Below are positions 1 through 64,000 of a stretch of 64,000 bases of DNA, piece after piece; within the stretch, counting starts at the first letter, position 1; each line of letters begins with the position of its first letter. The notes beneath the pieces are model-generated. The model worked only from the letters and a program-made list of their open reading frames with translations. It searched no databases and was not told the DNA's origin. The stretch spans positions 124,001 through 188,000 of the forward strand of contig SPEL01000002.1 of the NCBI GenBank assembly GCA_009360885.1, read 5' to 3'. The DNA comes from Sphingobium sp. Lineage in GTDB: Bacteria > Pseudomonadota > Alphaproteobacteria > Sphingomonadales > Sphingomonadaceae. A program made the position numbers and the translations under genes.

Positions 1-128
1 TGCATCTGGGTAGGGTCCAGCCCCGCCGTCAGATCATCAGTTGTGCTGAGCGGCCAGTTGGAACGCTTCCAACTCGGTCCTTGCTCGGCCTCCACTTCGC
101 CTTCAAAATCCTGGCTTTCATAGCCCAT
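1..128 (-). CDS. odhA: 2-oxoglutarate dehydrogenase E1 component, N-terminus only (cut by window edge)
   Basis: The first 42 codons of a minus-strand gene are present and the rest lies left of the window. The peptide opens MGYESQDFEGEVEAEQGPSW and continues with ...NWPLSTTDDLTAGLDPTQM. I recognise this as the conserved N-terminus of alphaproteobacterial 2-oxoglutarate dehydrogenase E1 (SucA/OdhA), the thiamine-diphosphate E1 of the complex that makes succinyl-CoA. The ATG complement is at 126-128. It is the third gene of the mdh-sucD-odhA run and is separated from sucD by a gap holding a large hairpin. The identification rests on the N-terminal signature and the operon position only. Confidence 0.8.
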   Translation of the reverse strand, partial: MGYESQDFEGEVEAEQGPSWKRSNWPLSTTDDLTAGLDPTQM

Positions 129-177
129 AACGAAATCCTTCGCCCACAATTTTCACCACACAGCCTCGTGATGAATA

Positions 178-226
178 CCCCCTTGAAATGAACAAGTCCT
201 GAAAAAACCAGTTCATCCCAAGGGGG
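178..226 (-). other. Large intercistronic hairpin between sucD and odhA
   Basis: The arms CCCCCTTG/CAAGGGGG (8 bp) and ATGAAC/GTTCAT (6 bp) nest around a 2x2 internal loop and a loop of about 17 nt. The element fills the short gap after the sucD stop and before the odhA start. It has no terminal T-run, so it is more likely an mRNA-processing or stability element, or an attenuator adjusting odhA relative to sucD, than a plain terminator. The structure is read directly; the role is inference. Confidence 0.6.
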
Positions 227-235
227 ACAGAGAGT

Positions 236-1120
236 TTAGCCCTTCAGCACCTCAAGAAGAGTGGTGCCCAACTCAGACGGGCTGGCAGCAACCTTGATAC
301 CGGCCGCTTCCATCGCCGCAATTTTATCTTCTGCGCCGCCCTGACCGCCGGAAACAATCGCACCAGCATGGCCCATGCGACGGCCCGGAGGCGCCGTACG
401 ACCAGCGATGAAACCAGCCATCGGCTTTTTACGGCCACGCTTTGCTTCGTCGATCAGGAACTGCGCCGCCTGTTCTTCAGCATTACCGCCAATTTCACCG
501 ATCATGATGATGCTTTCGGTCGCGTCATCCGCGAGGAAAAGCTCCAGCACGTCAATGAAGTTGGTGCCGTTGACCGGGTCACCGCCAATGCCCACAGCCG
601 TGGTCTGACCAAGGCCAGCATTAGACGTCTGGAATACGGCTTCGTAGGTCAGCGTACCAGAACGCGAAACCACGCCAACGCTGCCCTTTTTGAAGATATT
701 GCCCGGCATAATGCCGATCTTGCATTCACCCGGCGTCAGTACACCGGGGCAATTCGGGCCGATGAGGCGAGACTTGCTGCCCGAAAGAGCGCGCTTTACC
801 CGCACCATGTCCAGCACAGGAATGCCTTCGGTGATGCAAACGATCAGCGGGATTTCCGCATCAATCGCTTCCAGAATAGAATCCGCGGCGAATGGCGGCG
901 GAACATAGATGACACTAGCATCAGCCCCTGTGGCCGCTTTTGCTTCGGCAACAGTGTTGAAGTTCGGCAACCCGATATGGGTAGTGCCGCCCTTACCCGG
1001 CGTAACACCGGCCACCATCTGCGTTCCATAAGCGAGCGCCTGCTCGGTATGGAATGTGCCGGTGGCGCCGGTCATCCCCTGGGTGATTACCTTGGTATTC
1101 TTATTGACGAGAATAGACAT
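236..1120 (-). CDS. sucD: Succinyl-CoA ligase (synthetase) alpha subunit
   Basis: This 294-residue protein interconverts succinyl-CoA and succinate with substrate-level phosphorylation, as a heterotetramer with SucC. The CoA-binding Rossmann part, [20 protein letters not shown] and [10 protein letters not shown] are visible. So is the C-terminal [10 protein letters not shown] segment with the phosphorylated active-site histidine. I chose the ATG at 1120, preceded by AAGAGG at good spacing; a GTG two codons upstream (1126) is possible. It is co-directional with mdh upstream and odhA downstream. The beta-subunit gene sucC, which lies between mdh and sucD in many alphaproteobacteria, is not here and must be elsewhere if the enzyme is functional. 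Confidence 0.95.
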
Positions 1121-1212
1121 TCTCACCTCTTGCTCAGATGGCGTGGCAAATTGTTAAACCTCCGTCGGCTGCGCACTTTTCCTGGGGAGGGGGTAAAGAG
1201 GCGCTAGCTTAC

Positions 1213-2202
<990 letters not shown>

Positions 2203-2289
2203 TCACCGGCAAGATGAACCTTGCCCGCTTTAGCCGATTTTCAGAAGGTTTCAACAGCGAATCCGCAAATGCAGCATTTATTATTGCAC

Positions 2290-2306
2290 TTGCGAATTAA
2301 TTGCAA
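2290..2306. promoter_or_regulatory. Fur/Mur-like palindrome upstream of mdh
   Basis: TTGCGAATTAATTGCAA is a 17-bp near-perfect palindrome with one asymmetric pair. It resembles the alphaproteobacterial Fur/Mur core TGCGAAT...ATTCGCA. It lies between the end of zapE and the start of mdh, in the position of the mdh promoter. Iron control of TCA enzymes by Fur is known in Caulobacter, so the placement is sensible. Recognition is by eye only. Confidence 0.4.
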
Positions 2307-2316
2307 TAGAGTAAGC

Positions 2317-3447
2317 TTATTCCTGCCCAGACCCACCGCCCGTGCCATGGCCCAGCGCCAGATAATCATCCGACTGCATCTCCATCAGGCGGGATACCGT
2401 GCGCTCAAACTCGAAGGCCCCATCCCCTTTCGGGTACAGGACCATCGGCTCTGCATCGGCACTCGCCAGCAGCTTCACCTTATATTCGTATAATGCATCC
2501 ACTAATGTGACAAAGCGCGCCGCCTCATTGCGCTTTTCCGGGCCGAGAACCGGAATACCCACAATGATGACCGTATGATAGCGCCGAGCAATCGCCAGAT
2601 AATCGCTGGCCCCGCGCGGCTCCACACACAGACGCTTGAACGAGAATACCGCCACGCCTTTGAGGGATTTGGGCACATGCAGGGTTCGCTCACCCTGCAC
2701 CACAATATCCTCAGACGGCACTTTCGCGCGGTTCTCAACAGGATAATCGGTGAGACGGAAAAAGGCGATTGAAAGCGCCTGCGTCGCATCAGGCCCATTA
2801 GGCACATGCCACAACTTCGTATGCCCCAGACGGTCACGTCGGTAATCCACTGGCCCATCCAGCGTCATGACATCCAGCTTTGCCTTGATGAGGTCAATGA
2901 AAGGCAAGAAAAGCTGACGGTTGAGACCATCTTTATAGAGATCATCCGGCGCCCGATTGGACGTCGCAACTATGGTCACCCGTTTCTCAAGGAGCCCCGT
3001 AAACAAACGAGACATAATCGCCGCATCGGCCATATTGTTGACGACCAGCTCATCAAAACACAACAGCCGCGCCTCATCCGCCAGCGCAGCTACTACCGGA
3101 GGGATAGGATCACCGCTTTCAGATTTACGCGCCTCCCGCAGACGGGCATGCACATCAAGCATGAATTCATGAAAGTGGACGCGCTTTTTACGCTGCACCT
3201 GCACAGCATCATAAAACAGATCCATCAGCATGGATTTGCCACGCCCCACCCCACCCCAGACATAAAGCCCTTGCGGAGCATCCGGCGTTTTACCCAACAT
3301 GCGCCAGAGGACAGAGCCCCGTGTTGGAGCAGCCTCCAATTCTGCCTGTAGTTTCGCCAGACGCGCCGCCGCCGCCGCCTGATCCGGATCAACGCGCAAT
3401 TCCCCGGCATCCACTAAACGACGATAGCGGGACAATATATCGGCCAT
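2317..3447 (-). CDS. zapE: Cell division/stress ATPase ZapE (AFG1 family)
   Basis: This is a 376-residue AFG1-like P-loop ATPase. The Walker A motif GGVGRGKSMLMD is near residue 66 and the Walker B region LLCFDELVVNNMADA near 130. TSNRAPDDLYKDGLNR, typical of AFG1/ZapE, follows. In E. coli ZapE acts at the Z-ring under stress; the mitochondrial relatives help turn over respiratory subunits. Its place directly between sdhB and mdh is the usual arrangement in sphingomonads. The ATG at 3447 follows GAAGGG. The family assignment is firm; the cellular role here is inferred from homologues. Confidence 0.9.
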   Translation of the reverse strand: MADILSRYRRLVDAGELRVDPDQAAAAARLAKLQAELEAAPTRGSVLWRMLGKTPDAPQGLYVWGGVGRGKSMLMDLFYDAVQVQRKKRVHFHEFMLDVHARLREARKSESGDPIPPVVAALADEARLLCFDELVVNNMADAAIMSRLFTGLLEKRVTIVATSNRAPDDLYKDGLNRQLFLPFIDLIKAKLDVMTLDGPVDYRRDRLGHTKLWHVPNGPDATQALSIAFFRLTDYPVENRAKVPSEDIVVQGERTLHVPKSLKGVAVFSFKRLCVEPRGASDYLAIARRYHTVIIVGIPVLGPEKRNEAARFVTLVDALYEYKVKLLASADAEPMVLYPKGDGAFEFERTVSRLMEMQSDDYLALGHGTGGGSGQE

Positions 3448-3614
3448 GTTTCACCCTTCAGCGCGGCAAAAAAGAAATACGGAACGCGGCAATCACCTCT
3501 ATTGGCGGCCGCTATTGAATGTCAGGGATACGGCATCGCAGCATCACATGCAAATGCGACCGGCCAGATCAAGGGACATGCCGCCCTCCTCCACCCGTTC
3601 CGTTCCAACAGGCA

Positions 3615-3658
3615 CAAAAAAGCGGAAGGAAACAGCCATCCGACTGCCTCCCTCCGCC
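3615..3658 (-). terminator. Rho-independent terminator of sdhB
   Basis: Read on the minus strand, GCGGAGGGA and TCCTTCCGC form a 9-bp stem with one G-U pair, with an inner GCAG/CTGT helix. The stem is followed by TTTTTT. It lies directly downstream of the sdhB stop. Confidence 0.7.
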
Positions 3659-3705
3659 ATTTCATACAATTAGCGAGCATAAGGCCCGCGCTTTATCTCA
3701 CTCGA

Positions 3706-4488
3706 TCAGAGCTGGCGTTCCACCATCATCTTCTTGGTTTCCGCAATAGCCCGCGCCGGGGACAGGCCCTTCGGGCAAACATTGGCGCAGTTCATGATGG
3801 TATGGCAACGATAGAGCCGGAAGGGATCTTCCAGATTATCGAGACGCTCACCGGTAAATTCATCGCGACTATCCGCCAGCCAGCGATAGGCCTGAAGCAA
3901 AATGGCCGGACCAAGGAATTTATCGCTGTTCCACCAATAGCTGGGGCAGCTAGTCGAGCAGCAGGCGCACAAGATGCACTCATACAGGCCATCCAGCTTT
4001 TCACGATCTTCGGGCGATTGCAGACGCTCCTTACCCGACGGCGTAGTGGAAACGGTCTTGAGCCATGGCTGAATTGACGCATATTGCGCATAAAAATGGG
4101 TAAGGTCAGGCACCAAGTCCTTGACCACATCCATATGCGGCAATGGCGTAATACGGATTTCGCCTTTGCAATCCTCTATTGCGGTGGTGCAGGCAAGGCC
4201 ATTTTTGCCGTTGATGTTCATCGCGCAGGAGCCGCAAATCCCTTCGCGGCAGGAACGACGAAATGTCAGAGTCGAGTCTTGCTCATTCTTCATCTTGATG
4301 AGCGCATCAAGGATCATCGGCCCGCAATTATCGAGGTCGATTTCGAAAATGTCATAGCGCGGATTTTCGCCTGAATCCGGGTCATAGCGATAGACTTTGA
4401 ACTTCCGGACGTTACCGGCGCTATCCGCTTCATGCACCTTCCCCTTGCCGGTTATCTTGCTGTTTTGCGGAAGCGTAAATGTGGCCAT
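3706..4488 (-). CDS. sdhB: Succinate dehydrogenase iron-sulfur subunit
   Basis: This 260-residue subunit carries electrons from the SdhA flavin to ubiquinone in complex II at the inner membrane. The [2Fe-2S] site is [21 protein letters not shown]. The C-terminal cluster cysteines are [16 protein letters not shown] and [12 protein letters not shown] chose the ATG at 4488 ([11 protein letters not shown]), preceded by GAGGGA; an open stretch 27 codons upstream looks untranslated. sdhC, sdhD and sdhA are not in the window. The neighbouring upstream gene is the racemase-like one and the downstream gene is zapE. Confidence 0.96.
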
Positions 4489-4623
4489 TGGATTAAATCC
4501 CTCGAATTTTGGCAGCTTGCTAGCGCTTTGGGCGGCTAAGTTCAAGTGAGGATTACCGCAAGGCAGCATCGCCGCCCATCACCGCCCTTGCGTAAGTGGA
4601 GTGCCAGCCTCACCGAAACCGGC

Positions 4624-5316
4624 TTAGTCCCCCAATATAAATTCTACCCCGGCCTCAGAATGGAGCGTCAGAGAGTCATATATGGGCAGCAAATTAGCCC
4701 GTACATCAACGATCATCTCCAATTCCGTACAAGCCAGCACCACTGCCTGTACCTGCTGTTTGGCAATATCCGTCAGTTCCGATTTCATAAAGCGTTCTGC
4801 ATCACGGGTGATTTTACCCAAAACCAGTTCGCCATAGACGATTTTGTCGATGCGCTCAGCCATTTCCATATCAGGCGGCAGCAGCGAAACCCCGTAAGAA
4901 ACCAGACTTTGGCGATAGAATTTCTCCGCCATCACATTACTGGTACCAATGATAGCTGCGGTCTTAATACCATCAGCCTTCATTTTTACACCGACAGCAT
5001 CGGCTATGTGCAGCAATGGAATATTGACTGCCTCGCGAATGCGGGAATCAACGACATGCACACTGTTGGCGCATATCATCAGCCCCTCTGCACCGGCCTG
5101 TTCCAGTCGGCGCGCAGCAGCGATCATATGATCGCCCACAGCCTCCCATCCTTCTTCGGTAGCGCATCTGGCGATTTCCGCGAAATCAAGACTTTCCAGC
5201 ACCAAAGGCGCACTGTGGAACCCTCCCAGACGGCGGGCAATGCCTTCATTGATTAACTGATAATAGCGAGCGGTCGATCCCCAGCTCAGTCCCCCAATCA
5301 GCCCCAATTTTCTCAT
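4624..5316 (-). CDS. Aspartate/glutamate racemase family protein
   Basis: This 230-residue member of the Asp/Glu/hydantoin racemase family would interconvert L- and D-aspartate (or a related amino acid) by a two-cysteine mechanism. The N-terminus KLGLIGGLSWGSTARYY is typical. The two catalytic cysteines are in MICANSVHVV (about 82) and VLACTELEM (about 198). The first motif reads C-A-N-S where C-N-T or C-A-N-T is common, a mild deviation. It is co-directional with sdhB but separated from it, and a strong hairpin lies upstream, so it is probably its own unit. The substrate cannot be settled from sequence. Confidence 0.8.
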   Translation of the reverse strand: MRKLGLIGGLSWGSTARYYQLINEGIARRLGGFHSAPLVLESLDFAEIARCATEEGWEAVGDHMIAAARRLEQAGAEGLMICANSVHVVDSRIREAVNIPLLHIADAVGVKMKADGIKTAAIIGTSNVMAEKFYRQSLVSYGVSLLPPDMEMAERIDKIVYGELVLGKITRDAERFMKSELTDIAKQQVQAVVLACTELEMIVDVRANLLPIYDSLTLHSEAGVEFILGD

Positions 5317-5424
5317 TAATTACCCTGTCACCTGTTATTTGCTCGCAGATGCGGCATGATTCTACACTCGGCTAACGCCACTTGTCACAGCGTTAGCCCG
5401 ATAAAGCAAGAACGGCACGCACAG

Positions 5425-5463
5425 AAAAACCCGCACGCCATCATGACATGCGGGTTTTCTATC
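5425..5463 (-). terminator. Terminator after ftsH
   Basis: The inverted repeat AAAACCCGCA...TGCGGGTTTTT surrounds a loop of about 15 nt and has T-runs on both strands. It lies between the end of ftsH (5494) and the racemase gene start (5316), so it should end the ftsH transcript. Confidence 0.8.
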
Positions 5464-5493
5464 AATATATCCTTTTAAGCAACAAGCCTGATC

Positions 5494-7446
5494 TCAGACC
5501 CCCTGAGCAGCCGGACCGCCCAGATTTCCCTTAGGCCGCCGCCCGGAGCGGGGGATGGAGGTCCCTGCCGCTGGTATCGCGCTAGGTTTGATCTTCGTGC
5601 CGTCTTCGCGGGTAATTTCCCCCTTATCCAGCAACGTCTCTATTTCATCGCCAGACAGGGTTTCATATTCCAGCAGTGCATTGGCGAGCAGATGCAATTC
5701 ATGCTCATTCTCGCTCAGTACCTGCTTCGCCCGATCATAGCCGATCTCGACAATGCTGCGGATTTCCTGATCGATCGCCTTTGCCGTATCATCCGACATA
5801 TGCGCCCGCTGCGACTGCGAATAGCCAAGGAAAGTTTCCCCCTGCTGTTCCTCATATTGCAGCGGCCCCAGCTTGTCAGACATGCCCCATTGGGTCACCA
5901 TGTCCCGCGCCAGCTTGGTGGCATATTGAATGTCACCACTCGCACCCGAAGACACCTTATCATAGCCGAAGATAATTTCTTCAGCCACGCGCCCACCCAT
6001 GGAAACAGCAAGGTTCGCATACATTTTATCACGGTGGTAGCTGTAGCTATCACGCTCCGGCAAACGCATCACCATACCAAGAGCGCGGCCGCGAGGAATA
6101 ATCGTCGCCTTATGAATAGGATCAGATGCAGGTTCATGCACCGCGACAATCGCATGACCAGCCTCATGATAAGCGGTCATTTTCTTCTCGTCCTCGGTCA
6201 TCACCATGGATCGGCGCTCAGCACCCATCATGACCTTGTCCTTAGCGGCTTCAAACTCGCTCATTGCAACGAGTCGCTTACCCCGACGCGCAGCCATCAG
6301 CGCGGCCTCATTCACCAGATTGGCAAGATCAGCACCGGAAAAGCCCGGCGTGCCGCGTGCAATCACTCGTGCATCAACGTCAGGCGCAAGTGGCACCTTC
6401 TTCATATGCACTTCGAGTATCTTGATACGCCCTTCAATATCCGGGCGCGGGACCACGACCTGACGGTCAAAGCGACCGGGACGCAGCAAGGCCGGGTCCA
6501 GCACATCGGGGCGATTGGTTGCGGCGATGATAATAATGCCTTCGTTCGACTCAAAGCCATCCATCTCGACCAGAAGCTGGTTCAGCGTCTGCTCGCGTTC
6601 ATCATTGCCATTACCAAGGCCAGCACCGCGATGACGGCCAACGGCGTCGATTTCGTCAATGAAGACAATGCAAGGGGCGTTTTTCTTGGCTTGCTCAAAC
6701 ATATCGCGCACACGGCTCGCGCCGACGCCCACGAACATTTCAACAAAATCAGAGCCTGAAATAGTGAAGAACGGAACGCCAGCCTCACCCGCAATGGCGC
6801 GGGCCAGAAGCGTCTTACCTGTGCCGGGCGAACCAACGAGCAAAGCCCCCTTAGGGATTTTACCGCCAAGACGCGCAAATTTGCCGGGGTCTCTCAAGAA
6901 CTCAACAATTTCCTGCAGCTCTTCACGGGCTTCATCAATGCCAGCGACATCATCAAAGGTGACACGGCCCTGTTTCTCGGTCAGCAGCTTTGCCTTGGAC
7001 TTACCAAAACCCATGGCTCCGCTCGCGCCGCCACCTTTTTGCATCTGACGCAGCACAAAAAACGCAACGCCCAAAATGAGGAGGAACGGCAAAGACTGAT
7101 ACAGCAAAATCAGCCAAAAACTCGGCTGTTCTTCGGCCTTCCCGCTATATTTGACATTATAGTCAGCCAGCAAGGTCGTCAGCCCGGGGTCATTTACGGG
7201 AACAGTCGTGAATTTCTGCTCATTCCCCATCACACCGACAATGCGGTCCGGCCCGATGGAAACTTCCTTCACCTGTCCTTCGGCGATTTTAGCGCGAAAA
7301 TCGGAATAAGCGATGGCAGTGCCATTAGCAGCGCCTTCGCGTCCCTCCATCATCGAGACGACCAGCAGCAACGCCACTATTACGCCGACCCAAATCATCG
7401 CGCTTCTCATCCAGGGATTGCCCTGAGGTTCTTTATCGTCGTTCAT
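5494..7446 (-). CDS. ftsH: ATP-dependent zinc metalloprotease FtsH
   Basis: This 650-residue membrane-anchored AAA+ protease degrades misfolded membrane proteins and regulators such as RpoH. Two N-terminal membrane segments bracket a periplasmic part: [18 protein letters not shown], and a second near residue 115. Walker A GSPGTGKT is near residue 200, Walker [12 protein letters not shown] follows, then the second region of homology [18 protein letters not shown] and the zinc site HEAGHA near 420. I chose the ATG at 7446 because GAGGCAGAG precedes it; 7488 is an upstream alternative. tilS lies directly upstream, the usual tilS-ftsH pairing. Confidence 0.97.
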
Positions 7447-7513
7447 CTCTGCCTCTTCATCCATCCCTAGATAGGGCATGGAACGCAAATGACAATGGCT
7501 TCCTGTTTTCTGC

Positions 7514-8473
7514 CTATCGAACAGACCGAGGCGGCGCGGCGCGCAGGCACCACGAATCCCCCCCCTCGAACAGCCAGTTACCCATCATCGCCCTTTTACC
7601 CTCAGTAAGCTGAATAAGAAGTTGATCGAGCGCATCTCCCCTCGGCGGTGCCCTGCCCGTATCAGCCATCAGCAGCATTTTAATGAGCAGGCGGCGCTGC
7701 ATTTCCCGCGGAAAATCATGCTTTTGCAATATGATTGCACCATCATCACGAGACAGATAGCGCCCGGCAAGATCATCTGCCATCCAGCCCAGAGCCTCCT
7801 CAGCATCCCCACAAGCAGCGGCACTACGGGCAATAGCAATCGGGTCAAGCCAGTCCGCTCCCGCAAGATTTTTGCGCATCGCGACGCGATCAAACCGCAC
7901 ATCATCATTACTGGGGTCATACACATGAGGCAGCGCCTGTTCATCGACAATGGCCGCCAGCTCAGTCCGCCTCCATGATAACAAAGGCCGCAACACCGCA
8001 CCATTAACGCCGCGAATCGCCGCCAGCCCCGAAACGCCAGATGATCGGTTGAGGCGCATCATCATGGTTTCGCACTGGTCATCCGCATGATGGGCCGTGA
8101 GTAACCAGTCCGCCCCTTGCTCCTCCCGCCAGTGATGCAATAATTCATAACGCACAGAGCGAGCCGACGCCTGTATGCTGCCGGTAATTGGCGTAGAGGG
8201 CGTTAATATTGCATGCTTAACGCCTTGTGTCAGGCACCAGCGGCCCACCATTTCAGCTTCTGCACGTGCAGCAGGACGCAACCCATGGTCCACCGTCGCC
8301 GCCACGACCTGCGCGGGGAAAGCCTGCACCGCAAGGAAGAGCAGGGCCATGCTGTCTGGCCCACCCGAAACCGCAATACAAAGCCGTGTATCATGAGCCG
8401 TTCGCTCACCAATCAGCCTGATAATATCGTCCTGAAATCGCTTTACCCGCGTTTCAGGCCCCGCATTTGGCAC
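7514..8473 (-). CDS. tilS: tRNA(Ile)-lysidine synthetase
   Basis: This 319-residue protein modifies C34 of the AUA-reading tRNA-Ile to lysidine. The PP-loop [15 protein letters not shown] lies near residue 33, and [16 protein letters not shown], characteristic of TilS, near 128. The start is a GTG at 8473 that overlaps the end of cpoB by about 20 bp, implying translational coupling. No other in-frame start precedes the PP-loop. The length is shorter than E. coli TilS and fits the alphaproteobacterial form lacking a full C-terminal domain. Confidence 0.92.
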
Positions 8474-9371
8474 GCGCGCGCCCCTTTTCCATCATCGACC
8501 GCAAATCCGCTGAAAGCGTGGCCCCGTAGGAATCATTCAGTTCCTTATAGACCTTGCAGGCATCAGCGGGTTTTTTAAGCTGAATGAGAGCATCACCGAG
8601 ATAAGTGAGGCTCTGCGCTGCACGATCACCATCAGGGCGCTTCTGATAATTTTCGTAAAAAGCGACCGAAGCCAATGCAGGCTTGCCATCATCCAGATAG
8701 GCCCGCCCCAGCAAATTATGGGCACGGCTGGCAACGTTGGTCGTGCCATATTTCTCTACCGTTGCCTTTAATTGCTCCTGCGCCTCTGGGTAGAATTTTG
8801 CCTCCCACAAGCGGAAACCATAAGTATAGGCATCATTGGCCGCATTGCCGGTATCAGGCCGTTCGACCGCTGCGACACCAGCCTTGCGCGTATCACTGGC
8901 TGTAGTAGCAGGCTTTGCTGCGGGCTTTGCCGCAGGAGCCGTTGCAACGGCAGGTTTTGGAGCAGACGTAAGGGCCGGAGCAGTAGACCCAACAGCATCC
9001 GTGCTTTGTTCAGCCTGCAGGCGGTTTACTTTGTCTTCCAGCTGCTTCAACTTAAAACTATTCTGCTCCACCTGCCCGGTAACCGTTGCCAACTGGCCCT
9101 CCAGCGCAGCCACGCGGTTAATCAGGTCACTGACAGGCGTTGAAGACGGGACGGAGGGGGCTGGAGTAGCAGGTGCCGCAACAATATCCGGCTGTACCGG
9201 TGTACCCGCCGGGAACACCTTGCGCTGAACCGCCCGCATTTCTTTTTCGAGCCGGTCAACCCGCGCAACAACCGGGCTGTCATCAGCCGCAAGCGCCGGG
9301 ACGGATGCAACAAGCCCCCCCGCCCCTGTGAGTGAAACCAGTGCCGTAAAAGCCATGAGCATGTGACGCAT
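8454..9371 (-). CDS. cpoB: Cell division coordinator CpoB (YbgF), TPR protein
   Basis: This periplasmic protein of about 305 residues is associated with the Tol-Pal system. It has a Sec signal peptide (MRHMLMAFTALVSLTGAGG...ALAADD). An N-terminal trimerising coiled coil spans roughly 35-115 (VAALEGQLATVTGQVEQ, LKQLEDKVNRL). An Ala/Pro-rich linker leads to C-terminal TPRs starting at NDAYTYGFRLWEAKFYPEAQ. The ATG at 9371 is favoured by GAGGA five bases upstream; another ATG lies at 9383. In most proteobacteria cpoB follows tol-pal, but here it sits between a rodZ-like gene and tilS. Confidence 0.88.
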   Translation of the reverse strand: MRHMLMAFTALVSLTGAGGLVASVPALAADDSPVVARVDRLEKEMRAVQRKVFPAGTPVQPDIVAAPATPAPSVPSSTPVSDLINRVAALEGQLATVTGQVEQNSFKLKQLEDKVNRLQAEQSTDAVGSTAPALTSAPKPAVATAPAAKPAAKPATTASDTRKAGVAAVERPDTGNAANDAYTYGFRLWEAKFYPEAQEQLKATVEKYGTTNVASRAHNLLGRAYLDDGKPALASVAFYENYQKRPDGDRAAQSLTYLGDALIQLKKPADACKVYKELNDSYGATLSADLRSMMEKGRARAKCGA

Positions 9372-9465
9372 TGATGTCCTCATTATACTATGAGCTGAAA
9401 ATCATAATCGCCGCCCTGCAAAAATCCAGAGAAATGCAGCAAGGCCTTGATTTTCAATGCCACAT

Positions 9466-10440
9466 TCATTCCTGCGGCGCAGATTCCGACGTAGCCTGCG
9501 CCGAAGATGGTGCAGCAGAAGCAGGACGAGGCGCAGCAGATGCCCCGGCAGTACTGCCAGCGCCCGCCGCACGAGAGGACGCCGCCCCACTACGCGACGC
9601 GGCACCGGCTGTCGCAGGCACAGCGGTGCCAGCACCCGTTCCGCTACTCTGCCCTGAGGGAGGACGCGCTAACAATGCCGCAGCACTGACGGGCACATCA
9701 GATATTGTCCGCTCTGGCGCGCCCAACGGCGGCACCGGCTTCCCACCGACGGTTACGCTGATTGCATCTGGCCGACCCGTCAGGATCATAGGATTATTCG
9801 CTTCTGGTGGAACGGTGAAAGTTTCCCCTTTCGCCATTGTTTTCTCCAGCAAACGCTCACCAGCCTGATCGTAGATACGCAGCCACACATCACTCACCGC
9901 CGTCAGCACAACAGGGCCAGCACTGGCCGGTGCCTGCTCTACTGCAGGGGCGTCGTCAGGCTGCGCTGCGACAACACGATTATTAAGTGCAGAAATTTCC
10001 TCATCCGTCGAGGCAGAGAAAAACTGTGTGCGCCACACACCATAAACAATCGCCAACAGCAATACGAGGCCAGCCGCTGCCCAAGCCAGCCTGCGGGGCG
10101 GAATACGGGCGGGATCGGTAGGTTCATAAACCTCATACCGCTCCACCTCACCAATGACGCTCAGTTCCTCCCGCACACGGCGGGCAATATCCACCTCATC
10201 CGCGCCCACTGCCCGCGCATAGGCTCGCGCAAAGCCAACTGCATAAGGCGTACCCGGCAAGGCGGAAAAATTATTCTGTTCTACCGCCTCAAGCTGACGA
10301 TGAGAAACGCGGGTCCGTTCTGCCACATCCGCCAGAGACAGGCCCATGGCCTCCCTCCCCCGCCGCAATATATCGCCGGGGCGATCGGGCGCGACTGGCG
10401 CTTGTTCGGGTGCGTCACTGCTCTGGGGCATATCGTTCAT
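9466..10440 (-). CDS. RodZ-like helix-turn-helix membrane protein with DUF4115 domain
   Basis: A protein of about 324 residues. A cytoplasmic Cro/C1-type HTH (GDILRRGREAMGLSLADVAERT, near residues 20-85) is followed by a single membrane segment (LAWAAAGLVLLLAIVYGVW, about 125). A periplasmic beta domain (VWLRIYDQAGERLLEKTMAKGE, DUF4115) comes next, then a low-complexity Ala/Ser/Gly tail. RodZ links MreB to the elongation machinery. Alphaproteobacterial proteins of this architecture are often annotated only as HTH-domain proteins, so I leave the symbol blank. The start at 10440 follows AAGG; 10443 is equivalent. Confidence 0.75.
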   Translation of the reverse strand: MNDMPQSSDAPEQAPVAPDRPGDILRRGREAMGLSLADVAERTRVSHRQLEAVEQNNFSALPGTPYAVGFARAYARAVGADEVDIARRVREELSVIGEVERYEVYEPTDPARIPPRRLAWAAAGLVLLLAIVYGVWRTQFFSASTDEEISALNNRVVAAQPDDAPAVEQAPASAGPVVLTAVSDVWLRIYDQAGERLLEKTMAKGETFTVPPEANNPMILTGRPDAISVTVGGKPVPPLGAPERTISDVPVSAAALLARPPSGQSSGTGAGTAVPATAGAASRSGAASSRAAGAGSTAGASAAPRPASAAPSSAQATSESAPQE

Positions 10441-10630
10441 CATGTCGCCTTGTTGCTTTGGCACCGCACAGGCAGCCCGGCGAAAACCGAACCGGCAGAA
10501 ACCATTTCCCGGCAGAGTTCTTCCACGGCTATGCCTTCGCTGTCAACGCCAGCTTAACTAAGACATGCATGATTTCACAGCCATTGTCTCTGTTTCAGGT
10601 CATTCCACCGACACAACCGCACAAATAGCG

Positions 10631-12913
10631 TTATTTCAGCTCAACACCCATGGCATCTGCATAAGCGATGAGGGAAGCGCGAGAGTTAATCGACGGGTCC
10701 TTAATAAGCATCGCGACATGCGCCTGAAGCGACGACAGATCGACCGAACGGATCATCGCCTTAACCGGGCCAACCGATGCAGGCGTAATTGAAAGACGTC
10801 CGACACCCAGGCCAATTAACGCCATCGCCTCCAGCGTGCGTCCGCCCATTTCGCCGCACACACCAACTGGCACATTCGCGGCCTTACAGGCTGTCACGAT
10901 CCGATTAAGGAAGCGCAATATCGCAGGACTGAGCCAGTCATAACGCTCCGCCAGCTTTGGGTGCGCCCGGTCTGCCGCGAACAGGAACTGCGTCAGATCA
11001 TTAGTGCCGATTGATAGAAAATCGAGCTTAGGCAGCAGCACATCCAGCATCTCCGCCAGCGCAGGCACCTCCAGCATCGCGCCATAGCGAATAGCCGTAG
11101 GCAACATCTTGCCCCGCCCCATCAGTAATTGCCGCTGATGGTCGAATATCGCCCGTGCCGCATCAAATTCCCATGGCTCGGAAATCATCGGAAACATCAC
11201 ATAGAGCGTGCGTCCGGCAGCAGCCTCCAGCAGGGCACGGGCCTGCGATTTCATCAACCCTTCGCGTTCCAGCGCAAGGCGGGTCGCGCGCCAGCCCATC
11301 GCCGGGTTTTCTTCCACCATCCCATCATCATAGTTCAGATAAGGAAGCGCCTTATCCCCACCAATATCAACGGTACGAAAGATAACCGGGCGATCCTCTG
11401 CCGCGTCCATCACATCACGGTAAAGGCGCTGCTGACGCTCCCGCTGTGGCAGAGTTGAGGAAACGAGAAACTGAAACTCCGTGCGAAAGAGGCCAATGCC
11501 GTCCGCGCCAGTGGCATCCAGCGTGGCGACATCATCGCGCAGGCCAGCATTCACCATCAGCTCGATGCGTGTACCGTCCTTTGTGACAGAGGGCAGATCA
11601 CGCATTGCCGCAAAATCTGCGCGACGTTTCTGGGTGAGGGTCAGCTTGTTATCAAACGCCTCCTCCATTTCAGGTGAAGGCCGCACAAATAGCTGGTTCC
11701 TGTCCACATCCAGCAGCAATAAATCGCCTTCGTTAATCAGATGGCTGACCTGCTTGACGCGCCCTAGCACCGGCACACCCATAGCGCGGGCCACAATGGT
11801 GACATGGGCCGTTAACGAGCCTTCCTCCAGCACCACCCCTTTGAGGCGACGACGGTCATATTCGAGCAGTTCCGCCGGGCCAAGGTTACGCGCAATCAAT
11901 ATCGCGTCCTGCCGCAGGCCCAATTGCGCAGCCGTCCCCAATTGCCCGGAAACAATGCGGAGCAACCTGTTCGCCAGATCTTCCAGATCATGCATACGGT
12001 CCGCAAGCAATGGATCATCAATCTGGCGCATACGCATACGGGTGCGCTGCTGAACGCGCTCAATCGCAGCTTCGGCGGTCAGGCCGCTGTCAATAGCCTC
12101 GTTAATGCGGCGCGACCACCCCTCATCATAAGCGAACATCTTGTAGGTTTCGATAACCTCCTGATGTTCCCCATCGACACCAAATTCGGACGCACCGGCC
12201 AGCTTATCAATCTGTTCCCGCATCTTCGCGAAGGCGGAATAAACGCGGGCGCGCTCAGCCTCCACATCTTCGGCGACGGTATGCTCAATACGGATACGCG
12301 GCTGATGGAATACGGCCTGCCCACGTGCCATGCCCATGACAAGCTGAAGGCCGCCAACAATCTGCGTCTGGGTGGCAGCGACCCGCTCATCCCCCGGCGC
12401 CTCATCCACCAGCCCGGCATTGGAGATCATCTCTGACAGCACCATGGCGACGGTCTGGAGCGTTTCTATCTCCACCTCAGCATAGCGGTGCGGATCATGA
12501 TGCTGAACGCCCAGTACCCCTATCGCATATTCACTGCGCACAATGGGGACACCGGCAAAACTATGATAAATTTCTTCGCCCGTTTCCGGCTTATACGCAA
12601 AATCCGGGTGGGCGGCGGCCTCATCCAGATTGAGCGTTTCTACATTTTTGGCAATGGTGCCAACCAGCCCTTCACCCAATGCCAGCCGGGTGACATGAAC
12701 GGCCTCCTGCTTCAGGCCACGGGTGGCGTATAGCTCCAGCTTACCCTGCCGCAGCAGATAAATCGAGCAAACCTCGCTCGACATTTCTTCGCCGATGATC
12801 TCGACAATTTTGTTCAGCTTCGCCTGCGCCCCGGTGCGAGAGGCCATAACCTCATGCAAACGGATTAATATCCGGCGAGAGGCAGAAACAGCAGCGGAAG
12901 GAGAATGGGCCAT
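10631..12913 (-). CDS. ptsP: Phosphoenolpyruvate-protein phosphotransferase PtsP (EI-Ntr)
   Basis: This 760-residue first enzyme of the nitrogen PTS is phosphorylated by PEP and passes phosphate to NPr. An N-terminal GAF domain (about 20-165; EVCSIYLLRQGKLELYATRG) is followed by the EI fold. The swivelling domain carries the phospho-histidine in GSLTAHVTIVARAMGVPVLG (about 400). The PEP-binding barrel has GADGIGLFRTEF, FPMISEPWEFD and LSIGTNDLTQF, with the catalytic cysteine in VPVGVCGEMGG. It lies downstream of lysC and the nitronate monooxygenase; lysC-ptsP proximity is common in alphaproteobacteria. NPr and EIIA-Ntr genes are not in the window. Confidence 0.94.
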   Translation of the reverse strand: MAHSPSAAVSASRRILIRLHEVMASRTGAQAKLNKIVEIIGEEMSSEVCSIYLLRQGKLELYATRGLKQEAVHVTRLALGEGLVGTIAKNVETLNLDEAAAHPDFAYKPETGEEIYHSFAGVPIVRSEYAIGVLGVQHHDPHRYAEVEIETLQTVAMVLSEMISNAGLVDEAPGDERVAATQTQIVGGLQLVMGMARGQAVFHQPRIRIEHTVAEDVEAERARVYSAFAKMREQIDKLAGASEFGVDGEHQEVIETYKMFAYDEGWSRRINEAIDSGLTAEAAIERVQQRTRMRMRQIDDPLLADRMHDLEDLANRLLRIVSGQLGTAAQLGLRQDAILIARNLGPAELLEYDRRRLKGVVLEEGSLTAHVTIVARAMGVPVLGRVKQVSHLINEGDLLLLDVDRNQLFVRPSPEMEEAFDNKLTLTQKRRADFAAMRDLPSVTKDGTRIELMVNAGLRDDVATLDATGADGIGLFRTEFQFLVSSTLPQRERQQRLYRDVMDAAEDRPVIFRTVDIGGDKALPYLNYDDGMVEENPAMGWRATRLALEREGLMKSQARALLEAAAGRTLYVMFPMISEPWEFDAARAIFDHQRQLLMGRGKMLPTAIRYGAMLEVPALAEMLDVLLPKLDFLSIGTNDLTQFLFAADRAHPKLAERYDWLSPAILRFLNRIVTACKAANVPVGVCGEMGGRTLEAMALIGLGVGRLSITPASVGPVKAMIRSVDLSSLQAHVAMLIKDPSINSRASLIAYADAMGVELK

Positions 12914-13019
12914 GAGAGGTGCGCTATCAGAAAAAACCAGCGCCTGCCAAGCGCCACTTTGTCCGTCGCGGTTCCTGTCTCAATAGCAATCCTCCCCCAT
13001 AGCCCTGTTGCAGGGCTGA

Positions 13020-14027
13020 TTATCGTGCGCTGAGCGCTTTATTGGCCTGTTCAACCAGTTCAGATATTATTTCTGCAGCAGGTTGTTCTTTCGTGACCAT
13101 GCCAACTGACTGCCCCGCCATGAGGGAGCCATTTTCCACATCGCCATCAATGACAGCGCGGCGCAGCGCCCCTGCCCAATAATGTTCAATTTCAAGCTGA
13201 GCGGCGGCCATATCGACCTTTCCTTCATCCAGCATCTGCGCCACTTCGCGCTGCTTGGCGGTGAAGGCCTCGGTCCCGGCATTTTTAAGGGCACGGACCG
13301 GAATGACCGGCAGGCGCGGGTCAATCTGCACACTCGTGATAGCATCACGGGCATTACCGCGCAGAAATGCCTTTTTGAAATCGGGATGCGCGATGGATTC
13401 GGTCGCACACACAAAACGGCTGCCCAGTTGCACACCGGCGGCACCCATTTCGAGATAAGCCGCGATCATATCCCCATGGCCGATACCACCGGCCACGAAA
13501 ATCGGAATTTCACTGGCGAGGACAGGGAGTATTTCCTGCGCCAATACACTGGTGGCAACAGGACCAATATGCCCGCCAGCCTCCATCCCTTCGATAATCA
13601 GCGCATCCACGCCGGAACGGATCAGCTTCTTCGCCAGCGCCAGCGCAGGGGCAAAGCAAATGACCTTCGCGCCATTTTCCTTAATCGCCTCAATGCTACC
13701 CTTGGGCGGCAAACCACCCGCCAGCACGATATGCGTAACGCCATGTTTGCCGCAAATTGCAATAAGGTCGAGCAATTGCGGGTGCATAGTGATGAGGTTT
13801 ACGCCAAAAGGCTTATCCGTCATCGCTTTAGTCGCGGTGATTTCAGCGTCCAACAGTTCCGGCGTCATCGCCCCGCATGCAATCAGGCCAAAGCCCCCCG
13901 CATTGCTGACTGCCGATACCAGATGCCGTTCCGACACCCAGCTCATCGCCCCGCAGATGATCGCAACGTCACTGCCCAGCAAGGCTGTGCCGCGCGCCAT
14001 CAATTCCCGCAATTGCGCATTTGCCAT
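13020..14027 (-). CDS. Nitronate monooxygenase family flavoprotein
   Basis: A 335-residue FMN-dependent TIM-barrel protein of the 2-nitropropane dioxygenase/nitronate monooxygenase family. It shows AGGFGLIACGAMTPELL near residue 45 and LIIEGMEAGGHIGP near 145, which includes the family's catalytic histidine region. Phosphate-binding FVAGGIGHGDMIAAYLEMGA lies near 180, then GVQLGSRFVCATES. The physiological substrate is unknown, and some relatives are enoyl-ACP reductases of the FabK type. It begins only a few bases after lysC and is probably cotranscribed with it and ptsP. Confidence 0.85.
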   Translation of the reverse strand: MANAQLRELMARGTALLGSDVAIICGAMSWVSERHLVSAVSNAGGFGLIACGAMTPELLDAEITATKAMTDKPFGVNLITMHPQLLDLIAICGKHGVTHIVLAGGLPPKGSIEAIKENGAKVICFAPALALAKKLIRSGVDALIIEGMEAGGHIGPVATSVLAQEILPVLASEIPIFVAGGIGHGDMIAAYLEMGAAGVQLGSRFVCATESIAHPDFKKAFLRGNARDAITSVQIDPRLPVIPVRALKNAGTEAFTAKQREVAQMLDEGKVDMAAAQLEIEHYWAGALRRAVIDGDVENGSLMAGQSVGMVTKEQPAAEIISELVEQANKALSAR

Positions 14028-14031
14028 ATGC

Positions 14032-15303
14032 TCAGGCGCCTTCGGCTGCGTCTAGGGCGTAAGCGCTGTGCAGCACACGCACGGCGAGTTCGGTTTCGTC
14101 TTCATCGATAAGGACGCTAACCTTTATCTCGCTGGTGGCGACAGCCATCACGTTGATGCCGCGATCCGCCAGCGCCTTGAACATTGTGGCGGCAACGCCA
14201 GCATGGCTCTTCATACCAACGCCGACCACCGAAACCTTGGCTACCTTCGGATCATTGATAAGGCGGTTAAAGCCAATGCTTTCCTTCTGCTTTTCGAGAA
14301 TATCGAGCGAGCGTGCAAGGTCCGCGCCAGGCACCGTGAAGGTCACATCGGTTTCGCCCTTATCCCGGCCCACATTCTGGATAATCATATCCACATTGAT
14401 ACTGGCTTCGGCGAGGGGGCCGAAAATGCTGGCGACAGCACCGGGACGATCCGGCACGCGGGTAATGGTGATCTTCGCTTCGTTCTTGTCTGCGGCGATG
14501 CCGGTGATGAGCTGACGTTCCATGCCAGAATCCTTCGCTATTTGAGCTTCCATTTCCTCGTCGCTGACGATCAGCGTGCCGGGCAGTTCTTCCTGCGTCG
14601 GGTCATCAAGCGAGCTAAGCACCTGCACCCGTACCTTTTCCTTCATCGCCAGTTCGACCGAACGGGTCTGCAATACCTTGGAACCGACCGATGCCAGCTC
14701 CAGCATTTCTTCATAAGTGACCATGCTGAGCTTGCGCGCACGGCGCACAATGCGGGGGTCAGTGGTGTAAACGCCGTTCACGTCAGTATAAATATCGCAG
14801 CGATCCGCCTTTACCGCCGCCGCAACCGCCACCGCCGATGTATCTGAACCGCCACGGCCCAGTGTAGAAATCCGCCCCGTATCCATCACACCCTGAAAAC
14901 CGGGGATGACAGCGACCTGCCCGGCGGACATGGCCTTCAATAATTCGGTGGTGTCGATGGTCGAAATACGGGCCTTATTATGCGCGCCAACAGTGCGAAT
15001 CGGCAATTGCCAGCCCAGCCAGCTCCGCGCATCAACACCCATAGCCTTCAGCGTCATCGCCAGAAGGCCGCTCGTCACCTGCTCACCGCTGGCGACCACA
15101 GCGTCATATTCCGCCGGATCATAAAGGGGGCTGGCTTCCTTGGCAAAACCCACGAGCCGGTCAGTTTCGCCCGCCATAGCCGAAACGACAACGGCAACCT
15201 CATTCCCCTGCCCGACTACATGTTTAATACGCGCCGCGACATTACGAATTCGTTCCATCCCCGCCATGGAGGTGCCGCCGAACTTCATTACGATGCGTGC
15301 CAT
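14032..15303 (-). CDS. lysC: Aspartate kinase
   Basis: This 423-residue enzyme phosphorylates aspartate, the first step to lysine, threonine, methionine and diaminopimelate. The N-terminal MARIVMKFGGTSMAG is diagnostic. FTLGRGGSDTSAVA-like residues (STLGRGGSDTSAVAVAAA) lie near 160, and two C-terminal ACT domains (from about 265 and 340) bind allosteric effectors. The ATG at 15303 is set by the family N-terminus; the open frame extends another 34 codons upstream without family similarity. It is divergent from ubiG with less than 100 bp between them. Confidence 0.95.
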   Translation of the reverse strand: MARIVMKFGGTSMAGMERIRNVAARIKHVVGQGNEVAVVVSAMAGETDRLVGFAKEASPLYDPAEYDAVVASGEQVTSGLLAMTLKAMGVDARSWLGWQLPIRTVGAHNKARISTIDTTELLKAMSAGQVAVIPGFQGVMDTGRISTLGRGGSDTSAVAVAAAVKADRCDIYTDVNGVYTTDPRIVRRARKLSMVTYEEMLELASVGSKVLQTRSVELAMKEKVRVQVLSSLDDPTQEELPGTLIVSDEEMEAQIAKDSGMERQLITGIAADKNEAKITITRVPDRPGAVASIFGPLAEASINVDMIIQNVGRDKGETDVTFTVPGADLARSLDILEKQKESIGFNRLINDPKVAKVSVVGVGMKSHAGVAATMFKALADRGINVMAVATSEIKVSVLIDEDETELAVRVLHSAYALDAAEGA

Positions 15304-15398
15304 ATTTGATGCCAGACCTGTATTGCGTATAAGGGATGCGATCAGATAATCATTACCTAACCGCGAAAACCGCGCCGCTATAATGAGCAAGGACCGAT

Positions 15399-16136
15399 AT
15401 GGCAAGCAACGCCGCTACCACCATTAACCCGGAAGAAGCCCGGCATTTTGGCACTCTGGCCGCAGATTGGTGGAACCCCGCCGGAACCAGCGCGATGCTG
15501 CATAAGCTTAACCCGCCGCGCCTTTCCTATATTCGCGGGGCAATTGATGAGCATTGGGGCACGGATTCGCGTAATTTGCGCCCGCTTGCTGGCAAGAAAG
15601 CGCTGGATGTAGGCTGCGGCGCGGGGCTGCTGTGTGAACCCCTCGCCCGCTTGGGGGCGCAAGTGACGGGCATTGATGCTGCGGCTGAAAATATCGCCGC
15701 CGCACAGGACCATGCCGAAAAACAGGGCGTGTCGATTGATTATCAGGCCGTAGGCGTAGAGGTTCTGGGCCGCCCCGGCGAATATGATCTCGTCACCTCT
15801 ATGGAGGTGATCGAGCATGTGACCGATCCGTCATTATTCCTGCGCGGGTTGGTGGAGGCACTGGCCCCCGGCGGCCTGATGATTCTCTCCACCCCCAACC
15901 GCACGGCCCTGTCGAAACTGGCAATGATTACGGTTGGGGAAGGCATGGGGATGATTCCCAAGGGCACGCATGAGTGGAAGCAGTTCATCACGCCTGAGGA
16001 ACTCACCACTATGCTGGACGATGCCGGTATGGAAGTCACCAACATGCGCGGCATGATATTCACTCCCGGCCATGGGTTTCAGATTGGGGACAATAAGGAC
16101 CTCAACTATATCCTCTCCGCCCGGCGCAAAGGGTAA
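15399..16136 (+). CDS. ubiG: Ubiquinone biosynthesis O-methyltransferase UbiG
   Basis: This 245-residue SAM-dependent methyltransferase performs both O-methylations of ubiquinone biosynthesis. ARHFGTLAADWWNPAGTSAMLHKLNPPRL at the N-terminus is the UbiG signature. The SAM motif I, ALDVGCGAGLLCEPLARLGA, lies near residue 67, and VTSMEVIEHVTDPSLFL near 130. AAGGA precedes the ATG. It is transcribed away from lysC. Confidence 0.95.
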   Translation: MASNAATTINPEEARHFGTLAADWWNPAGTSAMLHKLNPPRLSYIRGAIDEHWGTDSRNLRPLAGKKALDVGCGAGLLCEPLARLGAQVTGIDAAAENIAAAQDHAEKQGVSIDYQAVGVEVLGRPGEYDLVTSMEVIEHVTDPSLFLRGLVEALAPGGLMILSTPNRTALSKLAMITVGEGMGMIPKGTHEWKQFITPEELTTMLDDAGMEVTNMRGMIFTPGHGFQIGDNKDLNYILSARRKG

Positions 16137-16211
16137 GCCGCCTTCAATAGAGCTGCTTGAATAATCGGCAAATGCGATTAAATTGACCCCATAGACACAA
16201 AAGGTCGATCA

Positions 16212-17135
16212 ATGTCCGCTTATCTGCCTACGCTCAAACAGCTTCAATATCTTGTCGCCCTCAAAGAACAGGGGCATTTCGGCAAGGCGGCCGAGAGCTG
16301 TTTCGTCACGCAATCCACCCTTTCCGCTGGCATAAGGGAATTGGAAACGCTGATCGGCACCATATTGGTCGAACGTACCCGCCGCGTGGTGCGCTTCACC
16401 GCTTTGGGCGACCGCATCGTGGAAAAGGCCTATCGCGTATTGCGAGAGGCCGAGGAACTGGCCGCCATCGCGCAGGCCGCAGGAAAGCCGTTGTCAGGTG
16501 ACTTACGCATGAGCGTCATCCCGACAATCGCTCCCTTCCTGCTGCCCCGCCTCCTCCCCCATTTGCGTCGGGAGAAGCCTGATCTCAAACTCTATCTACG
16601 GGAAGAAACCAGTACAGCCGCCATTGATTCCCTGCGCCATGGACAGGCGGATTGCGTGTTAATGGCCCTGCCCTTCGCCACCGGCGATGTGGACTATGAA
16701 CATCTTTTTGATGATCGACTGTTCGTGGCCTTCCCCAAAGATGACCCGCGTGACCCACCCGCCAGCATTGACCCCAATATGATCGACGAGACCCGATTGC
16801 TGTTACTGGAGGATGGCCATTGCCTGAAAGATCACGCTCTCGCGGCCTGTAACCGCCCTGAACTGCGCGCAGAGGCTACGATGATGGGCACATCCCTCCA
16901 TACTCTGGTACAGATGGTGGACAATGGCCTTGGCCTTACCCTCCTGCCGGAAATGGCTATTGAGGGCGGGATATTAGAACATACCAATATCAGCGCGCGC
17001 CCCCTGCAATCAGACCATGCTTTTCGAGAGATCGCGCTGGTATGGCGGCGTGCCAGTCCGCGGGAAAAGGAATTTCGTATGCTGGCGGATATATTGCGCC
17101 ATCTGGTTCGACAAAAGGAAGCTAAAACGGCCTAG
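16212..17135 (+). CDS. oxyR: Hydrogen-peroxide sensor, LysR-type regulator OxyR
   Basis: A 307-residue LysR regulator with the N-terminal winged HTH (LKQLQYLVALKEQGHFGKAAE). The redox pair of OxyR is present: C204 (LEDGHCLKDH) and C213 (ALAACNRPE). These are nine residues apart, exactly the C199/C208 spacing of E. coli OxyR, with the same LEDGHCL context. That separates it from general LysR proteins. On oxidation by peroxide it should activate defence genes; none are adjacent. It follows ubiG in the same direction with 75 bp between. Confidence 0.93.
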   Translation: MSAYLPTLKQLQYLVALKEQGHFGKAAESCFVTQSTLSAGIRELETLIGTILVERTRRVVRFTALGDRIVEKAYRVLREAEELAAIAQAAGKPLSGDLRMSVIPTIAPFLLPRLLPHLRREKPDLKLYLREETSTAAIDSLRHGQADCVLMALPFATGDVDYEHLFDDRLFVAFPKDDPRDPPASIDPNMIDETRLLLLEDGHCLKDHALAACNRPELRAEATMMGTSLHTLVQMVDNGLGLTLLPEMAIEGGILEHTNISARPLQSDHAFREIALVWRRASPREKEFRMLADILRHLVRQKEAKTA

Positions 17136-17187
17136 ATGCTGGGATGGCCTGAACGGAAAAGGGCGCGTAACGGCGCCCATCGCCGCT

Positions 17188-17751
17188 TTAATCCATATGC
17201 TTGATGCCAACCCGCAGATAATCCCATCCGGTAATCAGCGTCAGTATCGCCGCCGTCCACAAAGTAGCAAGCCCCACAATTTCGACAAAGGGCCATTGCG
17301 GCAACGCCCCCGCCAATATCATCGCGCCCAGCGATATAAGCTGAAAGGCGGTTTTCCACTTGGCAAGCCGTGACACCGGCACAGACACCTGTAATCCGGC
17401 CAGAAATTCACGCAGGCCTGAAACCGCAATTTCACGCAGCAAAATCACCATACCGGCGATAATATGGATACCCGATATGTCACGCGTGGCCGCCAGCATT
17501 AATATGACGGCCCCCACCATGATCTTGTCAGCAATAGGATCAAGGAAAACACCAAGACGCGACACTGTCCCCTTTGCACGGGCGAGATAACCGTCAAAAT
17601 AATCGGTTATGCCCATCAGGCAGTAGAGCAAAAAGGCCAGCAAATAGCCTGTCGGCCATTCCCGCCCCTGTTCCGCAGGCCACAATAATGCGACGAGCAA
17701 AGGAACCGCCAATATGCGGGACAATGTCAGAATATTTGGTAAGGTCAGCAT
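17188..17751 (-). CDS. pgsA: CDP-diacylglycerol-glycerol-3-phosphate 3-phosphatidyltransferase
   Basis: This 187-residue integral membrane enzyme makes phosphatidylglycerol phosphate from CDP-diacylglycerol. The CDP-alcohol phosphotransferase signature is complete: DYFDGYLARAKGTVSRLG followed by VFLDPIADK (about 52-82). The N-terminus LTLPNILTLSRILAVPLLVALLW is the standard first helix. It converges on oxyR. A tandem 29-bp repeat lies about 70 bp upstream in the gap shared with the divergent transporter gene. Confidence 0.95.
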   Translation of the reverse strand: MLTLPNILTLSRILAVPLLVALLWPAEQGREWPTGYLLAFLLYCLMGITDYFDGYLARAKGTVSRLGVFLDPIADKIMVGAVILMLAATRDISGIHIIAGMVILLREIAVSGLREFLAGLQVSVPVSRLAKWKTAFQLISLGAMILAGALPQWPFVEIVGLATLWTAAILTLITGWDYLRVGIKHMD

Positions 17752-17822
17752 GACATAACCGGCCTGCCACAGCCATGCGCCATAGGCAAGCGTTCAGGCA
17801 TAAGAATAAATCATCTGCCTGT

Positions 17823-17880
17823 GCGGTGCCGCACCATCTTTGTCATAATTAGCGGTATCGCACCATCTTTACCATATTAT
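17823..17880. repeat. Two tandem imperfect 29-bp direct repeats in a divergent promoter region
   Basis: Copies at 17823-17851 and 17852-17880 share GCGGT and CGCACCATCTTT at identical spacing, with a CATA tract after them and roughly three quarters identity overall. They lie between pgsA (leftward) and the transporter gene (rightward), the position of promoters or operators. Tandem binding sites for a regulator are plausible; no known operator is recognised. Confidence 0.65.
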
Positions 17881-17964
17881 AAGAATGGATGTTGGGTTGG
17901 ACAGATGCCTCCAAAACCGATACAGCGCACCCAGTAAAAATTGATCGGGACCTGTCGCTATACC

Positions 17965-19263
17965 ATGAAAGCATCACTGCGACTGCTGACAAAACGTCGT
18001 TTCGCCCCGCTATTCGTCACCCAATTGCTAGGCGCATTCAACGATAATTTGTTCAAGAACGCCATGGTGCTGTTCGTTGTTTACAATGTTTACAACGACC
18101 CCCATGCCGAAACATGGTTTAGCGCCATTGCGACAGGCCTCATCACCTTGCCCTTCTTCCTGCTATCAGCCATTTCCGGGCAACTCGCGGACCAGCGAGA
18201 CAAAGCCGCCATCATCCGTATGGTAAAGCTGGCAGAGATTTTCATCATGCTGGTGGGAGCGGCTGGCCTCGCACTAGCATGGGCGGGCATCGCCATCCAT
18301 ATCATCGCCGTGCCGCTGATGTTGACAGCCTTGTTCGCCATGGGGGTTCATTCCACTTTCTTTGGCCCGATTAAATATGCGATATTACCGCAACATCTTG
18401 AAAAAGATGAAGTATTAGGCGGAACTGGTCTGGTTGAGGCAGGCACCTATATTGCCATATTGGGCGGCACCATATTGGCCGGACTTATCCCGATTGAGGT
18501 TGCCGCCTGCGCGGTCATCATCACCGCTCTCATTGGCTATGCCAGCGGGCGGCAGGTCCCACCCGCGCCAGCCCTTGGTGAAACCACCAAAATTGACTGG
18601 AATATTTTCCGTTCCTCTACCCATCTTATCTGCGGCACCATGCATATTCGTCCGCTGTTTCTGGCGATTATCTCCATCAGCTTTTTCTGGACGATCGGCA
18701 CGGTGCTGTTCATTCAGTTCCCGCCCCTCGTTAAAAATATATTGATGGCGGATAAGCCTGTGGCCAGCCTGTTTCTGGGCGTTTTTTCTGTGGGCGTGGC
18801 GCTAGGCTCTATCGTTATCAACCGCCTTTTGGGCGGGGAGGTTTCCGCTAAATATGCCCCAGCGTCGGTGCTCGGCATGGGTGTGTTTGTTGTCGCTTTC
18901 CATATCCTCTGCCGCATGTGGAACAGCGGCCTGCCTGCTGGCGAGTTCATGAATATACATGATTTTATCGACCATGGTTATGCGGGGTGGATGCTTTTCA
19001 CACTACTCGGCATCGCGACGGCGGGCGGGATGTTCGTGGTGCCGCTCTATGCTTTTCTCACCACCACGGTGGAGAAATCACAAGCCGCACGAACTGTCGC
19101 CGCCAATAATATCGTCAACTCTGGCGCGATGGTGGTGGGCGCTGTCATCACCCTTGGGATGAGCGCTGTGGGCATTGATGTTGTCGATCAGCTTTTGCTG
19201 GCGGCGGCGATGTCGATTGTTTCGGCCTGGCTCGCGCAGAAGTTGCACCGCGCCTGCGATTGA
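17965..19263 (+). CDS. MFS transporter, LplT-like (lysophospholipid transporter family)
   Basis: An inner-membrane protein of about 432 residues with roughly 12 hydrophobic segments. The N-terminal LTKRRFAPLFVTQLLGAFNDNLFKNAMV and HSTFFGPIKYAILPQHL with GTGLVEAGTYIAILGG are typical of LplT and of the transporter half of Aas-type fusions, which flip lysophospholipids for re-acylation. No acyltransferase or acyl-ACP synthetase domain is attached here. The ATG at 17965 gives the family N-terminus; a TTG at 17941 is upstream. Its last codons form the first arm of a tandem stem-loop repeat. A phospholipid methyltransferase-like gene lies beyond the next gap. Confidence 0.8.
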   Translation: MKASLRLLTKRRFAPLFVTQLLGAFNDNLFKNAMVLFVVYNVYNDPHAETWFSAIATGLITLPFFLLSAISGQLADQRDKAAIIRMVKLAEIFIMLVGAAGLALAWAGIAIHIIAVPLMLTALFAMGVHSTFFGPIKYAILPQHLEKDEVLGGTGLVEAGTYIAILGGTILAGLIPIEVAACAVIITALIGYASGRQVPPAPALGETTKIDWNIFRSSTHLICGTMHIRPLFLAIISISFFWTIGTVLFIQFPPLVKNILMADKPVASLFLGVFSVGVALGSIVINRLLGGEVSAKYAPASVLGMGVFVVAFHILCRMWNSGLPAGEFMNIHDFIDHGYAGWMLFTLLGIATAGGMFVVPLYAFLTTTVEKSQAARTVAANNIVNSGAMVVGAVITLGMSAVGIDVVDQLLLAAAMSIVSAWLAQKLHRACD

Positions 19264-19337
19264 GCAGGCGCGCAACACATAAGACCGCCTGCGATTGAGC
19301 AGGCGCGCAACACATAAGACCGCCTGCGATTGAGCAG
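19251..19337 (+). repeat. Tandem 35-bp repeat of stem-loops at the 3' end of the transporter gene
   Basis: The unit starts at 19251, 19286 and 19321, with the third copy truncated. It contains the perfect stem CGCCTGC/GCAGGCG around the loop GATTGA, then CGCAACACATAAGAC. The first copy overlaps the last codons and TGA of the transporter gene, so the gene end itself was amplified. The stems lack a T-run, so any terminator activity would be Rho-related or via mRNA 3'-end protection. Confidence 0.8.
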
Positions 19338-19819
19338 ATGCACATCGTTATAAGATTTGCCGGTACCAGTCCCAAGAAACCCTGCTGACGATTAAACAAG
19401 GCTCGCCCGACATTAACCCGATCCGCGAACATATCCGCTCGCGCTTCGCCCACCCCCCGCTAACAACTATTTCATAATTGAAAATTGCTGCTGTCAGAAC
19501 AACAAATGATAAGCCGCGAAGAAAAAGGCGGAAAAGCTCATCAGGAATAATTTTATATCCTGATCATTGCGCCGCACTATATCCGGCAAGGGGAGTAAAA
19601 TATGACGAGCCAGCCTCCGTCTAAAGGGGTGGCTTGCATTTTCTGATGTCAGAACAAGGGCTCGTCTCTTCATGGAAGAAAGAGTTAACGAACCGTTAAA
19701 TTTTAATAAAGGTAAATAATTGTCCGAATTTCAAACGCCCCATAATGGGACAATTGAAATACCTCATAACAGAATATCCAACCCACCGATCACCGGCAAT
19801 AAACCAGAGAAAGCTGGCC
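19338..19819. other. Long convergent intergenic region with regulatory-looking elements
   Basis: No convincing long gene is present. Read directly: ATCAGGA/TCCTGAT inverted repeat (19540-19564); direct repeats TGTCAGAACAA at 19492 and 19647; a 14-codon ORF at 19602-19646 behind the strong ribosome site AAGGGGAG; a CtrA-type box (19685-19699); and two overlapping inverted repeats, AATTGTCC/GGACAATT and ATTTCAA/TTGAAAT (19718-19760). A 44-codon TTG-started ORF spans 19720-19854. Both flanking genes end here, so their own promoters do not explain these elements. Confidence 0.6.
19685..19699. promoter_or_regulatory. CtrA-type box (TTAA-N7-TTAA)
   Basis: TTAACGAACCGTTAA matches the full CtrA consensus TTAA-N7-TTAA and is a perfect palindrome apart from its centre. 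CtrA is the cell-cycle/motility response regulator of alphaproteobacteria. No annotated gene starts nearby, so a target would be an unannotated transcript. Confidence 0.5.
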
Positions 19820-20599
19820 TTAAGCCGCTAATTCAGTCTCCATCGGAGCCGTGATCGCGTCTGCGATGCGCTGGAAATGAAACACCGTAGCAGGCGGAAA
19901 ATTACGGATGACATTACCCGCACGAATAACGCTCAACCCCAGATCGTCCAATATCTGGCGGTTAACCGGGGGAAGCACCGAATATGTAAACTGAACAAAT
20001 GTGCCGCCGGGTGCCAACAGACGAAAAGCTTCTTCTAATATCGCTTTTTGCGTCGCCTGATTCATTGCGAGCAAGGGCAACCCGCTGATAATCTGCTGAT
20101 AGCTCCCCTCTTCACCGGCAACATGCGCGCTTATCGCCTCCGCCCGATGCCGTAATATCGCAACACCGGGGAAGCGCTGTTCCAGCCCATGCGCAAAATC
20201 GGCGTTAATTTCCACGACCTCCAGCTTTTCAGAAGGCAGACCTGTGGCCAGTATCGCCCGCGTAAATACACCGGTCCCGCCTCCCAGTTCCAGCACACGC
20301 CCCCCTGCCGGGTTCATATCCCGCACCATCATGCGCGCCAGAAAACGGCTGGATGGCACGACAGATGCTGTCTGGCGCGGCTTTTGCAACCATGCTGTCA
20401 TGAAGTGGATATATTCGGCCACACGTTCCCGAATAGAGCCTTCATGCGGAAGGGCTACTGCGCGCGACTTATTCCAGATGTGCATTGAGGGAAAATCCCC
20501 TGTCATTCTGATTAGGAAACCCGTTGGGCGGAAAGGGCGACGGTTAAGGCAATATCGTCTTAGGTTCAATAGTTTCATGACACGATCAGGCTGAGCCAT
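19820..20599 (-). CDS. SAM-dependent methyltransferase, phospholipid N-methyltransferase (PmtA)-like
   Basis: A protein of up to 259 residues. FMTAWLQKPRQTASVVPSSRFLARMM, then the SAM motif GGRVLELGGGTGVFTRAIL (about 105) and LEVVEINADFAHGLEQRFPG, match the soluble Rhodobacter/rhizobial PmtA-like group that methylates phosphatidylethanolamine. IISGLPLLAMN and the C-terminal FHFQRI fit as well. The first ~40 residues are basic and unlike the family, so the true start may be an internal ATG (20506 or 20485); none has a clear ribosome site. It converges on the LplT-like gene across a 556-bp gap. Confidence 0.7.
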   Translation of the reverse strand: MAQPDRVMKLLNLRRYCLNRRPFRPTGFLIRMTGDFPSMHIWNKSRAVALPHEGSIRERVAEYIHFMTAWLQKPRQTASVVPSSRFLARMMVRDMNPAGGRVLELGGGTGVFTRAILATGLPSEKLEVVEINADFAHGLEQRFPGVAILRHRAEAISAHVAGEEGSYQQIISGLPLLAMNQATQKAILEEAFRLLAPGGTFVQFTYSVLPPVNRQILDDLGLSVIRAGNVIRNFPPATVFHFQRIADAITAPMETELAA

Positions 20600-20719
20600 C
20601 CATGAACGGAAAGAGTAAGGACAGGATTTTTAGGCTTTCCCCCGCTGTCCATTCGTCCATCTCTGCGTTACCTTCCCTCTCATTTCTTATCCCGCCTCCC
20701 ATCGAAAAGGCTGAACGTC

Positions 20720-21496
20720 ATGGCTTATGAAACCATTATCGCCGAGCAAAAAGGTGCCGTCACCCTGATTACCCTTAACCGGCCAGAGGCATTAAACGCC
20801 CTCAACAGTCAGGTTTTGTCCGATATGATCGCCGCTTTTGCCGCTTATGATGCCGACCCGACACAGCATTGCGCCGTTGTGACAGGCAGTGAGAAGGCCT
20901 TCGCCGCAGGGGCCGACATCAAAGAAATGGCCGAAAAACCAGCAGCCGATTTCTATCTGGAGGATACATTCTCACAATGGACCAGTCGCGTAACCGCAAC
21001 GCGCAAACCATGGATTGCGGCAGTCGCCGGATTCGCCCTTGGCGGCGGGTGCGAGGTTGCGATGATGGCGGATTTCATATTGGCGGCGGACACGGCAAAA
21101 TTTGGCCAGCCAGAGGTTAAATTGGGCATCGCTCCGGGCATGGGAGGCTCCCAGCGCCTCACCCGCGCGATAGGCAAAGCCAAGGCGATGGAAATGTGCC
21201 TCACCGGACGCATGATGGACGCGACTGAGGCAGAGCGCGCCGGACTGGTTTCCCGCATTATTCCAGCAGCAGATTTGCTGGATGAAGCCCTGAAAACCGC
21301 TCAGGCTATCGCTGCTATGCCACCCATGGGCACAATCGCGGTGAAGGAAATGGTCAATCTGGCCTTTGAAACCGGCCTGCATCAGGGGTTGGTTAGCGAA
21401 CGCCGCCTGTTTCAGATTCTCACCGCCACCGAGGACCGGAAAGAAGGTATGGCGGCCTTCATCGAAAAACGTCCTGGCCAATGGAAAGGCCGCTAA
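20720..21496 (+). CDS. Enoyl-CoA hydratase (crotonase family)
   Basis: This 258-residue protein hydrates trans-2-enoyl-CoA in beta-oxidation. The oxyanion-hole segments are [11 protein letters not shown] (about 62-72) and [15 protein letters not shown]. The two catalytic glutamates are present in GGCEVAMM (about 113) and [15 protein letters not shown] (about 133). The C-terminal [13 protein letters not shown] is typical of short-chain enoyl-CoA hydratases. AAGG precedes the ATG. It stands alone, with no other fatty-acid oxidation gene adjacent. Confidence 0.92.
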
Positions 21497-21506
21497 GCCA
21501 GTAACG

Positions 21507-21545
21507 ATAAAAAACGCCGCTTCATCCTATTGATGAGGCGGCGCT
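21507..21545. terminator. Bidirectional terminator between crotonase and merC-like gene
   Basis: The stem CGCCGC-TTCATC/GATGA-GGCGGCG encloses a short loop, with a run of A/T (AAAAAA on plus, TTTTTT on minus) on its left. It sits between two converging genes and best fits minus-strand termination of the merC-like gene. Confidence 0.65.
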
Positions 21546-21574
21546 ATAACATGCCTAAATGACCCCGGATAGTA

Positions 21575-21955
21575 TCAGCAGGTGCAGGCACATTCCGCCC
21601 GCATATTGAGATAATGCGCGAGAGCCACCAGCGCCACACCGCAAAGGGTCACCACGCCCTCACCAAGGCCATGCCCCATAGTGATGGCGAATCCCATCAA
21701 ACCCAGCCCACAAATGCCGATAAACGCAGGCAGCAGCAGCCGATGACGCAGCACCCCACGCCCCAAAGCCGCGGCCCCCACCAATATCGCCAGCACTAGT
21801 CCAACTTCGTGGATGATAGGAGAGGTGAAAAAATGCCCTAATGATGTCAGCGCACTGAGTATGACAACGGTTAACAGGCAATGCACAGCGCACAGCGCCG
21901 ACAGGCCAATTGCCATATGATCGAGGCTCGCGCCGTTCCTGCGGTTATTCAGCAT
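21575..21955 (-). CDS. MerC-domain membrane protein
   Basis: A protein of about 126 residues with four hydrophobic segments. The MerC metal-binding pair is ALCAVHCLLT in the first helix, and the C-terminus ends in cysteines (ECACTC). MerC proteins import mercuric ion, but lone copies without merR/merA, as here, are common in sphingomonads and their metal is not established. The ATG at 21955 is favoured by GGAG seven bases upstream; the frame is open 13 codons further. Confidence 0.8.
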   Translation of the reverse strand: MLNNRRNGASLDHMAIGLSALCAVHCLLTVVILSALTSLGHFFTSPIIHEVGLVLAILVGAAALGRGVLRHRLLLPAFIGICGLGLMGFAITMGHGLGEGVVTLCGVALVALAHYLNMRAECACTC

Positions 21956-22138
21956 GCCATCTCCATAACTCCCCCTGCCTATAAAGACATTCACCGCAAG
22001 TTACAATATATCATTATATGAAATCCCCCAAAGAGGATGATGCAAATTGTCCAAACGCCTCCAGAGGCATATGTAAGCAGACAATTCGTCCACCCATTGA
22101 GGCTTGAAATCCCCTGTCCGCAAAGGCATGGATCAGCC

Positions 22139-23215
22139 ATGTCCGACACCCCTCCCCTCTCTCCGCTTTCCCCGACATCTCGCCCGCTGCAAATGGCCCA
22201 TTGGCTGTTGATGGTCGCAGGGTTGGTCATCATCATGGTGGTTGTGGGCGGTATCACCCGCCTTACCGAATCCGGCCTGTCCATCACCGAATGGAAACCT
22301 GTGACCGGCGCGCTGCCACCGCTCAGCCATGAGCAATGGCTGGTGGAATTTCATAAATATCAGCAAACCCCGGAGTATATAGAAATCAACCGGGGGATGA
22401 GCCTTGATAATTTCAAGTTCATCTTCTTCTGGGAATGGTTTCACCGCTTGCTGGGGCGGCTGATTGGCATGGCCTTTGCCCTGCCCTTTTTGTGGTTTGC
22501 CGTTAAAAAGGCGATACCGCGTGGCTTCACCCCTCGGCTGATAGTTTTGCTGGCAATGGGCGGATTTCAGGGTCTCATTGGCTGGTGGATGGTGGTTAGC
22601 GGCCTCGTCGACCGCACCGATGTCAGCCATTATCGCCTTGCTGTGCATCTGATTACCGCACTGCTCATCATTGCCGGGTTGGTGTGGACCTCGCTGGACC
22701 TCAGGCAATTGGCGCGTGATCCCTATGCGCGACCGGCGCGCCTTACACCCTTTGCCATAGCATCAGCTCTAGTGCTGCTGGTGCAACTTCTCTGGGGTGC
22801 TTATGTGGCGGGCCTCAATGCTGGTTATGTCGCCAGCGACTGGCCGCTGATGAATGACCATTTCGTGCCAGAAGGGATAATGTGGCAAGGTTCTTTCTGG
22901 GCCACGATTACGTCAGATCCCTTTCTCATTCACTTCTTCCATCGCTGGTGGGCATGGGTGACGGGCTTCATGCTGCTGCTACTCTCTCGCAAAGCAAAGC
23001 GCGCCGGACATGGACGTGCGGCGACAACATTGCTGATCGTGGTGGCTCTGCAAATCGCGCTGGGAATCACTACGGTGCTGACGCATATCCACTTGCATGT
23101 CGCGGTCACCCATCAGGGCGTCGGCGCGTTGCTGGTCGCAGCAACGGCCTGGGCCGCGCATTCTATCGGGCTCAACTCCGACACCGCCATCACTCCGCAG
23201 AAGGATAAAGCATGA
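22139..23215 (+). CDS. ctaA: Heme A synthase (Cox15/CtaA)
   Basis: A protein of about 358 residues with eight predicted membrane segments. It converts heme O to heme A for cytochrome c oxidase. GGITRLTESGLSITEWKPVTGALPP (about 35-60), FFWEWFHRLLGRLIG, DVSHYRLAVHLITALLI and the C-terminal THIHLHVAVTHQGVGALLVA contain the conserved histidines. This is the long alphaproteobacterial type. The ATG at 22139 gives a natural N-terminus. The stop overlaps the cutA start (ATGA), so the two are probably translationally coupled; rplM-rpsI follow, the usual sphingomonad order. Confidence 0.94.
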   Translation: MSDTPPLSPLSPTSRPLQMAHWLLMVAGLVIIMVVVGGITRLTESGLSITEWKPVTGALPPLSHEQWLVEFHKYQQTPEYIEINRGMSLDNFKFIFFWEWFHRLLGRLIGMAFALPFLWFAVKKAIPRGFTPRLIVLLAMGGFQGLIGWWMVVSGLVDRTDVSHYRLAVHLITALLIIAGLVWTSLDLRQLARDPYARPARLTPFAIASALVLLVQLLWGAYVAGLNAGYVASDWPLMNDHFVPEGIMWQGSFWATITSDPFLIHFFHRWWAWVTGFMLLLLSRKAKRAGHGRAATTLLIVVALQIALGITTVLTHIHLHVAVTHQGVGALLVAATAWAAHSIGLNSDTAITPQKDKA

Positions 23216-23532
23216 GCGGCATCGCCCTTGTTTACACGGTGTTTCCGAATGAAGAATCGGCAAAGGCGGCGGTTAAATCCGCATTACATGATGGCTTTGC
23301 CGCCTGCGCCAATATCATGGCCCCCTGCACCTCTTATTATGAATGGCAGGGGGAGCTTCAGGAAACAATTGAGGTGCCCGTCCTTATCAAGACAACGTCA
23401 GCCCGCGCCGATAAGTTGATTGAAAGAATAGAGCGCATGCACCCTTATGAGGTGCCTGCCATTGTTTCATGGCCGGTGGTGCGTGCGCCCGCGGCCTTTG
23501 CCCGCTGGGTTAACGAGCAGACGGATATTTAG
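23212..23532 (+). CDS. cutA: Divalent-cation tolerance protein CutA
   Basis: A 106-residue member of the CutA1 family of trimeric PII-like proteins. ALVYTVFPNEESAKAA, FAACANIMAPCTSYYEWQGELQE, VPVLIKTTSARADKLIERI and HPYEVPAIVSWPV are all characteristic. The family name comes from copper tolerance in E. coli; its real biochemical role is unclear. The start codon overlaps the ctaA stop by four bases. Confidence 0.94.
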   Translation: MSGIALVYTVFPNEESAKAAVKSALHDGFAACANIMAPCTSYYEWQGELQETIEVPVLIKTTSARADKLIERIERMHPYEVPAIVSWPVVRAPAAFARWVNEQTDI

Positions 23533-23613
23533 GCCATGAACGCAAAGAGGTATTATTTTACCCGCCTCAATCTCCCTGCTTTTACTTGACTCTGCGCCCA
23601 CATAAAGCCATTA

Positions 23614-23642
23614 GCGCCCATCTTCTTCGCCCATAAGGGCGC
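23614..23642 (+). promoter_or_regulatory. Hairpin in the rplM leader
   Basis: GCGCCC...GGGCGC brackets a 17-nt loop, ending about 17 bases before the rplM ribosome site (AGGAG at 23660). A TTGACT hexamer lies at 23586. Ribosomal-protein operons are often autoregulated through such leaders; in this case that is only an inference. Confidence 0.4.
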
Positions 23643-23684
23643 GGGATCACTATCATGATCAGGAGTTTTCGGCCCATGAAGGCG

Positions 23685-24155
23685 CTGATGAAAACGACCA
23701 AGTCGGCAAACCCGGCGACGGTAGAAAAGAAATGGGTGCTGATCGACGCCGAAGACCTCGTCGTTGGTCGCGTCGCATCCATCGTTGCAAATATCCTGCG
23801 CGGCAAGCACAAGCCGAGCTTCACCCCCCACGTCGATTGCGGTGACAATGTCATCATCATCAACGCTGCCAAGGTAAAGTTCACCGGCCGTAAGCTGACC
23901 GACAAGGTATATTACAAGCACACCGGCTATGCTGGTGGTATCAAGGCAATCACGCCGCAGAAGGTTCTGGAAGGTCGCTTCCCGGAACGCGTTCTGGAAA
24001 AGGCTGTGGAACGCATGATTCCCCGTGGCCCGCTCGGTCGTCAGCAGATGCGCAACCTGCGCATTTTCGCCGGCGCAGAACATGAGCATGAAGCACAGAA
24101 CCCGGAAGTGCTGGATATCGCTTCCCGCAACCGCAAGAATAAGGTGGGTGCATAA
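23685..24155 (+). CDS. rplM: 50S ribosomal protein L13
   Basis: A 156-residue protein. [38 protein letters not shown] is the conserved L13 N-terminal region. [44 protein letters not shown] and the basic C-terminus follow. The ATG at 23685 has AGGAG ten bases upstream; a second in-frame ATG lies three codons on. The stop overlaps the rpsI start by one base. Confidence 0.97.
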
Positions 24156-24688
24156 TGACCGATAATCGTCAGTCCCTTTCCGATCTGGGCAACCTGACCG
24201 CCGGTGCGCCTGCTGCCCCTGCCGTTAATGCGGATAGCGCAGTTGCTCCTGCCGCTCCGGTTGTTTCTGACGCCCCGCTGCGTCAGCAGGAACTCGACAA
24301 GCAGGGTCGCGCTTATGCAACCGGCCGTCGTAAGGATGCTGTTGCCCGCGTATGGGTAAAGCCCGGTACCGGCAAGGTCATCGTGAATGGCCGCGATCAG
24401 GAAGTTTACTTCGTTCGCCCCACGCTGCGCCTCATCATCAACCAGCCCTTCACCGTTACCGACCGCGAAGGTCAGTATGACGTGATCTGCACCGTAAAAG
24501 GTGGCGGCCTCTCCGGTCAGGCTGGCGCTGTAAAGCACGGCATTGCACAGGCTCTCACCAAATATGAGCCTGCCCTGCGCACCACCGTGAAGCGCGAAGG
24601 CTTCCTTACCCGCGACAGCCGCGCTGTTGAACGTAAGAAATATGGCCGTGCTAAGGCACGCCGTAGCTTCCAGTTCTCGAAGCGCTAA
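24155..24688 (+). CDS. rpsI: 30S ribosomal protein S9
   Basis: This 177-residue S9 has an N-terminal extension of about 50 residues rich in Ala and Pro ([19 protein letters not shown]), as in many alphaproteobacteria. The S9 domain follows: [61 protein letters not shown]. The canonical tail ends [17 protein letters not shown], which reaches the ribosomal P-site. The start overlaps the rplM stop, so the pair is coupled. Confidence 0.97.
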
Positions 24689-24730
24689 TATGCGGCGATG
24701 GCCCGTTGGGCTATCACTATCAATCAGGGG

Positions 24731-24760
24731 AAGGCGTCCTTCGGGGCGCCTTTTTCTTTT
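24731..24760 (+). terminator. Rho-independent terminator of rplM-rpsI
   Basis: AAGGCGTCC-TTCG-GGGCGCC is followed by TTTTTCTTTT. The UUCG-type loop and T-run make it a textbook terminator, about 40 bases past the rpsI stop. Confidence 0.9.
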
Positions 24761-24785
24761 GCCCGTTCTATACTACACACAATCA

Positions 24786-24874
24786 GGGTGAGGTAACGCG
24801 GTAAGTCTGCCCGCCGTGCCGGTGGTTCAACCACAAGGGGCCAAGGGGGAAATTGGCAGCCCCCCGGCTCACCC
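24786..24874 (+). ncRNA. Candidate structured RNA in the rpsI / CoA-transferase gap
   Basis: An 89-nt stretch closes with the perfect outer stem GGGTGAG/CTCACCC (24786-24792 with 24868-24874). Inside are GCGG/CCGC, the perfect hairpin GTGGT-TCA-ACCAC, and GGGGCCAA paired with TTGG-(3-nt bulge)-CCCC. That is a multibranch architecture of riboswitch or small-RNA type. It does not match tRNA, SRP RNA, TPP, cobalamin, SAM-II or glycine consensus that I know. The remaining bases to 25153 show no gene. It could be the 5' leader of the CoA-transferase gene or an independent RNA; the strand is assumed. Confidence 0.35.
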
Positions 24875-25129
24875 ACATTCCCTTCATACTTAGGTATTAA
24901 ATCGGTTTAAAAGGCTGTTATCCTTTCCAATCCTTCGTTATTCCGTCACCGCCATATTATCCGACACACCCGGCACGCACCGGCTATGCAGACAATATGC
25001 GCCGCGGAGAGGATGAGTAGCGCGACTAAAAGGTGCCAATAGCCTGCAAAGGCATGGCACAGAACATGCGCCGTCCCTTAAATGACTATCACCGCCTTTT
25101 TGCGCGCCCATCTGGCGGCGCAAAGATAA

Positions 25130-26665
<1,536 letters not shown>

Positions 26666-26704
26666 ACTGATGACCATGCCTGACTAAAAAGGGGCAACAT
26701 CATG

Positions 26705-26741
26705 AAGGGCGCCTTTCCGATATGGAAGGACGCCCTTTCTT
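26705..26741 (+). terminator. Terminator of the CoA-transferase gene
   Basis: The arms AGGGCG-CCTTTCC and GGAAGG-ACGCCCT surround the loop GATAT and are followed by TTTCTT. It lies about 40 bases past the stop codon. Confidence 0.85.
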
Positions 26742-26792
26742 ATGCCCGTATATTTCCGGTAACAGTCACACAGAATTTCGTCTGCCCAATAA

Positions 26793-27269
26793 TCAGCGCA
26801 CCGCCCCCCATAAGGACGCAGCCTCGATATAGCCGTTTTTGCCGCCCATATCGAACAGACACCAGCCACCGGAACATTCGCTCACCCGGCCAACCACACC
26901 CTTCTGCACACGATAGGCCAGCCCGCCTGTACCACCCTTTTTGCGATAGACATGACCTTCTTCCACCGCCACCATCGCGGTTGGCGTATCACTGAGCAAC
27001 CGCACATGCATCCAGCCCTCTGTGCCGGATTCATCGACAATTTTGCGCCAGTTGCCATGCACCTGCACCACGCGCACCGGCAAATCGCGCCGCCGGTAAA
27101 CCCAGTTGGAGGGATAATCCAGACTAGGCCCCACGCGCATCCGCGCCTCATCCTTGGACAGCGATGCCCAATAAGGCAGAGCTTTGCTCTGTGCTGGCGC
27201 TTCCTTCCCGATGATGAGGAGAGACATTGCCAGTATCACAGCCAGAACCGCTGCTATCCGCCGCACCAT
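26793..27269 (-). CDS. Secreted SH3-domain protein
   Basis: About 158 residues. An N-terminal signal peptide or anchor (RRIAAVLAVILAMSLLIIG...APAQS) is followed by two bacterial SH3 modules. DEARMRVGPSLDYPSNWVYRRRDLPVRVV with GTEGWMHVRLL forms the first. VYRKKGGTGGLAYRVQKGVVGRV with GGWCLFDMGGKNGYIEAASLWG forms the second. Such periplasmic proteins probably bind cell-wall peptides; no enzymatic domain is present. I prefer the ATG at 27269; one at 27290 adds seven residues. It diverges from the D-2-hydroxyacid dehydrogenase gene, a pairing often seen in sphingomonads. Confidence 0.82.
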   Translation of the reverse strand: MVRRIAAVLAVILAMSLLIIGKEAPAQSKALPYWASLSKDEARMRVGPSLDYPSNWVYRRRDLPVRVVQVHGNWRKIVDESGTEGWMHVRLLSDTPTAMVAVEEGHVYRKKGGTGGLAYRVQKGVVGRVSECSGGWCLFDMGGKNGYIEAASLWGAVR

Positions 27270-27425
27270 ATCATGTTCCACTTTCTGCATCGCGTGAAAT
27301 TAAACGTTTTCCCTCAGAAAGTCCAAGCCGTTTCGGCAGGATGATCGCATCTTCCCTGCCCTCATCAGCGGGGACATAACCATTGGGCTTGACCCGTCCT
27401 GCCTTATGGGATTAGCGCGATAGCT

Positions 27426-28424
27426 ATGCCAAAGAAAAACCGCCCCGTTCGCCCAAAGGTCATCGTAACGCGGCGTTTGCCTGCCTCAATAGAGGCACGA
27501 ATGGCAGAATTATTTGATACAGTCCTGTGCGCCAATGATGCACCGATGAGCCGGTCTGATCTGGCCGCTGCCATGGCCGCATGTGATGTACTGGTGCCGA
27601 CCGTCACCGACATTATCGACGCGGAGCTTTTGGAAAATGCGTCTGACCGGCTGCAAATGATCGCAAATTTCGGCAATGGTGTTGACCATATTGACCTGCA
27701 TAGCGCCCGCAAAAAGGGCATCATTGTCACCAACACCCCTGGTGTGCTGACCGAGGACACCGCCGATATGGCAATGGCCCTCATCCTCACCACCCCGCGC
27801 CGCTTCATTGAGGGGGACAAGATAATCCGCGCAGGCCAGTGGCCGGGATGGAGCCCTTGCTTCATGCTGGGAAGGCGCATTGGCGGCAAACAGCTCGGCA
27901 TTGTTGGCATGGGCCGCATCGGTCAGGCGATCGCCCGTCGCGCGCGGGCCTTTGGCCTTAGCGTTGCTTATCATAATCGGCATCGGCTACCCACATCAGC
28001 AGAGGCGGAGACCGGGGCAATATGGTGCGATGATATTGACCAGCTAATGGCGGAAAGCGACATAATATCGCTCAACTGCCCGCTCAATAATGATAGCCGC
28101 AGGATGATAGATGCCCGCCGTATCGCCATGATGAAACCGACGGCATTCCTCATCAATACCGCCCGCGCCGAGATATGCGACGAACAGGCGCTGGCTGAGG
28201 CACTGGAAAAAGGCCGTATCGCCGGTGCCGGGCTGGACGTTTATAGTGACGAGCCCAATGTGAACCCGCGTCTCCTTGCCCTTCCTAATGTCGTTCTGCT
28301 CCCCCATATGGGCAGCGCAACACATGAAGCGCGGGAGGCGACTGGCGACAAAGTCATCGCCAATATCCGCACATGGGTAGATGGGCACAGGCCAAAGGAT
28401 CAAGTTCTGGAAGGGCTGATATAG
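27426..28424 (+). CDS. D-isomer 2-hydroxyacid dehydrogenase (glyoxylate/hydroxypyruvate reductase type)
   Basis: A 332-residue NAD(P)H-dependent enzyme. The N-terminal substrate-domain region includes MIANFGNGVDHIDLHSARKKGI. The Rossmann motif is GIVGMGRIGQAIARRARAFG (about 158). The catalytic triad is Arg in LINTARAEICDEQAL (about 240), Glu in DVYSDEPNVNP (about 270) and His in VLLPHMGSAT (about 289). Closest recognisable function is reduction of glyoxylate or hydroxypyruvate, but the substrate is not fixed by sequence. Confidence 0.88.
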   Translation: MPKKNRPVRPKVIVTRRLPASIEARMAELFDTVLCANDAPMSRSDLAAAMAACDVLVPTVTDIIDAELLENASDRLQMIANFGNGVDHIDLHSARKKGIIVTNTPGVLTEDTADMAMALILTTPRRFIEGDKIIRAGQWPGWSPCFMLGRRIGGKQLGIVGMGRIGQAIARRARAFGLSVAYHNRHRLPTSAEAETGAIWCDDIDQLMAESDIISLNCPLNNDSRRMIDARRIAMMKPTAFLINTARAEICDEQALAEALEKGRIAGAGLDVYSDEPNVNPRLLALPNVVLLPHMGSATHEAREATGDKVIANIRTWVDGHRPKDQVLEGLI

Positions 28425-28500
28425 GGCCTGCCCATAAGGCATTTCCGCCTGTTGTTCCGTTCCTCTCGACAAAGCTTCTATAGTTTGACACTCTCCCCCC

Positions 28501-30930
28501 ATGCGGGAGAAGGAACTAAGACTATCCCTGATATGCTATGGCGGCATCAGTCTTGCCGTCTATATGCATGGCATTACCAGAGAGATCTGGAACATGGCCC
28601 GTGCCAGTCGCGCCTTTCATGATGGCACGCCGCCGCCGTCTGGCCTGCCCGCTATTTACGCCGATATGCTGGCAGAAATGGAGCGGTCAGCCGATGTGCG
28701 CCTACGTGTGGTAATTGACATCCTCACCGGGGCCAGTGCGGGCGGCATCAATGCCATTTTTCTCGCTCAGGCATTGGAAAGCGGACAATCTCTGGAACCG
28801 CTCACCGAGCTATGGCTGGACAATGCCGATGTGGAAAAGCTGCTCGCGCCCGATGCGCGACCAACGGCCCGCTTCACCAAATTCTGGGCAGCGCCGCTGA
28901 TCTGGGCCGCAATCCGGCGCAAGGATGATGCCATCGACCAAAGCGTGTCCGAAGAAACACGCGATGAAGTACAGCAGAAGCTCTCTCACTTCATACGATC
29001 CCGCTGGTTTCAACCTCCTTTCGGCGGGAAAATCTTCACCAACATGCTGCTGGATGCGCTTGATAGCATGGCTAAGGCACCTGCGGGACCGCCCCTGTTG
29101 CCACCCGATTACCCGCTTGATCTGATGGTCACCGTAACCGATTTCTCCGGCCATCCGCAGTCGCTCCGCCTCCACAGCCCGCCCAATGTATTGGAGATGG
29201 AGCATCGCATGGTTCTTCATTTCCGAAGCGCGAAACGTCGCAATAGCGGGGATGGCCAGCCCCCTCCCCAAGATGGCCTACAATCATCGCGGTGGGCGGA
29301 CCCGGCGGAGCTGATTTTCGCGGCCCGCGCCACTGCCAGCTTTCCCGGCGCATTTCCGCCTTTTTCTGTGCGGGAACTGGATGAAGTACTGAGCGAACAA
29401 TCCCGCTTATGGCCCGGCAGAGATGCCTTCCTCCACCGTGTCATGCCGCGCCATGCTGCCCTGAACAAAGCGGAAGATGCCGTGCTGATTGATGGTTCAG
29501 TACTCAACAACGCTCCCTTCGCGCCTGCCATCGCCGCCCTAAAGAACCGCCCGGCCCGCCGCGCGATCGACCGCCGCTTCGTCTATATCGATCCCAAGCC
29601 AATGATAGGCAAACGATGGGGCAGGCCTGATATGCCGCCTGATGAAGCCGATACTGATGCCCCGAAGACCACACCCGGCTTCTTCCGCACTATCTTCGGT
29701 GCTGTCAGCGATATTCCACGGGAACAACCGATCAGGGATAATCTCGAAGCGATAGAAACGCGTTCTCGTACTATTCGCCACATGCGCCGCATCATCATCG
29801 CCATGCGCGACGAGATTGAACGGGAAATCGAGAGCAGCTTTGGCACGACCTTATTCCTCGATCATCCCACCCCATCACGTCTGGCGGCATGGCGCGCGGC
29901 GGCCCAAAAACGCGCCGCCACCAAGGCCGGCTTTGCCTATCCCGCTTATGCGATGGTCAAGCTGTCCTCAATCATCGAGGAAATTAGCGACCTGTTATGC
30001 AGGCTGGATATGACGGGCGGCCCGGCACTGCGCGATCAGTGCAGACAATCCCTATGGGCCTATGCCCGCCAAAACGGCCTGGATCAAATTCGCAAAGAAA
30101 ACCGGCAAAGCGCTCCATCCAATATTGTCAGCTTCTTTCGTAATCACGATCTGGGCTTTCGTATCCGACGCCTGCGTTTCATGGCCAGACGCATGACTGA
30201 AGTGATGGGGAATGTTGATGCCCAGATATTAGATGGCCGGTCATCAGACGCACCGGCGAAATTACATCAGGCGATATATAAATCTCTCACCCTGTATCAA
30301 CTATGTGAATCAATAGATTATTATTCAAAGGAATTTTTGAAAAACAGTGCATCATTACCGCCAGACCCAGACTTGATGTTGCAGCAATTAGGGCAGGCCC
30401 GTGACCTTCAGGCAAAAGACCTCGCTGCAGAACAGATGCTCTCAGCAGCGTTATCGTCATTGGCAAAGGCCGAAAGACGGCAGATGCTGCTCGCTTATCT
30501 GGGCTTTCCTTTTTACGATATCGCCACCCTACCCCTGCTGCAGGGAGAAGGGCTGGACGAATATGACCCCATCAAGGTTGATCGTATCTCTCCAGAGGAT
30601 TGCATCGCCCTGCGCAGTGGCGGTGCGGCAGCCATGCTGAAAGGGATAGAATTTCACAGCTTTGGCGCGTTCTTCAGCCGGGCCTATCGTGAGAATGACT
30701 ATCTTTGGGGCCGTCTCCATGGTGCGGAACGTATGATAGACATAGTGCTATCTACCCTATCAGGCGACAGAGAGAAGCAACAAAAAATAGCAAAAATCTA
30801 TAAAAAACAAGCATTTGAAGCTATATTTGAAGAAGAATATGAAAGACTCCCCCTTGTGAGGGACCTCATCGCCGATTTACGGCAGGAACTGCAGTCTATG
30901 GGTGACGAAGATGGCCTCAGCCACTCATAG
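28501..30930 (+). CDS. Large patatin-like phospholipase
   Basis: This 809-residue protein belongs to the long patatin-like family with a C-terminal DUF3376-type extension. MREKELRLSLICYGGISLAVYMHG gives the glycine-rich oxyanion loop. LTGASAGGINAIFL (about 80) is the GxSxG nucleophile elbow. LIDGSVLNNAPFAPAI (about 330) supplies the catalytic Asp of the Ser-Asp dyad. The remaining ~450 residues are mostly helical with no other recognisable enzyme motif. There is no signal peptide, so it is likely cytosolic or membrane-peripheral. Transcription converges on dnaJ. Confidence 0.85.
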   Translation: MREKELRLSLICYGGISLAVYMHGITREIWNMARASRAFHDGTPPPSGLPAIYADMLAEMERSADVRLRVVIDILTGASAGGINAIFLAQALESGQSLEPLTELWLDNADVEKLLAPDARPTARFTKFWAAPLIWAAIRRKDDAIDQSVSEETRDEVQQKLSHFIRSRWFQPPFGGKIFTNMLLDALDSMAKAPAGPPLLPPDYPLDLMVTVTDFSGHPQSLRLHSPPNVLEMEHRMVLHFRSAKRRNSGDGQPPPQDGLQSSRWADPAELIFAARATASFPGAFPPFSVRELDEVLSEQSRLWPGRDAFLHRVMPRHAALNKAEDAVLIDGSVLNNAPFAPAIAALKNRPARRAIDRRFVYIDPKPMIGKRWGRPDMPPDEADTDAPKTTPGFFRTIFGAVSDIPREQPIRDNLEAIETRSRTIRHMRRIIIAMRDEIEREIESSFGTTLFLDHPTPSRLAAWRAAAQKRAATKAGFAYPAYAMVKLSSIIEEISDLLCRLDMTGGPALRDQCRQSLWAYARQNGLDQIRKENRQSAPSNIVSFFRNHDLGFRIRRLRFMARRMTEVMGNVDAQILDGRSSDAPAKLHQAIYKSLTLYQLCESIDYYSKEFLKNSASLPPDPDLMLQQLGQARDLQAKDLAAEQMLSAALSSLAKAERRQMLLAYLGFPFYDIATLPLLQGEGLDEYDPIKVDRISPEDCIALRSGGAAAMLKGIEFHSFGAFFSRAYRENDYLWGRLHGAERMIDIVLSTLSGDREKQQKIAKIYKKQAFEAIFEEEYERLPLVRDLIADLRQELQSMGDEDGLSHS

Positions 30931-30963
30931 CCCATATTCTAAAAGTTGAGCGGCACACCGGGA

Positions 30964-30997
30964 GCGAGCGAACCGGCAATATGTCCGGCCACTCGCC
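30964..30997. terminator. Hairpin between converging patatin and dnaJ genes
   Basis: GCGAG...CTCGC with an inner CCGG/CCGG pairing around CAATATGT is followed on the plus strand by a short T-rich stretch (ACTTTTTAG). It probably ends one or both converging transcripts; the stem is imperfect. Confidence 0.45.
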
Positions 30998-31011
30998 CAA
31001 ATGCTCACTTT

Positions 31012-32166
31012 TTAGTTAGATTCACTCCACATCTCTTTCAATTTACTGAAAAATCCTGTGGACTGGGGGCATTCTTCACCCGTTTCCGTTTCACGGAAGG
31101 CTTGCAGTAATTCGCGCTGTCGCGGCGTCATGCGCGTTGGTGTTTCAACATCGATCTGCACCACCATATCGCCCCGGCCACCCCGGCTATGCAGCGCAGG
31201 CATACCTGCACCACGATGGCGAAGCTGCTTGCCCGATTGAATGCCAGCGGGAATCTTGATCTTTACCTTGGCGCGGTCAACGCCCGGTACTTCGATCTCT
31301 CCGCCCAGAGCGGCAGTAGTGATGCTGATCGGCGCACGACAGAACAGGGTCGTACCGTCCCGCTCAAACACCTTATGGGCCTTTAGATGCAGGAAAATAT
31401 AGAGGTCCCCCGCCGGGGCACCGCGTGCCCCCGCTTCTCCCTTACCCGCAAGGCGGATGCGCGTGCCGTCGTCCACGCCCACGGGAATGGTGACGGAGAG
31501 CGTTTGGCGTTTATCCACGCGCCCTTCCCCATGGCAGGATTTGCACGGGCTTTCGATGATCTGGCCTGCACCATGACAACTAGGGCAAGTCCGTTCCACC
31601 ACGAAGAAGCCTTGCTGCGCGCGGACCTGACCATGGCCGTGGCAGGTAGAACAGGTCTTGGTGCCAGTGCCGGGGGTCGCCCCTGAACCAGAGCAATCAT
31701 CACACTGCGACGACACATCAATGGTGATTTCTTCGCTCTTGCCGGAGAAAGCATCTTCCAGCGTAATTTCCATATCATAGCGCAGGTCTGCCCCGCGCCG
31801 CTGCTGACGCCCACCGCGTGCGCCAGCCGCAGCACCGCCAAAGCCCGCGCCGCCGAATATACTCTCGAAAATATCGCCAAGATCAGAAAAGCCAGCGCCA
31901 CCGCCAAAGCCGCCGCCCGGCCCACCGGGGCCACCATTTTGAAATGCCGCATGGCCGAAACGATCATAAGCTGCGCGTTTCTGATCATCCTTCAGGCAGT
32001 CATAGGCTTCGTTAATTGCCTTGAACTTTGCCTCGCTATCATCACATCCGGGGTTCTTATCCGGGTGATATTGCATCGCCAGCCGACGATAAGCGGATTT
32101 TAGGGTTGCGCCATCGGCCGTGCGTTCGACGCCCAGTAGCTCGTAATAATCAGTCTGCACACTCAT
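31012..32166 (-). CDS. dnaJ: Chaperone protein DnaJ
   Basis: A 384-residue type I Hsp40. The J-domain has the HPD motif ([11 protein letters not shown], about 33). A Gly/Phe-rich linker ([16 protein letters not shown]) follows. Four zinc-finger repeats are intact ([32 protein letters not shown], about 155-215), and the client-binding C-terminal domain follows. It acts with DnaK and GrpE in protein folding. It lies 110 bp after dnaK with a hairpin between them that may lower dnaJ expression. Confidence 0.97.
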
Positions 32167-32211
32167 GATAGCGACCTTGTGCTGGTTTTATGGGTCATCA
32201 TTCATGAAAGA

Positions 32212-32236
32212 GGGCGGCATCCGCAAGACGCCGCCC
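32212..32236 (-). other. Hairpin in the dnaK-dnaJ gap
   Basis: The perfect 7-bp stem GGGCGGC/GCCGCCC has an 11-nt loop. On the minus strand it is followed by TCTTTC rather than a full T-run, so it may be a partial terminator or stabilising 3' structure for dnaK mRNA. Confidence 0.6.
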
Positions 32237-32277
32237 CTTTTCCTGTCTGCCAAAAGCATGGGCTTTCGGCTTATTCA

Positions 32278-34179
32278 TCATGCCTTCTTATCGTCTTCCA
32301 CTTCGGAAAACTCGGCATCGACGACATCATCATCGGCCTTGGGCTCATCAGCAGAAGGAGACGCTGCGGCAGCCTGTTCCTTCTCATAAATGGCCTGACC
32401 CAGCTTCATCGCAACGGTCGCCAGTTCCTGCGCCTTCGCCGTCATCGCTTCGGGATCGTTCCCTTCGACAGCGGACTTGGCAGCGGCAATAGCGGTTTCG
32501 ATTTCACCCTTCAGGGCTGCATCAACCTTATCGCCATTTTCTTCGAGCTGACGTTCAGTCGTGTGGATGAGGCTTTCAGCATTATTCTTCGCCTCAGCCG
32601 CTTCACGCTTTTTCTTGTCTTCATCGGCAAAACGCTCAGCATCCTTGACCATCTGGTCAATGTCGCTGTCCGAAAGACCACCCGATGCCTGAATACGGAT
32701 CTGCTGCTCCTTGCCGGTGCCCTTATCCTTGGCGGAAACGTTCACAATGCCGTTCGCGTCAATATCAAAGGTCACTTCGATCTGCGGAACACCGCGCGGA
32801 GCAGGCGGAATACCCAGCAGGTCAAACTGACCGAGCATCTTGTTATCCGCCGCCATTTCACGTTCGCCCTGGAAAACGCGGATGGTCACAGCGCCCTGAT
32901 TGTCATCAGCGGTGGAGTAAACCTGCGATTTCTTGGTCGGGATCGTCGTATTACGGTCGATCATCCGGGTGAACACACCGCCCAGCGTTTCGATGCCCAG
33001 CGACAGCGGGGTCACGTCGAGCAGCAGCACATCCTTCACATCACCCTGCAGCACGCCAGCCTGAATAGCCGCGCCCATGGCAACGACTTCATCCGGGTTC
33101 ACGCCGGTGTGGGGTTCCTTACCAAAGAAATCCTTCACCACTTCGCGAACACGCGGCATACGGGTCATCCCGCCAACCAGAACAACGTCAGAGATTTCGC
33201 TGGCGGAGATGCCTGCATCGGCCAGAGCCTTTTTGCAGGGTTCCAGCGTGCGCTTGATGAGGCCTTCTACCAGACGTTCCAGATCAGCACGGGTAATGGA
33301 CTTAACAAGGTGCTTCGGCCCGTTCTGGTCAGCCGTGATGAACGGCAGGTTGACTTCGGTAGTCTGCGCGCTGGACAGCTCAATCTTCGCCTTTTCAGCA
33401 GCTTCCTTCAGACGTTGCAGGGCCAGCTTGTCCTTCGTGAGGTCAATGCCTTCTTCCTTCTGGAAGCCTTCAGCCAGATATTGAACGATTGTCGCGTCAA
33501 AATCTTCACCGCCAAGGAAAGTGTCACCATTGGTGGACTTCACCTCAAACACGCCATCGCCGATTTCCAGAACGGAAACGTCAAACGTGCCGCCGCCAAG
33601 GTCATAGACAGCGATGGTTTTGCCATCCTGCTTTTCAAGGCCATATGCCAGCGCAGCAGCCGTCGGCTCATTGATGATGCGTAGCACTTCAAGGCCTGCG
33701 ATCTTGCCCGCATCCTTGGTAGCCTGACGCTGGGCGTCGTTGAAATAAGCAGGAACGGTGATGACGGCCTGCGTTACGGTTTCTCCAAGGAAGCTCTCCG
33801 CCGTTTCCTTCATCTTCTGAAGGGTGAATGCAGAAACCTGCGACGGAGAATAATCTTCGCCGCCAGCCTTCACCCATGCATCGCCATTCGGGCCGCTGGT
33901 GATGGTATAGGGAACCAGCGCCGTATCCTTGGTAACGGTCGGATCATCAAAACGACGACCGATCAAACGCTTTACAGCGAAAATCGTATTTTCCGGGTTG
34001 GTGACAGCCTGACGCTTCGCCGGTTGACCGATAAGGCGTTCACCATCCTTAGTGAAAGCAACGATCGAAGGCGTGGTGCGCGCACCTTCCGCATTTTCGA
34101 TAACCTTGGGCTTACCCCCATCCATCACTGCAACGCAGCTATTGGTTGTCCCCAGGTCAATACCGATAACTTTTGCCAT
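32278..34179 (-). CDS. dnaK: Chaperone protein DnaK (Hsp70)
   Basis: A 633-residue Hsp70. The ATPase domain opens [21 protein letters not shown]. Phosphate and connect motifs include [20 protein letters not shown] (about 194) and [17 protein letters not shown] (about 335). The substrate domain ([23 protein letters not shown]) and the charged C-terminal tail ([11 protein letters not shown]) are intact. GAGGAA precedes the ATG at 34179. A consensus RpoH promoter lies about 90-115 bp upstream. grpE is not directly upstream but about 2.6 kb away, past four unrelated genes. Confidence 0.98.
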
Positions 34180-34267
34180 TATTTCCTCGTTTAACCCCAA
34201 AAATGTTCAGCGGTTGTTGGCGCCATACCGCTATCTGTTAGCCGATACACCACCATTTCGTATTGCG

Positions 34268-34295
34268 ATATAGGTTCGCTTTTCCTTGGCACAAG
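34268..34295 (-). promoter_or_regulatory. RpoH (sigma-32) heat-shock promoter of dnaK
   Basis: On the minus strand CTTG (34295-34292), exactly 17 bases, then CCTATAT (34274-34268) matches the alphaproteobacterial RpoH consensus CTTG-N17-CYTATNT. It points at dnaK. No CIRCE inverted repeat is seen near dnaK although hrcA is in the window, consistent with HrcA acting elsewhere (for example groESL). Confidence 0.75.
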
Positions 34296-34357
34296 GAGGC
34301 TTGCGCATTAGCAGGGAAGAGAATGCAAAAATGAGACAATTTCGGAAAGGAAAGTCC

Positions 34358-34852
34358 ATGGCTTTTACCAGATTTGCGCCAGTTATGGCGATTATCGCTC
34401 CGCTGGCTCTTTCTGCCTGCGCCGACCCCGCGCCGCTTTATGTCGATCAGGCATGGATTCGCCTCAACCCTAATGGCGATGGCCCGGCTGCTGGCTATTT
34501 CACCGTTAATGGCGGCCCCGAATCGACAAAATTACTGCGCGTCACCAGTGAAGGTGCCCGGCGAATCGAAATGCATGAAAGCATTGATAAGGACGGCGTG
34601 ATGTCCATGCAGATGATTGATAGCGTCGATGTCCCCGCCAAGGGCAAGGTGCAGTTCGCGCCCGGCGGCAAGCATCTGATGATTTTCGATATCAACCCTG
34701 CCATTCTCGAAAGCGGAAAAATGACTTTGACGATGCTGTTTTCCAACGGAGACCGATTGATTGTCGACGCCCCCATACAGCAGGGCGGTATTAGCAACGG
34801 CAACGGTCATGAAGCGAATAGCGGCAATAGCAGCGAGCATAAGGGCCATTGA
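34358..34852 (+). CDS. PCu(A)C-type periplasmic copper chaperone, lipoprotein
   Basis: About 164 residues. The signal sequence ends in the lipobox LSAC (PLALSACADP), so it is probably a lipoprotein. The PCu(A)C copper site H-M...M...H-x-M is visible: EMHESIDKDGVMSMQMID and then FAPGGKHLMIFDI. The family delivers Cu(I) to the CuA centre of cytochrome c oxidase. The tail is His/Asn/Ser-rich (GNGHEANSGNSSEHKGH), which could also bind metal. GGAAAGGAAA precedes the ATG at 34358. It is divergent from dnaK and followed by the zincin gene. Confidence 0.88.
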   Translation: MAFTRFAPVMAIIAPLALSACADPAPLYVDQAWIRLNPNGDGPAAGYFTVNGGPESTKLLRVTSEGARRIEMHESIDKDGVMSMQMIDSVDVPAKGKVQFAPGGKHLMIFDINPAILESGKMTLTMLFSNGDRLIVDAPIQQGGISNGNGHEANSGNSSEHKGH

Positions 34853-34887
34853 TTGAGCCCCTTCGCTAACAGAATGAGCCGCCATCA

Positions 34888-35358
34888 ATGACCAGTCGCC
34901 CCCTGACTGTTGGAGAACGCACAATTGCCGCGTCTGTTTTTGGCACGGCGATTAATTATGATGCCGTGCGCATTCACCAGCGCAAATATTGGTGGTTTCA
35001 ACCCCGCCACGTCACCATGGCACCCGACGGGCATTTGTGGTTCCACCCCCATGCGGACCATTATTGCGATGATTTTTGCACCCATCATTCCTTATTGCTG
35101 CGCGGCCATTTCATCCATGAGATGACCCATATATGGCAGGCGCAGCAAAAGGGGCGCTGGTATTTACCCCTAATGCGCCACCCCTTTTGCCGTTATGATT
35201 ATGTGCTGGAGCCGGGCAAGCCCTTTGCGGCTTATGGCATAGAGCAGCAGGCAGAAATCGTCCGCCATGTCTATTTAATGCGACAGGGCGCCACCATAGA
35301 GGGGCGCCCGCCGATCAGCGCATATGAAGCAATATTGCCATTTCAACCGATAGGCTAG
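34888..35358 (+). CDS. Vgr-related zincin-like protein
   Basis: A 156-residue protein of a type often annotated in sphingomonads as 'vgr related protein'. It has a zinc-protease-like HExxH motif (GHFIHEMTHIWQAQ, about 80) preceded by a His-rich stretch (WFHPHADHYCDDFCTHH). The N-terminus is TVGERTIAASVFGTAINYDAVRIH. No signal peptide is seen. Whether it is catalytic is unknown; the third zinc ligand is not obvious. Its TAG stop overlaps the first base pairs of a hairpin element. Confidence 0.7.
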   Translation: MTSRPLTVGERTIAASVFGTAINYDAVRIHQRKYWWFQPRHVTMAPDGHLWFHPHADHYCDDFCTHHSLLLRGHFIHEMTHIWQAQQKGRWYLPLMRHPFCRYDYVLEPGKPFAAYGIEQQAEIVRHVYLMRQGATIEGRPPISAYEAILPFQPIG

Positions 35359-35430
35359 TGACCTGAATCTGAAGTTCGTCACATTGTTAGGCAGGGGTTG
35401 AACGAACTTCAGATTCGTGAAGGTCACTAG
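35355..35430 (+). repeat. 76-bp hairpin element, copy 1
   Basis: The left arm (35355-35379) and right arm (35402-35430) are inverted complements. They share CTAGTGACC and then GAATCTGAAGTTCGT, with a four-base bulge on the right arm. The loop starts CACATT. Both ends carry CTAG. It immediately follows the zincin stop codon. See copy 2 for the related element. Confidence 0.85.
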
Positions 35431-35443
35431 CAAATATATAATT

Positions 35444-35521
35444 CTAGCGTGGTTTATGGATTTGAAATACGCTCTGGGCTTAGCCGCTATAATGTGGCGT
35501 ATTTCAAATTCACCGCGCTAG
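35444..35521 (-). repeat. 78-bp hairpin element, copy 2 (inverted, diverged copy of copy 1)
   Basis: The arms 35444-35472 and 35497-35521 pair over CTAGCG and ATTTGAAATACGC, with the same four-base bulge now on the left arm. Read on the minus strand it aligns with copy 1: CTAG ends, TGAATxTGAA core, and a loop starting CACATT. It is about 17/25 identical on the short arm. Many differences are compensated on the other arm, so pairing is kept. This looks like a mobile or RNA-level hairpin family. Confidence 0.8.
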
Positions 35522-35533
35522 CGCCCCTATAGT

Positions 35534-35824
35534 TCAGGCAGGCTGCCAGTCAAAAGGCAGCGGCGCTTCCTTAAAGGCAAAGCGATCGAGATGATCCGCC
35601 GCGACCTTCTTCATCCGAATAAGGGCTTCTGAGTCCGGCGCATCCAGTGCCACTTCCAGCGTGGTAGGTGTCGCCTTCAACGTCAATTCCGTACCGATCA
35701 GGTCAACCCGGCCCTGCTGTTCATCAAAGCTCACCTCAAATTTATGGGACCAATGCTTGCAGAGCTGTTGCAGATAGCGGCTCCCCTTTTCGGTAGGAAC
35801 AATTGCGCGCGCTTTCTCACCCAT
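35534..35824 (-). CDS. DUF2218 domain protein
   Basis: A 96-residue protein of the DUF2218 family. ARAIVPTEKGSRYLQQLCKHWSHKFEVSFDEQQGRVDL at the N-terminus and LIRMKKVAADHLDRFAFKEAPLPFDWQPA at the C-terminus are characteristic. The function is unknown; family members often lie near siderophore-interacting reductases and PadR regulators. The start overlaps the stop of the padR-like gene (TAATG), so the two are coupled and probably share metal-dependent control. Confidence 0.85.
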   Translation of the reverse strand: MGEKARAIVPTEKGSRYLQQLCKHWSHKFEVSFDEQQGRVDLIGTELTLKATPTTLEVALDAPDSEALIRMKKVAADHLDRFAFKEAPLPFDWQPA

Positions 35825-36576
35825 TATTTCAGCCTTTCAATCTTCGCAGCAGCCTCATCGATCAATGCTGCTACATCCAATATTGTATCTGCATCAGCCC
35901 CTTCGCGTTCCAGCCGGATACGCAAAGCCGCCTTCAGATTATCCATCGCCCGGAAAATGGGCGCATGATCCGCCGACGGAGTGGCACGCTGCGACAAATG
36001 CTGTAATCGCGCAAGCACTGCATCCCGTTCCTGCGCATGTTCCGCCAGAAAAGAGTCGCCAGCCGGGGTGATAGCAAAGCGTTTCCGCGCCCCTTCACCC
36101 GGTTGCTGTTCAATCTGCTCCATCTCTGCCAGCAGGCTGAGCGCAGGGTAAACCATGCCGGGGCTGGGTACATATAGCCCGCCAGACAGTTCCTCTATAG
36201 CGCGAATCATCTCATAACCATGACGAGGCTCCTGCGATGTGAGGTGAAGCAGCAGCAGGCGTAGCCCTTCATTATCAAACTGACGCCGCCGACCGCCGCC
36301 GCGCGCACCGCCATCGCCCCTCATACCGCCAGCCCCTCTGCCATCCCGATCAAATCCGCGACCCCCCCGGCCCCGGCCAGAACCGTCACCCAAATCGCCA
36401 AAACCATCAAAACGACCACCAGAGAAGCGCCTCTCTCTATCACCTGCTTCCAGTACCATCCTCATGTGCAAACGGCCTTTCCTGCCCATATGTCCATGAT
36501 GACGATGACCACAATGGGACTGCCCGTGGCGTCCCGATTTCTTATGTTCTTGATTAAGCATATTCATATTTTCCAT
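35824..36576 (-). CDS. PadR-family regulator with metal-binding N-terminus (YqjI/NfeR-like)
   Basis: 250 residues. The first ~105 are Gly/Arg/His-rich (GRHGQSHCGHRHHGHMGRKG, then RGRGGRGFDRDGRG). A PadR winged helix follows (LRLLLLHLTSQEPRHGYEMIRAIEEL, then GMVYPALSLLAEMEQIEQ) with a helical C-terminal dimerisation part. The layout matches E. coli YqjI (NfeR), a nickel/iron-responsive repressor with a His-rich N-terminal extension. A perfect 16-bp palindrome overlaps its promoter, suggesting autoregulation. The metal specificity is inferred. Confidence 0.83.
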   Translation of the reverse strand: MENMNMLNQEHKKSGRHGQSHCGHRHHGHMGRKGRLHMRMVLEAGDRERRFSGGRFDGFGDLGDGSGRGRGGRGFDRDGRGAGGMRGDGGARGGGRRRQFDNEGLRLLLLHLTSQEPRHGYEMIRAIEELSGGLYVPSPGMVYPALSLLAEMEQIEQQPGEGARKRFAITPAGDSFLAEHAQERDAVLARLQHLSQRATPSADHAPIFRAMDNLKAALRIRLEREGADADTILDVAALIDEAAAKIERLK

Positions 36577-36588
36577 CTTTAAGATACA

Positions 36589-36604
36589 TTAAGATATATC
36601 TTAA
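36589..36604. promoter_or_regulatory. Palindromic operator upstream of the PadR-like gene
   Basis: TTAAGATATATCTTAA is a perfect 16-bp palindrome, 13 bases before the start codon. Further half-sites AAGATA (about 36581) and TATCTT (about 36631) flank it within an AT-rich promoter. It is the probable autoregulatory site. Confidence 0.7.
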
Positions 36605-36746
36605 TTTTCACGAACAGCAATACAAAAATATATCTTAACTAATAAAAATATGTCTCAAACAGCAAAAAGGCGGGAAGCCAAAGCCCCCGCCCCTTGCAAG
36701 ATCAGCTATAAATCAGGTCAGGCCAGAATCAGGTCCGACCCGACAT

Positions 36747-37316
36747 TCAATCCGGCTTTTTGGAAACGCCTACCAGCGCCGGGCGCAACAAGCGGTCCTT
36801 AATCTTATAACCGGCCTGAATTTCCTGAACAATCACGCCCGGTTCACCATCATGGGGTATTTCCATCATCGCCTGATGAAAATTCGGGTCCAGCGGCTGG
36901 CCGATGGTTTCGACCTTTTCAATACCATTGCGGCCAAAGATATTTTCCAGTTCCCGGCCTGTTGCCTCCAGCCCGGTAACAAGGCCCTTCATCTTCTCAT
37001 CATCGCGCAGGTCAGCGGGAATCGCCTCCAGCGCCCGGCCCAGATTATCCGCAACAGAGAGAACATCGCGCGCAAAGGATGTGGCGGCGTAATTACGCGC
37101 ATCGGCCAGTTCCTTTTCCATACGGCGGCGCAAATTCTGCGTATCCGCATGGGCATAAAGCACGTCCTGCTTTGCGTTTTCCAGTTCCTGTTCCAGCGCC
37201 GCGATCTTCGTTTCCATATCGGAAGCGCCATCATTGGGCAGTGCAGCCTCATCAGCTTCGTTCACGGTGATCTCTTCCGCCACCGGGGACTCATTCACTT
37301 TGTTTTCGTCACTCAT
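36747..37316 (-). CDS. grpE: Nucleotide exchange factor GrpE
   Basis: A 189-residue protein. An acidic N-terminal tail leads to a long coiled coil (METKIAALEQELENAKQDVLYAHADTQNLRRR, about 35-70). The GrpE core follows (FARDVLSVADNLGRALEAIP, GLEATGRELENIF, EKVETIGQPLDPNFHQAMMEIP) with the C-terminal beta domain ending in GYKIKDRLLRPALVGVSK. It exchanges ADP for ATP on DnaK. Its start overlaps the hrcA stop by four bases. Confidence 0.96.
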   Translation of the reverse strand: MSDENKVNESPVAEEITVNEADEAALPNDGASDMETKIAALEQELENAKQDVLYAHADTQNLRRRMEKELADARNYAATSFARDVLSVADNLGRALEAIPADLRDDEKMKGLVTGLEATGRELENIFGRNGIEKVETIGQPLDPNFHQAMMEIPHDGEPGVIVQEIQAGYKIKDRLLRPALVGVSKKPD

Positions 37317-38368
37317 CTCATCAATCTCGACAGGGTTTGTGCGGTAAAATCAACCATGGGGATGACACGCGCATAGTTCAAGCGGGTTGGGCCAATCACG
37401 CCGACAACACCGACAACGCGCCCCTCCCCATTACGATAAGGGGCGGCTATGACCGAAGAACCGGATAAGGAAAAGAGCTTGTTTTCCGAACCGATGAAGA
37501 TTTTCGTCGCAGACGCCGCCAGCGCGCCTTCCATCAGGCGCGAAATCTCCTGTTTTCCTTCCAGATCTTCCAGCAATTGCCGCACCCGTTCCAGATCAGC
37601 CGAAACATGCTCATCAATCAGATTGGCCTGCCCCCGGACAATCAGCACCGGGTGATCCGCCGCATCATTGCTCCAGCTCGCAAGGCCGCGTTCCACCAGA
37701 TTTCGGGCGACATCGTCTAATGTCTGCCGGTCTTGCGCCAGTTCCTGCGCCAGTCTCTCCTGTGCCTCCCGCAGGGTCAGGCCAGCAAGCCGGGCAGAGA
37801 TATAATTGCCAGCCTCCGTCAGTGTCACCGGGCTGACACCGGAGGGCAGATCAACAATGCGGTTTTCCACACTGCCGTCCGCACCAACCAGCACAGCAAG
37901 CGCCTGACCTATGCCCTGCGGACCGCTTACCCCCAATGGCACAAAACTAAACTGGCGCAGCACCGTTTCATGTTTCGGCACCAACACCATGCCCGCACAG
38001 GCCGAAAGGCCCGATAGCACCGCCGTTGTCGCCGCAAGAGCATCTTCGATAGGGCCGGTTTCCGTCACCTGCTGCTCAATCGCGCGGCGTTCTTCGGCGG
38101 ATGGCTGTGCCACCTGCATCATCCCATCAACGAAAATGCGCAGGCCATGTTCTGTCGGCATTCGCCCGGCGGAGACATGCGGCGCGGCAAGCAACCCCAT
38201 TTCCTCCAGTTCCTGCATCACATGCCGGATAGAGGCCGAAGAAAGGTTCACCATCTGGCTAAGCGCACGGGATGCAACCGGCGTGCCGGTACCCAGATAG
38301 CCTTCCACCACCAGCCGAAAAATATCGCGGGCGCGATCGTTCATTTCACTGATAGGCACGGATGTCAT
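37313..38368 (-). CDS. hrcA: Heat-inducible transcription repressor HrcA
   Basis: A 351-residue repressor that binds CIRCE elements. An N-terminal winged helix (ARDIFRLVVEGYLGTGTPVASRALSQM, SASIRHVMQELEEMGLLAAPHVSAGRMPTEHGLRIFVDG) is followed by the GAF-like regulatory domain. The C-terminal VVGVVGVIGPTRLNYARVIPMVD is conserved. It precedes grpE, the usual hrcA-grpE order, and diverges from rph. No CIRCE sequence is visible in this window. Confidence 0.95.
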   Translation of the reverse strand: MTSVPISEMNDRARDIFRLVVEGYLGTGTPVASRALSQMVNLSSASIRHVMQELEEMGLLAAPHVSAGRMPTEHGLRIFVDGMMQVAQPSAEERRAIEQQVTETGPIEDALAATTAVLSGLSACAGMVLVPKHETVLRQFSFVPLGVSGPQGIGQALAVLVGADGSVENRIVDLPSGVSPVTLTEAGNYISARLAGLTLREAQERLAQELAQDRQTLDDVARNLVERGLASWSNDAADHPVLIVRGQANLIDEHVSADLERVRQLLEDLEGKQEISRLMEGALAASATKIFIGSENKLFSLSGSSVIAAPYRNGEGRVVGVVGVIGPTRLNYARVIPMVDFTAQTLSRLMR

Positions 38369-38541
38369 CCGGCCAATGTAGGAAAGGGAGAGGCGCGGCG
38401 CAATCCGTCATCTATAATTGCGCACCCTCAAGAAATTCTGCATTTTCCCTCATCTTTCGCAGCATTGCTCTTGTGCCGGGGGCACCAGACGCATAATCGA
38501 CAGGGCGAGATACGTAATTCACTTATTGAAAGGCCCCCTTC

Positions 38542-39258
38542 ATGCGCCCATCAGGCCGAACCCCAGACCAAATGCGTTCCATCACCATGGAACCCGGTTT
38601 CACCATGCACGCCGAAGGGAGCTGCCTCGTCAGCTTTGGCGACACGCGGGTTCTCTGCACCGCCAGCGTCGAAGAGCGCGTTCCGCCCTTCCTGCGCGGC
38701 AAGGGTGAGGGCTGGGTCACGGCGGAATATGGCATGTTGCCCCGCGCCACCCATAGCCGCAGCAACCGCGAAGCCGCCAAGGGCAAGCAATCTGGCCGTA
38801 CGCAGGAAATCCAGCGTCTTATCGGTCGTTCTCTGCGCTCTATCGTAGATTTGAAGGCTCTGGGCGAGCGCCAGATCACCATCGACTGTGATGTTATTCA
38901 GGCCGATGGCGGCACCCGCACCGCCTCCATTTCCGGCGCATGGGTTGCCCTGCGTATTGCCGTAGACAAGCTGATCGCCAGCGGCGCCCTCACCACCGAT
39001 CCGATCCAGCAGCAGGTCGCCGCCATTAGCTGCGGCATCAGCAATGGTACTCCGGTGCTGGACCTTGATTATATCGAAGACAGCAGCGCAGAGGCCGACG
39101 CCAATTTCGTGCTGACGGGCGACAATAAAATCGCAGAGGTTCAGGCAACGGCAGAAGGCGCGACATTTGACGACGAAGAACTGCTCCGCTTACTGCGTCT
39201 CGCCCGCATCGGTTGCGGCGAAATCTTCGCAGCCCAGCGCAAAGCCACCGGCCGATGA
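38542..39258 (+). CDS. rph: Ribonuclease PH
   Basis: A 238-residue phosphorolytic 3'-5' exoribonuclease that trims tRNA 3' ends. [45 protein letters not shown] is the canonical start. [21 protein letters not shown] contains the phosphate-binding arginines. [23 protein letters not shown] and [18 protein letters not shown] complete the fold. Its stop overlaps the rdgB start (ATGA). Confidence 0.97.
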
Positions 39259-39884
39259 CCGACGAGTTCGGCAAAGAACAGGCGATCCGCAAGCTCGCCC
39301 CCGGCAAGCTGGTCATCGCCAGCCATAATAAGGGCAAGGTGCGCGAAATAGCGGACCTTCTCGCCCCTTATGGCATGGATGTTATCTCCGCTGGTGAACT
39401 GGACCTGCCAGAGCCAGAGGAAACCGGCACGACCTTCATCGCCAATGCCGAGCTAAAGGCACTGACCGCAGCAGACCTCTCCGGCCTGCCCGCCCTTGCC
39501 GATGATAGTGGGCTGGTGGTTGAGGCATTGAATGGCGACCCCGGCATTTTCTCCGCACGCTGGGCGGGGCCGGACAAGGATTTCGGCCTTGCTATGCAAA
39601 AGGTCTGGGATGCGCTTGGTGAAAAAGGGCCGGATGCCGGACGTGACGCGCATTTCATCTGCGCCCTCGCCCTTGCATGGCCAGATGGCCATGTAGAGGC
39701 CTTTGAAGGCCGGGTGGATGGCACCCTCGTCTGGCCGCCACGGGGTGATAAGGGCTTTGGCTATGACCCGATATTCCAGCCAATCGGCCATGACATCAGC
39801 TTTGCCGAGATGGAACCAGAAGCCAAACATGCGATGAGCCACCGCGCCGACGCCTTTAAGAAACTGGTCGCGGCCTCTTTCTGA
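39255..39884 (+). CDS. rdgB: dITP/XTP pyrophosphatase (RdgB/HAM1)
   Basis: A 209-residue enzyme that removes non-canonical purine nucleoside triphosphates. The N-terminal [19 protein letters not shown] is the phosphate-binding loop. [39 protein letters not shown] and [10 protein letters not shown] hold the metal-binding acidic residues. [13 protein letters not shown] and [14 protein letters not shown] are conserved. The ATG at 39255 overlaps the rph stop; this rph-rdgB-hemW order is common in alphaproteobacteria. Confidence 0.97.
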
Positions 39885-39892
39885 TTATATGA

Positions 39893-39935
39893 GTAATAGA
39901 GGTCGAGTGCCAGACTGCACCCGACCTCTTATTTC
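39893..39935. terminator. Bidirectional terminator between rdgB and the CAP gene
   Basis: AGAGGTCGAGTGC and GCACCCGACCTCT form a 13-bp stem with one mismatch around CAGACT. AAT precedes and TATTT follows it. It serves two converging genes. Confidence 0.85.
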
Positions 39936-39938
39936 CTG

Positions 39939-40547
39939 TCAGGGCATGTGATTCATAGAAAGGGAAACTTCCGTATCCCCTTCATCCGCCCGCACACCCC
40001 AGACATTGCCCGCCGGATCATAGCGGCACACCAGAAAATCATAATAGCGATTGGACGCCAGCGCACAGCCCACCGCCGTGGTCGTGCGCCAAATCATCTG
40101 GCTATAGTGGCCCACATCTTCCCAACGCCCGGTGGTGCTGATCGCTGGCACAGCCCGCGCTACATAATAGCGCTTTTCCGCCAGAAAATCATTCATCATA
40201 TGGTGAAAACCATAAGCACCACGTGTGCCCATCCACAAATTTTCGCCTTGCCGATTGTCACTGCTATGGCGCAATATACCCGAACGCGACAAACGCTGCG
40301 CATAGGCCGCAGCATCAGCGCTCAGCCGGTCATCCCAGCGTAGCGGCGGCACCTTCCATCGCCTGCGTTCCTCATTATGCGCTGCCAGCGCGACCTGATG
40401 CAGCGTCACCTTATCGCGCGCCATCGGGCCTGCGCTGCCATAAGGGGCCGCGCAATCCCCGCAAACTTCCTCAATCATTCCTTCTGCCTGAACAGAAGAA
40501 GGCACAGCAATCAGCGCAACCAGTAGCGCCGCCGACCATTGTCGCAT
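39939..40547 (-). CDS. Secreted CAP/SCP-domain protein
   Basis: About 202 residues. A Sec signal peptide (MRQWSAALLVALIAVPSSVQAEG) precedes a CAP domain of the CRISP/antigen 5/PR-1 superfamily. The signatures are LAAHNEERRRWKVPPLRWDDRLSADAAAYA, SGILRHSSDNRQGENLW, GHYSQMIWRTTTAVGCALA and DFLVCRYDPAGNVWG. The bacterial function is unknown. The ATG at 40547 is supported by AGGAAAG. It diverges from hemW with only 16 bp between the two start codons, so the promoters must overlap the coding regions. Confidence 0.85.
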   Translation of the reverse strand: MRQWSAALLVALIAVPSSVQAEGMIEEVCGDCAAPYGSAGPMARDKVTLHQVALAAHNEERRRWKVPPLRWDDRLSADAAAYAQRLSRSGILRHSSDNRQGENLWMGTRGAYGFHHMMNDFLAEKRYYVARAVPAISTTGRWEDVGHYSQMIWRTTTAVGCALASNRYYDFLVCRYDPAGNVWGVRADEGDTEVSLSMNHMP

Positions 40548-40563
40548 AAGGGTCTTTCCTATC

Positions 40564-41805
40564 ATGACCCGGCTAACTGACATCGCGAATCTTAACCCTT
40601 TACAAATGGAGCAAGGTGTAACGCCTGTTAACGATGAAATGTTGCCTGGTGCAGACAAAATGTTAGCCCTTTATATTCATTGGCCTTTTTGCGTTTCCAA
40701 ATGCCCATATTGCGATTTCAACAGCCATGTGCGTGACGGTGTAGACACATCACTATGGCGCGCATCCTTGCTGGCGGATATGGCCCATGAACGACACCGC
40801 ACCGGCCCGCGCACGCTGAGTTCGATCTTTTTCGGGGGCGGCACGCCTTCGCTCATGCCCCCGGCATTGGTGGCGGACCTGATCGATGCTGCACAAAGCC
40901 ATTGGGCCTTCGCCCCCGATATTGAAATCACGCTGGAGGCCAACCCCAATAGCGTCGAGGTAGACCGCTTTGCTGACCTTGCCATTGCAGGCGTGAATCG
41001 GGTGTCACTGGGTGTGCAATCCTTTGATGGTGAGGCCCTGCGGTTTCTGGGCCGCGCCCATGATGTGGGGGAGGCTCAGCGCGCGATAGAGGTCGCCCAG
41101 AGCCATTTCCGCCGGGTGAGCTTTGATCTCATCTACGCCCTGCCCGATCAATCTGCCATGGATTGGGAGAAGCAGCTACACCATGCCCTCTCCTTTGGCA
41201 CAGACCATCTCTCGCTTTATCAACTAACGATAGAGGCCGGAACGCGCTTTGAAACATTGGTGCGGCAAGGGCGCTTCATCCCTGCAGAGGCAGACCATGG
41301 GGCGGACCTTTATGACATAACGCAGGAACTGACTAAGAATGCCGGGATCCCGGCCTATGAAACCAGCAACCATGCGCGATTGGGGCAGGAAAGCCGCCAT
41401 AACCTCACTTACTGGCGCTATGGCGATTATGCGGGTATCGGCCCCGGTGCCCATGGTCGCCGCCCGGATGAAAGCGGTGCGCCCGTCGCCACGCAGCGGC
41501 ATAAAAAGCCGGAAAACTGGCTGGATGCGGTGGGTCGTAATGGCTATGGCCTGCAAAGCGAAACCGGCCTATCGCCGCAAGACCGTGGGCGAGAGGCGCT
41601 GCTTATGGGCCTGCGCCTTGGTGAAGGCGTTGATCTAGACGCGATTAGTGCCCGCACTGGGCTTAGCCGCACGGAACTGGTGGATGACGATGCCATCAAA
41701 ACCCTGTCTGGCTATGGACTGCTGAAAAAGGAAGGCACCCGCCTGCAAGTAACGGAGCAAGGTGCGCTTCTCCTTGATGCGATCCTTGGCGAGATCGTGT
41801 TATAG
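40564..41805 (+). CDS. hemW: Heme chaperone HemW (radical SAM)
   Basis: A protein of up to 413 residues related to oxygen-independent coproporphyrinogen oxidase. The radical-SAM cluster motif is CVSKCPYCDFNSH near residue 47. IFFGGGTPSLMPP, ITLEANPNSVEVDRFADLAIAGVNRVSLGVQSF and QLTIEAGTRFETLVRQG follow, with the HemW C-terminal domain from about 330. HemW inserts heme into respiratory proteins. The first ~35 residues are unlike the family, and an internal ATG near 40639 would give the usual N-terminus. It follows rdgB functionally, with the CAP gene inserted on the other strand. Confidence 0.9.
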   Translation: MTRLTDIANLNPLQMEQGVTPVNDEMLPGADKMLALYIHWPFCVSKCPYCDFNSHVRDGVDTSLWRASLLADMAHERHRTGPRTLSSIFFGGGTPSLMPPALVADLIDAAQSHWAFAPDIEITLEANPNSVEVDRFADLAIAGVNRVSLGVQSFDGEALRFLGRAHDVGEAQRAIEVAQSHFRRVSFDLIYALPDQSAMDWEKQLHHALSFGTDHLSLYQLTIEAGTRFETLVRQGRFIPAEADHGADLYDITQELTKNAGIPAYETSNHARLGQESRHNLTYWRYGDYAGIGPGAHGRRPDESGAPVATQRHKKPENWLDAVGRNGYGLQSETGLSPQDRGREALLMGLRLGEGVDLDAISARTGLSRTELVDDDAIKTLSGYGLLKKEGTRLQVTEQGALLLDAILGEIVL

Positions 41806-41813
41806 GGTGCGCT

Positions 41814-42728
41814 ATGAGCATAGCCCATCAGGACATACTCGCCCGCTGGCACCGGCACCTCAGCCATGAACGACGGCGGTCTCCGCACACGGTACGCGCT
41901 TATATGGCCGGGGCGCAGCGATTACTGTCCTTCCTGACGGAGCATCATGGAACGCCCCCGACCGAGGCCTTGCTCTCTGCTCTGCCCGCCGCCGATTTGC
42001 GGGCCTTCATCGCTTATCGTCGCACGAAGGGCGCAGGCAGTGGCGGCATTGGCAATGCATCGGCTGCGCGAGAACTATCGGCCATTCGTGCATTTCTCGC
42101 CTTTGCAGGCGGAGAGGATGGCACTGTCCCAGTCTTACAAGGGCCTCGCATCAAAAAAGGCCTGCCGCGCGCAGTCTCCCCGGATGATGTGATGGCGCTC
42201 GCCGAAGACGTCAGCGAAAATGCACGCGAACCATGGATAGCGGCGCGGGACTGGGCGCTGTTATTGCTCCTCTATGGCGGTGGCCTGCGTATATCAGAGG
42301 CCCTTTCGATACTGCGCCGTGATGTACCCGTGGGTGAGACACTGCGCGTTACCGGCAAGCGCAACAAAACCCGTATCGTCCCCATGCTGCCGCAGGTGCG
42401 GGATGCTCTCGCGGCTTATGCTGCCCTATGCCCTTTTGCATTGTCGGGCGATGACCCGGTGTTTCGCGGAGCGCGCGGCGGTGTGCTGGACGCCGCCATC
42501 ATTCGCAAAGCTGTGCGAGAAGCGCGCCGCCGCCTGATGTTGCCAGAACGCACCAGCCCCCATGCCCTGCGCCATAGCTTTGCCACGCATTTGCTGGGAC
42601 GCGGCGCGGATTTACGATCGTTGCAGGAGTTGCTGGGCCATGCGAGCCTCAGTTCCACGCAGATATATACGCAGGTCGATGCCGCCCATTTGCTCGATAT
42701 TTACCGCCACGCTCATCCACGGGCATAG
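41814..42728 (+). CDS. xerC: Tyrosine recombinase XerC
   Basis: A 304-residue recombinase that resolves chromosome dimers at dif with XerD. The N-terminal SAM-like DNA-binding domain is WHRHLSHERRRSPHTVRAYMAGAQRLLSFL. The catalytic set is present: Arg in GGGLRISEALSI (about 161), Lys in VTGKRNKTRIVPM, HALRHSFATHLLGRG (about 245), HASLSSTQIYTQVD with the nucleophilic Tyr. It starts nine bases after hemW. XerC versus XerD is judged from context and length, so a minor doubt remains. Confidence 0.9.
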   Translation: MSIAHQDILARWHRHLSHERRRSPHTVRAYMAGAQRLLSFLTEHHGTPPTEALLSALPAADLRAFIAYRRTKGAGSGGIGNASAARELSAIRAFLAFAGGEDGTVPVLQGPRIKKGLPRAVSPDDVMALAEDVSENAREPWIAARDWALLLLLYGGGLRISEALSILRRDVPVGETLRVTGKRNKTRIVPMLPQVRDALAAYAALCPFALSGDDPVFRGARGGVLDAAIIRKAVREARRRLMLPERTSPHALRHSFATHLLGRGADLRSLQELLGHASLSSTQIYTQVDAAHLLDIYRHAHPRA

Positions 42729-42765
42729 CGGGCCATAGCAGATAACAGGCCAAAGCAAGGCAATA

Positions 42766-43404
42766 TCAGCCCTTTTCCTGTTCGCATTCCCTGTTTTCAG
42801 TCACCTCATCACTGGGCCGCCAGACGATCAGCCGCCAGACGTAAAAGAGGATACCCATGGCAATTGCCACCGTGGTTGCCGGGCCAAGATAGTCATCAAT
42901 CCGGGCAAAATTAGCGCCCAATATATGGCCACTACCTGCCAATATGATATTCCAGATCAGCGCGCCCGCACCCGTCCAGATAAGGAAACGCCATTTGCCC
43001 ATATGAAACAGACCAGCGGGTAATGAAATCATCGTGCGAAAGGCGGGCATGAAGCGGAAGAAGAACACGATCTTCTCGCCATGGCGGGTAAAGAGACGGT
43101 TCATTGTCTCCACATCCCGCCATTCCAGCGTCAATATGCGGCCAAACCGGCGTACCAGCGGGCGCAGCTTTTCTATGCCCAGCCTGTACCCCACCCAATA
43201 CCAGAAATAATTTCCGATGGTGGTGCCAACCGTCCCAGCCAGCAGCAAAGGCAACATTTCCATGCGCCCCTGCCCCACGCGGATACCCCCGATACCCATG
43301 ATAAGTTCCGACGGAATGGGCGGAAAGACATTTTCCAGCACCATCAGCAGGCCAATGCCCCAATAGCCACCGGCATCAATCAACCAAATGACCCAATCAG
43401 TCAT
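42766..43404 (-). CDS. DedA/SNARE-associated family membrane protein
   Basis: A 212-residue protein with about five hydrophobic segments. GLLMVLENVFPPIPSELIMGIGGIRVGQG, GTVGTTIGNYFWYWVGYRLG, FTRHGEKIVFFFRFMPAFRTMISLPAGLFHMGKWRFL are hallmark DedA regions, with the conserved E, R and P residues. Family members contribute to membrane homeostasis and some flip undecaprenyl phosphate. It converges on xerC. Confidence 0.9.
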   Translation of the reverse strand: MTDWVIWLIDAGGYWGIGLLMVLENVFPPIPSELIMGIGGIRVGQGRMEMLPLLLAGTVGTTIGNYFWYWVGYRLGIEKLRPLVRRFGRILTLEWRDVETMNRLFTRHGEKIVFFFRFMPAFRTMISLPAGLFHMGKWRFLIWTGAGALIWNIILAGSGHILGANFARIDDYLGPATTVAIAMGILFYVWRLIVWRPSDEVTENRECEQEKG

Positions 43405-43462
43405 ATTGCGGGCATTCCGTCATATACCGGCGCATTTCCATCATCATGCCATAATAAACTAA

Positions 43463-44422
43463 TCAGGCCTTGCGCTGTTCCAATCGTGCTTCGATCGCAT
43501 CCCAGATCATTGCGCCGGTATCACTGCCGTTAAATTCATCAATTGATACTATGCCGGTTGGGGATGTGACGTTGATTTCCGTCAACCATTCACCACCGAT
43601 AACATCAATGCCAACGAACAGTAGACCACGCTTTTTAAGTTCCGACCCCATGGCAGCACAGATTTCCAGTTCCTTGTCTGTCAGGCCAGCTTTGACCGCA
43701 GAGCCGCCCACGGCCATGTTGGAACGGATTTCCCCCGCCCCCGGCACGCGGTTAATCGCGCCCGCGACCTCACCATCGACCAGCACGATGCGCTTGTCGC
43801 CTTCTTTCACCGCCGGGATGAAGGCCTGAACCATGAAAGGTTCAACCCATGATTCGTTGAACAATTCGACCAGAGCCGACAGATTCGCACCATCCGGGCC
43901 GATGCGGAACACAGCACTGCCCGCATTGCCATAAAGCGGCTTCACCACAATATCCTTATGCTCGGCAAGGAAAGAGCGCACCTCGTCAAGGCTGCGGGTA
44001 ATCATCGTCGGCGGCATGAAGCGCGCATAATCCAGCACGAACAGCTTTTCCGGCGCATTCCGCACCGATGCCGGATTATTGACGACCAGCGTCTCATCCT
44101 CAATCCGCTCCAGCAAATGGGTGGCCGTGATATAGCTGAGGTCAAAAGGTGGGTCCTGCCGCATCAGCACCACATCCACATCCCGGCCAAGGTCAAGCCG
44201 CACGCGCGCCCCAAAGGCGAAATGATTGCCATCGACCTTCTGCACCGTTACTTCCCGCGCATTTGCGAACAGGCGACCATCGCGCATAGTCAAATCCGGC
44301 GCTTCATAATGATATACTGTGTACCCCCGCGCCTGCGCGCTCAGCATCAGGGCAAAGGTCGAATCCCCGCCAATTTTGATCCCTTCCATCGGGTCCATCT
44401 GCACGGCGATTTTGAGCGACAT
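43463..44422 (-). CDS. gshB: Glutathione synthetase
   Basis: A 319-residue ATP-grasp enzyme that adds glycine to gamma-glutamylcysteine. MSLKIAVQMDPMEGIKIGGDSTFALMLSAQARGY is the family start. DVVLMRQDPPFDLSYITATHLLE, DIVVKPLYGNAGSAVFRIG (ATP-grasp lysine) and LLFVGIDVIGGEWLTEINVTSPTGI (metal-binding Glu/Asn) follow. The ATG at 44422 fits the family; the frame is open 25 codons upstream. yraN lies upstream in the same direction, an order often seen in alphaproteobacteria. Confidence 0.95.
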   Translation of the reverse strand: MSLKIAVQMDPMEGIKIGGDSTFALMLSAQARGYTVYHYEAPDLTMRDGRLFANAREVTVQKVDGNHFAFGARVRLDLGRDVDVVLMRQDPPFDLSYITATHLLERIEDETLVVNNPASVRNAPEKLFVLDYARFMPPTMITRSLDEVRSFLAEHKDIVVKPLYGNAGSAVFRIGPDGANLSALVELFNESWVEPFMVQAFIPAVKEGDKRIVLVDGEVAGAINRVPGAGEIRSNMAVGGSAVKAGLTDKELEICAAMGSELKKRGLLFVGIDVIGGEWLTEINVTSPTGIVSIDEFNGSDTGAMIWDAIEARLEQRKA

Positions 44423-44481
44423 AAACACTATCCCTATTTCAAACCCTGTTACAAAGGGCGCAATCCTAACGGCAGCAGAGA

Positions 44482-44961
44482 TTATCCCCCGTGCCAAACA
44501 TTCATCAGATGGCGTGGCGGACGCCCCCGCGCAAGGAGCATCACGTCAATTTGCATATCATCGCCGATTTTCAGATAGCGATGGGCCAGAGCTTCCGCCG
44601 CCGCCGCGACGCGTAACAGGCGGCGTTCATCAATGGCATGGTCAAGGTCGGCCACGCTGGCCCGCGCCTTCACCTCAATGAAGGAGACGATTTTGCCTTT
44701 ACGGGCGATAATATCGACCTCGCCCGCCCGTATTTTCACCCTCCGGTCGAGGATGGTCCAGCCCTTTAGGCGCAGCCACCATGCGCAGATACGCTCCGCC
44801 TGACGACCAAATTGCTCCGCCTGAAGGCGGGATGAGCGGGGCTTCAGCCGATTATTGCCGCCCGGTTGCGCCGGGGTGCCATGGCCCGGAAAGTCATGCC
44901 CTGTAAAATCATGACCCGTAAAATCATGACCCGTAAAATCATGGCGCAGCTTATTCCTCAC
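44482..44961 (-). CDS. yraN: YraN family (UPF0102) endonuclease-like protein with N-terminal pentapeptide repeats
   Basis: 159 residues. The UPF0102 domain is AERICAWWLRLKGWTILDRRVKIRAGEVDIIARKGKIVSFIEVKAR, a restriction-endonuclease-like fold with the D...ExK catalytic residues; its function is unknown. The start is a GTG whose GTGA overlaps the rsmI stop. That fixes the reading of four tandem five-residue repeats (HDFTG x3, HDFPG, residues 7-26), which are not part of the family. The repeat is recent at DNA level (15-bp unit). Confidence 0.88.
   Translation of the reverse strand: MRNKLRHDFTGHDFTGHDFTGHDFPGHGTPAQPGGNNRLKPRSSRLQAEQFGRQAERICAWWLRLKGWTILDRRVKIRAGEVDIIARKGKIVSFIEVKARASVADLDHAIDERRLLRVAAAAEALAHRYLKIGDDMQIDVMLLARGRPPRHLMNVWHGG
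44884..44943 (-). repeat. Tandem 15-bp repeat in the yraN 5' coding region
   Basis: Four copies of a unit reading CATGATTTTACGGGT on the minus strand encode HDFTG, HDFTG, HDFTG and HDFPG. The middle copies are nearly identical and the outer one has drifted. The length keeps the reading frame. Confidence 0.9.
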
Positions 44962-45794
44962 GCGCCCTTCATCTCCAGCGCGCGGGCATAAAGGGCGCGG
45001 CGATCAAGACCTGTCACCTTCGCGACTTCACTTGCCGCCTTACCAACAGAAAGGCGAGTCAAAGCCTCCTTCAGCAAGCTATCCGCGTCTTCGGCGCTCA
45101 TCGCCTGCTTTTCGCCGGGAGGGCCGACGACGACGACAATCTCTCCCTTGGGTGCAACGTCCTGATAAAAAGCCGCCAATTCGCCAAGTGTACCGGTTTT
45201 GACCTCCTCATAGCTTTTGCTGATTTCGCGGCAAACAGCGACTTCGCGATCCCCCAGCGCCAGTGCCATATCAGATAGCGACGCCCCCAGACGCGGGCCA
45301 CTCTCGTAAAAAACAAGGCTGGCGCGCAGGGATGCAACCTCACCCAGTGCATCCCCCCGCGCCTTGGATTTGGCGGGGAGGAACCCCATGAACAGGAAAC
45401 GATCCGTCGGCAGGGCCGACAAGGTGAGCGCCGCTATCGCCGCACAAGGGCCGGGAATCGTCGTAATCAGCCGTCCAGCGGCCCGCGCATCCCGCACTAG
45501 CTTATAGCCGGGGTCGGAGATGAGCGGCGTCCCCGCATCGCTCAGCAATGCAACCGCCTCATTGGCCATACGGTCAACCAAATGGGCGCGCACCCGCTCA
45601 TCACTATGGTCATGATAAGGGACCATCGGCGTATCCGCCCCCGCATGACGCAGCAGCTTCGCGCTGACGCGGCTATCCTCCACCGCGACAACATCAGCCC
45701 GGCATAATATGTCGGCTGCACGCGGAGAGAGATCAGACAAGTTGCCGATTGGCCCGGCGACGATATAAAGGCCCGAAGGAAGAGTATCCACCAT
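44958..45794 (-). CDS. rsmI: 16S rRNA 2'-O-methyltransferase RsmI (C1402)
   Basis: A 278-residue tetrapyrrole-methylase-like enzyme. SGLYIVAGPIGNLSDLSPRAADILCRADVVAVEDSRVSAKLLRHAG, SDAGTPLISDPGYKLVRDARAAG, TIPGPCAAIAALTLSALPTDRFLFMGFLPAKSKAR and FYESGPRLGASLSDM are RsmI signatures. It usually has T-P-I-G-N; A-G-P-I-G-N here is a small change. Its start codon is only 11 bp from that of the divergent lpoA-like gene. In E. coli rsmI is also divergent from lpoA-yraN, but here yraN has moved behind rsmI. Confidence 0.95.
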   Translation of the reverse strand: MVDTLPSGLYIVAGPIGNLSDLSPRAADILCRADVVAVEDSRVSAKLLRHAGADTPMVPYHDHSDERVRAHLVDRMANEAVALLSDAGTPLISDPGYKLVRDARAAGRLITTIPGPCAAIAALTLSALPTDRFLFMGFLPAKSKARGDALGEVASLRASLVFYESGPRLGASLSDMALALGDREVAVCREISKSYEEVKTGTLGELAAFYQDVAPKGEIVVVVGPPGEKQAMSAEDADSLLKEALTRLSVGKAASEVAKVTGLDRRALYARALEMKGA

Positions 45795-45805
45795 AAGGAG
45801 TTACC

Positions 45806-46999
45806 ATGGCAGAGACAGGGGCCATCCGGCAAGCCGGGACATGGAAGCAATTACGAGTTTTGGGGCGCGGCCTCATCCTCGGCAGCGGCCTGTTCCTCGC
45901 GGCTTGCCAGACGATTGTGCCAAAGGGCGCAGGGCCGGACCAGCCTGCCCCGCCGCCCCCACCAACGGTGCAACCCGGCCTGCCGCAGGATGTGGAACGC
46001 CACCGAATCGCCCTGCTGGTTCCCACCACCGGGCCTAATGCGGGCGTGGGGCAATCGCTCGCCAATGCGACCACGCTGGCGCTGCTGGATACCGAGGCGA
46101 AGAATATCCGCATCACCACTTATGATACGGGCAAAGGGATTGCCGCTGCGGCGAGCAAAGCCATTGCGGATGGTAACAAGCTGATTTTGGGGCCGTTGAC
46201 GGCTGAAGAAGTGACCGCCACCGCCACCCCGGCGCGTGCAGCAAAGGTTCCGGTCATCAGCTTTTCCAACGATAGCAGCGTTGCCGGAAATGGCGTCTAT
46301 CTGATGGGCTATTCCCCGGCCCAATCGGTGGAACGTGTTGTGGATTACGCCCAGTCAAAGGGCATGAAGCGCTTTGCGGCGCTGGTTCCCTCTGGTGCTT
46401 ATGGCGAACGTACTGGCAATGCGATGCTGCGCGCTGTCGAAGCATCTGGCGGCGTCGTGGTTTCGATGCAAAATTATCAGCGCAGCCCCGGCTCACTGAC
46501 CGCCGCGATCAAAAAGCTGCCCCAGCCCGCTACTTATGACGCAGTGCTGATTGCCGATGGCGGGCGCATCGCGTTGCAGGCCGCCCCATTGATTCGCCAA
46601 AATGGCGGCGCAAATGCACGCCTTCTGGGCACCGAGCTTTGGAATACCGAGGAAAGCACCATTGCCCCTGCCGCCGCCCTGCGCGGTGCGTGGTTCGCCA
46701 GCGTGCAGGACCAATATTATCGCCAGCTCGCGACCAAATATCGCGCGCGCTTCAAGGCCGCACCCTATCGCCTGTCGGCTCTGGGCTATGATGCAGTGCT
46801 GCTGACGGTCAAAATCGCACAAGGATGGAAGGTTGGAACAGCCTTCCCGGTTGCGCAGCTCAATGACAAGGGCGGCTTTGTCGGCATTGATGGTGCCTTC
46901 CGCTTTGGCCGCGACGGTATCGCAGAGCGCGCGTTGGAGGTGCAGCAGGTTGATAGCGGCACTTATAGTGTGATTGATGCCGCCCCACGGGGCTTCTGA
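45806..46999 (+). CDS. Penicillin-binding protein activator (LpoA-like) lipoprotein
   Basis: 397 residues. A long N-region leads to a lipobox (LGSGLFLAACQ, Cys about 33), then a Pro-rich linker and a periplasmic Leu/Ile/Val-binding fold. The fold shows HRIALLVPTTGPNAGVGQSLANATTLAL, LILGPLTAEEVTATATPARAAKVPVISFSND and ALGYDAVLLTVKIAQGW. In gamma-proteobacteria LpoA activates PBP1A; the C-terminal domain alone is kept here, as in other alphaproteobacteria. AAGGAG precedes the ATG. Divergence from rsmI supports the LpoA assignment. Confidence 0.82.
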   Translation: MAETGAIRQAGTWKQLRVLGRGLILGSGLFLAACQTIVPKGAGPDQPAPPPPPTVQPGLPQDVERHRIALLVPTTGPNAGVGQSLANATTLALLDTEAKNIRITTYDTGKGIAAAASKAIADGNKLILGPLTAEEVTATATPARAAKVPVISFSNDSSVAGNGVYLMGYSPAQSVERVVDYAQSKGMKRFAALVPSGAYGERTGNAMLRAVEASGGVVVSMQNYQRSPGSLTAAIKKLPQPATYDAVLIADGGRIALQAAPLIRQNGGANARLLGTELWNTEESTIAPAAALRGAWFASVQDQYYRQLATKYRARFKAAPYRLSALGYDAVLLTVKIAQGWKVGTAFPVAQLNDKGGFVGIDGAFRFGRDGIAERALEVQQVDSGTYSVIDAAPRGF

Positions 47000-47022
47000 C
47001 CTCGCAGCCGATCACCAGACAC

Positions 47023-47057
47023 AAAAAAGGCGGAGCTTTATGGCCCCGCCTTTTTCT
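47023..47057. terminator. Bidirectional terminator between lpoA-like gene and fsa
   Basis: AAAAAAGGCGG and CCGCCTTTTT flank a loop of about 12 nt. Twenty bases on its left (CAGACACAAAAAAGGCGGAG) recur exactly at the terminator near 51.18 kb. Confidence 0.88.
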
Positions 47058-47077
47058 TTATTTAATGCCCGTCTGGT

Positions 47078-47731
47078 TTACAGGATGGACTGGCCGGTCT
47101 TTTCCCAGTCCGCCGCGAAAGCCGCAAGGCCCTTATCCGTCAGCACATGGTTGAACAGGGAATGGATAACCGAAGGCGGGGCCGTCATCACATCCGCGCC
47201 GATTTTCGCGGCTTCCAGCACATGTACCGGATGGCGCACGCTGGCGACGAGGATTTCGGTATCAAACTGATAATTGTCATAGATCAGACGAATATCATCA
47301 ATGAGCTGCATGCCATCAAAGCCATTATCATCATGGCGGCCCACGAAGGGCGATATGAAGGTGGCGCCAGCCTTGGCCGCCAGCAATGCCTGATTAGCGG
47401 AGAAGCAGAGCGTCACATTGACCTGCGTACCTTCGCTGCTCAGGGCCTTACAGGTTTTGAGGCCGTCAATCGTCAAAGGTACCTTGATGCATACATTATC
47501 CGCGATTTTGCGCAGAACTTCGGCTTCCTTCATCATCGTTGCATGGTCAAGCGCAACAACCTCAGCAGAAACCGGGCCATCAACGATCTTGCAGATTTCC
47601 GCGATGACTTCGGTAAATTTCCGGCCCGATTTATGAATGATCGACGGGTTGGTCGTTACGCCGTCCAACAGGCCGGTGGCCTCCAGATCACGGATCGCGT
47701 CAATATCGGCGGTATCAGCAAAGAACTTCAT
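47078..47731 (-). CDS. fsa: Transaldolase / fructose-6-phosphate aldolase family
   Basis: A 217-residue TIM-barrel protein of the small transaldolase (MipB/FSA/TalC) group. [37 protein letters not shown] is the classic start. The Schiff-base lysine is in [14 protein letters not shown] (about 85). [24 protein letters not shown] and [27 protein letters not shown] follow. Whether it is a transaldolase or an aldolase cannot be settled from sequence. The ATG at 47731 fits the family. It diverges from priA, a frequent neighbour in alphaproteobacteria. Confidence 0.93.
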
Positions 47732-47881
47732 GGCATTCCCCTTTTGAAGCCAGAACAAAAAACAGGCGAATCAATGCCCCGCTATAGCCCCATAAAATCA
47801 CAAGCATAAGGCACCGCGCAGAAAACATGCCCCCGTAAATCATGGCGCAGGACGTCCCGGATGGTTAGAGAGGGACGCATT

Positions 47882-50062
47882 ATGAATCGCGCCCGTGTTC
47901 TCCTCCTCAATTCCGCCCTTGGCGCGCTCGATTATCGTGTGCCGAATGATATGGCGGTAGAAGCGGGCAGCATCATTGAGGTTCCCCTCGGCCCGCGCCG
48001 CATCGCAGGCGTGGTGTGGGAGGAGGAGCGTTTTCCCGATGCGCGCACGGTAGCGAATGATCGCCTGCGCCCCATCGCATGGGCGTCCCCCGCACCGCCT
48101 TTACCCGCGCCGCTGCGCCGCCTGATTGAATGGACGGCCGACTATTATATGGCGCCGCTCTCCGCCGTTTTACGCATGGCGCTGTCCTCTGGCGCGGCAC
48201 TCACCGACCAGCGCACGATCATCGAATATCGCGCCACGGGGCTGGTGCCAGATCGGCTGACGCCTCAGCGCCAGCAAGCATTGGAAGCCATTGGCGATTT
48301 TCAAGGCATCCCCCGCGAACTGGCGGAAAAAGCGGACGTGTCGCTTGCTGTTATTCGCGGGCTTATCAAGGCCGAGGCACTGGAAGCTGTGGAGGTCGAG
48401 GCCAACGCCCCTTATGCTGCGCCTCAGCCCAAATATGCCGCCCCGGCCCTCAACCAAGCGCAACAGGCCGCCGCAGACCGATTAACCGCCGCCGTCGATA
48501 AATCCGGGGATAAAGACGGGTTCCAGACTTTCCTGCTCGATGGCGTAACCGGTTCCGGCAAAACCGAGGTTTATTTTGAAGCGATCGCCCGCGCCATCAA
48601 TGATGACCGGCAGGTGATGGTGCTGCTTCCCGAAATTGCGCTGACAGAGCCATTTCTCAAACGCTTTGCTGCGCGTTTTGGGGTGCAGCCTGTCGCATGG
48701 CATAGCGGCCTGCGGCAAAGCGAGCGCCGCCGCGCATGGCTGGCGGTTGCACGCGGGCAGGCAAAGGTCGTGGTGGGGGCGCGTTCTGCCCTTTTCCTGC
48801 CCTTCCCCAATCTGGGCCTGATTGTCGTCGATGAGGCGCATGAAATCAGCTTTAAGCAGGAAGATGGCGTCCATTACCATGCCCGTGATGTGGCGGTGAT
48901 GCGCGGCCTGTTTGAAAAATGCCCGGTGCTGCTGGCCAGCGCGACGCCCGCCATTGAAACACGACATCAGGTGGCGCTGGGCCGTTACGAAGAAATCCGC
49001 CTGCCATCGCGTTTTGGTGGCGCGCAAATCCCCGACATCAGCGGGATCGACCTGTTGCAGACACCGCCAGACCGGCAGAGATGGATTGCCCCGCCGCTCG
49101 TCAAGGCGATGGCCGAGACGCTGGAAAAGGGGGAACAGGCGTTGCTGTTTCTCAACCGGCGCGGCTATGCGCCGCTGACATTATGCCGCCATTGTGGTTA
49201 TCGGTTCCAATGCCCCAATTGCACCGCGTGGATGGTGGAACATCGCATCAGTCACCGTCTCGCCTGCCATCATTGCGGCCATGTCATGCCGACACCGCGC
49301 GAATGCCCAGAATGTCACGAGGAAGATGCGCTGGTCGCCTGCGGCCCCGGCGTTGAACGCATAGCCGATGAGGTCAACCAGATATTCCCCGATGCGCGCA
49401 CCGCCATTGTTACCTCCGACACATTATGGTCACCCGAACGCGCCGCAGAGTTTGTGGAAAGCGTTGAGCAAGGGCTGGTCGATATCATCGTCGGCACACA
49501 ACTCATCACCAAAGGCTATCATTTCCCGAACCTCACATTGGTGGGGGTGATTGATGCCGATCTGGGGCTGGAAGGCGGCGATTTACGCGCCTCGGAACGC
49601 TGCTTTCAGCAAATATCGCAGGTTGCGGGACGCGCCGGGCGCGGCGAAAAACCCGGCCATGTCTATCTGCAAACCCGCATGATGGACGCGCCGGTCATCA
49701 AGGCATTATTATCGGGCGATGCGCAGCGTTTCTATGAAACTGAAACGGAAAACCGACGCATTGCAGGCGCTCCTCCTTTTGGGCGCTATGCCGCGATCAT
49801 CATATCGGACGAGGATGCGAACCTCGCCGCCAGCATTGCCCGCAAGCTGGGGAAGAGCGCCCCGCAAACAGAGCATCTCCATATTTACGGGCCTGCTCCT
49901 GCCCCACTGGCGCAGCTACGCGGACGGCATCGACATCGATTGCTGGTTCACGCATCGCGCACCGTTAATATTCAGGCCGCCATATCCCACTGGCTGAAAA
50001 GCGTAACATGGCCGGCATCCGTGCGTGTTACCATTGATATAGACCCTTATAATTTCCTCTGA
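47882..50062 (+). CDS. priA: Primosomal protein N' (replication restart helicase PriA)
   Basis: A 726-residue superfamily 2 helicase that reloads the replisome at stalled forks. The N-terminal DNA-binding domain opens RARVLLLNSALGALDYRVPNDM. Walker A DGVTGSGKTEVYFEAI lies near 220 and the DEAH box VVDEAHEISFKQEDGVHYHARD near 320. The zinc-binding cysteines are CRHCGYRFQCPNCTAW, then CHHCGHVMPTPRECPECH (about 440-485). The helicase motif QVAGRAGRGEKPG follows. GAGG precedes the ATG at 47882. Confidence 0.96.
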   Translation: MNRARVLLLNSALGALDYRVPNDMAVEAGSIIEVPLGPRRIAGVVWEEERFPDARTVANDRLRPIAWASPAPPLPAPLRRLIEWTADYYMAPLSAVLRMALSSGAALTDQRTIIEYRATGLVPDRLTPQRQQALEAIGDFQGIPRELAEKADVSLAVIRGLIKAEALEAVEVEANAPYAAPQPKYAAPALNQAQQAAADRLTAAVDKSGDKDGFQTFLLDGVTGSGKTEVYFEAIARAINDDRQVMVLLPEIALTEPFLKRFAARFGVQPVAWHSGLRQSERRRAWLAVARGQAKVVVGARSALFLPFPNLGLIVVDEAHEISFKQEDGVHYHARDVAVMRGLFEKCPVLLASATPAIETRHQVALGRYEEIRLPSRFGGAQIPDISGIDLLQTPPDRQRWIAPPLVKAMAETLEKGEQALLFLNRRGYAPLTLCRHCGYRFQCPNCTAWMVEHRISHRLACHHCGHVMPTPRECPECHEEDALVACGPGVERIADEVNQIFPDARTAIVTSDTLWSPERAAEFVESVEQGLVDIIVGTQLITKGYHFPNLTLVGVIDADLGLEGGDLRASERCFQQISQVAGRAGRGEKPGHVYLQTRMMDAPVIKALLSGDAQRFYETETENRRIAGAPPFGRYAAIIISDEDANLAASIARKLGKSAPQTEHLHIYGPAPAPLAQLRGRHRHRLLVHASRTVNIQAAISHWLKSVTWPASVRVTIDIDPYNFL

Positions 50063-50258
50063 CGGAACCGGAGGCTCCTTTCATCCGCTTTTTCCTTGTT
50101 TCCTCGCAACCGACACGTCACGAATAGGGCGTAGGAAATAACATTTAGGATGAAAATCGGGGCAGGAAGAGCAGCCTTTGTCGGCATCAAGAATTTCTTG
50201 GCTTCTCTTGCCGCCTTCATTCTCTATACCATGAGTAGATATTGGAGAGACGCGCTAT

Positions 50259-51032
50259 ATGGAAATTTCCGGGGATATTCTTTCTGCCCTCCTGCCCTTC
50301 ATTCTCATTGGCTTTGCTGCGCAGTTGATAGATGGCGCACTGGGCATGGCCTATGGCGTAATTTCCAGCACCTTGCTGATAGCCATGGGCGTATCCCCCA
50401 AGCATGCCTCTGCCGGTGTACATGCTGCGGAGACGTTTACCACGGCGGTTTCTGGCATCAGTCATATTTATCATCGCAATATTGACTGGAAACTGTTTCG
50501 TCGCCTCGCCATTCCCGGTGTGATTGGCGGCGTCACCGGCGCCTATGTCCTTTCCAATATCGATAGCGGAATTATAAAACCCTTTGTTCTGATGTATTTA
50601 ACAGCCGTTGGCCTGTGGCTCATCTGGCGCAGCACGCATGAGATAAAGCAGGTGCATAGCCCGCGTATCGTAACCCCTCTGGGGCTGATAGGCGGTTTTC
50701 TGGATGCCAGCGGCGGCGGCGGATGGGGACCGGTGGTGACATCCAATCTGCTCCTGCAGGGCAGCAACCCTCGCACCACCATCGGCACCGTTAACACTGC
50801 GGAATTTTTGCTAACCCTTTCCGTCAGTATCACCTTCCTGCTTCATCTGGGTTGGGAAGCCTTCACCATCGCAACCACAGGGCTGCTCATTGGCGGCGTG
50901 GTCGCGGCTCCGTTAGGGGCAAAACTGGCCAAGCATATCGCACCCAATCGTCTGTTACTGCTGGTGGGCGTGGTGCTGACGCTGACGTCCGCTTATGGCA
51001 TCGCCCGTGCGATGGGGTGGATTGGCGGCTAA
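50259..51032 (+). CDS. TSUP (TauE/SafE) family permease
   Basis: A 257-residue inner-membrane protein with about eight hydrophobic segments. FAAQLIDGALGMAYGVISSTLLIAMGVSPKHASAGVHAAETFTTAVSG and the second half GGFLDASGGGGWGPVVTSNLLLQGSNPRTTIGTVNTAEFLLT form the internally duplicated TauE/SafE signature. Family members export or import sulfite, sulfonates or other small acids; no sulfur gene is adjacent. It is followed by a 198-bp gap with a shared terminator. Confidence 0.9.
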   Translation: MEISGDILSALLPFILIGFAAQLIDGALGMAYGVISSTLLIAMGVSPKHASAGVHAAETFTTAVSGISHIYHRNIDWKLFRRLAIPGVIGGVTGAYVLSNIDSGIIKPFVLMYLTAVGLWLIWRSTHEIKQVHSPRIVTPLGLIGGFLDASGGGGWGPVVTSNLLLQGSNPRTTIGTVNTAEFLLTLSVSITFLLHLGWEAFTIATTGLLIGGVVAAPLGAKLAKHIAPNRLLLLVGVVLTLTSAYGIARAMGWIGG

Positions 51033-51176
51033 GTCGGAACAGGCATCCTTTGATTTGCAGGCTCTCTACTACGCTCGCACATTCCTGATCTGAAATGTGC
51101 AGGGGTTTGTGCGGTTACGCCTGAACATTCAGCGTCGCTTTGTCAGTCACCGCTATCACCCACCACCCTCAGACAC

Positions 51177-51209
51177 AAAAAAGGCGGAGGATGACCCCCG
51201 CCTTTTTTA
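51177..51209. terminator. Bidirectional terminator between the TSUP gene and trcR
   Basis: AAAAAAGGCGG...CCGCCTTTTTTA encloses a 10-nt loop and lies between converging genes. Its left flank is identical over 20 bases to the terminator at 47.02 kb. Confidence 0.9.
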
Positions 51210-51230
51210 TTCCTGTAATCTGTAACGATT

Positions 51231-51998
51231 TTACTCGTCGTCATTACCACGCTGGAAAAGGCGTTCTGCTTCCTCCAGCAATGGGTTGGAAGGACGACGC
51301 TCTCCATCATCACCCGCCGCATCAAATTGAGCAGCAAAAGGATTACCCGCCTGTTCCGGTTGAACAGAGGATTCTTCTTCCTCTTCCGGCCTAAACACGT
51401 CATCACGCTCACGACGCAACTCTTCGATCAGGGCCGCACGGGCACCATCAAGCCGAGTGTCTGTCGGAGCTTCCTCAATGCCTGCCTTTTTCGCTGCTTT
51501 GGCGACTTCGGCATCCAGTTCCCGCTGAGAGCAAAGCCCCAATGTTACAGGATCCTTCGGCACAATGTTGGTAATGTTCCAATGGCTACGGTCGCGAATC
51601 GCGGCGATCGTGGTACGGGTCGTACCGATCAGACGACCAATAGCGCCATCGGAGATTTCTGGGTGATTGCGCAAAATCCACGCGATACCGTCGGGTTTAT
51701 CCTGGCGTTTGGAAACCGGCGTGTAACGCGGCCCCTTGGTACGGCGCGCAGGTTCTGCGCCCTTCACCATTTTCAACGCATAATCAGGGTCCGTCTCGCC
51801 TTTTTTGATTTCATCAAGCGTCAAATCGCGCGCACGAACGGGGTCACGCGGGGCATATTTAATGCTGGTGTTATCATCGGCGATGGCCTGCACCTCAAGC
51901 ATATGGAGACCGCAGAAATCTGCTATCTGCGAAAAGCTGAGCGCAGTATTTTCAATCAGCCAGCAAGCGGTGGCGTGGGGCATAAGCGGCTGGGACAA
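51231..51998 (-). CDS. trcR: Cell-cycle transcriptional regulator TrcR (DUF1013)
   Basis: About 255 residues. QPLMPHATACWLIENTALSFSQIADFCGLHMLEVQAIADD at the N-terminus and DGIAWILRNHPEISDGAIGRLIGTTRTTIAAIRDRSHWN (about 105-150) are the DUF1013/TrcR signatures. The latter contains a helix-turn-helix. TrcR controls cell-cycle genes in alphaproteobacteria. The acidic C-terminus is low complexity. I chose the TTG at 51998, eight bases after GGAG, which gives the family N-terminus; an ATG at 51983 and a GTG at 52046 are alternatives. The GTG lies inside a perfect hairpin, which argues against it. Confidence 0.88.
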   Translation of the reverse strand: MSQPLMPHATACWLIENTALSFSQIADFCGLHMLEVQAIADDNTSIKYAPRDPVRARDLTLDEIKKGETDPDYALKMVKGAEPARRTKGPRYTPVSKRQDKPDGIAWILRNHPEISDGAIGRLIGTTRTTIAAIRDRSHWNITNIVPKDPVTLGLCSQRELDAEVAKAAKKAGIEEAPTDTRLDGARAALIEELRRERDDVFRPEEEEESSVQPEQAGNPFAAQFDAAGDDGERRPSNPLLEEAERLFQRGNDDE

Positions 51999-52040
51999 AG
52001 CGGGTGCTCCAGTCTTGAATCCAGTTTCAAAAACGATAAG

Positions 52041-52061
52041 GGCCACCCAAGCAGGGTGGCC
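52041..52061 (-). terminator. Perfect hairpin upstream of trcR
   Basis: GGCCACCC-TGCTT-GGGTGGCC (8-bp perfect stem) is followed on the minus strand by CTTATCGTTTTT. It ends about 40 bases before the trcR start. It may terminate read-through from the quinone reductase gene or attenuate trcR. Confidence 0.6.
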
Positions 52062-52177
52062 TCCTAACCCCTAGACGATAAGCGGATTGAGAAAAAAGAG
52101 CAAGTAAAATGCAGCAAACCCCGATGAAATGAGCAAACACAGCCCATTTCAGCCTGTTCAATCACGGTCGCCCCTCA

Positions 52178-53188
52178 TTATTCCGCCACCTTCAGCACAA
52201 TCTTACCGGCATGGTCGCTCTTTTCCATCCGGGCATGGGCCTCCGCCGCCTGCGCAAGCGGATAGACCCGATCCATCATGGGCCGCAGGCGCCCTTCTAC
52301 CACGAAAGGCCAGACATGAGCGCGGATTTCCTCGGCAACCAGCCCCTTAAAAATCTTGGACCGGGGCCGCAATGTAGACCCCGTCAGCGTCAACCGCCGC
52401 ATCATGACTTCTGCCATGGAAATCTGCGCCTTGCTGCCCCGTAATACCGCGATGGAAACATGCCGGCCATCATCAGCGAGGCATTTGAGGTTACGAGCCA
52501 CATAATCGCCGCCGACCATATCCAGCACCACCTGACAGCGCCGCCCTTCGGTGAGGTTCCTCACCTCATCCACAAAATCCTGCTCATTATAGTTGATCGC
52601 GTAGGTCGCCCCCCAATCCCGAGCCAACTGACATTTTTCATCAGACCCGCAGGTCACTACTGTCTGCACGCCAAATAGATTACAGAGGGAAACGGCCATG
52701 GTGCCAATGCCACTGGTGCCTCCGTGGATCAGCACGGTATCGCCTTCCACCACATAGGCGCGCTCAAACAAGTTGGTCCACACGGTAAAAAGCGTCTCTG
52801 GCAGCGCGGCGGCCTCAATCATATCATAACCAGCGGGAACAGGCAGGCATTGGGAAACCGACACAGCCACATATTCGGCATAACCGCCGCCATTAGTGAG
52901 CGCACAGACCTTTTGCCCGATCATCTCCCGGTCAACATCATCACCGACAGCCACCACCGTGCCGGAAACCTCCAGCCCCAGAAGCGGCGAAGCACCCGGC
53001 GGCGGCGGATATAGCCCGGCACGCTGCAACAGATCAGGCCGGTTCACCCCGGCAGCATAAACAGCGATCAACACTTCATCAGTGCGCAGGGCGGGAACAG
53101 CTATGCTTTGGATAGCCAGCACATCCGGTCCGCCGGGCTGGTCCATTACCACTGCCCGCATATCCCGCGATACCACTTCCAGTGCCAT
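52178..53188 (-). CDS. NAD(P)H-quinone oxidoreductase (zinc-independent MDR family, PIG3-like)
   Basis: A 336-residue medium-chain reductase. MRAVVMDQPGGPDVLAIQSIAVP, YAAGVNRPDLLQRAGLYPPPPGASPLLGLEVSGTVVAVG and the nucleotide motif LIHGGTSGIGTMAVSLCNLFG (about 155) identify the quinone oxidoreductase group. The zinc ligands of alcohol dehydrogenases are absent. It reduces quinones or reactive alkenals with NADPH. GGGGG precedes the ATG. It diverges from the DUF1192 gene. Confidence 0.9.
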   Translation of the reverse strand: MALEVVSRDMRAVVMDQPGGPDVLAIQSIAVPALRTDEVLIAVYAAGVNRPDLLQRAGLYPPPPGASPLLGLEVSGTVVAVGDDVDREMIGQKVCALTNGGGYAEYVAVSVSQCLPVPAGYDMIEAAALPETLFTVWTNLFERAYVVEGDTVLIHGGTSGIGTMAVSLCNLFGVQTVVTCGSDEKCQLARDWGATYAINYNEQDFVDEVRNLTEGRRCQVVLDMVGGDYVARNLKCLADDGRHVSIAVLRGSKAQISMAEVMMRRLTLTGSTLRPRSKIFKGLVAEEIRAHVWPFVVEGRLRPMMDRVYPLAQAAEAHARMEKSDHAGKIVLKVAE

Positions 53189-53308
53189 GCTACCCCCTGC
53201 AAACCTTCATGTTTCGTGACCATATCCGGCATGGTTAACGCTATAACAACCCTGCCACCTGTCCATGCCATATTGACAGCGCCCATGATAGGGTCAACAT
53301 TAAGATTG

Positions 53309-53506
53309 ATGGATATGGATGACTTTACATCACCCCGGGGCAAAAACCCGCTGGAACAACTGCTAAAGCAGGATTTGGGGCCGCTCTCTGTGGCCGATCT
53401 CCATGATCGCATAGCTGTACTGGAAAGCGAGATTGAGCGGACCCGCGCCCATATCACCCAAACTGCCAGCCACCGTGCCAGTGCAGAGGCTCTTTTCAGG
53501 AAATGA
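53309..53506 (+). CDS. DUF1192 small protein
   Basis: A 65-residue acidic protein of the DUF1192 family, restricted to alphaproteobacteria. MDMDDFTSPRGKNPLEQLLKQDLGPLSVADLHDRIAVLESEIERTRA is typical, with a short coiled coil in its second half. Its function is unknown. The start is at the first of two close ATGs (53309, 53315); no clear ribosome site precedes it. It stands between the divergent quinone reductase gene and clpA. Confidence 0.8.
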   Translation: MDMDDFTSPRGKNPLEQLLKQDLGPLSVADLHDRIAVLESEIERTRAHITQTASHRASAEALFRK

Positions 53507-53608
53507 CGGGCAGCATCACACGCATCGCTTACGCCCCTCTTGACCATCTGCTTATCCATGCCGACATAATGACCATGGCTGCCCCCCTTAGGCAGCAGGA
53601 GAAGTAAT

Positions 53609-55924
53609 ATGCCGTCTTTCGCATCTGCGCTCGAAACCACGCTGCACCATGCGCTCACTCACGCATCGGAACGGCATCATGAATATGCAACGCTGGAGCA
53701 TTTGCTGCTCGCGTTGATTGAGGATGAACATGCATCAAAGGTGATGCAGGCCTGTGGTGTCGATATTGGTGAATTATCAGATGCCGTCACCCATTATCTC
53801 GATACCGAACTCGATAATCTGAAGGTAGAAGGCGACGTAGATCCTTCCCCCACCAGCGGCTTTCAGCGCGTGGTGCAGCGCGCTATCCTGCACGTCCAAT
53901 CCTCTGGCAAGGATGAGGTGACAGGCGCAAATGTGCTGGTTGCCCTCTTCTCGGAACGGGAAAGCTATGCCGTTTATTTCCTGCAACAGCAGGATATGAG
54001 CCGCCTCGATGCGGTTTCCTATATTTCCCATGGCGTCGGCAAAGGCAGCGCTCAGGCTTCTCAGCCGGAAAGCAAGGCCGATGAACAGGAGAAAAAGGCG
54101 CAGTCTAAGGATAAGAAGGACAGCGCGCTCGACCAGTTCACGGTGAACCTCAATGAAAAGGCGATGGAAGGCCGGGTTGACCCCCTGATTGGCCGCAGTG
54201 CCGAGGTTGACCGCACCATCCAGATTCTCTGCCGTCGGTCGAAGAATAACCCGCTTTATGTGGGCGACCCTGGCGTCGGTAAGACTGCCATTGCCGAGGG
54301 GCTGGCCCGCAAAATCGTCGAAGGACAAGTGCCGGACGTGCTGAAGAGCGCGGTCATATACTCGCTCGATATGGGCGCATTGCTGGCTGGCACACGCTAT
54401 CGTGGTGATTTTGAGGAACGGTTGAAAGCTGTCGTCAATGAGCTGGAGAAAATGCCGGAAGCGGTACTGTTCATCGACGAAATCCACACCGTCATCGGGG
54501 CTGGTGCAACCAGCGGCGGGGCAATGGATGCATCGAACCTGCTGAAACCCGCCTTATCAGGCGGGCAGATACGCTGCATCGGTTCGACCACCTACAAGGA
54601 ATTTCGCAATCATTTTGAAAAGGACCGCGCCTTGCTGCGCCGGTTCCAGAAAATTGATGTGAATGAGCCGACTATTGAGGATACCGTGAAAATCCTCATG
54701 GGCCTGCGTCCCAGCTTTGAGGAACATCATCAGGTTCGTTATACGCCGGATGCTATTAAGGCGGCGGTGGAACTGTCGGCACGCTATATCAACGACCGTA
54801 AATTGCCCGATAAGGCCATTGACGTGATTGACGAGGTCGGCGCGATGCAGATGCTCGTTGCCCCGTCTAAGCGCAAGAAGACGATCACGCCGAAGGAAAT
54901 TGAGGCCGTGATCTCTACCATTGCGCGCATTCCGCCCAAGACGGTTTCGAGCGATGACAAGACCGTTCTCGCCACGCTGGAACAGGATTTGAAACGCGTC
55001 GTGTTCGGGCAAGACAAGGCGATTGGCGTGCTGTCCAGCGCGATCAAGCTGTCCCGCGCAGGGCTGCGTGATCCGGACAAGCCGATTGGCAATTATCTCT
55101 TCTCCGGCCCTACCGGCGTCGGCAAGACGGAGGTTGCGCGGCAACTGGCGTCCTTGCTTGGCATTCCGCTTCAGCGCTTTGACATGTCCGAATATATGGA
55201 GCGCCATAGCGTCAGCCGCCTCATTGGTGCGCCTCCGGGCTATGTTGGTTACGATCAGGGCGGATTGCTGACCGATGCCATCGACCAGAACCCACATTGC
55301 GTGCTGCTGCTCGATGAAATTGAAAAGGCCCATCCGGATCTCTTCAACATCCTGCTGCAAGTCATGGACAATGGCCGCTTGACGGATCATCATGGCAAGA
55401 CGGTGGATTTCCGCAACGTCATCCTCATCATGACCACCAATGCCGGTGCGTCGGATATGGAGAAGGAAAGTATCGGTTTCGCGAGCGCCACACGCGAAGA
55501 TGCCGGTGATGAGGCCGTCAAAAAGCTGTTCACGCCGGAATTCCGTAACCGCCTCGATGCTATCGTGCCGTTCGGTTATCTGCCGCCCGAAGTTGTTGCC
55601 CGCGTGGTTGATAAGTTTGTGCTGCAACTGGAACTGCAACTGGCGGACCGTGATGTCCACATCACCCTGTCGGATGAGGCACGTCAGTGGCTCACTGATC
55701 GGGGCTATGACAGACTCTATGGTGCGCGCCCAATGGGCCGGTTGATGCAGGAGAAGATTAAGCAGCCGCTGGCCGAGGAACTGCTATTTGGCAAGCTAGT
55801 CCATGGCGGTGAGGTTGTTGTGGGCCTCAAGGATGATGCCCTCACCTTTGAGGTCACACCCGCTGCGCCAAAGGGCAAAGCAAAGAAAGCCAGCAAGCCC
55901 AAAACGGCAAGCGAAACCGAGTAA
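53609..55924 (+). CDS. clpA: ATP-dependent Clp protease ATP-binding subunit ClpA
   Basis: A 771-residue AAA+ unfoldase for ClpP. The Clp-N repeat domain is at 1-145 (FASALETTLHHALTHASERHHEYATLEHLLLALIEDEHA). The first AAA module has GDPGVGKTAIAEGLA (about 225) and VLFIDEIHTVIGAG. The second has GPTGVGKTEVARQLA (about 500) and LLLDEIEKAHPDLFN. There is no ClpB-type middle coiled coil, so it is ClpA. The usual partner gene clpS is not immediately upstream. GGAGAAG precedes the ATG. Confidence 0.96.
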   Translation: MPSFASALETTLHHALTHASERHHEYATLEHLLLALIEDEHASKVMQACGVDIGELSDAVTHYLDTELDNLKVEGDVDPSPTSGFQRVVQRAILHVQSSGKDEVTGANVLVALFSERESYAVYFLQQQDMSRLDAVSYISHGVGKGSAQASQPESKADEQEKKAQSKDKKDSALDQFTVNLNEKAMEGRVDPLIGRSAEVDRTIQILCRRSKNNPLYVGDPGVGKTAIAEGLARKIVEGQVPDVLKSAVIYSLDMGALLAGTRYRGDFEERLKAVVNELEKMPEAVLFIDEIHTVIGAGATSGGAMDASNLLKPALSGGQIRCIGSTTYKEFRNHFEKDRALLRRFQKIDVNEPTIEDTVKILMGLRPSFEEHHQVRYTPDAIKAAVELSARYINDRKLPDKAIDVIDEVGAMQMLVAPSKRKKTITPKEIEAVISTIARIPPKTVSSDDKTVLATLEQDLKRVVFGQDKAIGVLSSAIKLSRAGLRDPDKPIGNYLFSGPTGVGKTEVARQLASLLGIPLQRFDMSEYMERHSVSRLIGAPPGYVGYDQGGLLTDAIDQNPHCVLLLDEIEKAHPDLFNILLQVMDNGRLTDHHGKTVDFRNVILIMTTNAGASDMEKESIGFASATREDAGDEAVKKLFTPEFRNRLDAIVPFGYLPPEVVARVVDKFVLQLELQLADRDVHITLSDEARQWLTDRGYDRLYGARPMGRLMQEKIKQPLAEELLFGKLVHGGEVVVGLKDDALTFEVTPAAPKGKAKKASKPKTASETE

Positions 55925-55947
55925 ATCCTTTTGGGATTGATACGGAT

Positions 55948-55980
55948 AAAGGCGGCAGGGAATGACCTTGCCGCCTTTTT
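55948..55980 (+). terminator. Terminator of clpA
   Basis: AAAGGCGGCAGG and CCTTGCCGCCTTT form a long stem with one bulge around GAATGA, followed by TTTTT. It abuts the truncated GST sequence, which begins at once after it. Confidence 0.88.
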
Positions 55981-55981
55981 C

Positions 55982-56375
55982 ATGCGCCTGCCCGGAAAAG
56001 GGACTGGCCCCAGCAGTGGGAGATCGGGCAGATTATTATCGCTGGCTGTTTTTTGCCGCAGGACCGGTCGAACAAGCCATCACCAACTGCCAACTGGGAT
56101 GGACCCCAACCGCCGAACAGAAAAAAGGCGTTGGCTATGGCTGTTATGATGATGTCATCAACACGCTGGAACAAGCCGTAAAGGAGAAAAGATTTATCGC
56201 CAGTCATGCTTTTTCAGCAGTGGATATCTATACCGGCGGGCAGATTGATTGGGGGCTACGCTTTGGCACAGTGCCGCAGCGCCCTGCCTTTGTTGATTAT
56301 ATCACGCGCCTACGGGAACGCCCCGCCTATAAAAAGGCGCAGGAAATCGACAGTGCCTTAGTTGCAGCAATGTAA
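55982..56375 (+). pseudogene. Glutathione S-transferase remnant, N-terminal domain missing
   Basis: The frame gives PEKGLAPAVGDRADYYRWLFF, AAGPVEQAITNCQLGWTPTAEQ, SAVDIYTGGQIDWGLRFGTVPQRPAFVDYI and RERPAYKKAQEIDSALVAAM. That is the complete helical C-terminal domain of a GST, ending naturally. The thioredoxin-fold domain of about 75 residues with the glutathione site is absent, because the clpA terminator lies where it should be. The frame is open about 20 bases further but matches nothing. The reading frame is otherwise intact, so the deletion may be fairly recent; an active enzyme is very unlikely. Confidence 0.8.
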
Positions 56376-56419
56376 CAGGCCACCTCAGTTAAACGGGCTG
56401 TACCCCCATTTTCACTCTG

Positions 56420-57145
56420 TCAGACAGACATGGGGTTACGGTCCAGCCTGCGACCCAGCATAACGAACAGATAGATGACCGGCGGCACTAGCAAGATCGA
56501 CAACACCACCTTCGCCATCATCTGCCCCAGCAAAAGCTGACCAATTGGGAACACTCCGTAGAAGGAAATGGAAACGAACAGCAACGTATCAACAATCTGT
56601 GACAAGACGCTGGCCAATGCTGCACGCAACCACAAAAGCCGTCCGCCCGCCTGCCCTTTCAGCGCCGCAAAAAGCGTGACATTGAGCGTCTGTGACACGC
56701 CATAAGCGATAATCCCACCCAGCCAGATGCGCGGGGTCCCACTCATCATCAGTTCGAAGGCCGCGCGGCGTTCCGGCTCCATTTCGGCAGAGGCCGGAAC
56801 CGCCAGCACGATCACCGACAGGATAATCGTGACGATGAGCGGCAGGAACCCCACTTGCACCAGACGGTTCGCTACTTTCCGGCCATGGAGTTCCGCAACC
56901 ACGCTGGAAATCGTCACCAACAGCAGAAACGCGAAAATTCCGGCCTCTACCGCTAGCGGACCAATACCGAATACCGGGCCAATGGACGATAAAGGCCCCA
57001 GCGAAACCTGCTTATTTCCCAGTACACCCGCAATACAAACCAGCCCACCATAGAGAATGGAAAAAACGAACAGAGAAGGCGGAAATGAGAGCCTGCCCCC
57101 CGCCCCGTTCAAGCCCTGTCCATTCTGCAGCTCATCATTCATCAT
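56420..57145 (-). CDS. Queuosine precursor transporter (YhhQ/QPTR, VUT family)
   Basis: About 241 residues with six or so membrane segments. SLFVFSILYGGLVCIAGVLGNKQVSLG, ISSVVAELHGRKVANRLVQVGF, GGIIAYGVSQTLNVTLFAALKG and ASVLSQIVDTLLFVSISFYGVFP are YhhQ signatures. It imports queuine or preQ1 for tRNA modification. The ATG at 57145 is my choice among three close candidates (TTG 57160, ATG 57145, ATG 57142). It precedes the secretion genes' downstream end and is probably unrelated to them. Confidence 0.87.
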   Translation of the reverse strand: MMNDELQNGQGLNGAGGRLSFPPSLFVFSILYGGLVCIAGVLGNKQVSLGPLSSIGPVFGIGPLAVEAGIFAFLLLVTISSVVAELHGRKVANRLVQVGFLPLIVTIILSVIVLAVPASAEMEPERRAAFELMMSGTPRIWLGGIIAYGVSQTLNVTLFAALKGQAGGRLLWLRAALASVLSQIVDTLLFVSISFYGVFPIGQLLLGQMMAKVVLSILLVPPVIYLFVMLGRRLDRNPMSV

Positions 57146-57185
57146 CTGATCCGTCTTCAATCATGATTGTCTTCGTTCGCTCTTG

Positions 57186-58031
57186 TCATCCGCGCATCAG
57201 CAGATGCTGCATCAGGAACTGCGCAGGCAGCGCCGCCATGCATAAAAATGTACCAAAAGCGATGCGGGTCGTCGCATTAATATCCGCGCCCATGATCTTC
57301 CGCCCGATCACCCACAACAAGGCTGCTACCGACGCCAGTAACAGAATGAACGGCAACACCTGACAACCCATCCACGCACCAAGCGCGCCCAAGAGCTTTG
57401 CATCACCCAATCCAAGCCCATCCCGGCCACGCAGGCGTCTGTATCCCATGGCGACCACCAGCAACGAACCATAGCCGATTGCTGCCCCGATAAGCGCATC
57501 CTGCAAAGTCACGCCCGTCACCCATGGACCAATGGTAAGCCCAAGAAACAACAGAGGCAGAGTGATCGCATCAGGCAGCCAGTAATATCGCGCATCCAGC
57601 AGCGCGAGAGTGAGCAATGCCCAGCCCAGGACCATCCATGCCGCCGCCAATGGCAGGGCCGCCAGCAGGACATGCATCACCGGTTCTGCCACCACTGCGC
57701 CAGCCATAAAGGTATGCGCCATCACCGCCTGACCCGCCAAAATCATGGCCGCCGTGCCAATGACACCGCACCCCGCCTCCATCAGTATATGGGCTTTGTC
57801 TATCTGCCCACCACAGGAACGACATCGGCCTCGACACAGCATGAAACTCAGCAATGGAACCAGTTCCCATGCACTCAGGGGTCGCCCGCACCCATCGCAT
57901 ACCGAACGCCCGCCCAGCACAGAACGCCCCTGCGGCCAACGCACCACTAATGCCCCTAGAAAACTGCCGAAAATCAATCCTAATCCCAGCCCTATCGCTG
58001 CCATCAGGACCAGTAATGCAACAATCTTCAC
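57186..58031 (-). CDS. gspO: Prepilin peptidase / N-methyltransferase GspO (PilD type)
   Basis: A 281-residue polytopic inner-membrane enzyme that cleaves prepilin leaders after the conserved Gly and methylates the new N-terminal Phe. The N-terminal methylase domain has four zinc cysteines (CDGCGRPL, then CRGRCRSCGG, about 44-75). The aspartyl-protease aspartates are in LLDARYYWLPDAITL (about 147) and the GxGD motif GLGLGDAKLLG (about 206). It closes the gsp run; its start overlaps the gspN stop. It must process the unusual GspG, GspH and GspI leaders. Confidence 0.94.
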   Translation of the reverse strand: MKIVALLVLMAAIGLGLGLIFGSFLGALVVRWPQGRSVLGGRSVCDGCGRPLSAWELVPLLSFMLCRGRCRSCGGQIDKAHILMEAGCGVIGTAAMILAGQAVMAHTFMAGAVVAEPVMHVLLAALPLAAAWMVLGWALLTLALLDARYYWLPDAITLPLLFLGLTIGPWVTGVTLQDALIGAAIGYGSLLVVAMGYRRLRGRDGLGLGDAKLLGALGAWMGCQVLPFILLLASVAALLWVIGRKIMGADINATTRIAFGTFLCMAALPAQFLMQHLLMRG

Positions 58032-58798
58032 ATCTGCCCTTCCAGCGATAGCACATACTCTTCGCCCCGCTGCGTCAGGCCTGCCGCCAGCAGCGCCGCA
58101 CTATCAACATCGCGTCCCTCGCGGACCACCAGTTGCGCCGTGTAATGGCCATCACGACGCACACGCAGGGTCATCGTCTCCAGCCCAGTCTGGCTAACCA
58201 GTGGAAACTGCACCGCCTCTCCGTCACAAATAGCCGTTCCGCTCACCCCTTGCGACAGGTTGAGTCCGGCGAAACTACTATTTAACCGCAGACGCAATTG
58301 CCCTTCTGCCCGCGAACAGAGGTTACCGGAGAAAATCGTGGTCAGCCCGCTCATCTCCAGCGTCGATACCGGAACAATGCCCAGCACCCCATCGGCGGCA
58401 AGCGTGCCCGTCATATTTTCCATACCGCTCTGGCCAAAGCCATTGATCCACGCCCCGCTCAGCGGCCCCGCGACGTCATTTTCGCGTACTATGTTCATGC
58501 GCAACCGTGCCATCAACAGATCAAGCGGTGCAACGCCAACCCGCACATCACCCACATGCACATTGCCCACATGCACATTGCCCAGCATCAGCCCATAAAT
58601 CTGGCCAGACCAGATGCTCCCCCGCACCTGTCGCGCACTGATACCGCCATCAGACGAGGCAAGCCCCGTCATATCCATCGCCAGCCGTAACGGGAACAGA
58701 ACCAGCGCAACCAGCAGCGCGAATAGCAACGCAGCTATCGGCCTGCGCTTCATCCACCCCCTCTTCACCCACTGCCGCCCCGTGAAACCCTCCGTCAT
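58028..58798 (-). CDS. gspN: Type II secretion protein GspN
   Basis: A 256-residue protein with one N-terminal membrane segment (RPIAALLFALLVALVLFPLRL) and a periplasmic beta-rich domain. The domain shows ARQVRGSIWSGQIYGLMLGNVHVG and PLDLLMARLRMN, as in GspN. GspN is not universal among type II systems. A five-residue repeat (GNVHVG-NVHVG-DVRVG, about 62-76) is encoded by a short 15-bp tandem repeat. Overlaps gspM and gspO by four bases. Confidence 0.82.
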   Translation of the reverse strand: MTEGFTGRQWVKRGWMKRRPIAALLFALLVALVLFPLRLAMDMTGLASSDGGISARQVRGSIWSGQIYGLMLGNVHVGNVHVGDVRVGVAPLDLLMARLRMNIVRENDVAGPLSGAWINGFGQSGMENMTGTLAADGVLGIVPVSTLEMSGLTTIFSGNLCSRAEGQLRLRLNSSFAGLNLSQGVSGTAICDGEAVQFPLVSQTGLETMTLRVRRDGHYTAQLVVREGRDVDSAALLAAGLTQRGEEYVLSLEGQM

Positions 58799-59322
58799 TG
58801 CCCGGCCCCCTGCGCAGCGCCATCGCCAGAGCGACGAAAACTGAGCTGCGCGCTAACGGTGCCATTCGCACCGGAGGGGGATATCATCGCCCGTTCGATG
58901 GCAATGCCCTGTTTCTCCAGCGTGGTAATCCAGCCTAGCAAAGCAGTTGACCGGGCGCTGGCAATCGTCAGTTCCACACCCTGCATCCCCTGCGCCTGCA
59001 CGCGATCGGGCGTGAAGCCAGCCTCAGCCGCACTTTGCGTCACCATTTGCTCTATCGAGGCCGCACCCGCGCCAGATGCGCCCCCATTACCGCCCGGAAT
59101 GCCGCCCTCCCCCTGCTTTAACCAGCCGGTTTTGCGCACCATGTCGGCATGGCGCTCCACCGCTTCTGCATTAGCAAGCGCGGCATCACGCAGGGCCTGC
59201 TGCGAGGGACGCCATAGGCCGAGCCACAGGATAATTCCTGCCATCAGAACCAGCATCGCGCCCAGCAATATTTGCTCCCGCCGGGCGCGGCCCAACCACC
59301 ATATTTTCACCCCATCCATCAT
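58795..59322 (-). CDS. gspM: Type II secretion protein GspM
   Basis: A 175-residue protein with a single N-terminal membrane helix (QILLGAMLVLMAGIILWLGLW, about 19-39). A coiled segment (ALRDAALANAEAVERHADMVRK) and the periplasmic ferredoxin-like GspM domain (SIEQMVTQSAAEAGFTPDRV, VELTIASARSTALLGWITTLEKQGI) follow. It partners GspL in the inner-membrane platform. The start overlaps the gspL stop. Confidence 0.88.
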   Translation of the reverse strand: MMDGVKIWWLGRARREQILLGAMLVLMAGIILWLGLWRPSQQALRDAALANAEAVERHADMVRKTGWLKQGEGGIPGGNGGASGAGAASIEQMVTQSAAEAGFTPDRVQAQGMQGVELTIASARSTALLGWITTLEKQGIAIERAMISPSGANGTVSAQLSFRRSGDGAAQGAGQ

Positions 59323-60584
59323 GGCTTCACCGTAATTTCTGCAATCACCCGTCCACCCGGATCGGTCGAGGAGGTTGCGGTGATCCTGTACCCCGCCCCC
59401 TGCACAGCGGCCAGAACACGGTTAATCTCGTCCGCCTGCGCCGATGCCAATGTAGCATGGAGCAGGCCATCTTCACGTAGGCTGAGGGAGCTGATGCTTA
59501 CCCCCGGCACAGGACGCATCGCCTGCATCAGGCCGGCAAGTGGCCCGGTAAAGGCATAAGCCCCGCCCTGTGCCGCGACCAGCCGGTCGATTTCTGCCAC
59601 CGCCTGCGTAGCATCCGCCGCATGAGGGGCATAAGGCCGGGCCAGTTCCAATGTTTTTGCGTCCATCTTCGCGGCGCTAATATGATATTTCGCAGTCAGC
59701 ACCAGTGGGGCCAGCAGCGTCAGCAGCAGCGCCAGCCCTGCCCATAGCATCACGCGCTTTGCCCAGTTCACATCCGCACCGCTGCTCTGCCGCAATGCAA
59801 AGGCACCGCTGCGCAGATTAACAACCGGGCCAGCGAGAGAGGACATCAGCCCCTGTTCCGCCTGCTGTGCCGACCAATCCACCACCGGTGCATCCCCGAT
59901 TATGGCGCTCAGCCATGGCTCGTCCGCCTGAGCAACCATTCCCTGCCCGCGCACAACTGCGCCATCCCCGAAAGGAACCCGGATCATGCCCTGCTCCGGT
60001 TCCGGCAATAGCGTCGCAACCGGCACAATCTGGGTTGGTTCTACCCCGACGTCCCTCGCCCAGCGCAGGATATGGTCCATATCGGCGCGGGCAATTACTG
60101 CGACCTCTATACCGGGATTATGGAAGCCACCACTCTCTCTAACTTCGCTATCCGTCGCATCATCCACCGTAACAGGAGAGGCACTTTCACCCGCCACCAC
60201 AGCATGCATTGCCCCGGCACTCTCCACGCCATCCGCCATCGCCTGATGGAGCGCAACGGCACGCAATTGCGCATCAGACAGCGGCTTTTTCCCACTTCCC
60301 GCAGCCATAACAGACTCTCTCAGAGTCACATGGCGCACCACAGCAAGCGAAGGCGGCAGAAGCATCGTTATGGGCGCAGCATTTTCCACCCAGTCCGGCC
60401 TTTGCGCTCCGCGATGGCGGGCGACAATCTGCCCATCAGCGACCCGCCACCAATGAGGCATGGCCTGCCGATCTGCCGGATAAAGGAGGAGACAGCCATC
60501 AGCCGTCGCCCTTCCACCATCAGACACCGCAGCGGCATCCTTCCTCCGCCCGCGCATTATCTTCTTCACCCTTCGTCCCCCCAT
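59319..60584 (-). CDS. gspL: Type II secretion protein GspL
   Basis: A protein of about 421 residues with a cytoplasmic actin-like domain (from about 30), one membrane helix (RVMLWAGLALLLTLLAPLVLTAKY, about 278) and a periplasmic domain (AGLMQAMRPVPGVSISSLSLREDGLLHATLAS). It links the GspE ATPase to the pseudopilus assembly platform. The frame overlaps the gspK 3' end by 19 bases; a later in-frame ATG (about 60557) would abolish the overlap. Sequence conservation in GspL is low, so context carries much weight. Confidence 0.86.
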   Translation of the reverse strand: MGGRRVKKIMRGRRKDAAAVSDGGRATADGCLLLYPADRQAMPHWWRVADGQIVARHRGAQRPDWVENAAPITMLLPPSLAVVRHVTLRESVMAAGSGKKPLSDAQLRAVALHQAMADGVESAGAMHAVVAGESASPVTVDDATDSEVRESGGFHNPGIEVAVIARADMDHILRWARDVGVEPTQIVPVATLLPEPEQGMIRVPFGDGAVVRGQGMVAQADEPWLSAIIGDAPVVDWSAQQAEQGLMSSLAGPVVNLRSGAFALRQSSGADVNWAKRVMLWAGLALLLTLLAPLVLTAKYHISAAKMDAKTLELARPYAPHAADATQAVAEIDRLVAAQGGAYAFTGPLAGLMQAMRPVPGVSISSLSLREDGLLHATLASAQADEINRVLAAVQGAGYRITATSSTDPGGRVIAEITVKP

Positions 60585-61558
60585 GATGCCCGCATCAGGC
60601 GCACCGGCGCATTGCGCGCATCATAGAGCCTCCACTGCCGCATTGATGTTTCCCCAAGTTGCACATTCAGCTCTACCCGGAACCATGTTGTCGTCAACCG
60701 CACCTGTTCCGCCACCTCCGCCGGGGGTATCATATCGCGCTGCGCGGGTATCGCCCAAAAAGCAGGCACACTATCATACCCCCCTGCCGGACGCTGATTA
60801 ATGAGAGCGCGGGCGCTTTCCAGCGGCATTTTCCCCGGCACCATCATTGCAATCAGCGGAGCCTGACCGGACGCTAATGTGTTGACATTAATGGGGGAAA
60901 GGCTCGTCGTCGGCAGCGCGCAAATCCACGGCCTCACCAGCGCATAAAGGCGCGGCGTTACCCCCGCAACGGCGCGCAGTTCACTGGGGTCCGCCATCAG
61001 TTGATTAGCCGTACGATAAGAGGGCGTCATTGCGATATAATGCTCATCCTCAGCGCCGCTTTTGCCCGGAACGCTATCGCTATCAATCCAGTCCGCCGCC
61101 GCGCTGGCGACCTGATACGCCTCGCCAGAACGGATACCCAGCACCTCCATCAAGGCAGCAAATTGGGTGATAGCAACCGGACGGCGATACAAGGCCCCGC
61201 CTTCATTACCGCTGACAAGGCTATTGAGGTTAAAGCAATTGCCGCCATCGTAAACAGTGATGGATGCCCCGCCACCGGGAACCGGTACATCTTGCGGGCG
61301 GCCAATCCAGCCCTGTTGGGTGGTCATCCGCGCAGGGTTCTGTTCAACTATGCGATTGAGGCGATGCTCTACCAGCAGGCTGGCGCTATCGGCATAAGCG
61401 CGGGCCTGATCCAGCGCAGAGGCATTGGCCGCGAGGCGGGTGGAGAGCGTCAGCCGTTCGAGTACCACCGCCGACACCACCGCCATCACTGCGACCAGCA
61501 TCAGGACTGTTAGCAACGCCGCACCATTTTCGGACCGAGGGGGGATAGGCGATGTCAT
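60566..61558 (-). CDS. gspK: Type II secretion minor pseudopilin GspK
   Basis: A 330-residue minor pseudopilin of the tip complex. A short leader MTSPIPPRSENG precedes the hydrophobic helix AALLTVLMLVAVMAVVSAVVLERL. As usual for GspK, the mature protein lacks Glu at +5. A large insertion-bearing domain follows (DGGNCFNLNSLV, ASAAADWIDSDSVPGKSGAEDEHY, the GspK calcium-binding region, PINVNTLASGQAPLIA). The leader's RSENG resembles the repeated RSAENG of its neighbours but is a single copy. Overlaps gspJ by four bases. Confidence 0.93.
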   Translation of the reverse strand: MTSPIPPRSENGAALLTVLMLVAVMAVVSAVVLERLTLSTRLAANASALDQARAYADSASLLVEHRLNRIVEQNPARMTTQQGWIGRPQDVPVPGGGASITVYDGGNCFNLNSLVSGNEGGALYRRPVAITQFAALMEVLGIRSGEAYQVASAAADWIDSDSVPGKSGAEDEHYIAMTPSYRTANQLMADPSELRAVAGVTPRLYALVRPWICALPTTSLSPINVNTLASGQAPLIAMMVPGKMPLESARALINQRPAGGYDSVPAFWAIPAQRDMIPPAEVAEQVRLTTTWFRVELNVQLGETSMRQWRLYDARNAPVRLMRASWGDEG

Positions 61559-62226
61559 AAAGGCCCGCCTTCGACAGACCCATCGACAGTCCCCATTGCG
61601 TCAACGGAAGCCCCCTGTTCCGCATCTTTTCTGCCTATCTTGCCGACGCCTACGCGCATCATCAGGGTGAGCGGGGCCTGCCCCCGGCGCGTCAGTGTCA
61701 TCCGCAGCGCCACAGGCAGCGAAGCCGGGCGCTGGCTCTGCCATGTATCCAGCCATTCGCCTTTGCTATCCCGAAAGGCGAGTTGCAGTGCCCCCACATT
61801 ATCGAGCAGCAATGCCGGTTCACCTCCCTCTGCTCCATCCGGCATCGGGTAGAAACGCCGTTCCAGCCGCCCATCCCGCAACCAATATTCCACCTTTTGG
61901 ATATTAGCGCGCGGGGCATTATCGGCATTATTCCACCCGCCGCGTACAAAATGGAGGAAAGGCTCTGTATCCGATGGAGCGCGGGAGAAAAAAGCAGGCG
62001 CGAGCAAGCCATTTTCAGTGCGGCTGATGCGGGGTAAGGCCTGCGCCATATCCTGCTCCATCAATGCAACAACGCGCAGCAAATCCCCTTGTTCTTCCAG
62101 ACGTTGCTTCACCGCTCCCTGCGCCGATACGCTGTTACCGAGGAGTAAAACCCCCGCCGCCGCCAGCATCGAAAAGATCATAAGAGCGACCAATAACTCT
62201 ATAAGAGTAAAGCCTTTTTCTTTCAT
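61555..62226 (-). CDS. gspJ: Type II secretion minor pseudopilin GspJ
   Basis: A 223-residue minor pseudopilin. The prepilin signal is short and normal: MKEKG|FTLIELLVALMIFSMLAAAGVLLL, with Glu at +5. The family body includes LEEQGDLLRVVALMEQDMAQALPRI, VEYWLRDGRLERRFYPMPDG and LLLDNVGALQLAFRDSKGEW. It joins GspI and GspK at the pseudopilus tip. Its ordinary five-residue leader contrasts with the expanded leaders of the three genes upstream. Confidence 0.94.
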   Translation of the reverse strand: MKEKGFTLIELLVALMIFSMLAAAGVLLLGNSVSAQGAVKQRLEEQGDLLRVVALMEQDMAQALPRISRTENGLLAPAFFSRAPSDTEPFLHFVRGGWNNADNAPRANIQKVEYWLRDGRLERRFYPMPDGAEGGEPALLLDNVGALQLAFRDSKGEWLDTWQSQRPASLPVALRMTLTRRGQAPLTLMMRVGVGKIGRKDAEQGASVDAMGTVDGSVEGGPL

Positions 62227-62804
62227 GACGGATTTTCCCGCAGGAAAGAAAGGGCCGTGGCCGTAGCCTCATCCTTTGATCGGAGGCTCAGGTCTACCCG
62301 CAGCAAACCGCCCTCTCCCGTGCGGCTGACCCGGCGCACCCAATGCCATGTGCGCCCGCCATTTTGCACCTCTCCCCTGCTTTCGCCGGGCGCCAATATA
62401 TCGGGCGAGGTCTGTGCATCGACCATCAGATTATGGGCCGTGATGCGGGCCATTTGGCGGTCGTCCAAATCCGCCGCGCTGCGCACGGCAACGGCCTGAA
62501 GCCGAATGAGCGCCAGTGCCGCAAGGCTGAATATCGCGAGGGCAACCAGCATTTCGAGTAACATGAAGCCCTGCCCAGCGGAACGCGCAGGAGACGTGAA
62601 GCCCTGTTCGGAGGAGCGCGTAGGAGACGTGAAGCCCTGTTGGGCGGAATGCAAACGAGGAGTGAAGCCCTGCCCAGCGAAGCGTCGCCGCCAAATGAAG
62701 CCCTGTTGGGCGATCCCTACAGAGGGCGTACAGCCCTTCTCTGGGATATGTCCGGCATGACGACGCCCATAAGAGGAGAAGAGCCGCACCACCCTAACCA
62801 CCAA
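62223..62804 (-). CDS. gspI: Type II secretion minor pseudopilin GspI with a 79-residue repeat-expanded leader
   Basis: A frame of 193 residues. The mature part starts FMLLEMLVALAIFSLAALALIRLQAVAVRSA, with Glu at +5, then the GspI body (HNLMVDAQTSPDILAPGESRGEVQNGGRTWHWVRRVS). The leader holds six 11-residue units, with Gly at residues 24, 35, 46, 57, 68 and 79, each ending like a cleavage site (QQGF, GQGF, EQGF). Only the last is followed by Glu at +5. No in-frame ATG precedes the cleavage site. GTGs near the gspH stop (62801, 62792, 62789) or a TTG are the upstream starts, and a TTG inside the repeats is a shorter option. Confidence 0.88.
   Translation of the reverse strand: MVVRVVRLFSSYGRRHAGHIPEKGCTPSVGIAQQGFIWRRRFAGQGFTPRLHSAQQGFTSPTRSSEQGFTSPARSAGQGFMLLEMLVALAIFSLAALALIRLQAVAVRSAADLDDRQMARITAHNLMVDAQTSPDILAPGESRGEVQNGGRTWHWVRRVSRTGEGGLLRVDLSLRSKDEATATALSFLRENPS
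62553..62750 (-). repeat. 33-bp tandem repeats in the gspI leader (six units)
   Basis: Six in-frame units, period exactly 33 bp. The plus strand shows recurrent GAAGCCCTG followed by GGCGGAA-like blocks with about ten variable bases between. The innermost unit forms the real cleavage site. Units share longer tracts with those in gspG (for example GCAAACGAGGA) than expected for independent origin. Confidence 0.93.
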
Positions 62805-63450
62805 CCTTCACCCGGCCCGCACCATCCAATGTAACAGCAACCTCCTCCCCATCCCGCCGCAGCACCAGACGCGCCGCTTCCCCCGGCAAGCCCATGCTGT
62901 CAAAACGAATGACCACACGCCCCGATGACGGCGCATCGGATTTTTCGGTTTTCTGCGTCGTATCCGTTCCGCCTGTGGCCTTTTTCACGTCAAGGAACGC
63001 CCGCGTTCCATGGCTCCAATCGACCGCCCGAAAAGGGCCATTATCCATCGCCGTCCACTGGCCTTTATCCTGCTGTTCAAACCCATAAGCAGTCGGAGAC
63101 ACCCAGAAGGCAACAGGCCGCGCACGGATGATTGCATGATCCCGCGCAGCCGCCACACGCATGGCAAAGCCATCGGCATCATCCACCAGCCGACCGCGAG
63201 GATCTGGCATCATCAACAGCACCGCCGCCGATGCGAAACCGATAATGGCGATAACAACCATGAGTTCGACAAGCGTGAAGCCGTTTTCGGTGGAACGCCG
63301 AGCATAAGTGAAGCCCTGCCCGGCGGAACGCCGAGCATAAGTGAAGCCCTGCCCGGCGGAACGCGTCAAAGACGGGAAGCCCCGCCCCCCACATTTCCGC
63401 ATAAGCATAAGGCGGGGGAAGCAGCCTCTATCCATATGTTCCGCCCGCAC
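62794..63450 (-). CDS. gspH: Type II secretion minor pseudopilin GspH with a repeat-expanded leader
   Basis: A frame of 218 residues from a GTG at 63450; the ATG at 63435, after GGGCGGA, is the likelier start (213 residues). The mature protein starts FTLVELMVVIAIIGFASAAVLLMMPDPRG and has a GspH body (DGFAMRVAAARDHAIIRARPVAFWV, FDSMGLPGEAARLVLRRDGE). Before it are four 11-residue units with Gly at 24, 35, 46 and 57 (numbering from the GTG). Two adjacent units are identical (RSAGQGFTYAR). No start codon lies between the repeats and the cleavage site, so the repeats must be translated. Confidence 0.92.
   Translation of the reverse strand: MRAEHMDRGCFPRLMLMRKCGGRGFPSLTRSAGQGFTYARRSAGQGFTYARRSTENGFTLVELMVVIAIIGFASAAVLLMMPDPRGRLVDDADGFAMRVAAARDHAIIRARPVAFWVSPTAYGFEQQDKGQWTAMDNGPFRAVDWSHGTRAFLDVKKATGGTDTTQKTEKSDAPSSGRVVIRFDSMGLPGEAARLVLRRDGEEVAVTLDGAGRVKVGG
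63265..63396 (-). repeat. 33-bp tandem repeats in the gspH leader (four units)
   Basis: Four in-frame units with period 33 bp. The copies at 63299-63331 and 63332-63364 are identical base for base, a sign of recent duplication or homogenisation. The last unit supplies the true cleavage site (STENG|FTLVE). Confidence 0.95.
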
Positions 63451-63464
63451 GGCCCATCACCCTA

Positions 63465-63998
63465 TTAAAGATCGCCGGAGTAAATATCCGCATTGTCATC
63501 TGTTCCGCCCGGCTGACCATCAGCGCCGAGAGAATAGATATCAAATGCGCCCTTCTGGCCCGGCACCTTATAGTGATAAGCACGGCCCCATGGATCATCC
63601 GGCAATTTCTTAACATAACCGCCACGACGGTAGCGTTCCGGCTGGGCAAGGCCGACAGGTGCGCTGATGAGTGCCTGAAGCCCCTGATTTTGATCGGGAT
63701 AGCTGAAAGTATCGAGGCGATATTGCTCCAGCGCCTGCTCTATGACCGCGATATCGGCCTTAGCCTTTTCCTTGCGGGCGGTATCGGTAGCGGGAATGAC
63801 ATTGACGGCCACGATCGTCGCCAGCAGGCCGATGATGACGATAACCACCATCAGTTCGACAAGCGTGAAGCCGTTTTCGGCGGAACGCCGCACAGACGTA
63901 AAGCCCTGTTGGGCGGAACGCAAACGAGGAATGAAGCCCTGTTGGGCGGAACACCGCACAGACGTGAAGCCGTTTTCGGCGGAACGCCTGCGCGCCAA
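63465..63998 (-). CDS. gspG: Type II secretion major pseudopilin GspG with a repeat-expanded leader (5' end near window edge)
   Basis: The mature pseudopilin is about 134 residues, normal for GspG. It starts FTLVELMVVIVIIGLLATIVAVNVI and ends with the GspG calcium-site region (DPWGRAYHYKVPGQKGAFDIYSLGADGQPGGTDDNADI). Before the cleavage Gly lie four 11-residue units (Gly at 10, 21, 32, 43). The only in-window full-length start is a TTG at 63998, so translation may begin beyond the edge with more units. A GTG at the beginning of the last unit would instead give a normal leader of eight residues (MRRSAENG). Confidence 0.93.
   Translation of the reverse strand: MARRRSAENGFTSVRCSAQQGFIPRLRSAQQGFTSVRRSAENGFTLVELMVVIVIIGLLATIVAVNVIPATDTARKEKAKADIAVIEQALEQYRLDTFSYPDQNQGLQALISAPVGLAQPERYRRGGYVKKLPDDPWGRAYHYKVPGQKGAFDIYSLGADGQPGGTDDNADIYSGDL
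63855..63986 (-). repeat. 33-bp tandem repeats in the gspG leader (at least four units)
   Basis: In-frame units with period 33 bp: RSAENGFTSVR, CSAQQGFIPRL, RSAQQGFTSVR and then RSAENGFTLVE at the true site. The outermost and innermost units share the ENG form, the middle ones QQG. The array may extend past the window end. Confidence 0.93.
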
Positions 63999-64000
63999 CA

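Follow-up and report, generated by a model that had tools for sequence, protein, structure and literature searches.

The window, a 64,000-nt stretch of a Sphingobium sp. genome, carries five pseudopilin genes of a type II secretion system (T2SS), all on the reverse strand: gspG, encoding the major pseudopilin (63465..63998 for the part inside the window; Pfam T2SSG, 4e-39), gspH (62794..63450; GspH, 5.5e-10), gspI (62223..62804; T2SSI, 1.4e-16), gspJ (61555..62226; T2SSJ, 1.9e-36) and gspK (60566..61558; T2SSK). The prepilin peptidase gene gspO, whose product is presumed to cut the pseudopilin leaders, lies in the same operon and on the same strand at 57186..58031 (A24_N_bact and Peptidase_A24). 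TRF detected period-33 arrays at 62564-62679, 63288-63387 and 63864-63988, in frame within the ORFs matching T2SSI, GspH and T2SSG, respectively. The original prediction of in-frame 33-bp repeats in three adjacent pseudopilin genes was thereby confirmed, including the numbers of units (four in gspG, four in gspH and six in gspI) and the recurrence of Gly every 11 residues. Each unit consists of a 21-nt core, CGTTCCGCC[G/C]AACA[C/G]GGCTTC, and a 12-nt variable spacer; the core encodes R-S-A-[E/Q]-[H/Q/N]-G-F, and the unit includes the prepilin-peptidase site. The last unit combines G-1, F+1 and E+5 with the hydrophobic helix, which is the class III leader motif of T2SS pseudopilins, and Pfam N_methyl matches cover it in GspG and GspH; such a match was also found in the array-less GspJ, while GspI matched T2SSI without an N_methyl match.

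In gspG, the core of the terminal unit (63866..63887, assigned by pattern match and sequence) encodes RRSAENG/FT, presumably the real cleavage site with the cut at G/F, and the codon of the mature Phe+1 begins at 63869. Upstream of it lie LRSAQQGFTSV (63899..63920), RCSAQQGFIPR (63932..63953) and RRSAENGFTSV (63965..63986). A GGAG and an ATG precede the gspG array; this start falls beyond the window, at the equivalent of 64061 and 7 nt after GGAG as read in locus L045, and gives a leader of 64 residues. The gspH array (63276..63363) comprises a terminal unit (63276-63297), two upstream units (63309-63330 and 63342-63363) and, just upstream and reaching to about 63396, a degenerate fourth unit; the leader measures 41 residues from the ATG at 63402 and 30 from the closest possible start codon, a TTG. 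In gspI, the terminal unit (62564-62585) is preceded by upstream units at 62597-62618, 62630-62651 and 62663-62684, so that the array spans 62564..62684, and two additional, more degenerate units lie upstream of its end. The TTG and GTG starts of gspI at 62804 and 62801 overlap the gspH stop and give leaders of 79 and 78 residues, and the nearest start (TTG) gives 29. The leaders of gspJ and gspK are short in the window, with no extra unit in gspJ, where the N-terminus reads MKEKG/FTLIEL.

For comparison, we collected 138 loci (L045-L182), three of which had no gspG by the search pattern; the other 135 reduced to 102 distinct loci. Seventy-five of these contained G, H, I and J in order and were the basis of the stop-codon count, and eight more added by gene order brought the number to 83 for the later counts, leaving 19 unused. 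The Sphingobium set (L045-L095 and L103-L150, which includes MAGs and one record titled Novosphingobium) contributed 61 of the 75 and 65 of the 83. Across 125 genes with a gap of at least 30 codons, frame 0 of the leader contained eight stops in 6195 codons, whereas the two alternative frames contained 344, and six of the eight were the second codon after the stop of the upstream gene, ahead of any start. Because these long frames are nearly stop-free, the array leaders are very probably translated. That the repeats are untranslated and translation begins at the last unit is highly improbable: many last units do open with a potential start (TTG, GTG or ATG) lying 7-8 codons ahead of the cut, but besides the open frame, 43 of 87 array genes, including gspH and gspI of the window, have no ATG, GTG or TTG from the first upstream unit onward. 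One gene, gspH of L081, has an in-frame stop and then no standard start before the unit. Sphingomonad pseudopilins are easily annotated with the wrong start or leader length.

Units were scored when at least five of seven residues matched, with Gly required; 11 first units sit at this threshold, and that of L174 looks like a false positive. By this rule, at least one extra unit was present in gspG, gspH, gspI or gspJ at 43 of the 65 loci of the Sphingobium set and absent from 22; a stricter rule gave 41 of 65 and none at seven off-register spacings. Chance does not explain the units: one 11 residues upstream occurred in 75 of 248 testable genes, and none occurred at offsets of 8, 9, 10, 12, 13, 14 or 15. 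Copy number varies between species, as a comparison of the relatives' genes showed, with zero to seven extra copies per gene among the loci counted; in S. jiangsuense DSM 26189, a non-pathogenic relative, gspG, gspH and gspJ bear arrays. The earlier statement that GspJ and GspK lack the repeat holds for the window genome, but the GspJ part fails in relatives, where gspJ carries up to seven extra units. Gaps of at least 30 codons were found in G, H, I and J at 55, 34, 19 and 24 of the 65 loci, respectively, and the gap of GspK, encoded in the same operon, was 7-16 codons in all 64 loci where it was found.

At the nucleotide level, a core pattern allowing at most one mismatch matched 54 of 61 genus genomes, 58 of which have a GspG match, and the reversed pattern, used as a control, matched none of the 61. 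The matches were confined to one strand per genome, except in genome G008. Of 298 family genomes, 23 carried the exact core, at most 27 copies in any one, and the locus read in each of them (one per genome) was an in-frame pseudopilin leader; the other 275 lacked it, counted regardless of T2SS presence. In a sample of 289 genomes of the class, only the genome of the window had a core match. The core also occurs in leaders of a divergent T2SS, the sole one seen in G032 and the second one of G047, and among the matches listed no core lay outside pseudopilin leaders apart from one near-match in G008. The feature is not peculiar to one genome. An assembly artefact is a practically negligible explanation: arrays can sit at contig breaks, as in G198, where the gspG array is truncated at the contig start, but the repeats recur in many independent assemblies, including the single-contig ones of G051 (11 matches) and G153 (five matches). 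Since 22 loci have no extra unit and 275 genomes no exact core, any function of the element must be dispensable.

To assess divergence within the unit, a single inner upstream unit was taken from each array, giving 41 from 27 genomes. The mismatch was 0.074 over 18 core positions (two switching positions left out) and 0.503 over nine spacer positions, the compared pairs not being independent because the species are related. The unit rule demands amino-acid likeness and so inflates conservation at first and second codon positions; at third positions the mismatch was 0.093 in the core and 0.458 in the spacer. In the terminal core, synonymous mismatch averaged 0.154, 0.109, 0.156 and 0.091 in G, H, I and J and stayed flat past the closest pairs, while that of the mature genes rose to more than 0.6 (0.52 in J). 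The core uses codons that are disfavoured in these genes (CGT, 9%; TCC, 13%; CAA, 17%), and among the matches listed in the 298 family genomes, 63 of 78 places encoding S-A-E-H-G-F-T had one single encoding. The core is conserved across genera as a nucleotide block, and the spacer is not.

These values bear on the suggestion that the repeated peptide mimics the cleavage site, the G-F-T sites recruiting GspO, retarding membrane insertion or being trimmed stepwise. Of 155 upstream units, 146 retain Phe (the detection rule fixes Gly), as such a role would predict, but constraint on the amino acids is otherwise slight: pN/pS of the upstream-unit core was 0.78 between genomes and 0.82 within, whereas the terminal unit gave 0.39 between genomes. 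In agreement with the earlier observation that Arg is frequent at +5 of upstream units, this position was Arg in 127 of the 155 and Glu in one, and none of the frame-0 leaders of 132 genes contained a 17-residue window with a hydropathy above 1.6. Given that the nucleotide sequence is conserved including its synonymous positions, the cleavage-site-mimic role is not supported, and we regard a function of the peptide as quite improbable. A charge signature of the leader was likewise rejected, as the two wrong frames were still more positive.

A tolerated minisatellite, in which the 33-bp units are slippage junk and an in-frame insert is harmless because the leader is cut off, is possible though doubtful. 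It would account for the head-to-tail copies and their wide variation in number, for the upstream pN/pS near 0.8 and for the stronger decay of edge units (2.52 mismatches per 21 nt in 87 edge units vs 0.88 in 68 others). The leaders additionally contain unrelated dispersed palindromic repeats, again in frame; two such inserts in G037 had 64 and 19 matches, palindromic places being counted on both strands. However, under neutrality the core should erode no more slowly than the spacer, whereas between genomes the two evolve very differently and core divergence plateaus while the genes diverge; moreover, GspK, a prepilin of the same operon, remains unexpanded throughout. The original prediction's proposal that the cleavage-site region was duplicated in tandem and in frame is supported. 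The prediction's further proposal of spread among the paralogous genes found partial backing when units from different genes within a genome were tested against 300 permutations: spacers were more alike than expected (mismatch 0.467 vs 0.523 permuted, 3/300 as low), but cores were not significantly so (0.198 vs 0.217, 35/300).

The core is an imperfect palindrome, for which a small stem-loop with an inner stem of 4 bp is predicted. Three consensus units gave folding z values of -2.82, -3.69 and -2.53; the inner hairpin was present in the MFE structure of 104 of 149 distinct units, whose median z was -1.31, compared with -0.02 in 120 control windows. Among the arrays of the window, those of gspG and gspH gave z values of -2.07 and -2.08, and that of gspI folded worse than its shuffles (z, +2.23). 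One stem pair switches jointly from G-C to C-G (0.89 paired vs 0.586 in shuffles, 0/500), although this single covarying pair may represent one old double change spread by copying. In near-intact units, variation was 0.018 in the stem (a value that includes two Gly-codon positions fixed by the detection rule), 0.022 in the unpaired TCC/TTC, 0.076 in the loop and 0.160 at outer positions; low stem variation was discarded as evidence of pairing, the unpaired core positions being equally invariant. The consensus fold also showed an outer stem of 6 bp, which found little support: four of its pairs were at chance, and the other two got no further than 26/500 and 27/500 in shuffles. Rfam returned no match in window positions 57000-64000 up to an E value of 1.

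The palindromic core could also be selfish, copied by a host or mobile enzyme as RAYT transposases are thought to copy REPs, with frame-compatible copies that restore G/F-T surviving in pseudopilin leaders. Conservation limited to a palindromic core, its occurrence in four paralogues as well as in leaders of a divergent T2SS, and the fact that each copy supplies its own G-F are all consistent with this. Against it stand the single orientation, the lack of copies elsewhere among the matches listed (the G008 near-match excepted) and the Y1 transposase (PF01797), found in just two of 12 core-bearing genomes (G000 being 80% complete); we consider this explanation unlikely. An origin as a RAYT-driven REP is disfavoured by the ten genomes without a Y1_Tnp match and by the lack of the core elsewhere among the matches listed, one near-match excepted. 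According to the accessible part of PMC3733652, REP elements of the GTAG and CGTC super-families are short palindromes of 20-40 bp, some of them inside ORFs, and CGTC REPs, with stems of 8-9 bp, are also said to have no RAYT, so that the missing Y1 does not exclude the CGTC super-family. A CGTC-tagged REP is nevertheless disfavoured: of 155 upstream units, just 36 have CGTC after the core, and the 4-bp inner stem is shorter. REPs are high in copy number, dispersed and mostly intergenic, whereas the leader unit is low in copy number and intragenic, and every locus read was a pseudopilin leader. Rickettsia palindromic elements, whose N-terminal decoration is reportedly expressed in R. conorii (accessible parts of PMC10969869 and PMC3733652), likewise are palindromic DNA, considered selfish, that keeps the host frame open, but they measure about 150 bp and insert in frame into unrelated genes, while the leader unit is a 33-bp tandem repeat lying in leaders of a single gene family, only pseudopilin genes being found in the 23 loci read.

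As regards the core itself, that it is a candidate cis-acting DNA or RNA site, retained within a leader removed by prepilin peptidase, has in our judgment about an even chance of being correct, the function and the single cut being inferred. GspO would cut at the last site, the sole one with Glu+5 and the membrane helix, and the array would be thrown away along with the leader; an in-frame array lost in this way would be cheap at the protein level. Retention of the core would reflect its recognition as nucleic acid, most likely in cis as an mRNA stem-loop or a DNA site, with effects on how the pseudopilins that form the filament are expressed or processed. The arrays seem to be enlarged by tandem, in-frame duplications close to the cut and to degenerate at their upstream edge. 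A more specific reading, which we put forward tentatively and at rather less than an even chance, is that a cis-acting signal, likeliest a stem-loop, is housed in the cleaved leaders of four co-assembling pseudopilins. It would be a regulatory or recombination element of one gene family, present in about a dozen Sphingomonadaceae genera and excluded from GspK, whose sequence can be kept and whose copy number can change with the mature proteins unaltered. Such control of T2SS pseudopilin expression is a candidate that is directly testable.

An earlier description of the leader element was not found in open-licence PMC articles. A leader peptide is commonly seen as no more than a targeting tag, but a conserved nucleotide motif of varying copy number in leader-coding DNA suggests that a presumably removed segment can host a DNA or RNA element. 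The accessible part of PMC2996958 describes horizontally distributed palindromic coding repeats that are intragenic and common to several microbes; those repeats stay in the translation product, whereas the pseudopilin leader repeats are presumably removed. Long prepilin leaders removed by prepilin peptidase are known from type IVb pilins and from Streptococcus sanguinis type IVa pilins (PMC10191384); repeats are not described for them in the accessible part of that source, while the T2SS leaders studied here are built of repeats and vary between species. A nucleotide search of plasmids gave a single short gspG match, in Sphingomonas parapaucimobilis.

The window (G000:C4:124001-188000) is part of a Sphingobium-like genome, and the closest named match to its GspG is that of Sphingobium jiangsuense (84% identity). 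The genes gspG-H-I-J-K-L-M-N and a prepilin peptidase gene are located on the minus strand at its right end. Tandem Repeats Finder detected period-33 arrays in gspI (62564-62679), gspH (63288-63387) and gspG (63864-63988), in which each unit consists of a 21-nt core, including the prepilin peptidase site, and a 12-nt variable spacer. In-frame reading yielded 4 units in GspG, 4 in GspH and 6 in GspI, in agreement with the original prediction (at least 4, 4 and 6); the degenerate units of GspH and GspI were those furthest upstream. The gspG start lies just beyond the window edge, where the gspF stop is followed by GGAG, 7 nt and an ATG, and the leader counted from this ATG comprises 64 residues. 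On the plus strand, the gspI array contains an open frame with a repeated V-K-P-C motif (62506-62760), which is probably a spurious ORF. Other tandem repeats in the window were a 15-bp repeat within gspN (58543-58584), encoding the segments G-N-V-H-V and G-D-V-R-V, a 35-bp repeat distant from the gsp arrays (19251-19337; 2.5 copies, 100% matches) and a 15-bp repeat at 44880-44943 (4.3 copies, 87% matches).

Among 61 genomes of the genus, GspG was present in 58, including G032 and G042, in which the GspG seen was of a divergent type alone. When up to one mismatch was allowed, the core pattern matched 54 of the 61, and the reversed-pattern control gave 0 matches in the same genomes. Ordered gspG, H, I and J were taken from 83 distinct loci, 65 of which belong to what we term the Sphingobium set (L045-L095 and L103-L150, containing MAGs and one record titled Novosphingobium). 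Copy number varied among these relatives, a comparison that the original prediction had called for: at least one unit in addition to the terminal one, which lies at the presumed cleavage site, was found in 43 of the 65 loci (41 under a stricter rule, which at seven off-register spacings gave 0 units in this set). Such extra units occurred in gspG in 23 loci, gspH in 23, gspI in 11 and gspJ in 18, with a maximum of 7 in gspJ of L135. The original prediction had described GspJ and GspK as lacking the repeat; for GspJ this is true of the window's genome but not of its relatives. The gap from the upstream stop to the mature N-terminus of GspK was 7.3-16.3 codons in all 64 loci in which this gene was located (one of the 65 was without a GspK found), and gaps of at least 30 codons were present in 55, 34, 19 and 24 of the 65 loci for G, H, I and J, respectively. 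GspK is a prepilin of the same operon, but its N-terminus is not F-T, and thus it offers no sequence into which the core could be copied; other inserts are absent there too, which suggests a constraint on its leader. Beyond the set, extra units were found in L151, L154, L156, L162 and L163; L174, also flagged, looks like a false positive. G198, from another genus, carried 27 exact cores, and its gspG array (L213, 1-225) runs past the contig start. The one-contig genomes G051 and G153 also have the core. In Sphingobium sp. AP50 (L121 and L122), gsp regions with the same leaders lie on two different contigs, and in L096, L099 and L100 the minor pseudopilin gene order looks altered, a gspI-like gene preceding a gspH-like one.

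The arrays lie in frame within open leaders. Stops were counted in the 125 genes in which 30 or more codons separate the mature N-terminus from the stop of the gene upstream. Frame 0 contained 8 stops in 6195 codons and was free of them in 117 genes; the two other frames combined contained 344. Six of the eight stops directly followed the upstream gene, ahead of any start, and the remaining two were both in L081. Of 87 array genes, 43 (including L081 gspH) contained no ATG, GTG or TTG within or after their first upstream unit; barring initiation at a non-standard codon, translation of these genes has to include that unit. In the window, the start codon nearest to the cut was 30 residues away in gspH and 29 in gspI. 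The leaders are thus very probably translated. The L081 stops lie in the leader gaps of gspG and gspH, and its gspH retains a unit with no standard start codon between stop and unit; possible explanations are misassembly, initiation at a non-standard codon or disruption of the gene.

The core is conserved as nucleotide sequence. A terminal unit was present in 115 of 260 genes of the set, with the common block CGTTCCGCC[G/C]AA(C/A)A[C/G]GGC, starting at about -18 and followed after the cut by TTCACG. The third base of Thr+2 was G in 88% of these genes, and in the 145 genes without a terminal unit it was most commonly C (49%). The core consists of non-preferred codons, judged by codon usage in the mature portions of the same genes (CGT 9%, TCC 13%, CAA 17%). 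In 41 inner upstream units (one per array, 27 genomes, two switching positions omitted), which lie outside the presumed cleavage site, 18 core positions were 7.4% different, compared with 50.3% for 9 spacer positions; at third codon positions, which are not selected by our residue-based detection rule, the values were 9.3% and 45.8%. The conservation of third positions in the core is left unexplained by the proposal, made in the original prediction, that the units act as peptide mimics of the cleavage site. Mean synonymous mismatch in the terminal core was 0.154 (G), 0.109 (H), 0.156 (I) and 0.091 (J) and, closest pairs aside, remained flat against that of the mature genes, which rose to 0.52 in J and to more than 0.6 in the other three. 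Among the matches listed from 298 family genomes, 63 of the 78 places encoding S-A-E-H-G-F-T shared one encoding; four lay elsewhere with other codons, three of them not in pseudopilins and the fourth in G274:C71.

A neutral minisatellite would account for the variation in copy number and for the decay at array edges, where units had 2.52 mismatches per 21 nt (n=87) versus 0.88 in inner units (n=68), but it leaves the contrast between core and spacer unexplained. Such a difference between edge and inner units is what array growth close to the cleavage site, with decay at the upstream end, would produce. The postulated spread among paralogous genes received partial support: spacers within one genome were slightly more alike than permuted ones (mismatch 0.467 versus 0.523; 3 of 300 permutations as low), whereas the same test on cores gave no such signal (35 of 300). 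Upstream-unit cores had a pN/pS of 0.82 within and 0.78 between genomes, and terminal-unit cores 0.39 between genomes.

The core holds GCCG-AACA-CGGC or GCCC-AACA-GGGC and is likely, though not proven, to pair as a hairpin. Its closing pair was G-C in 97 and C-G in 35 of 155 upstream units, and G-C in 81 and C-G in 29 of 125 terminal units; the two bases switched jointly (0.89 paired versus 0.586 shuffled, with 0 of 500 shuffles as high). This is the only covarying pair, both types could derive from a single double change, and the outer stem of the consensus fold showed no clear covariation. Folding z was -2.82, -3.69 and -2.53 for consensus units and -2.07 and -2.08 for the gspG and gspH arrays of the window, and its gspI array folded worse than its own shuffles (+2.23). 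The hairpin appeared in the MFE of 104 of 149 distinct units, the median z of which was -1.31, versus -0.02 for 120 mature-gene windows. In near-intact units, variation was 0.018 in the stem, 0.076 in the loop, 0.160 at outer positions and 0.022 in the unpaired TCC/TTC; since the latter is as conserved as the stem, the stem-loop difference was dropped as an argument for pairing. The main argument, the comparison of core and spacer, rests neither on that difference nor on L081, and the weight given to the competing explanations is therefore unchanged.

Within what was searched, the core is nearly restricted to G, H, I and J leaders. Exact cores were found in 23 of 298 family-sample genomes and 12 of 96 genera (the window's genome included), and at the one locus read in each of the 23 the core was in frame in a pseudopilin leader. 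The class sample of 289 genomes gave no core match except in the window's own genome. Among the matches listed in the genus search, those of each genome lay on a single strand except in G008, which had one additional near-match on another contig. The core also occurs in leaders of divergent T2SS, namely that of G032, where no other T2SS was seen, and G047's second system. A selfish palindrome would account for the core itself, but not for its absence elsewhere among the places listed, the G008 near-match aside. The unit acts much as the in-frame palindromic inserts known as Rickettsia palindromic elements do (PMC10969869) and resembles a short REP (PMC3733652), but the dispersal and copy-number features that we tested were not found for the core. 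A Y1 transposase match was present in 2 of 12 core-bearing genomes.

As a whole, the core would most likely be a cis-acting site on the message, recognised as nucleic acid. According to PMC10191384, the prepilin leader varies in length and stays cytoplasmic, and the peptidase cuts behind the final Gly or Ala of the leader. We propose that only the last unit is cut and that the array is discarded together with the leader. Long leaders as such are already known from type IVb and S. sanguinis pilins (PMC10191384), and no published account of repeats in pseudopilin leaders was found in the open-licence PMC literature. The leaders also contain unrelated dispersed repeats, in frame, for example in L058 (1539-1616 and 3001-3093), and similar inserts occur in other Sphingobium and Sphingomonas pseudopilin leaders. 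The L058 inserts recur in genome G037, with 64 matches for the gspG insert and 19 for the gspJ insert, counts in which palindromic places match on both strands.
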